NCBI RefSeq assembly: GCF_964340395.1
Contig: NC_135549.1
Span: 19,032,342 to 19,096,341 of the forward strand
Direction: 5' to 3'
DNA length: 64,000 nt
Origin: Glandiceps talaboti
Taxonomy: Eukaryota > Hemichordata > Enteropneusta > Spengelidae
Of this stretch, positions 1-64,000 are shown one piece after another. Under the pieces are notes generated by a model. That model ran no database searches. It was not told where the DNA came from and was given only the letters and a program-made list of their open reading frames with translations. How positions within the stretch are numbered: position 1 is the stretch's first letter; the number at the start of each line of letters is the position of its first letter. The translations under genes were made by a program, and so were the position numbers.

Positions 1-758
1 GTCTTGCGTTGTGCAGTTTGCGGTAGTGTACAGGTGCAATTTATACTAAACATCTAATTAATGATACCGATATGCTAATATTGAAGGCAAAGAGCAAATC
101 TCGGAATTTGACGTCACATGCTTTGATTAATAGCAGGATTCATCATTCTTGACATTTCCATACAGAAGTATTCCCATACATGTGTGATCAGGATTAGTTG
201 GCCATTTCCGTATTTTGTGTGTGTGTCCTAAGTCTAGTCCACATACGGTATTTTTACGATTTACACCTCCACTCACCGTCACGTAGAGTCAAAGTCGTTA
301 TTCTTGACACAGACAAGTAACTACTTGTCTGTGCTCTTGAAGTCCTTAGATGCATGATCAGATACAATTTAAAATTCATTCACAGGCAAACACACAGTCA
401 TTAACATCATGTCTTTGTTAAATCAATCACAAACTTTTAACCAATAGCAAAGTCCCTCATAAAGTTAGTATTTATTGGGGCAGTTATACCTAATATCCAA
501 ATATGGTATATTTGCCAGCTCATGAGGCTACTTATACACTATTTACATCATTATAACAGTTGGAATTCACTGATTGGATGAACAACTTTTTATGCAGATT
601 GGGGGACTTTGACTGGACGTGGTTTAGAGACCACGTTGGCATCCAGACTATGTGTGTCACATCGGTCTAATTTAAGGTTAAGTTCTGTTCCGGTTTCGGA
701 AGCTTATTTCTGAATAGGTTTTCAGATATACATCCCGTTTCACGTTAGAGTACATTGT
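1..758. other. Non-coding stretch, no gene seen
   Basis: AT-rich sequence with no supported exon, RNA gene or clear repeat. A short self-complementary stretch gtggtttagagaccac lies at 619-634. Confidence 0.5.
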
Positions 759-1029
759 CTCTGTTTGATACAGCTAAGCAGAACAAGAAACTCCACAGAT
801 AACAAGATCGCAGTTGCTTGCGACATTTTGTCTATAAATGAAATAAACCATTTTAACGCACTGCAACTAGATGCAGACATGCGGGCGCCAATATTTTGAA
901 GTGTGCATTGCATGATGGCACATTTAATTCATTATATTTAGACAAAATGACGCAAGAAACTGTATTCATTCTACCTTGATATCTTATTTCTTATTTGATT
1001 TTGCGTGGTTGTATCAAACAGAGCCACTG
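759..1029. mobile_element. Foldback MITE, family 1
   Basis: Terminal arms pair over roughly 90 bp: ctctgtttgatac and cattttgtct on the left against gtatcaaacagag and agacaaaatg on the right. Related halves occur at 2490-2585 and 57709-58011. Consensus ends look like CAGTGGCTCTGTTTGATAC. No coding capacity. Confidence 0.65.
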
Positions 1030-2107
1030 AACAGTAACATGAAACGTACTGTATCAGTGTATGTAGTTACTTTATATTTGTTTTGTGGCGTCGAACACTT
1101 TCATTTATCGTATGTATCTCATACACACCCAGCACCGCTTCCATATGTACAACACAGTGGTAAAGTGAAAACGGTGGTACATCATGTATAATTTCTTACA
1201 TGAAATAAAAATCTGGGAATACTTTGAGGTTTTGTAATATACCTTTGTCACCATCGTTATTGTGACAAAGGATAGCTATATAATACTGTAACAATAAAAC
1301 AAACAGATACACGTTTACGTCATCATGAGGATACTAGTACTACGTCTACGTTGAACCATGGTTGAACCATGACCATACGTATCGTCATCTACTACTATGT
1401 CATGCTATGACACAGACACTCGAATCAATCTGTTTGATTTTATGATAGTAGACTATACATTTAAAAAAAAAATCATACAGAGTGATTCGAGTGCCCGTGC
1501 GCTATACCAGAATATCCATAGCGCGTATTTATCCGCCAGGTGTCGAACACAATGTTACAGGGCAACAGCAACATCCGGGTTCAAAGTTCAAATGATGATT
1601 TGCTGTCATTATTGCAGCCCGTGTTTTTCCTTGAAATAAACTGCAATGGATTTGCCATAATAAATGGCATACGATAATGCGGTATACGTTAATAGAATGT
1701 CAGAAAAGCTTAGTGGATATCAACGCTTTGAGCAGTTGTGCAGAGCGATACATTCAACTCTAAGGATACGACAATCCTGCCTTGTATTTTAAAAGTGGAT
1801 AACCGATTGAATTATTTACTCAAGGCTTTGTTCTCAGTCTAGTCAGGTATGTCGAATAGCTACTTTAAACACTTGTGTATACATTAGTATGTACTCTTAA
1901 CCTTTTAAACTGAGGCGTTGGAAACGTAATATACTAATAACTACTTTGTTTTTTTCCAAATTTTTCAACAACAAAAAATAACTCACCCTCACCGAATGTA
2001 TGATCGCAGCGCAGAGCTAGAGCGCCATTCTGAAAACAGCAGATCAAAAGAAAACCATAGTTAAAAAAAACTGCAGATGTTACACTTTAAGATCGCACAT
2101 AATACAG
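1030..2107. other. Non-coding stretch
   Basis: Short open frames only, with no family resemblance. A small inverted repeat (tttgtcaccatcgttattgtgacaaa) lies around 1243-1270. Confidence 0.45.
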
Positions 2108-2340
2108 TTCCCCCCCCCCCCCCGTACTCCCATTAATTGGGTATACGTGCCGCCCTTTGGGGTAGGGTTTTTTGCCATTTGGTCTAAAATGGGTACTGTC
2201 ATTTTAGAGCTAATGAGTCTAAAATGGGGTCCCCATTTTCACATTTTTTGGGTCTGGTCTAAAATGGGGTATTGGTTTTGGGTCAAAATTGGTCTACAAT
2301 GGGGTCTGGGGTTGACAGCATTGGCCACACACCCGTACCA
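2108..2340. repeat. tctaaaatggggt short-repeat element
   Basis: Begins with a poly-C run and holds at least five variants of tctaaaatgggg at irregular spacing. It looks like a dispersed repeat tail. The open frames through it are by-products. Confidence 0.6.
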
Positions 2341-2489
2341 GATCTGACCACACCGGACAGTTCCTTCCTGCATTGTATCACCCAAGCCCAAATACAACTT
2401 TAAATTTGCTGGTATAGGTGTTGATGGAGGGTGACATCCGTCCTTCACTTTGTTCTTGTAACATTTATATCAGTGATGAAGCATTTGTC

Positions 2490-2585
2490 TTTGTCACCTA
2501 GACAAAATGTAGCAAGAAACCGTATTCGTTCGATCTCGCTATCTTAAAGTGTAGCATGTGCATGTTTGTATCAAACAGAGTGGGC
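2490..2585. mobile_element. Half copy of foldback MITE family 1
   Basis: Carries cctagacaaaatg, gcaagaaaccgtattcgttc and ttgtatcaaacagag in the order seen at the right arm of the 759-1029 element. The left arm is absent, and a TATG microsatellite follows directly. Confidence 0.55.
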
Positions 2586-2605
2586 AGTAATATTAAATGC
2601 ATTGT

Positions 2606-2746
2606 ACGTACGTACGTATGTATGTATGTATGTATGTATGTATGTATGTATGTATGTATGTTTGTATGTATGTATGTATGTATGTATGTATGTATGTATG
2701 TATGTATGTATGTATGTATGTATGTATGTATGTATGTATGTATGTA

Positions 2747-2801
<55 letters not shown>

Positions 2802-2827
2802 ATGTATGTATGTATGTATGTATGTAT
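2606..2827. repeat. (GTAT)n with an internal (GT)n
   Basis: About 220 bp of near-pure tetranucleotide repeat interrupted by a GT run at 2751-2785. All long open frames here are repeat translations. Confidence 0.95.
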
Positions 2828-2829
2828 TT

Positions 2830-3600
2830 ATTATTTCACCTAGCACAAAGGTGCCATATCGTCTTATGGAACACTTCTTTTCGCGACATATGCAAATTTG
2901 ATCGTATGGCGGCCATATTTGATGTTAACATATTATATAATTACAAAACCTGTAATACACGGAGACTCCAATTCAAGTGTCTACCCCCATACTATCAGTC
3001 GCAAGCTTTTGACTGTGACCTTCAGGGTCAATTATCAAAATCGCAACTGTATTTGTTTGTTACGATATCTTTTAAATCATTTTTACACGTAACAGAAATA
3101 TACACAACAATTACTTTTGGTATCCATATCACTTATCACAGAATACAGGCCATATTTGTCAAAGTCAATATATTACTGCATGACTCAAAACTTTAATACC
3201 GAGTGATACATTCAAGTGTTAAACTCTAACAATACTTTCTAGTAATGACCTTTGACCTTGATCTTCTGCATGAACTATTAAAATTAAGCCATTTCTTGCA
3301 TATCGCAGATACTTTGTAGTATTTATTTGTTGCCACAGTGTTTTATTTTAAATATTGCCACCATTGTCACATAGGGGTCAGGTTTATGAGCCTGTGTCGT
3401 CTACGAAGACTTGTTTCTTTTTATGACTGGCTACCCACTCTTCTACTTCAACTACTATGGTGTGTCTCCAGGATTCAGTATCAAACAACACATTAACTTC
3501 GTCTTACACACGGGGAACTATAGTCGCTGAGTACTGTGAATTGTGGTTAGTTTCAAAGCAAATATATCAAGGATTTGTTATCCTAACTTGAATCGTCATC
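2830..3600. repeat. Decayed dispersed repeat with 'gaccttcagggtcaa' motifs
   Basis: Contains ggagactccaattcaagtgt and the gaccttgatctt motif shared with 24120-24700 and 28970-29060. It belongs to the same dispersed family and has no coding content. Confidence 0.5.
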
Positions 3601-3608
3601 TTGAGTCA

Positions 3609-3609
3609 A

Positions 3610-3654
<45 letters not shown>

Positions 3655-3666
3655 TACATACATACA

Positions 3667-3700
<34 letters not shown>

Positions 3701-3814
3701 CACACATACATACATACGTACGTACATACGTACATACGTACGTACGTACGTACGTACGTACATACATACGTACGTACATACATACACACATACATACATA
3801 CATACATACATACA

Positions 3815-3845
<31 letters not shown>
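3609..3845. repeat. Composite (CAGA)n-(CATA)n-(CGTA)n microsatellite
   Basis: Three tetranucleotide motifs follow one another, with CGTA and CATA interleaved in the centre. It lies 85 bp before the acceptor of the SH2-gene start exon. Confidence 0.95.
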
Positions 3846-3847
<2 letters not shown>

Positions 3848-3928
3848 TTTCTCAGTCACTGTGATGCTATTGTTTAGTATTTAGTTTTCACTCTATAATT
3901 ACTATGAATATAAACATTTATCTTACAG

Positions 3929-3941
3929 AATAACAGAAATC
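3929..3941 (+). promoter_or_regulatory. 5'UTR part of the SH2-gene start exon
   Basis: The tract tatcttacag at 3919-3928 looks like a splice acceptor, leaving 13 nt of 5'UTR before ATG. The true promoter would then lie upstream of this exon. No TATA element was assigned. Confidence 0.4.
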
Positions 3942-5150
3942 ATGGCAGATCCAACCGTTGACGTAACTCTAAATATCGACAGTATAGAACATCACAAAGT
4001 TATTGTCTATCCTGGGTCCACACTAAAATTCTGTCTTAAAAACTTAATTGACTCATGTGGACTTCGTCACTCCCAAGTAATGGTGTATGACATAACTCAG
4101 AAAAAAGAAATAAATTGGGATATTAACGTTGATGGCGTAATTTCACACAATCTACTGATTACTGTCAGGCAGCAAACGTCTGCCGAGAAACGACGATCTT
4201 CAGATGGAGTCGTTACACAGGGGAGTTCGTTGACAAGGGTACATTCGTACGATAAACAACAGACAAGTCGATATAATAGAGGAGAGGATAGACGACCAAG
4301 GCCAACTCGACCTGAAAGATCACAGACTTTACCGGGAAGACAGCGAGCCTTCAGTGACCAAATAGTAAATCGGCCTCCCCCTCTTCCCCCTTCAAGAGAA
4401 CACGACTACGATGATGATGATTATGATGAGGTTTTCAAAAGCAAGGTCTCCAAAGAGGATTTAGCACAACTTCCTTGCTATCATGGTACATTAAATTCTG
4501 ATGAGGTAAGCCCTTTCGTATACCCTGGAGTAAACACTTAAGGGTCCACGGCCTGTTGTAGTATTTTACAAATCCATATGAAATCACCATTAAGCTTATG
4601 TTGTCTAGTACCAGGCGTTTATATTAGTGACTTATTTAGTCCCCTCGTTTTAATCCGCGGATCCAGCAAAGGTCAACTATCTCTGATAGTATAGTACTCT
4701 CAAAATTTCAAAGGTGATGAACAATGCGAACACCACAGAGCATTTAAATTTACAATGAAACTCTGTGTGCAAATATCAATAAGAAGATTTACTAAGAGGT
4801 TGCCTTTCTAAATTCTAGAGCTACTAGACCGTCGAACTACACTGCAACTCGAATACCTTAAGCTTGTATTTATTCGGTTTTGTTCGGCAACCCTCGAAAG
4901 CACAGTTGGAGGTCTGCTAGAAACAGAATCTGCTTTTAGTACAGCATCAAGTATACATAACACTTGCAAGGTTGTTTCACGGCCATCACAGTTTCCATCT
5001 CAAGTCATGATGGTGTAGCATGTTCATTAGCGATAGTGCTATTCATTTCCAATAAATTCATGAGAATTTAATCCAGCCAAGAAATCCACATGTGTAAGCA
5101 TTTTAGCACAACTGAAGTGAGGTACAGTAGTGCTACTAGTATGATAAAAC

Positions 5151-5194
<44 letters not shown>

Positions 5195-5210
5195 GCGTGA
5201 GTGCGCGCGC

Positions 5211-5272
<62 letters not shown>

Positions 5273-6704
5273 GAGTTAAAGTAAAGAGAAACATCAAACC
5301 GATTGCGTTGGCATTTGGTGGGAACATTAATTTTGGTGTCTAGTTGGGAAATTGTCCAAATGAAAATGATCGCATCACAGGTATGTGGTTTTTTGGGTCA
5401 AACACGCCATTTTTGGTCAAATCACTTACAACTCAAAAACTACTTGGCAGATTGGCCTGAAATATGGTGGGAACTTCTTAGGGATGAGTAGATAAAGAAT
5501 CGTTCACGACATGGTGAGCCCATCAGTGATAAGCAAATTAAGTATAGAAATGTGACTTTTTGGTCAAAGATCTTCAATTCCAAAACTACTGAGCAGCTTG
5601 GGATGAAATTTAATGTGGATGCATCTGGGGTGTATATGAAGAAATACTAAGCATATAATGATCTCATCAGTGATATGCAAATTAGGTGTAAAATGTGAAT
5701 TTTGGTCAAAAACATATATCTCAAAAAGTACTTGGTCGATGGGGTTGAAATTTGGTGAGATATGTCTAGAAGTGTTATTCTGCAGATGTTAAAATATAAT
5801 AGGCCCTAACCACCATGGCCACACCCTTAGCAACAACTAAATGCCAGTCCAAAGAACATCATCTGATAGGCAAGTGAGTAAACATTCAAAAAATATATGC
5901 AAATATCCCTAGCAACAAGACCACGCCCATAGCAACAACCGAGTACTGGTGTATATTGCAAAGATAACAGATTAATAGACAAGTGACTATACATTTAAAA
6001 ATGTATGCAAACCTGCCTAGCAACAAGACCACGCCAATAGCAAGTCACATGATGACGTATATTGCAAAGATAACAGGGATTCATAGACAAGTGAATAAAC
6101 ATTCAAAAAATGTACGCAAATATGCCTAGTAACTAGACCACGCCAATAACAGCCAAATGATGATATATATTGCAAAGATAGCAACAGGGATGGTTAGGCA
6201 AGTGGATAAACATCCTAAAGGTGAATGCAAGTATGCCTAACAACACGACCCGCCCATAGCAACATCCAAATGACGGTGTATACGGTAATTGTAACAACGG
6301 GGCTGGAAAGGCAACCGGATGAACATTCGGCAAATGAACACCTATACCTAGCATGGATCAGCATGTGGATATTATAAACACTTTTCATAAACTGCCATTG
6401 GCGCTATTTTTCCCTACGTAACAGTTTTAAATTTCCACAACAGGTGGAGAGAGTTATGGCTAGCCAGCTACATCGTCCGTTCTCCTACCTAGTGAGGCAA
6501 AGTATAACAAGCCCAGGAAACCTGACAGTATCGGTCACGTGAGTGAACACATTTATTGACACGCAGTAAATTGTGATGGGATATGAAAATCTAGAAACCC
6601 ATGACTAGTCAAGATGATTTTATCATACACTGTTATGTAATATGATAAGTGAAGATGCCACTCTTTGCAAAATGCATGTTGTAGTCGGTAGAAGTGTATG
6701 TATG

Positions 6705-6738
<34 letters not shown>

Positions 6739-6787
6739 TGTATGTATGTATGTATGTATGTATGTATCATACATGTATGTATGTATG

Positions 6788-6821
<34 letters not shown>

Positions 6822-7316
6822 TGTATGTATGTATGTATGTATCATACATGTATGTATGTATGTATGTATGTATGTATGTATGTATGTATGTATGTATGTA
6901 TCATACATGTATGTATGTATGTATGTATGTATGTATGTATGTATGTATGTATCATACATGTATGTATGTATGTATGTATGTATGTATGTATGTATGTATC
7001 ATACATGTATGTATGTATGTATGTATGTATGTATGTATGTATGTATGTATGTATGTATGTATGTATGTATGTATGTATCATACATGTATGTATGTATGTA
7101 TGTATGTATGTATGTATGTATGTATGTATGTATGTATCATACATGTATGTATGTATGTATGTATGTATGTATGTATGTATGTATGTATGTATGTATGTAT
7201 GTATGTATGTATGTATGTATGTATGTGCGTGTGTGTGTATGTATGTATGTATGTATGTATGTATGTATGTGCGTGCGTGTGTGTGTGTGTATGTATGTAT
7301 GTATGTATGTATGTAT

Positions 7317-7361
<45 letters not shown>

Positions 7362-8248
7362 CGCACATACACACACATATGTATGTATATATATGGATGG
7401 GGGAGGTGTGGGTGTGGGTGTCCGTGGTATTAAACACAGGCGCAAATATGGTAGCGTTTAGAAGGACGCGTACTTATTCTTTAACCGTTTCTTGTTATTT
7501 TTTCAGACACTACAATAATCATATCTATCACTTTCGTGTCTTCAAAAATGATACGCGGTATTACATCACCGAAGACAGAATCTTTTTTAATATGAAGAGA
7601 TTTTTAGACTACTACAGTAGTCATTCCATTCCCGGTCAGAAAGTTCAAGATTTGAAGTTGGTTTATCCAATAAGTCGTGAAGACGCCAAACCTCGACTCG
7701 ATCTCGATGCCGGTTACGCCCAGCTTATCCCGAAGTTTGACGACATCCATGTAGCAACTCCCCCTGGGGGACATACATCATGCGCACCAAGTCGACACAG
7801 TTGGAAAGCACTATCCTCTAGACCCCCTCCACCCCTACCTTCAGATTCAAGCTTCGAACCTAGCGGCGGAAGCACGTTGAAATCCGCATACGTAGATATG
7901 ATTAATAAAAGAAGGCAAAGTTCGAAGGATATTTATAGTGTCGCGTCAGAAGAAAAGAGTATGCTATCAGATCTTATTAAGTTGTTAGAAATGCACGAGA
8001 GAAAAATTGGCGGAAGAAGCAGTACTCATCGACAAAAATGTCATTGTGGTATGTTCGTTGATGAGGCTACCTTGATCAATGGTTGGATGATGCATAAAAG
8101 TGATGACCCGGAGACGAACGGGCAAGTCTATTTCGCCAGGGGCACAGACGTAGTTTGGGATCTACCGCAAGATGTCTGGCGAGAACTAGTCAGCAAATCT
8201 CCAGAGAAAGCGGCCCAGGTCGTGAGGCATACCAGTACTGATGCTTGA
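3942..8248 (+). CDS. RBD-like / SH2 / WW-like adaptor protein, 3 coding exons
   Basis: Coding exons join as 3942-4505, 6444-6538 and 7507-8248, giving 1401 nt and 466 residues; all junctions keep frame and have GT/AG signals. Residues about 5-80 resemble a Raf-type Ras-binding domain (YPGSTLKFCLKNLI, then INWD and a closing LLITV strand). A basic, proline-rich linker with PPPLPPS and an acidic DDDDYDE stretch follows. The SH2 domain spans about residues 179-277: CYHG where WYHG is usual, YLVRQS as the FLVRES strand with Arg206 as the phosphotyrosine-binding arginine, and YHFRV supplying the betaD His228. After more polyproline (RPPPPLPS), residues 409-440 fit a WW pattern (GWMMHK, VYFARGT, VVWDLP). 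The start has a good context (aatcATGG), 14 nt after a likely acceptor at 3928, so an upstream 5'UTR exon is expected. It is probably a cytoplasmic signalling adaptor with no catalytic domain. The gene family was not recognised. Confidence 0.85.
5151..5269. repeat. (CTGT)n followed by (GT)n
   Basis: About 45 bp of CTGT, a gcgtgagtgcgcgcgcgt bridge and about 55 bp of GT. It marks the start of the repeat region that follows. Confidence 0.95.
5310..5790. repeat. Diverged tandem repeat with 'ttggtcaaa...ctcaaaaactact' units
   Basis: About four units of roughly 120 bp share ttttggtcaaa, ctcaaaaactacttggc, tgaaatttggtg and catcagtgat.gcaaatta. Non-coding. Confidence 0.65.
5800..6360. repeat. Tandem array with 'tagcaacaagaccacgccc' units of about 115 bp
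   Basis: Four to five units share tagcaacaagaccacgccc, tatattgcaaagataacag, gacaagtga.ta.acatt and aaaatgtatgcaaat. A single related unit sits at 25310-25395. Confidence 0.75.
6539..7506 (+). other. Intron 2 of the SH2 gene, filled by a microsatellite
   Basis: Donor cac|gtgagt and acceptor tttttcag|acacta. About 700 of its 968 bp are the tetranucleotide array at 6690-7395. Confidence 0.85.
6690..7395. repeat. (GTAT)n array with periodic CATACATG interruptions
   Basis: The GTAT tract is interrupted seven times by the same self-complementary string catacatgtatg (near 6769, 6843, 6903, 6953, 7000, 7080 and 7139). It then passes into gtgc-containing variants and a CA run at 7320-7355. Confidence 0.95.
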
Positions 8249-9890
8249 CTATGAGCTAAATGTGATAGCTGTGGTTCAAGGTTTTCAGAAGGATATGAAT
8301 ATTATAGTTACTCTTATGACGAGGACTGGTCCATTATATTAATAACTGAAAGTGCCTACACGAAAATCGTGCCAACATCAAACTTACGTCATCATCTGTT
8401 CTCCAGTGTTATTGGGGATCGATGTTAGGGTAGGAATTATATATCTGTATTGCATTATTATACCTACAATTATATCTGTTCCTAACTTTTTTCTTCACTT
8501 TCCTAATATAGTTTCGTGATGCCCGATATATACCATCCTCAAATAGTTCATGACCACTCTGATAATAACATAGTTAAACGTAGTAAGGTCACCCTTTACG
8601 TTTTCCATATTAGTATTTATTATATGCGGTTTACTTTCCACCGTGTCATTGGTTTGTCCCCTGATTGTTTTATTGCAATATAAGAGGTTGCAAATTATTA
8701 TGGGATGTGTGGTAGAATATTAAATTAAGCACAGGGCCACACTTCCACATGTACTACATATTGATTTTGAAAAATCATCATGCGTATAAAAAACATTATG
8801 CTTTATACTAGTCTAAGTATATATTACAACCCTTGACACTGAAGCGAACCACTTTCTCTGTATTTGTCACACTCAAGTGTTCCTATTAAGTGTAAAAGTG
8901 TTTTCTTTCAATTTACTTTAATGCAAGCCGAGTATGTGTCCTTTCTAATGTAGTGGATTTGCAAAAAGTGCTTTCTGCTAACAGCAGCAGCCTGATTCTA
9001 ATGAATGGTAGCCATCAAAATTTTGATTACATTTAGCTATTGATGAGATCTAGACATTGTTTTATGGCATCTATGTTTACACTCTAGTCATTGACATTTA
9101 CATTGTGTACTTACCTTTTAACGCCAACACCTTTTAAGATTAATTGCATTGAGAAACACCACATACTGGGCTGGACTGATGATTACAACATTTAGAACAG
9201 TATACTTAACTTGTACACTTGATTGAAATGGATGCTCTGAACGATTGCGACAAATCATGCAAACGTTTAACTTGAGGGTTACAAGTTGCATGATACAAAT
9301 ATCTATTCAAAAGCAAGCTGTCTGCAAACTAAGATAGGCACAAACTAAACGTATTGTTGTTTTATGCAGTTGATTACACAAGTGGGTGATAATGGTGCCA
9401 CGGGTTTGTACTTATCAAGATACTAGTAGTGTCACCACTCAAGTGATATATGTATGACCACTTCACTTGAAAAAAAACTTGTGATCAGAGACGCCACGTG
9501 ATATAAACTGTGAGCGTTATTACGTCAGCGTTCATGGATAACTGTCATCAACGTGTATAGTTTGTGTTTATCTGTAATTATAAGTTTACTGAAAGCTCAC
9601 TAGTCTTTGTTGTTTGTAGTATATATGTCAAGTTTTTATTGATTCTATATTTATGTAGGCGCTCTGTTTTCAGATCCGCCGTCTTCTGTCAGACATAAGT
9701 ATTACTTCATTTTTCATGCACCTAATTTTTTTTAGTATTGTTCTTGTCGTTCCTTTTTAAAATATCAAGTTATGGGAACTGTGTGTTACATATCACTTGT
9801 CTGCAATTACTTAGTAAGTTTTAAATGATATGCAGCATAATACTAACTGTAATCGGCGCACGTGACTTAATTAGTGACTCCTCCCTTGAT
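8249..9890 (+). other. 3' flank / probable 3'UTR of the SH2 gene
   Basis: AT-rich, no exon recognised. No AATAAA was found in the first 1.5 kb, so the transcript end is not defined. Confidence 0.4.
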
Positions 9891-9924
9891 CATGTGCAAT
9901 TACAATCATAAATGACCATATTTT

Positions 9925-10095
9925 TGTTACCGGAGCGGAGCTGATCTATAAAATGATGAATACTGACTTTTTTCTTTACCAGGGCTGATCATAACCGACT
10001 TTTGTTACCAGAGCTGATTTATTCAACTTTTGTTCCCAAAGCTGATTTATTCAACTTTTGTTACCAAAGCTTTTGTTACCAAATTTAAAGTCAAC
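9925..10095. repeat. Short tandem repeat 'cttttgttaccaaagctgat'
   Basis: Five to six decayed units of about 28-40 bp share ttttgttacc.gagctgatttattcaa. It abuts the MITE at 10192. Confidence 0.7.
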
Positions 10096-10191
10096 CCAGT
10101 TATGTTACCTGATGAGATGATGCATTCAATGGACACAGACAAAGCAGACAAAGCCGATCGATCTCTCAAATGAATAAAGATTTTATTACAA

Positions 10192-10688
10192 TGTACGAAA
10201 ATCATAAACCCTGAAACTGAAACAAAACGTCGCCTGGCTCTACAAAAATCTCATTAACATTGCTACATTTTATCGTCTGGTGAGACAAAAATCTTACCAA
10301 CAGCGTTTCGTCAATCGTCTGGTGTGACAAATACCTCTATCTATATTGTTACACTTTTTCTTTGCGTGAGCTACCATTATCTAGGAGATCATCGCCAAAT
10401 TTGTACGTTCCTGGTAAACCTAAGGTTGTCGCGTTCTTTGATATTTTTTCAGACAGCCAATTGGCTTTCAAATGTAACAATTGTAATTCAGCTCTTGTCG
10501 TGCCAGACTATAAGGCGTCTTAGCTTATAATTAACTGGCAATATTAATTACATTTGTGTCGAGGCAAGCAAGACGATTTACAACATTAAAGAGATGTTTT
10601 GTCTAGCCAGACAAAAATCTGTAGCAATAATAGTGAGATTTTTGTCGAACAGGCGACGTTTTGTTTCACTGTTTATGATTTTCGTTGT
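10192..10688. mobile_element. Foldback MITE, family 2
   Basis: Left arm 10192-10264 and right arm 10617-10688 are reverse complements over about 70 bp (cgaaaatcataaac / gtttatgattttcg; aaaacgtcgcctg / caggcgacgtttt). Internal tctggtgagacaaaaatct and tagccagacaaaaatct extend the pairing. No reading frame. Confidence 0.75.
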
Positions 10689-10699
10689 ATCTGATAAGC

Positions 10700-11874
10700 T
10701 GATCTGTATCCAATGAACACAGAAATTTGGTTACCGGTGTTGTACATTAACGTAATTCATTTTTGTATGGTGATTGGTACACACTTATGCTAATATGCTT
10801 GCGATACCTCACATCCTACATTAATTGCATTTTGTCAGTATATTACTATCAAACCGATATCAAGTTGTTGATAAAAAAAAACTATGTATAATTGCACTTA
10901 CAACACCACAATTTAGATATACCATTTGTATTCAAACGATTGGCCCCAACATTTCGTGCGTTATATCATAATATCACATATCTAGATCGACAGCCCAGTT
11001 TAACTTTTAATTAAGGCAAAATATATACGTATTTTGTGCCAATTGTTCGGTAATGTTTCGCTATATATATTTGGAATCATTTACATTGTATTTTTGATGC
11101 ACATTATCAAATATTTTCTGACAATTGAAGCGCCTGAAGTGAAAATAATTAAAACGGAAGACAGACTAGAAATAATTATAACAGTTTTAACGACTCAATT
11201 TCAAGTTTCCAGAATAAAATTAACCCAGAAATGAGTTATGGCGGCGACTGTGGTTGTCAAATTTATCGACGTCTTAGCTTTGTCAGGTTTAGATCTCAGT
11301 AAACCCCATGTCCCTTTAGACCACAATAGAAATATAGTGGTCGATCTGAGATGTAACTCGACTCGATCTAACGAGATATCGAGTCCATTTTCTCATTTAT
11401 CAAATTGGAGTCTATGGATTATCCTCTTTGTTCCACCTTCAGACGACTGTGTTATTTCTGTTACCAAACTGAGTCGACGTGGATAAACTGAAATTAACTA
11501 GCAATGAACTTTGTATGACAATATTGTATTAAATACAGACTGATGCATGTTTGGTTGTATTTAACAGTTATATTATATTATATACAACTTGGATATATTG
11601 TGTAAATATAAAATTAATCAGCAGTATTTTAAAAGTGGCCAAATGGATTTGAAATAGGTATTTTTTTGGGGGGGGGGATTTTTAATCAATAAAACAAGTT
11701 TTCTACATTACAAAAGCAACGTGAAATAGCACAGACCACGTCCATATTTATAACACAACAATTAAAAAACAATCATCAAAATTTAAAAACGAATATGTAA
11801 GGAAAAAGTAATTGTATGTACAGGAAGTGATTTCTAAACAAAATTGTTTGTCAATGTAGAAAAATATAGTGGAG

Positions 11875-11927
<53 letters not shown>

Positions 11928-12510
11928 AAAAATCCAAAATAAACACTCTTTTCTCGTACATATGTCCACTTTAAAATTTCACTAACAGGTCTAGTTTATA
12001 GATTGCGAACCAAATTAGTATTAGTAATTGATATATTACCCACTGAGAACATAAGTAGTGCAAACAGATATAATTTTACTCCTTGTTCGTGTAAAAATAT
12101 TTCAATGGGGAATGGAATGGAATTTAATTCTCTTTTAAATAAATTGGCAATTGAAATTACCGTGAAGTAGAGATGTTGCTCCCTGTTTCACTGGCGTGAA
12201 AGTTGAACCGGTCTCATTCCGCTTTTTATGTGTAAGCTTACGTGTGTGTATGGAGAGGAATTTGTAATTGTCACCTTTAGAAGTAACTGCTGGCTTGATC
12301 TTCAATGAATCCATCCTCACCTACATGTTGTATGCAATGTGTTCTTTTCATCCATATATAGTCAAACAAGTCGTAAAAACCATTTACTGAATAACTTCAT
12401 ATTCTCAACATCTACAGTTGACTATCAAATTGATATTTTTGTTCACTATACATTTAATCTACCATCACATGTCAAGAGCCGAATACCAGACGGAAATTAA
12501 GTGGGACGCT
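10700..12510. other. Non-coding stretch with a TTGA microsatellite
   Basis: No supported gene. An open frame at 11238-11486 starting MAATVVVKF has no recognisable domain or splice context. (GATT)n lies at 11875-11927 and a G9 run near 11667. Confidence 0.45.
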
Positions 12511-12518
12511 CCGTGTAC

Positions 12519-13135
12519 CTACAAAAACAAATTTTCTATCAGAAGATGGATGTCCAAATACTGAATAGGAATATATAAGTTTGTCTTTACATTAGAAAAG
12601 AAAGTACAAACTAGTAAAAAAAAATTGTACTCGTCTTCGACTTGATTTGAATAACATAAAAGAGAATTTCTCTGACATCTTTCTGTCTCATGATTCCTGT
12701 CAGTCTCGATAGTGAGTAGTGAGATGAGCAACGGAATCTTGCAAGCATTTGTATATGAATGGGAATTTTTTAACTTATTAACACAAAACACTTTTCAGGC
12801 TTGAGAGATAGTTTTAAAGTGCGATAGACGGACAGTTTATCTAGAGTACGCTGAGACAATCGGAATACAAAAAACTATTAAATCTTGCAGAAAAGGGTTA
12901 TCTACAAACTCGCTTATATTATTTACAACTTGACGATCCCAGACGTCACTAAGGTCACACATTGACAAAAGAATTGTAACATTGTACACCCAAATTCTCC
13001 TGGTTCTGACACCAAATTCCTCAATATAGTAAAGCATGTCATATAGCATTTCCTTTGGTACCAGGAAGTGGCCAGACATATTGATAATTGTTGCCCAATA
13101 TTTAATGCAACGCCTGGCAGTATGCAGAAAGACTG
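12519..13135 (-). mobile_element. LINE remnant, C-terminal region of the reverse-transcriptase ORF
   Basis: Reading the minus strand, a decayed frame gives a CIKYW segment, then GHFLVPKEMLYDMLYY and a DVWDRQVV stretch. A second frame gives VEDEYNFFLLV followed by FSNVKTNLY. This order (KYW..P..CY.ML, GDVW, then C..C..VEDEYHFLLVCP) is typical of the tail of non-LTR retrotransposon proteins. Frames are broken and the upstream RT and endonuclease are missing. Confidence 0.75.
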
Positions 13136-13139
13136 GAAA

Positions 13140-14390
13140 GCGGCCTCACTCACCTAGTACTGATACATGCATTGGGACACAGACAAGTAAGAAATGGTCA
13201 GTGGGGATGAGCAAGGGTCACAGTTTGGAAAGGTCAGCGGTTGAGGGTGATCAGTAGAACTAACTCATTTATAAGGTAGTCAGAGTAAAGCTGGTTAATG
13301 AAACCAGCAAAAGAAGTTAACTTTAATTTAATTTTTTTTCAAAAAAAAACACAACACCAATTTTTCAAATCATTACTTTATTACGATGGCACCTTGTAGG
13401 GTAAAATATACTTTTAATAAGGGGAGAGCCATTTGAATTCTGGGGGGAGGGGATTTTGAGAAAAAAAAATTGTCGATGGTGAAGAAGGAAAACAAATAAT
13501 TTGAAAAAAATTGTTCAAACAGACAGAAAGTAAAAAAAACAAACATTTGTTGTGAAATCAGCTACATTTGAGAGGTAATAAAGGGAAGGGGACTCCGAAC
13601 ACCATTAATATTAAATAAGTGTATGCCATCGCGTTTACCATATAACCACAGGGTTGTTAATTCAATTTTGTTAATTAGTGGAAGCATTTTCAAAAGCTGG
13701 TTCAAACTTGATTATTTTGTTAAATTGGTATAATAAATTGATTTAAAGGTCAGTTAGCCAAGTGACCGGTTTTTCAAGGTTATTGACCATGGTATTAGGG
13801 TAGGTTAGCAGGGAAGACATTGATGATACGTCCCCCTGGTCGATACCTAGTTGACCCTTCTTTTAAGACGTTTCAGACCGGCTGTTGGGATCCTTCACCA
13901 GTCTGTTGGGATCCTTCACCAGTCGCAGTTATGTCTAACAAGACAGCGTTCTCGGATTTGTTTGACTTAAAATTTAATATTGTTCATCAAGCAGAGATGC
14001 TAGTATTTCAATCATATTATGATCAGCAAGGCTATTTTCAGCCTTGCTTTTAGAGGCAGAGGACTTCAGTTTAGTTGTAACAAGTATGTCTTTAAGATTT
14101 TTGTTTCGTTCTTTTCTGTGCTATGATTGGTTTGGTCGGGTAGAGTTGGTTCACGGTTACATTATTTTCTAGCAGTTCCCAATGTTTTGTTGATGCGTCT
14201 TTTACTTTAGACGCTTTGATTCACTTCTGATTTGTTGTATCCTCTTTGTGTCAATTTGTTTATGAAAAAGTTCAATTTGTTTTGGAAATCTTCTTCGTTA
14301 CTGCACGTTCATACCTCATTGTTTCGCCTAGACCGAATTTGGGTGACATGATTGACTGTGGAGGTACTGAAACGTGTCAGTCGGTTTGGT
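13140..14390. other. Non-coding stretch
   Basis: No gene recognised. Contains a direct repeat of gttgggatccttcaccagtc at 13883-13923 and G-rich, A-rich low-complexity sequence at 13430-13540. Confidence 0.4.
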
Positions 14391-14504
14391 GTAGTCAATT
14401 CAATTCAATTCAATAGAACTTTATTCATCCCAGACATGGGCAATTAAAGGAGTGGCTCAAATACAATACATCAATATATAGTCTGGATGACCAGAATGTT
14501 GTTT

Positions 14505-14900
14505 CTTTAACCACACACTGTATAAATCGTAACGATCGATACTGTATAGGAACTAGAATAGTACAGTTTGGTGTGAGTCTTGATATCCAACCTTTTGGTT
14601 TGTTTGAACCCATGACCTTTGTAAATCACCAAATCAAGGCATACCACTTCCGTTTCTGAGCTGACCAACGGAAATTTTAATGTTGGGTGCATTTCATTTA
14701 TCTTTCCACTCAGAATATTGAGTTCAGTTTGTGTGCCACGGAATAGCATGAATATGACATCTCTGAAACGTGCCCAAAGTGATATTTTATCTATGTGTGT
14801 TTCAATAATGTTTCTCATGTTTGTTGAATGCGATGTCAGCTATCTCTGAAGAAGCTGGTGAGCCCATACTACAACCACATGTTTGTTTGTAGACATCTAC
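14505..14900 (-). mobile_element. Penelope-like reverse transcriptase fragment
   Basis: The minus strand reads SMGSPASSEIADIAF, then WARFRDVIFMLF, INEMHPTLKF, VVCLDLVIYKGHGF and LDIKTHTKLY. This is the order of Penelope-like RTs (MGSP, W.RF.DD.F, LHPTIKF, FLD..I.K, LDTKTH.K.TN). The catalytic Asp pair position reads RDV, so it is dead. An ATTGA microsatellite lies just 3' on the minus strand at 14393-14413. Confidence 0.72.
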
Positions 14901-14979
14901 AAACAGAGGCTACTAGAGGACAACCACCCAGTTTGTATTTTCTCTTGGATTTATTTATAATTTACTAAGGAGTTTAAGG

Positions 14980-15470
14980 TGTGTTTCATGTTTTTGTCTT
15001 GAAAATTTTCTTCTATCCATATCGGGAGATTATTCTCAAGACCTTATTTGTTGAAAACCACCCTCTTTTGTCACTGAATCTTGGAGAAAATCACTGCAAA
15101 AAATACACCCTTATTCCCGAAATCCGGGAGGTTTTACCTTCAAGGACACCTAATCCATGCGCTGCACGTAGTGTTTGCCCTAATGTTAGGGTGGTCTGAA
15201 AAAAAGTACACCTTTTTTACGATTCCACGGACCGAGATGGCCGACGTCCCCCTTTTCCGTGAAATTTCTGAAAAGCTTCGTCTGGGACAGCCACCACCTG
15301 GCAAATACACGTGTATCGTTCCAGTGCGTGAAATTTGAGGTGTCTCCGCAATACTACCGACAGTGTGTTCACACCGTGACTGATATGCCTTCTATCACCC
15401 CACGCTTCGTTAATTTGCCTTTATGGTTGCTATTTTGGGTGTTTAATTTTAAGAAAGATTTATAAAAAAT
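14980..15470. repeat. Probable unclassified repeat
   Basis: Three overlapping short open frames, none with a recognised domain. Composition differs from flanks (more GC, cccttttccgtgaaatttc). Upstream of the glycosyltransferase start; no promoter element assigned. Confidence 0.3.
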
Positions 15471-15935
15471 TAGCGACGATCCTGACATGACTAATGTGGC
15501 GTTATTTCCGATTCATAGGAGGGCCCTGATTAATTGTCCATATCGCAAAATACTCCTGATTCTTTTTTTTTCTTTTCGTTTTTTTTGGACAAAAATATAC
15601 AAGATTTGAAGTGTCTGTATGTCATCAAAAACCATGTCATCTTAATACTGTGACCTTTATTTTTCATTCATAAATAATACGTAGGAAGTCGCGATCATAG
15701 AAATTGTCATAGCAGGATTGTACTTTCCATTAATGTTTAGCATATATGTAAAGGACAACACGTTACCAACCACGTATGTAAGGCGTGACATGAAAAACAA
15801 TATACATCCTGCAATGATAACATAGCATTGGTTTGTTTAATTACGCGCAAGTACAGCGCTAGCGGTCAAACGTAACGTCAAAGTTGCCAGTATTACCCAT
15901 GAGTCATAGGTACCGGGCACTGTGTATTAAGTGAC

Positions 15936-16145
15936 ATGTCAGTCTCTATTTTCCTTGACCTTGTAGTTCTTACAGTACTTGTTGGTTTCATCTATATGGG
16001 CAAGAAGAAACATTCCAAATGGCGATTATCGAGTCGAAAGAGTCGGATGATATTGTTCACCAGATACCCTGTTCCCGGGGTCTGCAAAACTCATTTGATA
16101 ACTGAACTTGGAGAGACTGGTGCCGCTCAACTTCAACACGTCATG
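15936..16145 (+). CDS. First coding exon of the glycosyltransferase fusion: membrane anchor plus DUF2064 start
   Basis: Seventy codons in phase 0 end at a consensus donor (ATG|gtacgt). Residues 5-22 are hydrophobic and are followed by a run of Lys/Arg, which fits a type II signal anchor. The conserved DUF2064 opening is clear (FTRYPVPG), but the usual KTRL arginine is His (KTHLI). No continuation of this domain was recognised before 21064. Confidence 0.75.
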
Positions 16146-16206
16146 GTACGTGTTATCATATAAATCATGATATGGTGCATGGCGTTTAATTTGTTACTGA
16201 AGGCCA

Positions 16207-16356
16207 GGTTACACGATGCAACTCAACTAGCAACGCACCATGCAATTCGTCGCATGCGACGAATTGCATCGTGTACTCGCCCCGTCGCAGAGTCTTGCGA
16301 CGTCGCAAGGTGCGTCGCAAGTTGCTTCTCGAGTTGCTTCGTGACACCGTGTAACC
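16207..16356. mobile_element. 150-bp MITE, family 3
   Basis: Ends ggttacacgatgcaac and gtgacaccgtgtaacc are imperfect inverted repeats. The interior holds a 28-bp palindrome at 16241-16268 and GTCGCA-rich sequence, much more GC-rich than the flanks. It lies in the first intron of the glycosyltransferase gene. Confidence 0.7.
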
Positions 16357-18645
16357 ACTTCGTCGCGTCGCAAGTAATAACCTTTGACATATACCTACGT
16401 GTCAAATGACGTTCAATGTTATGGCCGCCATGTTTTTAGTATAAGAATATTGTATTTCAGCAAGTATTTTTTTTAATTTCGATTTATCGCCACGATTACC
16501 ACTGTCAGTGTTCTCAGGATTTTGTCACAAGAGGGGGGGGGGATTCTTGCTGAGCGGAGCGAATCACTGCGTGCGCATTTCGCACGGTGTGGGTGGTCAG
16601 GAGGGGGGGGGGGTTCCCCCTACTGCCTAGGAGCTTTTGAAATTTGCATCTTGAAATGGTGGCTTTTGGTGGCACTTTTTTAGCCATTTTAACCCATTTT
16701 AATCATGTGAATTTCAATACAACTGCAGTGTCAAAGTGAGTTTTGATATCTTGATGTTCAAATAGTGACAATTTACCTGTCAAAATAATTAGTTTTTTAA
16801 TAGTTTGTCCTAAATAGTTACTCAAATAGCTCTTTTCAACACAAATGCTGAAAGAGTGTAACAAAACAAAATCTTCAACTTTCTGTAAAAAATTGCAGCA
16901 AATTTCAAAATATTTCAAGACAGTTGTAGTGTTTACTACAAAATGAAATCCATTTTCAAAAGCTTCATTGCATCATCACTACCAAAACAAACAAAAGTCC
17001 AACACATAAGGGTGAAGATAACTTTGCCTTTATGCATAACAGCTGAGTAACCTGTCTCACTTCTCATGTCTTTGTAATTTCCCCATTGATGATTGCTTGT
17101 TCAAAGTCAAAAGTGTCAGATTTGGTCCATCTATTGATATTCCCATAGTGATTCAATTAGTCTAAATATACTGTTTTCTAGTTGACTTCTCATTAAATTT
17201 ATCATTTAATTCCCGGATTTGAGAACTGCTCAGAATAACGGACCAGTATTCGCGGTGACGCAAAATCATGCGTATTATACGCAATGGAAATTATTTTTAC
17301 GCATATTTGATCGAACGATCCGTATCCTATACGCAACGAATTTTGTTACATTTGCCATGCCCCATCGACGGCGATATGGCATCGTACTGAGTGAGAGTCG
17401 ATTGTTTTTATTTTGATATATAATATTATTATAGACCACTAACGAGCTTGTACCCTGGCCCTGTTACAATCAATGTAAAAAAAAAGACGCAACACTAATG
17501 TTGCGATTTTTGTTGCCATTGTTGTGTCTAACTGGAAAATTACTAGTACATGCCAAACACAGCTGCACAGGTTCAAATGGACACTCAACACGTCACGCTC
17601 CCACGTCAAAGAACTCACACTGTAAGACATGCCTAGCCATGATATAGTTATCTTCAGCATGTTCATTTTTTTTTTTACAAAAACAAAAATAGTCGGAGAC
17701 AATACGGCATGGCACCTTCAGTTAGCACAGGCCTTTTTTGAAAGAAGACGAAACCGCTTCGTGTCACTGTATGGGTGGTAATAAAGTCAATCAAAAGAAA
17801 ATGAAATAAAACGAATCGGAATATATACATAGTTTTCAAGATGGACAGGTATCCGACAAAACTTTCTGCTACGACTACTCACTAAGATTTTGAAAGGTCA
17901 AAGATTGTACTGTGGCGACACATGCAACTTCCGAACTATTAAACTAAAGGGAAGGGATAGAGGGGGAACTTAGCGTTCAACTTCAATACTGACGTAGCCA
18001 TGGAAAATCTTACTTGCGTGTTTTTTATTAAGAGAAACAATTCATAGACACAGCGACTTTGAAAACCATAGATTTTGGAGTACATTTAGTGTACACGTAA
18101 AAACAGACCGTTCCGAGACTTTTGTCACGGCCACCTATCCATGAACTGTGGACTCGCCCACATTGACACCACGTGTTTATCTTGTCTTCAAGTGAAGCCT
18201 TCTCACCCGATATCTCTGTAAGTTCGATCGTGGTTCGATGAGTACGAAAACATTAGTCCATTTTCGTTTCGATTACAATTCAATAGTAAAGAACTAGAAT
18301 GTACCATTTTGTTCATTTTAGTGACATTTTATTTAGTATCATCTAAGTAGTGTCGGTGAACAACACGACCCTTTCAAAGTCCCGGTTCAAAGTTTCACAT
18401 TTCATTTTGTTTTTGTACCGTAAACACGAGACAGTGTGTGTTTGCAAACAATCCAGCGATCTGAGTTCAAGTTCGCCCTGAAAAGAGCCGACGTGGAAAA
18501 TATTCCGTGTACCTCCTGATCTTCGTTGAGCTAAATGTCGGAGGAAAGACATGTTGACTGTTTGAAAGCTATATAGAATGAATGACAAGTTTGAAAAAAT
18601 TATGCGTGAATGTGACTCGCACGAAGTTTGACATTACACGTAGTA
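16357..18645 (+). other. Intronic stretch where DUF2064 core exons were expected but not found
   Basis: I looked for the DUF2064 core motifs (GDLGERM-like, G(T/S)DCP-like, DGGY-like) on the plus strand and saw none. G-rich runs lie at 16531-16542 and 16601-16612. Confidence 0.45.
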
Positions 18646-18840
18646 TAGCTGCAATAATTGTATTGTAGCGTCTTGCTGCGGTTTTGAAGGTTTTTTCGTC
18701 TGTTTTGGTGACTTTTTAAGTTTTAGTGTTTAACCCGCACCTAACGTTAGGTGCGGGTTAAACACTTAAACTTTAAAAGTCACCAAAACCGACGACGAAG
18801 CCCTCAAAACCGCAGCAAGACGCTACAATTATTGCAGCTA
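18646..18840. mobile_element. 195-bp near-perfect palindromic MITE with target duplication
   Basis: Ends TAGCTGCAATAATTG and CAATTATTGCAGCTA; the arms pair almost fully to the centre at cctaacgttagg. The sequence tacacgtagta flanks both sides (18635-18645 and 18841-18851), which reads as an 11-bp target site duplication. Confidence 0.85.
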
Positions 18841-19104
18841 TACACGTAGTAGCCTCTTTACCGAGATATTTGACTTTCCAAAATGGCGAAACCGCGAGAG
18901 AAAAAAAATTGTTTTGCCCCGTTTGTTGAAAAAATATTCAATTCATTTTTTTCGTCAAAACTTACAAGGGAGCGCCAAGAATTTACAAGAGGGCGCGGCG
19001 CCCCTTTTACCTTGTTAAGGGAGAACATATTGATAAGCTCCCTAACTGGACGTTCATGAAGTATGCATCACTGCACCCGGGAAGGGGAGGTTATGTTATG
19101 CTTC

Positions 19105-19108
19105 TGTA

Positions 19109-19151
<43 letters not shown>

Positions 19152-19153
19152 AT
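19105..19153. repeat. (CTGT)n microsatellite
   Basis: Twelve or so units with a gtatgtgtgcatctgtctgt tail. It precedes a 150-bp type repeat, as at 5151, 20300, 31016 and 40670. Confidence 0.95.
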
Positions 19154-19159
19154 GTGTGC

Positions 19160-19570
19160 ATCTGTCTGTGGACACAATATCTATTATTGAGAGAGATCCA
19201 TGATCGATTCTGATGAAACTTACTACATCTTCCATATGGATTTTGGTAAACATCCAATGCACATTAATTAGTCATTTCCATATATATAATTAATGGTTTT
19301 TAGACTATACCTTTGAAATGTATACTTCAAATTCAATATAATTTGGTACATACGTTAACTATGACAAAGCGCATATATCCTATAGAGTGTGTTGATCATG
19401 TTTATCTTGAAAGTTTGATGAATAATTTGCATAAGTAATGATTATTGGTAATTAGGCTATATCTTAAGAATACATAGTTCAAACTCAATGTAATTTAATT
19501 GTACATTAACCACAACAAAGCACAAATGTCCCATAAACGTTGTTGATGATTGTTAAATATTGACACCAGT
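19160..19570. repeat. Dispersed tandem family 'cttcaaattcaatataatttggtacata' (about 2 units)
   Basis: Units of about 150 bp share ttaggctatat.t.aagaat, cttcaaattcaatataattt and acaaagcgcatatatcctat. Other members are at 27440-28080, 31440-31720 and 41100-41380. Confidence 0.75.
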
Positions 19571-19579
19571 TCAATGCAA

Positions 19580-20308
19580 ACATGTAATCATGTGATTCAA
19601 TAAGCTAAATATTACTACAAAAGAGGATGGACGATATGATAAAAAACACCGTACTGGTAGTTCAGTAGTAGACTGTTATTCTATTTAAATATCAGTAATT
19701 CCACATGTATTAATTCTACATTGTATTCTACATGCTGTACCGTAAAACCTGGAATGGTTTTAATAGGAAATCACCATTTCAAAGCTGTCCCCGCAAGTAC
19801 CCTGTTCCGAATATGTGTGCATGCATTGTTAAATTCAGTTACGATATAGGGTGGTATGGCATACAAATTTATACATATATTCAAATTTTCTGTATACAAG
19901 CATCTGTCAATGAAAGTACCCCACCTTACTGACTTGGCAGAAGGCAGATTGTGAAAACAAGTAATAGGGCAGCAAAAAGGCTGGCCTAGATGAATTCAAA
20001 AAACACAAAGAAATGTGAACAAGTGTCAAAGACATCAAGTCATGGAGATTCCCTTAAAGATATACAATATAGGGAAGGCAAAGAGTGGATAGAGAATGAA
20101 CTGGATAGGCTAAAAGTTGTGGTTGAGTACACAGAGATATGAACTGGAATGACTGGCAGGAAATATTGAATCATGGGTGCAAGGTCATGACCTCAAAACA
20201 AAGCTACATGACAGATTGGCCACTAGAGGTCCCCCTACTGTTAGCTAGCAATTGCATATCGTGCATCCCAGGCTGAGTCTATCTGTCTGTGGTGTGTGTG
20301 TGTGTGTG

Positions 20309-20353
<45 letters not shown>

Positions 20354-21063
20354 GCCTGCCGATCTGTCTCACTTTTCTAAAAAAAAAAACAGCTGGCTCA
20401 ATTCAAACAAAATTTGGTGTATGTAAATTTGAATATGATTGGGTAAATGTATGTAAATTTGAATAATTTCATTTCAAAAACCATTAAACCTGTTCCACTA
20501 CATACTTTCAGATTTCTTATAGTTTGGGACCGTGACCTTTTGCCAAATGAAGGGTATATCATGAACTATAGCCAAAATCTTTGCATTCCAGCAGTTATGT
20601 GGAGGAACAAAAACCTCAAAACTACCCTTACAGAAGGCATTCAGTTTAAATCTGGTTTGTTTTGGTGTAGTACTAGTGTTGGTCAAAACATTTGGCAGCT
20701 CATCTCTGGACCATTTCAATATTTAAACTATCTGTAGCAGCCATATATGCTGCATGTGGATCCCATCAGGCACAGTATCCATATCACTGGTTTGATCACT
20801 GCCTCAAAATGGCACACAAAGTGCATGCAAAATATACCATTAAACACATTCTTTGGTGATCAGTGCAGTCTTTTTCGACAAGTCCTTTACACTAGTGAAC
20901 GTTGTGGTAAAAAAACTATTAATAACTCCGTGTTTCAAAGCTAAGTGAACATAAAACTATTTGATGAGGATTTTCTACAAATGTATATTTGCTATGTTTT
21001 GCACACATTTCAGATGTGAACATGACTGTGTTTACCTGGTACTTGTGTTTCCTTATCTTGTAG
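19580..21063 (+). other. Intronic stretch with a (GT)n(CTGT)n tract
   Basis: Microsatellite at 20288-20355 followed by aacagctggctcaattcaaacaaaatttgg, a motif shared with 27463, 31446 and 41113. Open frames at 20447-20737 have no domain. No exon of the glycosyltransferase gene found. Confidence 0.45.
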
Positions 21064-23695
21064 GACCGTAAAGAAGACTTGCCTGTTATAACAGAAGCCA
21101 TTGCTATCACCAAAGCACAAATACTAACACCTAAACTTAGCGTTATCATACCAGCATTGAATGAAGTTAGGAACATCAATAAGACACTTAATGCAGTGTT
21201 ACAGGTATCATATTTTCCTGTTACCATAATTGTTTCATCTTAATCTTCATATATACTGTCCAGTGGTGTTTCAGTATATCAATACTATACTTACATGTGG
21301 ATACATATGTCACTAACTGTATATTTCCTTAGGGCATAATATTGATTGGAAAACATTTTAAAACTTGCTTGAGAGGGCAACACCATGCAAGGAAAATGAA
21401 CGTATGAAGAGTCATTTCATGATTTCACATGACGTAAATCGCGCACGATTACCAAAAGCACCAGATTGAAGCTCTATTTCACCTTCATTGTACTAGCAGT
21501 GGTGCACTGTTACCTCATGAGAATTAGCATGTGTATGTATTACATTTAATGAGGAAAAGTCACCAACCTTAAGTGCTTATTACCTTCTGATATTGATAAA
21601 TAGTCATGAATATTGATTGTTTAATTCATATGAAATCATGAAATAACACCATGGAACCCAAAGTTTATTAAAATACATTTATTTCCTGGAGCAGAGTCCC
21701 CTGTTGTGATATCTTTAGCCTTTGATTCTTTTCTTTCTGAGCAAGATATAGACCCATAGCTTAAAAGCAGCTTTAAATGAACTTCATTAATATAAATTGT
21801 ACTTCATAAAGCATTAACAATGAACCAAGGATGAATTTGACAGGTTCTGTACTAGTGTGTGTAAAGTCAAAAATCACTATACCAGATTACTTTGGTTTAG
21901 TGGCCATGTTTTTTAGTTTGTCTGCTTGGTAAATATTCAAATCAAACTGTGCAAACTATAGGAATGGGGATTTGGTGAAAACATCTACACTCAATAAACT
22001 ACTGGCATATATATATCTGAAATTTGATGGGACATATTTTATGGCATTCCTACATGACACCATTGGAGATATGACACCATTGATAACTAACATGTTCTGA
22101 TTCATTTGAACTTCATAAAGACATATCCTGTGATACATAAGCTTACCAGGTAATTTTGTATGTGGTTATAATAAAACGTTTCTTTTGTGTTCAGAAATGT
22201 AGTTGGCCTGAATACATGGAGATACTGGTCTGTGATGGTGGTAGTGATGATGGGACAATTGAGACAGTTGAAGAGATGGCTCGTTCAGAACCAAGATCTC
22301 CTATGAGACTTGTCAATTGCCAAAGAGGTAGCAAGCCAAATTAAAATAAACAATAAATAAAATGGGTGTTACTTAGTTTGAAAGGCTACAATATTACCAA
22401 TTTTATTTAAAAACTTTTTTTTTCAGATTTGAATTACACTAAAATGCTGTTGATTTTTGCGATCAAATCATGAACAGGGTTACAATTTGAGACATATATT
22501 CACAGTTGTTTTTCAGTTATTTTGATCATATTGTGAAACATGATCATGATGTTTCTAGTAAAAGCGTTTTATTTAATTGCATCTGTTGTAGTCTGAATCG
22601 TATGCCCAAAAATGTGCCTCTCTATACATTCTTTTGATAATGAATTGAATGGTCACAGTATTCTCTCACTAATCTTTCATGATCACTATGAATTTCAATT
22701 TAAAATGCAAAAATAGAGCTATTTTTGTCCATAACAGAAGTGACATAGAAAATAATACCCTACAATAACAAGAAATATATACAAAATAATTCATAAAATA
22801 ATACAGAAACATAATTTGAGCCAAACGATTGATTTGTTAAAGCAATTATTTCAAGGTACTACTCGGTCCATCGACCAATGACAAAATGTTGAAGATGGGA
22901 GTAGTGTTTACAGAAACATTTAAAGTTTGATGCACCTGTTAAAGAGTCATGAACACAAAACCTGTCTTTAAATTTTAATATGAATTGTGTGTTTACATAT
23001 TAATTTGAATTTGCATTTTACATAGAAAGAATACCCATTAGCACACTAAATCAAATGCTGTTAATGTTCTGTTACTAGTAGAGCAATTTTCGGTTGAAAA
23101 CTCATTTGATAGATATTATTTTTTTAGATGGTGAATATTGATGTACAATTTTTCCTTTCTGGTAGGGAGAGGCAAACAGCAAGAGACTGGAGTTCATCAG
23201 AGTAGTGGAGATTTACTTCTCTTCCTCCATGCTGATACCACCTTACCAGATAACTACTTTGAACACATTCTTATGACCCTAGGAACACCTGGTGTGTCTG
23301 CAGGGGCATTTCAGTTTGATGTCGATACACTCCATTCTGATAGGTAAGAAACAAAGAAGACACATCTTGACATTTGACAAACATCAGCCTGTCTGTTATG
23401 ATGTTGACCCAACTTTCCAGTATATCTTGCACATATTAGCATGTGTGTATCACTGCCACCACAAACAATTTTACCAACAGCCATTTCTATGAGGTATATA
23501 AGATTATTAGCAGAGAAGGAGTACACGTAACAAGAAATTGCAATTAAAAACATTTTCACTTTAATTTAATTATAGTAATGGTTCAGTAGTTATTTGTAAA
23601 ATGTGTTTCTTGCTTCCTCAGTTATATTCCTAGACGGTTGTATTGGACATTAAAATTGATTAGATGGGGAGCTCACATCAGAAGCAAATACCTTG
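21064..23695 (+). CDS. GT2 domain, first half (four exons)
   Basis: Exons 21064-21204, 22195-22327, 23166-23343 and 23622-23695 join in frame (phases 0, 1, 2) with GT/AG borders. They encode the end of DUF2064 (DRKEDLP), the nucleotide-sugar binding strand LSVIIPALNE, the DGGSDDGT motif, the RGKQQETG segment that corresponds to bacterial GRARQMN, the acidic HAD motif of FLHADTTLP, and the SAGAFQF strand. The final exon gives an amphipathic Arg/Trp-rich segment ending SKYL, continuing into FPYGDQALF. This part has no internal damage. Confidence 0.85.
21205..22194 (+). other. Intron of the glycosyltransferase gene
   Basis: Donor cag|gtatca and acceptor tgttcag|aaatgt. Unique-looking AT-rich sequence, nothing else seen. 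Confidence 0.6.
22328..23165 (+). other. Intron of the glycosyltransferase gene
   Basis: Donor gag|gtagca, a weaker site, and acceptor ctggtag|ggagag. No repeat recognised. Confidence 0.55.
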
Positions 23696-23919
23696 GTAAG
23701 TTTAATTGAATGATTGAATACATGTACTACATTTTTATACACCTACATTAGTTTAAATCGAAGGGGTGGGGGTGTATCTCAGATTCACTTTGGATAACTT
23801 TTATAAACTAAACATGTCAAAATTAACAAATTAAGGACATGATTGTGTGTATTCATAGCGCTATTACAAGGACAGGGAATGTCTGATTTTATGTATTCCT
23901 GTTTTGCTTTGTTTTTTAG

Positions 23920-24880
23920 TCACCTTTGGGGACTTGGATGTTGGATTCCGTCCGTCCGTCCGTCCATCCATGCGTTCACCATCATATCTCTGGCATGCAC
24001 CACGAACCAATTTTAACCAAACCTTGCATAAAGGTAACATACTCTGTGAGACATATGCACACCACTTTGTTTTAAGGACTGACTCAAATATGGCTGAATG
24101 GCAACCATATATTTGTTGTTAAATTTCACGATATGCATCATAACTTTGGAGGTATAATACATAGTGACTCCATTCAAGTGCTTACACCAATATTATCAAA
24201 TATGAGCTTTCTTTTAAGACCTTTGACCTTGAAGTATTTTTCAAGGTCAAATAGCCAAATCTGGGTCATCTTCATAGCTTTTTGAATAATATATTTGAAG
24301 AGATATTTTAATCATGTCTTTGTTTTTACTATGTGAGGCATGTGCAGGTCCCTTAATTTCATGACCTTGACCTGAATATCAAAATTGTAGTCATGTTTGT
24401 GATAAACAAACACATTTCGCCTGTTATTGCTAAACGTTTGATACATATAGACACCATTCAAGTGTCTACCCTTACATTATTAATGATGAGGTCTCTAATG
24501 AAACTTTGACCTGTGACCTTTCAAGATGAAATGACCAAACATTTTTCTTTCTATGTAAACTCAAGAAGTTGAATAAACAAAGACTCCATTTAAACGTCTA
24601 TACCACAAAGGACAGCAGCTTTCTTTTCATATCTTGACCTTTGCCTTTGATTGCCCATATTCAAGGTCAAATAGCAAATTGGTCAATAAATTATGAAGGT
24701 TTGTACTCTTGAGACACCATTCAGATTTATGTGATAACTTTGCCACAAAACATACAAGTTGGGACTATGTCTTCGATTGAAAGCTTGTCAAATTTCATAA
24801 TAGCACTTGTCGTAGACAAAGCCGTTTCTTGTGAAGAAATTCAACCTTGCCATTTACCTAGCAATGAATAAATCGAGGTT
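23920..24880. repeat. 'cctttgaccttgaaggtcaa' dispersed element headed by (CCGT)n
   Basis: Begins gtcacctttggggacttgg and tccgtccgtccgtcc, then three to four decayed 190-250 bp units with ccattcaagtgtctac and tgacctt...caaggtcaaatagccaaat. Related pieces lie at 2940-3300, 27180-27420 (reverse) and 28960-29060. Confidence 0.75.
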
Positions 24881-25011
24881 TGTATATATTACAAAGTATT
24901 AAAATTAAACCTCTGAAAGATGGCATCTATTCTTCCAACATTACATCCAGAATCATGCAAAACTTTGAAAAAAATGGCAACATATTATTTTGTGCACTTG
25001 TTTTTCAATAG

Positions 25012-25095
25012 AATTTCCATATGGAGATCAAGCTTTATTCATGACAAGACAAAGGTGGCTTTCCGCCTTTTCCACTTATGGAAGATTATTACTTG
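25012..25095 (+). pseudogene. GT2 exon with an internal frame change
   Basis: Entered in the frame set by the previous exon, this exon reads EFPYGDQALFMTRQ. The 3' part makes sense only in another frame, where it reads GGFPPFPLMEDYYL and passes in phase 0 to VKQLKKEG at 28371. TIGR04283 proteins normally have about nine residues between the ALF and GGF motifs; only four or five fit here. An indel not divisible by three, near 25052-25060, is therefore likely. In the inherited frame the mRNA would stop soon after the next junction. Confidence 0.8.
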
Positions 25096-25864
25096 GTGAG
25101 TTAACATTACTTGATGGTTATTATGTCTACAAACATTTTTTCCACCATAGAATATAGTTATATATGCTTTAATAAAGAAATTCTCTGTGATAGTATTATT
25201 GAACTTCCCAACATGACCATGTTGTTCATTGGTTTCAGCCCTGGGTCACCAATGAGACTTTGCAGGTTAGTCCACAACATACCATGTTATTTGCAATGAT
25301 GTAAACTGGGAAGGGTAGGCAAGTGAATAAACATTCTGAAAATGTATGCAAATATACCAAGCAACAAGACCACACCCATAGCTACAACGCCATTGGCACT
25401 ATTTTAACGTCATAAAATTTGGCAAAATTGCAGCCTTTTGCAGTTTTGTACAGATCTTAGGAGCCCATAACTATCTGGGTTGAAAGTTCTGGTATCAAAT
25501 ATTAGATCTCACCAGATCTTGCAGTCCATGCATAACATGACATGTACATTGCCAAATATGCATATATAAGTCACAGATCTTGATGTGGCTGGGCCAGATG
25601 AGAGAAAAGTAACAAGTATACATGTTTTTATTCACACTTTCACTGCAGACATAACCCACATACATTGTTATGCGAGCATAAAGTAGGGCAATGATGTAGG
25701 AATTGGCTAGTTTTAATCTACCTACCTTATTTATTTCTTGTCTATATTGTTGTTAATGATGCTGTTTTAAAAGGTGCTCAACTAAGTACAACAGCACAAT
25801 TAAAACAAACCACAGTATACAAAACATAAAGATAACATTCAAGTCTTAATAGAAGACATACATG

Positions 25865-26285
25865 TAGACCGACTCCCTATAGCATAGTAGTTAGCACACA
25901 GGCTTAGCAGTCGGGAGGTCGAAGCCCACTAGAAAAAGGGGATTTTTCTGTGACCGACCAAAATCAAACACAGGATGAGTGTTCTACAGACTCAATGGGT
26001 AGGCTGCATCACTCAGTTGTGTCTCACTCACAAGATGAGTGCGAATTTGGAAGGACTCCTGGAGTAATAACTCGAAAAGTCGGGGACCATTACTCACACA
26101 GAGCCCACATGTGCTATGTTTGCCGGGTCTGGGTGATTCCGGAATAGCCTGTGGACTGATTGGGAAAGCCTTGACAATTCCACAGCAAGGTGATATAGAG
26201 CGTCCAACAAAGCCCTGTCACAAAGTCCCAAACTTGAATAACAGAAAAACACTGGGAGCAATTCCCAGCACAACATTTTTTTAAA
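25865..26285 (+). mobile_element. tRNA-derived SINE-like element
   Basis: Starts with a tRNA-like head: an A-box-like tagcatagtagttagcac and a B-box-like gaggtcgaagcc. A body with two atgagtg segments follows. It is not a functional tRNA, since the arms do not fold completely. Confidence 0.5.
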
Positions 26286-26734
26286 AAACAGAATAAAAAG
26301 ACATACATGTATCCCCCTCAACTAGACACTTTCTCAATGTATTAACGTTTTTGAGGTAATTGGTAAATCATGCCATTGAGTAAAAAGTGATATGAGCACC
26401 AAAAGTAATGCATGTATATGTTTATCTGGGTCTGCACTATCTATAGACATGATCTGAAAGACATTAGCCACACATAATTGCTACAGAATGTCTATATCAA
26501 GAATGTCAATATCTAAGTATTAGCTTAATTGTGCTGGTCTTTGAATAGAATCTATGATTGAAGTTGTGTTTACTACAAATGTGGCTGCCAATCAGTAAAA
26601 TTTATACAAGTCATTGAAAATGACATAGTCCCTGCTATGATTGGGTTTTAAGGAACTGGCAGTTTATGTTGTCATTTTCAAACCTGGTTAATGTTGTTTG
26701 GCCTCATATGGTTGTTTTTGATATCACTACTCTG

Positions 26735-27115
26735 TTCAAGCATGTCTGGGTTATGGCTTTGGACATGAAAACTGCGCCAACAAAATGGCTGCCAGGCAGC
26801 CATATTGGATCGTATCACAACAACAATGAATATGCACGTGTATGTCATATAACACTGTCCTAATACCAACTTTGAATGAGATCTGTTCAAGCATGTCTGA
26901 GTTATGGCTTTGGACAGGGAAAATTCGCAAAATAATGGCTGCCAGGCAGCCATATTGGATCGTATCATAAAACAAATTGACGTGCATATGTATGCCATAG
27001 TATGTTGCCCCTGTACCAAGTTTGAAAAAAATCGGTCCAGGCATCTCCAAGAAACTGCTCTGGACGGTCGGACGTACGCACAGACAGACACACGGACTTC
27101 GTCCGGCGAGGACTA
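26735..27115 (-). repeat. Reversed copy of the 150-bp 'catgtccaaagccataactcag' family
   Basis: Read on the minus strand it begins ttagtcctcgccggacgaag, then a short (CTGT/CGTC) tract, and two units ending with the gcctggcagccat motif. It matches the arrays at 45942-46330 and 55735-56900. Confidence 0.85.
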
Positions 27116-27439
27116 ATAAGCACCTAAATTAATGCTTGTGTATAGTTCCTTTCTTCAATATTACTTGTAAACATGATTTAAAAGAAATTGGCAATATGTG
27201 AAAACTATGATATGTCTGTGATAGGTAGAAATTGGCTTGATTTTGATAATTAGCCCTGAAGGTCAAGGTCCAGGTCAAAGGTCAAGATATCCAAAGATAG
27301 CAAGGTCTCAAAAGATAGCTTGATCTGATAATATGGGGTAGACACTCGAATGGAGTTTCTGCGTATTACAGTTTTTTCCTTCCGTAAGAGCAGGTATTCA
27401 AACGGTGATGTCGGTCTGTGTCTGTCTGTCTGTGTCAAT

Positions 27440-28130
27440 ATTTTCTTAACAACAGCTGGCTCAATTATACTGAAATTTGGTACATATAATGTTTTGGGTG
27501 ATGGCTAGACCTGAATATTTTTTGAGCGAGATCTGTTCATGTTAATTAGTGAAATTTGCATATCAATGAAATCAACTAATCATGCAATATCTTATGACTT
27601 CAGACTTCAATTTCAATATACGTTAACCATAACAAATCCCATATGTCCTATACAGGTTGTTGATGTATCTTACAATGTTAATTATTTGCATTATTAGTTA
27701 TTTTGGGGTTATTTGGCTATATCTGTATAAGACTGCATTCCTCAATTTCAATATAATTTACTACATACATTAAACTTTGTTCCATACATCCTATAAAGTT
27801 TGTTTATGTACCTTACAGTGTTAATGAATTAAATGCATTTCAATATCATTTAATACATACGTAACCATAACAAAGCAGATATCTCTAATAAATTTGGTAT
27901 ATTTTACAGTTTTAATGAAAAATTTGCATAATTAATTATTTTAGGTACCTAGGCTGTTTCTTAAAAATGCAAACTTCAAATTTCATATAATATGGTACAT
28001 ATATATCAATCATAATAAATACACACCTATCCTGTGACATTTGTTGATACAACTGTTAATCTGGTTTAGTTATGCAGTAAATATTGATTTTTATCTACAA
28101 ACATGGCCAAAATGTGGTCAGATTTGCATA
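27440..28130. repeat. Tandem 150-bp AT-rich family, four decayed units
   Basis: Repeated elements are ttcaatttcaatata, accataacaaa.c.catatgtcctata, gttgatgtatcttacagtgttaat and ttgcattattagttatttt. Headed by tgtgtctgtctgtctgtg and aacagctggctcaatt, as for the other copies. Confidence 0.75.
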
Positions 28131-28370
28131 TATGAAAGAACAACTTGACGTGTTTGTGTCACACATGATATGTCAGGTTTAAAGAAATCAGATATTGCAT
28201 GTCTTAGAAATGACGTATTACAGGTGGATGCACGGATGGATGCACAGACGGACAGATGGAGCATAGCACCCCTTTCAGGGGCTAAAAATAGCCACTATCA
28301 TGAGGTTTTAATCCTATTGAAGATGGGATAACGTGCTAAACATCGGTCTTTAATCATTATCTATTCATAG

Positions 28371-28832
28371 GTAAAACAGCTTAAGAAAGAAGGACATGTC
28401 AAAGTAGTAGAGAGTCCAGTCCTTACATCTGCCATTCGATGGGAGGAGAATGGTTACCTGGTATGTACAAAAACCATTTGATGTTTACTTTAAAAGTTTT
28501 ACTTACTCTGTCCTTGCAGTTTAGGCTGATGTAGGGGAAATATTCCAACAACTTGAAACTGTATCATTATTGAATAGTAAGCGGTGCTATGTGCCAATGA
28601 CCCAATTTAATGACAATGACAATTTTCATACCATGAAAGTATTTAAAAATATTCCTCATGATGAAGCTTCTCTGTATATATGTTACTACTATAACAGCTT
28701 TTCTCTCTTCTGTCATAACAGAATACAATTCGAACTATGGCCATAATTCTTGCCTACCAGATGGGTGTTAAGCCTTCAACACTTGCTACTTGGTACTATG
28801 GTAACAAGGCTTATGAGAAAAAAGACAAGTAA
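28371..28832 (+). CDS. Terminal two exons of the glycosyltransferase gene, copy A
   Basis: Exon 28371-28460 encodes VKQLKKEGHVKVVESP and SAIRWEENGYL; exon 28722-28832 encodes NTIRTMAIILAYQMG, a hydrophobic helix, and ends AYEKKDK-stop. Both are phase 0 and correspond to the C-terminal part of TIGR04283 enzymes. The stop lies about 730 bp from the stop of the convergent minus-strand sulfotransferase gene. The pair is the left end of the duplicated segment. Confidence 0.85.
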
Positions 28833-29564
28833 CTATAGAGACAAGGATACATGAATTGAGAATAGAGATTAGTTTTCCAACATATAATACAGAAGAGAAA
28901 TATAGACAAGCATTACTTTTAGTGATCATATCCTGTTTTTAGTGAATGACAGGAGTAAACATCAATGATTTAGACATAAAGACTTACTTCAAGTGTACAC
29001 TCCTTTATTATCAGGGCCAATCTTTCTTTTAGGATCTTAACCGTTTTACGTGACCTTGACTTTTGGGGTCATTTAACAAAATCAAGCAACTTTCTTGCAT
29101 ACTGTATACTTTGTGATATTTAAGTGTGATAAATTTCTTCAAAATCTTGTCGAAAGGTGATACAGAACACAAGAAACACACACCTGCATCGTGGGAATTA
29201 TTGGCAGAAAATCCACCATTTTTATCTATTAAAAAAATCTGATTTTCGGTGTTTTTAAAAATGGTGCTATCGAATGATCATTTAATTTTGTTTGCCCGAG
29301 TGGTAGATGTGGTAGATTTCATTATCCCTAGTGATAATTAAACATGCCTACACATGAAGTCTCAATACAAGCTTAAGTCAATATTGTCACTAAATAATAC
29401 TAAATAATCTCCGCAGCCCTTTTAAACGCAGCTGTTATTCATTTAAGTAAATTTCTTAGTAAAATGTTTTCAAAACATGACATCATGACTTTCTGATACC
29501 TTCTACCTTTAAGCGATTTATATTACAAAAAGAAATCAGTCACAACTTAAACAGTTGTGAAGAT

Positions 29565-30715
29565 TTACTGGAGTTTAGCTGGTTTGAAATTAATATCAAC
29601 ACCTTCCATTCTCTTCTTGTATAATTCATCAAGTCGTTCACTTTGAGCCACAGTGAACACATTCCTCCAGTCTCCGACAACACCTATAGGATGGTACATA
29701 CAAGGAAAGACTTTCAGTAATCTTAAATGGAAATGCCAATTGTTATATTTTATTGATATTTAGGTATTATTCTTCAATATTTTTCTTCGTTCAACCAAGG
29801 ACAATACTCGTGACCTAAGTGGGCTTTGCCATTACAAGTCGCTAGACGAGAGTATTTTCGAGTATTATAGAGTATTTTTCTGCTGGATGAAAAAAAATAA
29901 ACGATAACAATTTTCCCAGCGCAAGTAATGGCAGTATTGAACGTTTTGACTCATATTTCGAACACAGCAGAAGCAGTGACGTAGACACATGCTGTTGTGA
30001 CATAGACACTAGATGTCATGACATAGAGCGACCAGAGTATATATATTCCATATTTTCTGTTCAACTTGGCTCGTACATGATCTAATTTACTGATATATTT
30101 CTTTCATTTCCTTGTTGAGTGTACATACATATTCTTAAATGTTTGTTTGTGTAAAAAAAAAACAATTTAGCCAGTTGATTCCATGTGGTTGAAATATTTT
30201 CTTTAAGATGAGTACTTACTGGGATTTAGGCTTGATGCCTCGGAAATATATTACTTATCCACATACAACGTACCCACACATACACGCATATAAGTGAATG
30301 TGATTAGAGTTATAATGTACATCTCACCCTTTCGGAGTAATGGCGTTGACTCTGAAATAGCTCTTTTGTTTAACTGGGGATTGTCTCTCATCTTATCGAA
30401 TCCACACAATTCTGTTATCTCCTCCAGCTTTTTCGACGATAACATGGTGGGAAGTAAGAAGTTGGCGATCTTTGAAATATTACCGTTAAGATCCTGTAAA
30501 ATAATAAGCAATAACTTTGAACTCACATTGGAAAAGCCTGGCCTTTTAAAAATTTGTAATGTTATGTGTGTCTGTTTGTCTGCATGTGGATACAATATCT
30601 CAATGAAACTTGACACCTTTGTATCAAAAAGTGATGGCATCAGGCCACATATGTCCTGTAATATGAAGGAGTTCATATATATTTATATATTACATATATG
30701 ATGTGTGTGTACATT

Positions 30716-30758
<43 letters not shown>

Positions 30759-33532
30759 CATATTCAACACTCACAAGCACTCTTCAGATTCTATTGACAA
30801 CTGTGACAGTCTATTACCAATGACTTCCTGTTCTTGAGTTACAAATATATGGACTTGGTCTAAAATTGTGTCACATAATATTTTCATGCAGCAAACCAGT
30901 AATTTAACAGTTATTTCACTCATTCAAAGTTTTAAAAAAAACATTTGATATCCACATGTCCTCTTCAGCACAACTGAACTGATACGGTTTAGTAGTGCTA
31001 TAAACATGGTAAAGTGTCTGTCTGTCTGTCTGTCCGTCTGTCTGTGTCTGTAAACAACTTAAGGTGAACCAGACTTAAACTGAATGCCTCCTGTAAGGGA
31101 ATCACTAATTATGCAAATAACTCATTAAACTAAAACAACTATGGTAACAGGTTTTTTTGGACGCGCATGCTTTCTTCAATAGGTTAATGTATGTGCGAAA
31201 TTATACGGAATTTGAAGAGTGCATGATACTGCTTAATTACTGAATATCGTTCATTATTCAAAATACTCATTAAAGGTAAAAGTTTTAGCAACACACTTCA
31301 TAGGACAGGTGCGTATTATTGTGGTTGATATATGTACCATATTATACGAAATTGGAAGCATGCATTTTTTCTTCCATAAGGAAGAGATGTATTAGTGGGT
31401 GAAAGTCTGTGTGTGTGTCTGTTTGTGTCATCGTTTTCTTCAAAACAGCTGGCTCAATTCAAGGAAAACTTTGACGACGTACACCGTAGGGTAATGGCAA
31501 GAACTGATTAGGTTTTGGTAAACATTCCATGAATACTAATGAGCAATTTGTGTAATTAGTGGTTTTCAGTAATTAGGCTATATATCAAGAATGCACGCTT
31601 CAAATTCAATATAATTTGATACATATATTTGCAATACCTAAGCACATCTGTCCTGAAAATAGTATTGATGTAGCTGTCACTTTTAATAAGTTATTGGCAT
31701 ATTTCAGTAATTAGATGTGGTGGCCACAAAAAAGAAAAGCATTGTTTCTCATCAGGAAATGTCTAAATTCGATGCACCATTGGCGCTATTCTTAAGTTTG
31801 ACATAATCTTTGATGGCGGTGTGTACCTGGATGATATCTTCAAACCTTAATACCATCACGTGTTCATCTTGACTATGACGTAACCAACCTTTGGTGTGAT
31901 CAAACCATGACCCAAAGGTAACTGGAAATAAAGAGACAATCTTATTATTGAAGAAAATGATTATGGTCTGGTACAGGTACTAGGTGATGATGATGAAAAA
32001 ATAAAGGTACATGATGGTTCATAAATGTGTTCGTAAGTAAACTCGGTTTTCCATTTCCTAGTTGGGATAGATGTCGCCAGTGAGAAATATACCACTTTTT
32101 CAGTGTACTCCGTTTATACCCAATTTAATTTGCAAACGATATTAGAGAGTGGATCATCGCATACACTATTCACTATAGTCTATTAACACACATCTAAAAT
32201 TCCGCGGTACATCACCAGCTTGCCATTCTTGATTTTGAAACTAAATAAGATAAGAGTTTTGTAAAATTTCTAGCGCGTTTATTCCACTTACCAGAAACAG
32301 CTATTATTTGAAAGTGTTCATAATTATGACTATTAGTATATTTTAGGACAATTTAAATCCAAAAATTCGAATTATAGTATAAAAATGTCGAGGAAATCTC
32401 TGCAATGAGATTAGCTGTTGTTCATTGCCATACGACAATTGCAACTGCCATACATAGCATGCACATGAACAATTCTAGAATATTTTGAGTGAGTTTCTAT
32501 ATCAGTATTTGTACTTCTGAATCAGTGAAAAGCTATAAAGTCAACTTGTGCCCCTTGAACTTATCCCTTACCTTCCCCTTCCATAAAATCTTCAAGAAAG
32601 TCACCAAACGTATCATCAGTACCAAACACCTCGTTAAAGTTAAAATTAGAAACCGCGACGTCTTTAGGATTTCGAACAACATATAATATCTGGAAAATAA
32701 TGGAAAAAGTTTGGCCGATCTCTTGCACTCTAGGCCAAAAGGCTGTAAAATATAATGTTTGTAATGTGGCTGACATCACTAGCAATAGTACATGTTAAGA
32801 CATTCAAATTGACAATAAGAATAAGTTGACACTGAAGGGAAGATAACTAACTGAAGAAGTTATAGAAAAATGGAAATTACTTACATACTAGATGCTACTT
32901 TGTGACGACCGACCAGGGAATTTAATAAGTTACGGACATTTGGGTTCTATTCTTTCACACTTTTTTCAAGTAGAAAGCATGGTGTATTAAAGTTTTAAAA
33001 AATACTGAATTCTCTCAGATGAAGCACCTACATCCTGAGGTAGGCATACATAGGAATATATAAACAGACATACTGTCAGTTAGGCAGCTACACAGACACA
33101 GACATTATAGTACAATGTACTGACAATATTGAAATGGGAACCTTTGGCAAATCCTACAATAAACATGTTTACCTTTGGCTTCTTTTCAAACACCTGTTTT
33201 GGGATTAATTCCAGAGGTAAATGAGTTTTTATTAGTCGTGGGGACCTCATGGAGTCTAGATACATGAAGTTTGGTTTGTCTTTGTTGGGTCGTGATACTT
33301 CCAAAAACGGAAACATATCATGAAGATTTGTCTTCACAGTTGATTCTAGATCGCCATGATTCATAACAAGGCGAACAATATGCTGGCTTAGTGTTGTTCC
33401 TTGACAAGAGAGAAAGGAGTACAGTTATACACAAATTCAAGAGGAAAACCGCAAACTTCAAATCCTAATACATAAATCTCATGACATAACATATGTACCT
33501 ACCTACATACACATGTACACACACACACACAC

Positions 33533-33563
<31 letters not shown>

Positions 33564-35305
33564 CATACATACATAAGAGTGCAAAAGTAATGAGTACAAC
33601 AGTCCTGATAAATAAATTCAATCCTGATGTTCGATCCTGATAAATATATTCAATCCTGATGTTAGAATGAATATACTATGGCAAGATATAAATAGGTCAC
33701 CACCTGACATTATATCTTTGGGTTCTGACATACAACGAAACACGGGAAGTTCTAATTCTTTACTTTTTAATGGTCAAATATACGAAGAAAGATAAACAAA
33801 AAATAACGCACACCAAAAACAACATGCCAGAAAGATAGAAATTAGAATAAGCACATGAAGCGTAATTTAGGCCCTAGATATTAGGGAATGATGTAAATAA
33901 TATATTAATTCAATGGTGTTCCAGCGTTCCGAAATGGAAAATAATGACCTCCTCCTTCAACCTCAATTGACCATCGTCACCTTACAAATTCCTAAAATAG
34001 ACATATCGCATATACTATAATCGTTAGTAATAAAATGCACAGATACAAGACAGTTATGATTCTTTTGTCTGTTAAGACGGAGATGTTCCATAAAACGATC
34101 ACCAATACAACATACAGTCGAACCTGTATATAAAGAAAACACACAGTTCTGGCATGTAATACAATACACTACGTTAGTACTGATACAAGTAAACCTCCTA
34201 GTAACAGCCACACTGTTCTTAGGGCCAAAGAATGATTACGACGTGTACCGTGTACATCTAGAACGATCGCATGGAAATGAACAAGCATTAACTTCCAAAT
34301 TTCCTTTGTATGGATCACCATATATCACGCCAAGCTGTTTATTGTACCGTGATTTAGGAAATAATGAATTAGTTACCCTATTAGGATGTAAGATATTAAT
34401 ATTCTTGTATGTTCTTAACTGTAAATGTAAAAAGGATGGTATCTTAGGGCCAATATATGGGACGATTGTTATTACTCTTCTGATCATGTGAATGGATACA
34501 AACTTCCCTTGACAAAGATAATACCTTCTCTAAAGACGCATTGGTAACCGAAACTGGATATCCGTGTTCGCGGAAGTACGTGCGACATTCAACAGAGTCA
34601 CACTTCTTATAATCCGACAGATTTCCTTAGATCCAAATCACTACTACAGATACGACTTAACGAAGCAATTGTGATGGGAATGGAATCTTCACACGTATTA
34701 GCAATTATAAAGATGAAAGTGGATCGATACGTTTATTATAAACAGATGTAGTGAGATGTCAAGCGAATTGATAGTTAATTCAGAAATATCATAAGTATAC
34801 TGAATAGCAGGATTGGAGTTGCATGAGAAATCAATAAATTGCATCAGTTCCTCAAATTTGAGTGAATACATAAATACATACATACATACATACATACATA
34901 CATACATACATACATACATACATACATACATACACACATACATGCATACATACATGTACATGCATACATACATACATGCATACATACATACATACATACA
35001 TACATACATACATACATACATACATACATACATGCATGCATGCATGCATGCATGCATGAATACATACATTCGTACATGCATGCCTGCCTGCCTGCCTGCC
35101 TGCCTGCCTACCTACCTACCTACCTGCATACATACATACATACATACAGACAGACAGATCTACACATACATACAGACAGACAGACAGACAGACAGACATA
35201 CATACATACATACATACATACAGACAGACAGACAGACAGACAAATCTAGACATACATACATACATACATACATACATACATAGACAGACAGATCTACACA
35301 TACAT

Positions 35306-35336
<31 letters not shown>

Positions 35337-35628
35337 TACATACATACATACATACATACATACATACATACATAGACAGACAGATCTACACATACATACA
35401 GACAGACAGACAGACAGACATACATACATACATACATACATACATACATACATACATACATACATACATACATACATACATACCTGATCTAGGATAAGTG
35501 ACAACAAAAATATCATCATCTCGTATTTCAAAGTTGTCTAAGTGCTCCAGTGTTGATCTTGGAAATAATGTTGATGTGAAATAAACTCCTTTGTAATGAT
35601 AAGGCTGCCCTGCTTCAACGATTGACAT
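29565..35628 (-). CDS. Cytosolic sulfotransferase, copy A (SULT family), 6 exons
   Basis: Minus-strand exons in coding order: 35628-35484, 33399-33173, 32689-32572, 31921-31827, 30493-30328 and 29683-29565; 870 nt, 289 residues, all GT/AG and in frame. The family transfers sulfonate from PAPS to hydroxyl or amine groups of small molecules in the cytosol. Landmarks fall at the usual SULT numbers: the PAPS 5'-phosphosulfate loop TYPRSGTT (44-51), KTHLP with catalytic His108, [11 protein letters not shown] with Arg130 and Ser138, and [10 protein letters not shown] (249-258) overlapping the dimerisation pattern (TVAQSE). Oddities are Arg where the loop Lys is usual (YPKSGTTW) and Leu for the following Trp. 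The start is the first ATG in frame in exon 1. Intron 1 contains a Penelope-like fragment and a long tetranucleotide tract. The exact subfamily was not assigned. Confidence 0.93.
29755..30075. mobile_element. Dispersed foldback-like repeat, family 4 (copy A)
   Basis: Holds tattcttcaatatttttcttcgttcaaccaagg, tcgctagacgagagtatt and ctgttcaacttggctcgtacatga. The duplicated version is at 38878-39245 and a third, unlinked one at 59955-60285, so it is a true dispersed element. Lies in the last intron of the sulfotransferase gene. Confidence 0.65.
30717..30760. repeat. (CA)n microsatellite in sulfotransferase copy A
   Basis: Short ACAC run ending in atatatat, exactly where copy B carries the large palindrome. 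Confidence 0.9.
33963..34690 (-). mobile_element. Penelope-like retroelement fragment with GIY-YIG endonuclease (copy A)
   Basis: Minus-strand frames give [14 protein letters not shown] and [14 protein letters not shown], and in a shifted frame [32 protein letters not shown] and [10 protein letters not shown]. This matches the end of Penelope-like RT followed by a GIY-YIG domain (VVY.I.C..C...YVG.T......R..EHL). The frame is broken between 34212 and 34235. It lies inside intron 1 of the sulfotransferase gene, same strand. Confidence 0.78.
34868..35483. repeat. Very long composite (CATA)/(CAGA)/(TGCA)/(TGCC) tract
   Basis: About 600 bp of alternating tetranucleotides with a repeated higher-order block, cagacagatctacacatac followed by (CAGA)n(CATA)n, seen about four times. 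The matching site in copy B (45487-45527) is only about 40 bp. It runs up to the exon 1 splice donor of the gene. Confidence 0.95.
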
Positions 35629-37189
35629 TTTACTACACAATCGGGTGATGTCACAATAGTCAGTTCTCCCTGCTGGTGTAAATACATACAATTTTGTCAA
35701 GTAACAATTTCCAGAACTTTGTCACGAGATTTTGAATGAAGTGTCACAGATGACATATTCATAATATTAGTAAATTCAATATTTTAACTACATTGCAAGA
35801 CCTACTTAGACTGAAAGGTCACCAGACCCTCGCAGGGATTCAGATCACACAGGATTCCAAGCGTACTCGAGTAAATGAGACGACAGTCTGCATTTCACAA
35901 ATAGCTAGAATTCACTCTGGAATTCATAGTGATCATTTATCAATGTTCCCTGAGAATAGTCTTTTAGGGCATGGTAACACCTCTTGAAGACTTTAATAAA
36001 TTGATGTCAGTTTCCGCACCCACTATTTCTTGAGAGACTTCCTCAATTTTTGCGATTTTATTATTTTTTTCTCGAATACGTAAACAAAAGTTTATAGTCG
36101 GAAGTGAAAAGGCATGTGGGGTCGGGTAACCGGAACCAAACAATTATTTTTATTAGGCCTTATCAACACCGAAGAAGACGAGCCCTCCCTCGCCCCTTAA
36201 CTATATTATTTTTGCTACAGGATTTGACCTAAACGTCAAACAACCAAAATAAACACAGAACACAATCAAACAACACTAACTGAAAGATTATTACAAAAGT
36301 GTGTAAATCGCAAAATTTTGTATTGTGTTAAAGTATCTGGTGAAGCCAAGTTTTGAATGTTTCCAGCGGTCTCTACTGCACTTATATCCGATATAATAAG
36401 TATACGGGCAGAATTAGGCCATCTCACCCTCGCTAGACTACTAAAGTACACACTGTCTCTGAGTCATCTCTTGCCAGAATAGGTGACGATAAAGTGCACA
36501 CAGATACTGAGATAACAGTGTACACATGTACACATTCGGACGGGCAGCCTGTGGGCACACACATAGCAAGGAGGTTTAAAAATCCGTGTACACAACATGC
36601 ACTCCCCGGGTTCATGCAACCCATAACCAAAAGAAGCCCAATCGGTCTACAAAATCGACAGGGGTTTGTGAATGTGATTAAGGCCTGTGTTTTCCAATGT
36701 TTACTGTTTCTTTTGAACTGTATCAGTTATGCCCTCTCCCAATTCAACGAGACTTACCTGGAAGTTGAAGTTTGATAGGTCTTCTTACTTATTACACGTA
36801 GAGATCGCGTGAGATTGTACTGCGCATGACTTGTTTGTGTAGCCTCAGTCGTCAAACTTAAAAGGTCGAGAAAGTGCGGCACTCCCAGTTCACAACATAC
36901 CAGATGTAAACTGAATGTCTTCCGTAAGGGCAAAGTTTTGAGATTGTAATAAGTTATTTTTTCTCATTGATTGCTATTTGCAACTTGACGTGTATGTGTC
37001 ACACATGATATGTCAGGTTTCAAATAAAAGAAATCGGCTATTGCATGTCTAAGAAATGACGTATTACAGGTGGATGGCTGCACGGACGGACGAAGGAGCA
37101 TAGCACCACTTCCTTCATGAGGTTTTAATCCTATTGAAGATGGGATAACGCGTGCTAAACATCGGTCTATAATCATTATCTATTCATAG

Positions 37190-37671
37190 GTAAAACAGTT
37201 TAAGAAAGAAGGTCATGTCAAAGTAGTAGAGAGTCCAGTCCTTACATCTGCCATTCGATGGGAGGAGAATGGTTACCTGGTATGTACAGAAACCATTTGA
37301 AGCTTACTCAAACAGTTTTACTTACTCTGTCCTTGCAACACTCAAGGCCTTAGCACAGCTTAGGCCAATGTAGAGAAAATATTCCAACAACTTGAAACTG
37401 TATCATTATTGACTAGTAAGCAATGCCATGTGCCAATGACCCAATTTAATGACAATGACAATTTTCATACCATGAATGTATTTAAAAATATTCCTCATGA
37501 TGAAGCTTCTCTGTATATACGTTACTACTATAAGAGCTTTTCTCTCTTCTGTCATAACAGAATACAATTCGAAGTATGTCCATCATTCTTGCCTACCAGA
37601 TGGGTGTTAAGCCTTCAACACTTGCCACTTGGTACTATGGTAACAAGGCTTATGAGAAAAAAGACAAGTAA
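37190..37671 (+). pseudogene. Orphan duplicate of the glycosyltransferase terminal exons, copy B
   Basis: Exons 37190-37279 and 37561-37671 repeat the last two exons at 28371-28832 with the same lengths, phases and splice sites, and no stop or frameshift. Differences include L to F (VKQFKKEG) and RTMAII to RSMSII. No upstream exons accompany them, so they are fragments carried along by the segmental duplication. Because both phases are 0 and the acceptor is intact, they could serve as alternative terminal exons of a long transcript. No evidence of use is visible. Confidence 0.8.
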
Positions 37672-38044
37672 CTATAGAGACAAGGATCTAGGATACATGA
37701 ATTGAGAATAGAGATTGGTTTTCCGACATTTAATTCTCGAATACTGTATACTTTGTGATATTTAAGTGTAATAAATTTCTCGAAAATCGTGTTGAAAGGT
37801 GATACAGAACACAAGAAAGACACACCCTAATAGTGTTGCTGTTTGATATACCACTTCTTATTCAATGGTAGTAATTATTGGCAGAATATCCACCATTTTT
37901 ATTTATTAAAAAAATATAATTTTGGGTGTATTTAAAAATGGTGCTATCGAATGATCATTGATTTTGTTTGCCTGAGTGCGATGTGATAGATTTCATTATC
38001 CCTAGTGATACTTATACATGCCTACTACATGTAGTCTCAATACA

Positions 38045-38505
38045 AAGTCATTAGCCATCTGGGTTCATCTCTTTCCCTTATGGAATTTTCCTAGACAATA
38101 TTGTTAGTCCCAGGCAACAAGCAACTCATTGAGGTTACGTTGTGGGCAATACCCAAATTAAACAGGTATAAAACACATCAAATATAAAACAGTTGATGAA
38201 ACAATTACAACTGTAAAAAGATTATCGAGAAAATGTCTAAACTGCATGAAATAATAAATACTTTATTGATCCCACAGGGGTAATTGGGAAGGAACTGTTG
38301 CTCAAACTACAGGCTTGACTAAAGTACAAATAATGGGTACTGAATGGGAGCAACTGAAAAGGGTTATTTGTGGGATACATACTTTCAGAGAGGCTCTATA
38401 TAAATACTTTGTCGGTGGTACAGATTTTCGACAGCAGGTGAATTTTTACAAATTATTTTGAATTATTCCAAATATAATGTATGATTTCATGTTATAAAAA
38501 TATTG
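38045..38505. mobile_element. Insertion in copy B, LINE/SINE 3'-end-like
   Basis: Absent from copy A between ctcaatacaa and atattgtcact. It holds aataaatactttattgatcccacagggg, a motif common at 3' ends of LINE/SINE elements read in reverse. No reading frame. Confidence 0.6.
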
Positions 38506-38633
38506 TCACTAAATAATACTATATAATCTCTGTAACCCTTTTAAACGCAACTGTTATTCATTTAAGTAAATTTCTTAGTAAAATGTTTTCAAAACATAAT
38601 CATGACTTTTTGGTACCTTCTACCTTTAAGCGA

Positions 38634-38639
38634 TTTATT
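38634..38639 (-). terminator. Poly(A) signal of sulfotransferase copy B
   Basis: AATAAA on the minus strand, 44 nt past the stop codon. The matching site of copy A (about 29515-29523) reads AATATAAA. Confidence 0.55.
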
Positions 38640-38682
38640 TTACAAAAAGAAACCAGTCACAACTAAAAACAGTTGTGAAGAT

Positions 38683-45672
<6,990 letters not shown>

Positions 45673-45941
45673 TTTACTACACAAATCGGATGATGTCAAA
45701 ATATAGTCAGTTCTCCCTGCTGGTGTAAATACATACAATTTTGTCAAGTAACAATTTCCAGAACTTTGTCATGAGATTTTGACTGAAGTATCATTGATGA
45801 CATATTCATAATTTTAGTAAATTCAATATTTTAACTACATCGCATGGATATTGGATTCAGACCACACAAGATTCCAAGCATACTCGAGTACATGAGACGA
45901 AAGTCTGCATTTCATAAATAGCTAGGATTCATAGTGATCAT

Positions 45942-46590
45942 TAGTCCCCGCCGGACGAAGTCTGGGATGGGGACTTATGGATTGGGTTCCATCTGTCCGT
46001 CCGGGGCTATTTCTTGGAGATGCCTGGACTGATTTTTTTTTAAACTTGGTACAGGGGCAACATACTATGGCATACATATGCACGTCAATTTGTTTCATGA
46101 TACAATCCAATATGGCCACCTAGCAGCCATTTTGTTTGCGAATTTTCCATGTCCAAAGCCATAAATCAGACATGCTTGAACAGATCTCATTCAAAGTTGG
46201 TATTAGCACAGTGTTCTATGACATACATGTGCATATCCATTTTCGTCATGATACAATGCAATATGGCTGCCTGGCAGCCATTTTGTTGGCGCAGCTTTCA
46301 TAACTCAGACATGCTTGAACAGGCTCCCCCCCCCCCGTACCCGACCCATCCTTTATTGTTGAATGGTTTGTTCCATGACATCATCTTGAAGAGTAGGCAT
46401 GAGCAGACACAACATATCTAAGTCTGTTTGATTTAGGTTCACAAGTGTTGTTGCGTGATCAGAGTAGTAATATCAAAAACAACCATATGAGGCCAAACAA
46501 CATTAACCAGGTTTGAAAATGACAACATAAACTGCCAGTTCCTTAAAACCCAATCATAGCGGGGCTATGTCATTCTCAATGACTTGTTTA
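45942..46590 (+). repeat. 150-bp family insertion in copy B
   Basis: Begins ttagtccccgccggacgaag, holds two units of the catgtccaaagccataa family and a poly-C run at 46326-46337. It interrupts a sequence that is continuous in copy A (agtgatca / tatcaatgtt). Confidence 0.8.
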
Positions 46591-46850
46591 TCAATGTTTT
46601 AAGAATAGTCTTTAGGGCATGGTAACACCTCTTGAAGACTTTACATTGTAATATGTTTTGCATGAATCATTCGGCCATGCACATGCGTTATGTAAATTTA
46701 CACTTCATGGACAATAAAGATTACACTTGGAACTAGCAGGCAGGCACTTCACTTCGGGGGAAGTCAATGAACGAGGCATATGCTCAGTGCTTGCCATGGT
46801 TCTGGTGTAGACTTTCGGCTTGAACATAAACTGTGTGCAGTCTGGACTAA

Positions 46851-47755
46851 GGGAGTGTCCAGATTTTACTTCAAGCTGACCCTGGAGGATTTCCCCTTTT
46901 CCTTGTGTATTTTTTTCATGCCCCCCCCACCCTACAAAAGCTTGGAAAAAATTGATGGCCCCCTGCAAGTTCTTGATTTTTTTCCATCCCCCCCCATAGA
47001 CTTACACATACACAAACACACTATGCATACACAATGTACATTTACTTTTGCACTCTTATGTATGTATGTATGTATGTATGTATGTATGTATGTATGTATG
47101 TATGTATGTATGTATGCGTACGTACGAATACTTCGAAAATTTAATACTCATAAAAAAAACTTCAAAGTTTCTATGTATAAAACTTAAAAATAGTACCAAT
47201 GGTTCTGCACAACTGTATGGAATGCACTAATAATATGAAGGCAGGGAAAATGAAAATATCTCTTTTGGACTTTAAGTCGTTTACACACAACATATTTCCA
47301 TTGGGCAATGCGGGTATACTTTAAATACAACTGTTCTACCTTTTAGATACGTATTGAATACAACTTTAGTTCCAATGCTGGTTTGTGTTGCTCAGCTTGT
47401 CAACAATGCAAGTATAAATGTGAACATTTTTATTGTTAGAAGGAATAGTCAAAAACTGAAATAATCTAACTATCAACATTTGCGCTTGTAATACTTTGAC
47501 TGATAGATAAGTGATTGTGATGAAACAAGTCTTGTGCATCCTCGCAGACAAGTTACTTTGAGAAGTGCCAGAATTGCAGGTCGATTTATGTTGCATTAAC
47601 TAATCATGTTTTTTTCATGACCCCCCCCCCCCGTGAAATTTGTGAAATTTTTGTTTAGCCCCCCCCCCCTAATTTTTCCTGAGAAAAATTGATGCCCCCC
47701 CCCCTGAAAATCCTCCGCGCCCCCCCCCCCCCGGAAGTAAAATCTGGACACTCCC
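46851..47755. mobile_element. Harbinger-like MITE, 905 bp, TAA target duplication
   Basis: Ends GGGAGTGTCCAGATTTTACTTC and its reverse complement, extending to ggaggatttt. TAA flanks both sides (46848-46850, 47756-47758), as for PIF/Harbinger elements, which duplicate TWA. Poly-C runs sit near both arms. The inside holds (TATG)n at 47057-47116. No transposase found. Confidence 0.8.
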
Positions 47756-48732
47756 TAATTCCCTGAAGTTCAAGTAGTTATCCCGGTACAGAAGTTGAGT
47801 CGGGTTTTTTTTTCTCGAATACGTAAACAAAAGTTTATGGTCGGAAGTGAAAAGGTATGTGGGGTCGGGTAACCGGAACCAAACAATTATTTTTATTAGG
47901 CCTTATCAACATCGAAGACGAGGAGCCCTCCCTCGCCCCTTAACTATGTTATTTTTCCTACAGGATTTGACCTAAATGTCAAACAACCAAAATAAACACA
48001 GAACACAATCAAACAACACTAACTGAAAGATTATTACAATAGTGTGTAAATCGCAAAATTTTGTATTGTGTTAAAGTATCTGGTGAAGCCAAGTTTTGAA
48101 TGTTTCCAGCGGTCTCTACTGCACTCATACCCAATATAATAAGTATACAGGCAGAATTTAATATATACTGTTTTTTCTCATTGGCGATGTGATTACTTGA
48201 TTATTTCATTTTCCTCACTTGATATGTAAATTTTTTTTCGACCTCTGGCAAATAAATAATATATTTATTTATTTAATTAGCCTCTCTCACCCTCGCTAGA
48301 CTACTAAAGTACACACTGTCTCTGAGTGACCTCTTGCCAGAATAGGTGACGATAAAGTGTACACAGATACTGAGATAACAGTGTACACATTCGGACGGAC
48401 AGGCTGTGGGCACACATAGCAAGGGGGTTTAAAAATCCGTGTACACGCAACCCATAACCAAAAGAAGCCTAATCGGTCGACAAAATCGACAGGGATTTGT
48501 GAATGTGATGAAGGCCTGTGTTTTTGAATGTCTACCATTTCTTTTTGAACGGTATCAGTTATGTCCTCTCCCAATTCAACGACTTACCTGGAAGTTGAAG
48601 TTTGATAGGTCTTCTTACTTACAGCACGTAGAGATCACTTAAGATTGTACTGCGCATGACTTGTTTTGTGTAGCCTCAGTCGTCAAAACTTAAAAGGTCG
48701 AGAAAGTGCGGCACTCCCAGTTCACAACATAA

Positions 48733-48910
48733 AATGTGGGTCAAATGGTTAGAATAGCCGGCTTGTAATCTGCAGGTTACAGGTTTTACTTCAAGCCGCC
48801 AGTTGTTTCAGAATTGCTCTGAAATCCTTAGGCAAGATTTTAACCACAGTTGTGCCTCACCCAAACCACCTGCACTAGGAGTTTTGCCCATTCTGGTAGG
48901 GTATTTTATT
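48733..48910 (+). mobile_element. tRNA-derived SINE-like element
   Basis: Head gggtcaaatggttagaatagc and ggcttgtaatctgcaggtt resembles a degenerate tRNA with a decayed B box (caggttttacttc). The following ccttaggcaagattttaaccacagt is typical of SINE bodies. It begins one base after the duplicated segment ends. Confidence 0.55.
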
Positions 48911-49738
48911 CATTTAGAAAAAAAACTATATTTTCTAGCACAATAACAAATGAATTTTATGTATGTCTTTACAGAAATGTTCATAATATTCGCCTCCACT
49001 GGACATTCGCCGTTCTGAGTGGGAGTCTACTGAGAAGTTATTTACCAGTACTTTCTATTCGTTCTGTCGAGGAAAATGCACACAAGTGAAACTTTGCCTT
49101 GAGAAGAGATGCTTCAGGTCGTGAGTCTAATGTAATGCTAACTTTGTTATAGCTAATTTATAATTATAGGTAATTATACCTAATTTTTTTTAGAATTGTG
49201 TAAAGTCGGGTAAAATAACGGCGACTCATATTTTCAGTACCAGAGCGCGAATTACCTGTAGCCACGCGTCGTTACCAGAACGACTGGTCTGAGAATATAT
49301 TGAACTCACCCACTTTTCCCCCCAACCGTGTTGAACTTGGCTTGCGGCTGTGTATTATAAAAATGCACTGTGGTCGAGTCAAATAAGATATCGAAGTGCA
49401 AAATAAGTTGTCCAAAATGTAGTAGTCGAGTCAAATAAGTTATCGATAATTATACAATTGGCAAGAATTTTTTTTTTTAAAGCTGTTCAACGGTCAATAA
49501 AATGCACACTTTATATTTTCTGAATAATAAATACATGTAACAATATACATTTGAGCCTATTCCAAATTATATATTATATTATACCGGTGGATTATTGCTT
49601 AAATATCCTATGCATGCGCAGTGGTTTACTTGGCTCTGATGATGCATAATTGAGATTAAACTAAGCTGTTGCAGATCCAACGTATAAAAGGAATGAGCAA
49701 AAATGTACGACCACAGGAAGGGGGCTGAGCACTCAATC

Positions 49739-49742
49739 AATT

Positions 49743-49792
<50 letters not shown>
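49739..49792. repeat. (CAAT)n microsatellite
   Basis: Thirteen or so units. On the minus strand this is the ATTG tail directly after the LINE fragment. Confidence 0.95.
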
Positions 49793-49793
<1 letters not shown>

Positions 49794-50000
49794 TTTCGAT
49801 AGTGCCGATTTCCAGAGCAAGGTTCTGTTCAGTATCGCGGAATGGCTAAAGCACACCATGGTGTTGGTGAGCAAATACGTCTTCAGTTTTGTTTTGAAAC
49901 AATCCAGGCTGGAGGCTTGGTGAATGTCAATTGGCAAACAGTTCCATAGTTGGGGGGGGGGGCAACATATGAGAATGAACGACCTCCATTGGGCCATCAG
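49785..50000 (-). mobile_element. LINE 3' end, CR1/L2-like protein tail
   Basis: The minus strand ends LWNCLPIDIHQ, SLDCFKTKLKTYLLT, the standard WN.LP..IR.A.SL..FK..LKT.LF finish of CR1/L2-type LINE proteins. An ATTG repeat tail follows. Only the last 70 residues or so remain. Confidence 0.75.
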
Positions 50001-50009
50001 AAGTCTGAA

Positions 50010-50864
50010 AGTCTTGAAATATTTGCTCTTAAGTTATTCGTGATTTTTCGGAACCAAATTAACCTTCAGGAGAAGTCATTTACCAAGTGCACATCAAAAT
50101 ACAATAAGACAATATTGCAAGACTTTAAATTATGTCTATGGTTTGATATTTTATGCCTCTAAAAGGCCTCCTACATTGTCTTATTTTCGAAAAGTGTTCA
50201 TCTTTGGAAGTGTCTCCTAGCAATCAGTGACAATCACGGTGATAATCTCATTTGGGCTGTTTATAATTGTAGATGGTTATCACTTATTTTAATGCATCAT
50301 TGTACCATATATAATTGTATACCTCCACTGTAGTGTAGGTGACAGAACGGGTGGCTAAAATAATTCTAGAGTTCATTTGGCGGGGTCTTAAACACTTAAT
50401 TGTTTTGTGTGGAGAGGGTGAAAGGAGCTACAACATTTGTTTAACCGTAAATTGTGTACATTTCCTAAGTGTAGAACGGATGGAAATCTACTGCCATAGA
50501 CAAATTGCAAGAGGTAATTATAACTGAATATTTAAAGTACTATATAAATTTAAACTCAAGTTGAAATGTTTTGCCATCATTATAAATATATGGTTTGTTT
50601 TTTACATCCTTGTCAAGCATTGTAAACAATCGACCTGCTTACCCAATGTGATGGGTTAGGTTGCCCGTTGAACAGTTTTTTCCTTGCCCTGTACATTTGT
50701 TCTGACGCTGACAGTGTGCGCTACCCTGCTTGCATACGGGGTAAGTCGTCCCTTTGAAACGTGTGTACCTTCTGCAAGCAGGACTAACCTTTGACCTGAC
50801 GACGTAGCTCGTTATAAAGTGTACGTGTTGTATTGGTCTGGGAATCGTAAACGTCCACAACAAA
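50010..50864 (+). other. Upstream region of the BAP31-like gene
   Basis: No exon recognised. The 150 bp before the ATG are more GC-rich and contain gacgacgtagctcg. No clear TATA box. Likely holds the promoter and 5'UTR, since the start codon lacks a nearby acceptor. Confidence 0.35.
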
Positions 50865-59570
<8,706 letters not shown>

Positions 59571-59954
59571 ATGGATGGACGGACCCCCATGCCCACACTA
59601 CTATAGTATACGAAGACTTTTGAAATCTCCAACGTTGCCAAAAAGTTGATACTATATATGTTATTCGTAACTTCTTAGCTTTAAAAAAAACTGTGCTTTT
59701 TTCAGGAAGTGACTGTTACAGTCAATAATAGTGCAACGGTCGTGTAGGTCATATGTAGATGTTAGTGTTGATCATTATTTCTTATAAAGCACTTTACAAT
59801 CGAAAAAATAATCACAATGCACTGTACAATTGACAGGAGTAAAAAAAACACCAAAGACAACAGAAAATACACCATTTGAAAAAAAAAAAACTGTTAGAAA
59901 TGTCCAGCTTTGAACAGAGCATTACGAATGAAGAGCTGTAACACTAACAGTGAT

Positions 59955-60285
59955 GATTAGATATTATTCTCCAATATTTTTCTTTTCTCAGCCAAGGAAA
60001 ATACGAGTGACCTAAGGCCCGTTGCCCTTGTCACTATGAATCGCTAGACGAGTAGTGACAACCCTTAGGTCACAACTATTTTCCGGCTGAATGAAGAAAA
60101 ATATTGGGGAGCAATATAATTATACCATCGCCAGTAATATTTAAAAAATTCGGGGAAAGTAATGGGCAATTTTGACTCACATTTCGAAAACAGCAGAACC
60201 AATGACGTTGACACACATTGTCGTGACGTTCAACGACCAGATCATATATTCCATATTTTTTGTTGAACCTGGCTCGTGCATGGTA
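59955..60285. mobile_element. Dispersed foldback-like repeat, family 4 (third copy)
   Basis: Shares tattcttcaatatttttctt, gtgacctaag, tcgctagacgag and ggctcgtgcatg with 29755-30075. Here the 5' half is itself palindromic around gaatcgctagacgag. Confidence 0.65.
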
Positions 60286-60300
60286 TAATAAAAGCAGAGG

Positions 60301-60374
60301 GTAGTAGAAGTAGTAGTAGTAGTGGTAGTAGTGGTAGTAGTAGTAGTGGTAGTAGTAGTAGTAGTAGTAGTAGT

Positions 60375-60430
<56 letters not shown>

Positions 60431-60432
60431 CA
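60301..60432. repeat. (AGT)n / (AGC)n trinucleotide tract
   Basis: About 130 bp of AGT with an AGC block at 60376-60396. Poly-Ser, poly-Leu and poly-Tyr open frames here are artefacts. Confidence 0.95.
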
Positions 60433-60539
60433 ATCGAGTGGTTGACTCCTGTTTTCCCCTGAAATTTCTGTACGATAAATCACCATGCATACTGATTATG
60501 TTAGCTAAAGTTGCAGTTTTTTTTTTAAAAAAAAAGTCT

Positions 60540-62190
60540 GAGTAATGTTCTTCATATAGCCTAGTTCATTATTGAAAATATTCGGGAGATTTTATATACT
60601 TCGTTGTGACTTGTGTCATTTTTTTTGTTTATACTGTTTGATATAGTTTTCCATGATTTTGAATTAACTACTGTACAATGTCATGTTATTGAATAAAAGG
60701 CAAACTACACGTCGCCACATATGCACCAATGTCATAATATTATACCTGGTCCACACACAAAAAAACAAAATCTGATATTAGCTATTACAACATTATGTGC
60801 ATTATCATGTGAAAGGAACGTCCTTAGAATTCTCGCAAACCAGAGTATATTTTCCCCTGAAAAATGATAGTGATGCCGTCTAAGAGGTTTTACGACGATT
60901 TTACATCATTAGGGGTATTATTTGCATCGTATCCATAGCGGTAGTAGTACGCTCTGATATGAAGGGTGAGACCCTACCCGCCGTCCAAGCACTTATTTGA
61001 CAAGCACATAACCCAAATAGATTATTACCATCAACATTAACTATGTCTACAAACTCAATTGTTGCGAGATATCAATCTCCACTTTGTAATCCAAAATAAG
61101 CAAGTTGATAACTACTCCTGAAGATTATACTAATGCAGTAATAACAGTAAGAGAAACTTATGTTTAGAAAACAATGTTACTAATTGTTTGCCATAGATAG
61201 TAACATGAATAAAATTCGTCATTTGCATCATGCTACTTTTCACATGATGGATCACTCAATATGGCGGAATCTCTAGTCGACAAATGGGTCCCCCTTATTG
61301 CACAACAAAGCAGTACATTTGTTTTGTTTCAATAAGTTTGATGCTTTCTCATCTAGCTAGTAATAACGGTGTTTCTATAAATGTATCTTGAATGAAATTC
61401 TATTGGCACAAACAAACCTTCTGACAGTTCAGCTGAAAAGGGGAAATACACGTAAACATCTTCGCACAACCCAGCTATGAACCTAAGGGTTGATATAATA
61501 AGTTTTCCCGAATTTAGTACAAGTTTCTACTTTGTGAATGAGAATAAGGGGACAAATGACATTGATCGCCTCAGGATGAGTGGGAGCTATCAAATGAATA
61601 GTGTCATGCAACGTTGCCTGATGACCTTTCATAGCAAGTAAAAAACATATTAAAGTTTTCACGTTTGACCTATAAGTTTGCTATAGGTGTGTTTAAATAT
61701 ATTCCATGAATTGAACCTTTGCCTTTTTGCCTTGCCATTGCTTGTGATATGTAATAGATCAATTCAAATAACTGAAATGCTTTTAGGGGTGATATATCAT
61801 GTAGAACTTTGAAGGTTTATGGTCAGTTTCGCCTGCCATTACATACCATTACTCTCTAAGCTATTCAAAATCGGAATTCATCCAAAGCAAGACGTCAACG
61901 GGATGACGTCCTACCGCCTAGAGCTAGATTTAGTAGTATTAAATAAGGTAAAATGTGCAATCTCAACATAATATTGTGAAATAGACAACTGTGTTCTAGT
62001 GAGGTTGCCAAATGACATTTCGGTTATCATAACTTTGCACTGTGGTAGGTGCAAATCGAAGGTTATATGGATGATTATTGTTCCCCTCGGTGTCCTGAAC
62101 AAGAAACCATTAAATGTCACTCTGCATATCTTTCAATTTGCATAAATAAAATATGATCATTTTATACAAATTTTGGCCATTTGGCAGCAC
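60540..62190. other. Non-coding stretch
   Basis: No gene, RNA or clear repeat recognised in this AT-rich interval downstream of the BAP31-like gene. Confidence 0.4.
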
Positions 62191-62639
62191 ATTAGGGAGC
62201 CTTCAGTATTTACAGGGGGCCGGAGGAAATCACACGTGGTCTTTTAAGTAAAATATGACTCTCCCCCCCCCCCCGGGCCCCCCATTCTCCATTTGTAAAG
62301 GTGACCATTCCCTTTGTCCCATTTTGTAAAACATGACCCTCCCCCCCTCCCCGGCCCATGAAAATTGCATATACTGAACATTAATCCATTATATGTATAC
62401 ATACAAATTAAATGATTTTGACTCTGTATTAGAAAGCAATCACTGATTATTATTTATGACAGTATGAGATTCATATTATATTGCAGAAATAATGTATATT
62501 CATTGTTCCATTTAATGATATTTATTTGTTTATTTTTTATGCAGAGTTTAATTTTGCAACGATTCAGAGGGAGAATGACTATGTGCAGTACAGATTTGAA
62601 AGGCTATATATGTCCCTTACATAAATCTCTCACTAGATT

Positions 62640-63340
62640 CTTGTCAGAATCTACTGAGAATCTCGTAAGAATCTCATAATAATCTATCAGATATTTATAT
62701 GCAAATTAGAGAGAAAATAATGAGAATCTAGTAAGAATCTAATAAGAATCTAGTAAATTATCCATTAGATATTTGTATGCAAATTAGCGAGAAAACAGAA
62801 TCTAGCTAGTAAGAATCTAGTGAGAATCTAGTGAATTATCTATTTGAATTGAATTGAATTGAATTGAATTGAATTGAATTGAATTGTTTATTCACCAGAT
62901 ACAAAACAGAAGAACATCTTTATTTACATTTCAGAAAGGAGGCTGATTGGATAATATATCTGGTGAGGGCCACAGAAATAGTTCGATCTGAACTAGTCTA
63001 GTCTGTGTCCCTGATAGATATTTGTAGGCAAATTAGCGAGAAAACAATCTATTGAGAATCTAGTAAGAATCTAGTGAATTATCTATTAGCAATGTTTATA
63101 CAAATTAGCAAGAAAACTGAGAATCTAGTAAGAATCTAGTAAATTATCTACTAGTTATTGTATGCAATTTAGCGAGAAAACGGTGAGAATCTAGTAAGAA
63201 TCTAGCAAATTATCTATTAGATAATTGTATGCAAATTAGCGAGAAAACAGTGAGAATCTAGTAAGAAACTAGCGAGAATCTAGTAATAATCTATCAGATA
63301 TTTGTATGCAAATCTTTGAAAATATAGTAGAGTCTGATAA
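62640..63340. repeat. Tandem array 'gagaatctagtaagaatctag' with 'gcaaattagcgagaaaac'
   Basis: Six to eight units of 65-75 bp alternate gagaatctagtaagaatct, aattatctattagata and tttgtatgcaaattagcgagaaaac. The array is split by another insertion at 62845-63017 that begins with (GAATT)n. Confidence 0.85.
62845..63017. mobile_element. Nested insertion with (GAATT)n tail
   Basis: (GAATT)n at 62845-62886, then gtttattcaccagatacaaaacag and about 120 bp of unique sequence interrupt an array unit between atctatt and gatagatatttg. This matches the reversed 3' end of a LINE or SINE. Confidence 0.55.
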
Positions 63341-64000
63341 GAATCTATAGACTATCAGAATCCTATTGGCTGTCCTCATTCCCTACAGAAAGAAAATCTT
63401 CAAAATAGTGTATTATGTAATGAGAGTTATCACCAGTGTGTGCATATACATTGGCACTCACAGCAATGTGTGAAAAAGTGTACCTGAACATGCAAGATAT
63501 GTAAATCTGTTGAAGCTTGCCAGTACAAATGTGTGCCTGTTTAGGATGTAAATTATAGAGGGAGAACGCCAATGTGCAGTACATATTTGAAAGGTTATAC
63601 ATGAACGAGTGATAAACTTGGCACCGTTTACTATAACTGTTAATCGTATGTAGACATTTTAACAACAACATTCACGGAGAGTGTGAGTAATAGGCGAGAT
63701 GCACACTAAATAAAATGCATCGTTTTATTAAACAATTTTCTTACAGTATATGTATTTGTTTTACTCGTAAAAATTAATGTTGGGTGGTCATCTCACTTTT
63801 ACATCTCAAAACACACAAAACAAATTGACAATAATTGAATCTTAAATTTGGTCACAAAACTACGGGATTTCAAAATGTGACCCTCCCTCAAGAAAAGGTT
63901 TGTAAAATGTGAACCCCCCCCCCCCATACCTCCGGCCCTCCCCCTGTAAATACTGAAAGCTCTCTTACCATGTACATGGATGGGTCAGTGGCCACAATTG

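Follow-up and report, generated by a model that had tools for sequence, protein, structure and literature searches.

Animals appear to have kept an arsenosugar-type pathway linked to ArsS, in which the last enzyme would be a membrane-anchored fusion of a TIGR04282 (DUF2064) domain with a TIGR04283 glycosyltransferase (GT2) domain. This reading, which is drawn from sequence comparisons and to which a probability of about 0.6 is given, takes the gene found in a 64-kb stretch of the genome of the hemichordate Glandiceps talaboti (64,000 nucleotides of contig NC_135549.1, here called the window) as a decayed paralogue of the gene for that enzyme. ArsS (TIGR04167) was reportedly described by Cheng et al. 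in 2021, a study cited in PMC12159101, as an arsenosugar biosynthesis radical SAM protein.

Arsenosugars found in animals are usually ascribed to diet, and a candidate gene set in an animal genome opens the source of the arsenosugars and arsenolipids of animals to direct test. In most algal genera, arsenosugars are the main arsenic compounds, as stated in a passage of PMC11228943. Through co-occurrence, the TIGR04282 and TIGR04283 families gain a strong functional partner in ArsS, and animals gain in ArsS a candidate selenoprotein. A search of the open-licence literature found no report of the fusion or of ArsS genes in animals and no demonstration of arsenic chemistry for TIGR04282 or TIGR04283. 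If animals do have an arsenosugar pathway, ArsS would be an animal selenoprotein family of which no mention was found in that literature, a scope outside which the reviews of eukaryotic selenoproteomes fall.

The Fusion in Glandiceps and Other Animals

The full TIGR04282-TIGR04283 fusion is present in Glandiceps, where it is encoded by an intact paralogue of 11 exons (G000:C1:23784351-23793258) that lies 4.7 Mb from the window gene. The NCBI model of this paralogue (P0001) lacks exon 1, and an 11-exon model with GT-AG introns was used in its place. The product scores 166.7 bits against TIGR04282 and 209.4 bits against TIGR04283, above the curated cut-offs of 134 and 182, which bears out the families named in a preliminary description of the window; among the GT2 families of NCBIfam, none is a better match than TIGR04283. 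That description had also claimed an animal gene fusing the two modules. The claim stands for the intact paralogue and for many other animals with both domains, a spliced fusion being found in 34 named animals among the listed matches (one of them a hybrid), from sponge to amphioxus; it fails for the window copy, which lacks the TIGR04282 core and is frameshifted. None of the best 120 rows in each of three protein searches carries the name of a cnidarian, arthropod, nematode, or vertebrate, which is not proof of absence, as many rows are nameless and the searches took in at most about 8000 candidates.

An N-terminal membrane anchor, likewise proposed in the preliminary description, is predicted for the Ptychodera orthologue, in which AlphaFold models a helix at 10-40, and 17 of the 27 rows that are animal or unplaced have a strong N-terminal hydrophobic window, versus 4 of 37 bacterial rows. 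Among the closest known systems to the DUF2064 domain are 3cgx and the CofC-type 3-phospho-D-glycerate guanylyltransferase 7p97. For the GT2 half, the best structural neighbors come from polysaccharide and mannosyl enzymes. Like the fusion, the chondroitin polymerase K4CP (2z86) carries two GT-A type domains per chain, both of them glycosyltransferases in K4CP. No single solved structure matched both halves of the fusion jointly, K4CP (2z86, 2z87) being superposed only at an rmsd of 17-18.

Association with ArsS and a Proposed Pathway

Gene neighborhood alone is weak proof of a link to arsenic, as an ArsS-like ORF lies in the examined flank of only 9 of 80 bacterial loci, and genome-wide co-occurrence was therefore used. 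Seven neighboring proteins were scanned: two of three ArsS ORFs score above the cut-off, the third (L049) falls below it (249 versus 300), and the one ArsM-like ORF scanned (L020) reaches 339 against the cut-off of 500 of its best family. In a cyanobacterial sample, TIGR04282 and TIGR04283 are each found in 39 of 40 genomes with ArsS and in 0 of 58 without it, and in a sample of the phylum of locus L019, 13 of 42 genomes with TIGR04282 are without ArsS, the p-values for co-occurrence ignoring relatedness and the two samples containing three genomes picked because they carry the fusion (G007, G036, and G010). Among genomes with a bacterial fusion-type locus, 17 of 50 have no ArsS above the cut-off, although two of these have an ArsS fragment; the 50 loci were chosen by hand from the 80 and mostly have both domains in one ORF.

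The ArsS-like gene that the preliminary description had suggested seeking in the same genome is there. In this search, which covered one animal, Glandiceps, the gene was modeled with seven exons on C18 (C18:14274050-14279783), and its product matches TIGR04167 over profile positions 2-302 of 303 with 411.3 bits (cut-off 300). Its second modeled exon encodes CNQACNHC, which fits CxxxCxxC, the cluster motif of ArsS. The protein is 49% identical to a planctomycete ArsS, a tree of 10 ArsS rows places the animal sequence without support, and the gene differs from bacterial ArsS in being spliced. Exon matches to arsenite methyltransferase occur in Glandiceps as two pairs, on C6 and C22, with no single exon above the NF008823 cut-off; one exon matches the solved arsenite methyltransferase 8xt7 (E 5.5e-23). 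A search of the Glandiceps genome for the TIGR04169 partner protein gave 0 matches; because only 4 of the 80 bacterial loci carry TIGR04169, this protein is perhaps not obligatory for the pathway.

In the pathway proposed here, an arsenite methyltransferase would produce dimethylated arsenic, to which ArsS would add a 5'-deoxyadenosyl group. A nucleoside phosphorylase or nucleosidase would release an arsenic-bearing ribose phosphate for the nucleotidyltransferase-like DUF2064 domain to join with a nucleotide. Transfer of the arsenic-bearing sugar to an acceptor, for example glycerol phosphate or a lipid, would fall to the GT2 domain. Few charges precede the helix of the anchor and many Lys and Arg residues follow it, an arrangement that would hold the two domains at the cytosolic side of a membrane.

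It is somewhat unlikely that the animal fusion is instead an ordinary glycan or glycolipid enzyme, a nucleotidyltransferase joined to a transferase, in which any arsenic role has been lost while the ArsS of Glandiceps acts on a separate substrate. The near-perfect co-occurrence with ArsS in cyanobacteria argues against such an enzyme, as does the presence in Glandiceps of both curated families plus ArsS; in its favor are the generic nature of the GT2 and GT-A folds, the polysaccharide and mannosyl enzymes nearest to the GT2 half, and the bacterial genomes that have the pair without ArsS (the 13 of 42 with TIGR04282 and the 17 of 50 noted above). Database names are in keeping with this alternative as well, most animal fusions being called “uncharacterized” or “hypothetical” and two Branchiostoma rows “DPM1.”

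A Candidate Selenocysteine in ArsS

The Glandiceps ArsS frame ends in GSS-TGA-QGVTAQ-TAA, with the in-frame TGA at the column where bacterial sequences have either Cys or TGA. A eukaryote-type SECIS-like element lies about 1.5 kb downstream, whereas bacterial elements adjoin the UGA directly, according to PMC13188914, which also gives a GxxU column for TIGR04167 selenoproteins. In the hairpin, which has a 10-bp stem, AUGA, AAA, and UGA stand where eukaryotic SECIS elements are described as having them.

That the TGA is a plain stop codon, and the protein no selenoprotein, is rather doubtful. Only six codons lie beyond it, the hairpin scores 26.1 bits against an Rfam gathering score of 35, and it is missing from the six matches of a genome-wide RF00031 search in which 150 of 11904 candidates were scored. 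Against these observations stand the position of the TGA at the GxxU column, its occurrence at the same place in 3 of 9 bacterial neighbors, the QG that follows it, as in a Cys form, and the SECIS-like signals of the hairpin itself.

The Decayed Copy in the Window

The window gene, on the forward strand, is a degenerate paralogue that has kept exon 1 and the GT2 exons but has lost the TIGR04282 core and is frameshifted. Exon 1 (15936-16145) provides a start codon, a hydrophobic anchor, a basic stretch, and the first ~33 residues of TIGR04282/DUF2064 (FTRYPVPG). It opens like this family, as had been proposed, matching profile positions 1-32 of 189 (E 1.7e-6; 28 bits, short of the cut-off of 134), and it has no Pfam match. 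Its nucleotide sequence is 85.5% identical to exon 1 of the intact paralogue, with KTH at the position of KTR. The intron that follows (16146-21063) is without paralogue exons 2-4 (225, 157, and 116 nt; 166 aa), which encode the DUF2064 core, and the phase is preserved despite the loss of these 498 nt.

Hidden DUF2064 exons in this intron were considered and rejected. The window, which contains no Ns, gave only chance-level matches (E > 0.6) to the exon 2-4 part in tblastn with six animal homologues (E up to 10, word size 2), in which the one exon-1 match reads on through a stop; blastn with the intact paralogue found no match to that part, and in the genome-wide TIGR04282 profile search the window yielded positions 1-43 of 189 only.

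The exon equivalent to paralogue exon 5 (21064-21204; tblastn E 9e-14 to P0001; GT-AG) passes from the end of DUF2064 (DRKEDLP) into the start of GT2, just as originally described. Comparison with the paralogue by splice model supports the next two GT2 exons, equivalent to exon 6 (22195-22327; DGGSDDGT; tblastn E 1e-20) and exon 7 (23166-23343; LFLHADT; tblastn E 3e-26), and tblastn with comparison to the paralogue supports those equivalent to exon 8 (23622-23695) and to the last exon, 11 (28722-28832). Alignment with the paralogue shows that the equivalent of exon 9 (25012-25095) has 84 rather than 98 nt, a 14-nt deletion between its PYGDQ and LMEDY motifs having shifted the frame, and its halves match in frames 3 and 1 in tblastn. 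In the equivalent of exon 10 (28371-28460), also placed by alignment, the shifted frame reaches a TAA at 28382-28384. The eight exons have GT-AG at every internal splice site. Read across the frameshift, the joined GT2 exons match TIGR04283 with E 4.3e-49 and 167.1 bits, below the cut-off of 182 but far ahead of the other families among the 23 NCBIfam families listed.

Because the DUF2064 core is missing and the frame is shifted, the window gene is not a working fusion. A working GT2-only paralogue, with exon 1 spliced in frame to the GT2 exons across the missing 498 nt and with the 14-nt deletion arising in the assembly, existing as a rare allele, or being bypassed through an alternative acceptor, is distinctly improbable. 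The 302 codons shared with the intact paralogue contain no stop and have a dN/dS of 0.33, with values of 0.17-0.32 in exons 5-8, 10, and 11, and every splice site is canonical; however, the frame stops four codons into exon 10, cutting off the rest of the GT2 domain, dN/dS rises to 0.71 in exon 1, and KTH replaces a motif whose Arg is nearly invariant across 60 aligned rows (although Diadema has KTQ). When the joined window exons were searched against proteins, the best 120 rows included one Glandiceps protein, that of the intact paralogue. The window copy stayed under some constraint long after duplication, yet most likely no enzyme is made from it any more. For expression work, it is the wrong copy to use.

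The constraint on the window copy, as read from its stop-free codons and its dN/dS, exceeds that expected for a copy dead since duplication. Second copies of the exon-10 equivalent (37190-37279) and of the last exon (37561-37671), both on the forward strand and detected by tblastn, blastn, and alignment with the paralogue, represent a tandem duplication.

Origin of the Animal Fusion

Bacterial TIGR04282-TIGR04283 fusions, named “rSAM/selenodomain-associated transferase 2/1” (for example, P0026 of Phormidium tenue and P0141 of Desulfobacterales), combine the two families in an order identical to that in animals, and in P0026, the sole bacterial fusion row tested, both domains score above the curated cut-offs, as in the animal fusion. 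Animal and bacterial fusions share about 40% identity. The animal genes differ in being interrupted by introns and in standing apart in the tree, and most animal rows also have a membrane anchor at the N-terminus; the window copy differs further in having lost most of the first domain. A motif change considered as animal-specific (GSDIP versus GTDCP) was dropped, GSDIP being also the consensus of 12 bacterial fusions.

The tree separates the animals, together with three unplaced sequences, from 52 bacteria at 100/100. It is consistent with one old origin of the animal fusion, in line with the old transfer or retention suggested in the preliminary description. The first tree combined 37 of 894 ORFs of the 80 bacterial loci, selected by length and motif filters, with 15 proteins from bacteria and with 28 rows taken as animal, two of which (P0005 and P0006) were so taken because they group within the sea urchins; for the final tree, the rows of L040, L036, L015, L016, P0140, P0126, P0129, and P0005 were removed and 14 rows were added.

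A broader proposal, nearly as likely to be right as wrong, is that in several phyla marine invertebrates are themselves the makers of arsenosugars or arsenosugar lipids, using an arsenite methyltransferase, a selenocysteine-containing ArsS, and the anchored DUF2064-GT2 enzyme, and that this set may go back to a single acquisition that preceded the divergence of the bilaterian phyla and probably that of the sponges too. Bacterial contamination or a symbiont as the source of these bacterial-type genes is scarcely credible, even though the named rows in the match lists are, apart from animals, bacterial, because both genes have GT-AG introns and the contigs that carry them measure 35.9 and 23.8 Mb, and the supported animal side of the tree argues in the same direction.

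A broken gene copy and its intact paralogue

A broken gene copy in the window (G000:C1:19032342-19096341 of the 590-Mb Glandiceps talaboti assembly) provides a route to an enzyme conserved among animals, as well as to an animal gene for the arsenosugar biosynthesis radical SAM protein ArsS (TIGR04167). The preliminary description had claimed for the window gene itself a fusion of TIGR04282 (DUF2064) and TIGR04283 (GT2) modules, and profile searches bear this out for exon 15936-16145, which matches the start of the TIGR04282 domain (first 32 positions aligned, E 1.7e-6), and for the joined GT2 exons, which match TIGR04283 at E 4.3e-49. The window gene lacks the DUF2064 core and an open frame, however. 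Eight exons can be joined, with GT-AG sites throughout, but exons 2, 3 and 4, which encode the core in the 11-exon paralogue, are missing. Six animal proteins used as tblastn queries matched the window at no better than chance level over the core part, blastn gave no match there, and the TIGR04282 matches across the genome are confined to three exons of the paralogue and exon 1 of the window copy.

Loss of the missing exons (498 nt in total) leaves the reading frame unaffected. A 14-nt deletion in the exon carrying the PYGDQ and LMEDY motifs shifts it, and the shifted frame stops at 28382-28384, four codons into the following exon. Exon 1 reads KTH where the paralogue has KTR. The 302 codons shared with the paralogue contain no stop; dS is 0.50 and dN/dS 0.33, with 0.71 for exon 1 taken by itself and 0.17 for exon 11. 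These values fit an old duplicate that was constrained for much of its life and broken later. The copy may still yield a GT2-only product.

The intact paralogue (C1:23784351-23793258; 11 exons, 518 aa) passes the curated cut-offs for both TIGR04282 (166.7 versus 134) and TIGR04283 (209.4 versus 182), as do five of the six other animal proteins scanned; the Crassostrea protein passes for TIGR04282 at 166.8 and, at 180, falls two bits short for TIGR04283. The NCBI model of the paralogue (P0001, LOC144434634; loci L004-L005) begins from other exons and lacks exon 1, which carries the anchor and the FTRYPVPG motif.

Distribution and descent of the fusion

Among the matches listed, both Pfam domains (PF09837 and PF00535) occur together in at least 34 named animals, one a hybrid. 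They comprise hemichordates, echinoderms, amphioxus, molluscs, an annelid, a brachiopod, nemerteans and the sponge Sycon, and represent eight phyla. Several bacterial proteins (P0137, P0139, P0147, P0186 and others) are about 670-690 aa long, combining the DUF2064-GT2 pair with roughly 220 extra residues.

An 80-row tree has a branch with SH-aLRT 100 that sets the 28 rows counted as animal to one side. A second tree, of 86 rows, splits 31 animal rows and three unplaced sequences, P0219 (EukProt), P0218 (ENA) and P0210 (lgn), from the 52 rows of bacteria at 100/100; groups on the animal side are the ambulacrarians (100/99), amphioxus (100/100) and the lophotrochozoans (100/98). P0219 and P0218 pair at 99/92 and the other 32 non-bacterial rows, Sycon included, cohere at 96/89; the position of Sycon among them is without support (80/44). 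The tree, which is unrooted and gives no direction of transfer, fits a single old acquisition of the fusion, with descent and subsequent losses. Although on the animal side relative to bacteria, P0218 and P0219 lie outside the animals themselves and may indicate that the fusion is present in protists or algae.

An animal ArsS gene

For the arsenosugar link, which the preliminary description had offered as an inference, a TIGR04167 search of the acorn worm's own genome returned six ordered matches (C18:14274790-14279771). They belong to a gene of seven GT-AG exons at G000:C18:14274050-14279783 (loci L092 and L093), whose joined exons encode a 390-aa piece, exclusive of the start-codon exon, that scores 411.3 bits against a cut-off of 300 and shares 49% identity with an ArsS from a planctomycete. 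Its C-terminal end reads HCFGCTAGMGSS-TGA-QGVTAQ-TAA, with the in-frame TGA in the column of the bacterial selenocysteine; loci L028, L045 and L049 have TGA at the same place. Two reviews on prokaryotes place TIGR04167 among the selenoprotein families, one giving the motif GxxU (PMC13188914) and the other also listing the family (PMC9312934).

About 1.5 kb downstream of the ArsS end, at C18:14281278, lies a SECIS-like hairpin (AUGAC, 10-bp stem, UAAAC loop, UGAUG) with folding z of -2.6 and -3.2. It scores 26.1 bits with Rfam SECIS_1, below the gathering score of 35, and is absent from the matches of the genome-wide search with that model. With a custom SECIS pattern it is the sole plus-strand match in 25 kb, accompanied by one AT-rich site on the minus strand; the pattern has no match in a further 168 kb of Glandiceps strands, a single match in bacterial strands totalling 1.97 Mb, and a rate of 0.05 per 25 kb in Markov shuffles. 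The TGA is thus a likely, rather than a proven, selenocysteine codon.

Association with ArsS in bacteria and a possible pathway

The flanks of 80 bacterial loci contain ArsS-like ORFs at 9, ArsM-like (arsenite methyltransferase) ORFs at 5 and ORFs resembling the partner protein TIGR04169 at 4. Ten loci (L022, L024, L031, L032, L041, L042, L053, L066, L068 and L069), one more than for ArsS, are flanked by a MerA/dihydrolipoamide-dehydrogenase-like flavoprotein. Seven representative neighbour proteins were compared with NCBIfam. As an arsenic link this neighbourhood is weak, but many of the contigs are short.

Across whole genomes, 50 were chosen that contain such a locus, and ArsS exceeds its cut-off in 33 of them versus 1 of 14 controls. 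Among 98 genomes drawn evenly from the phylum of Phormidium (L015), ArsS occurs in 40 and TIGR04283 and TIGR04282 in 39 each; both sets equal the ArsS set minus a single genome, and the 58 genomes without ArsS have neither family. With small genomes excluded, there are 17 genomes above 2.5 Mb with none of the three, and the ArsS-TIGR04283 association persists (p 1e-13). Co-occurrence p-values are inflated by the relatedness of the genomes. In the phylum of locus L019 (99 genomes), TIGR04282 occurs in 29 of 32 genomes with ArsS versus 13 of 67 without, and the transferase is often present without ArsS.

Together, the conserved fused enzyme and the animal ArsS gene make a strong case, and one that can be tested, that animals have an arsenosugar-type pathway. 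Such a pathway would begin with methylation of arsenic, followed by adenosylation by ArsS, release of the base, nucleotide activation by DUF2064 and GT2 transfer to glycerol phosphate or a lipid, with order, substrates and acceptor all being presumptive. Methylation and adenosylation are each represented by genes or exons, as is the fused enzyme at the end of the pathway: exon matches point to two arsenite methyltransferase genes on contigs C6 and C22 of Glandiceps, one exon matching solved arsenite methyltransferases at E 5.5e-23. A genome search for TIGR04169 found none in Glandiceps.

Surroundings of the window gene

Self-comparison of window positions 12000-42000 reveals a tandem duplication (28141-32345 and 36981-42000; 80-92% identity by piece), within which the fusion gene's final two exons recur at 37190-37671. 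It also includes part of a sulfotransferase gene. Minus-strand exons of sulfotransferase genes (PF00685; 29568-29759, 30254-30682, 33083-33424 and 39422-39796) lie beside the fusion gene and are duplicated in part. A stretch of about 210 bp at 18638-18847 matches its own inverted repeat at 88% in blastn and is possibly a small mobile element.
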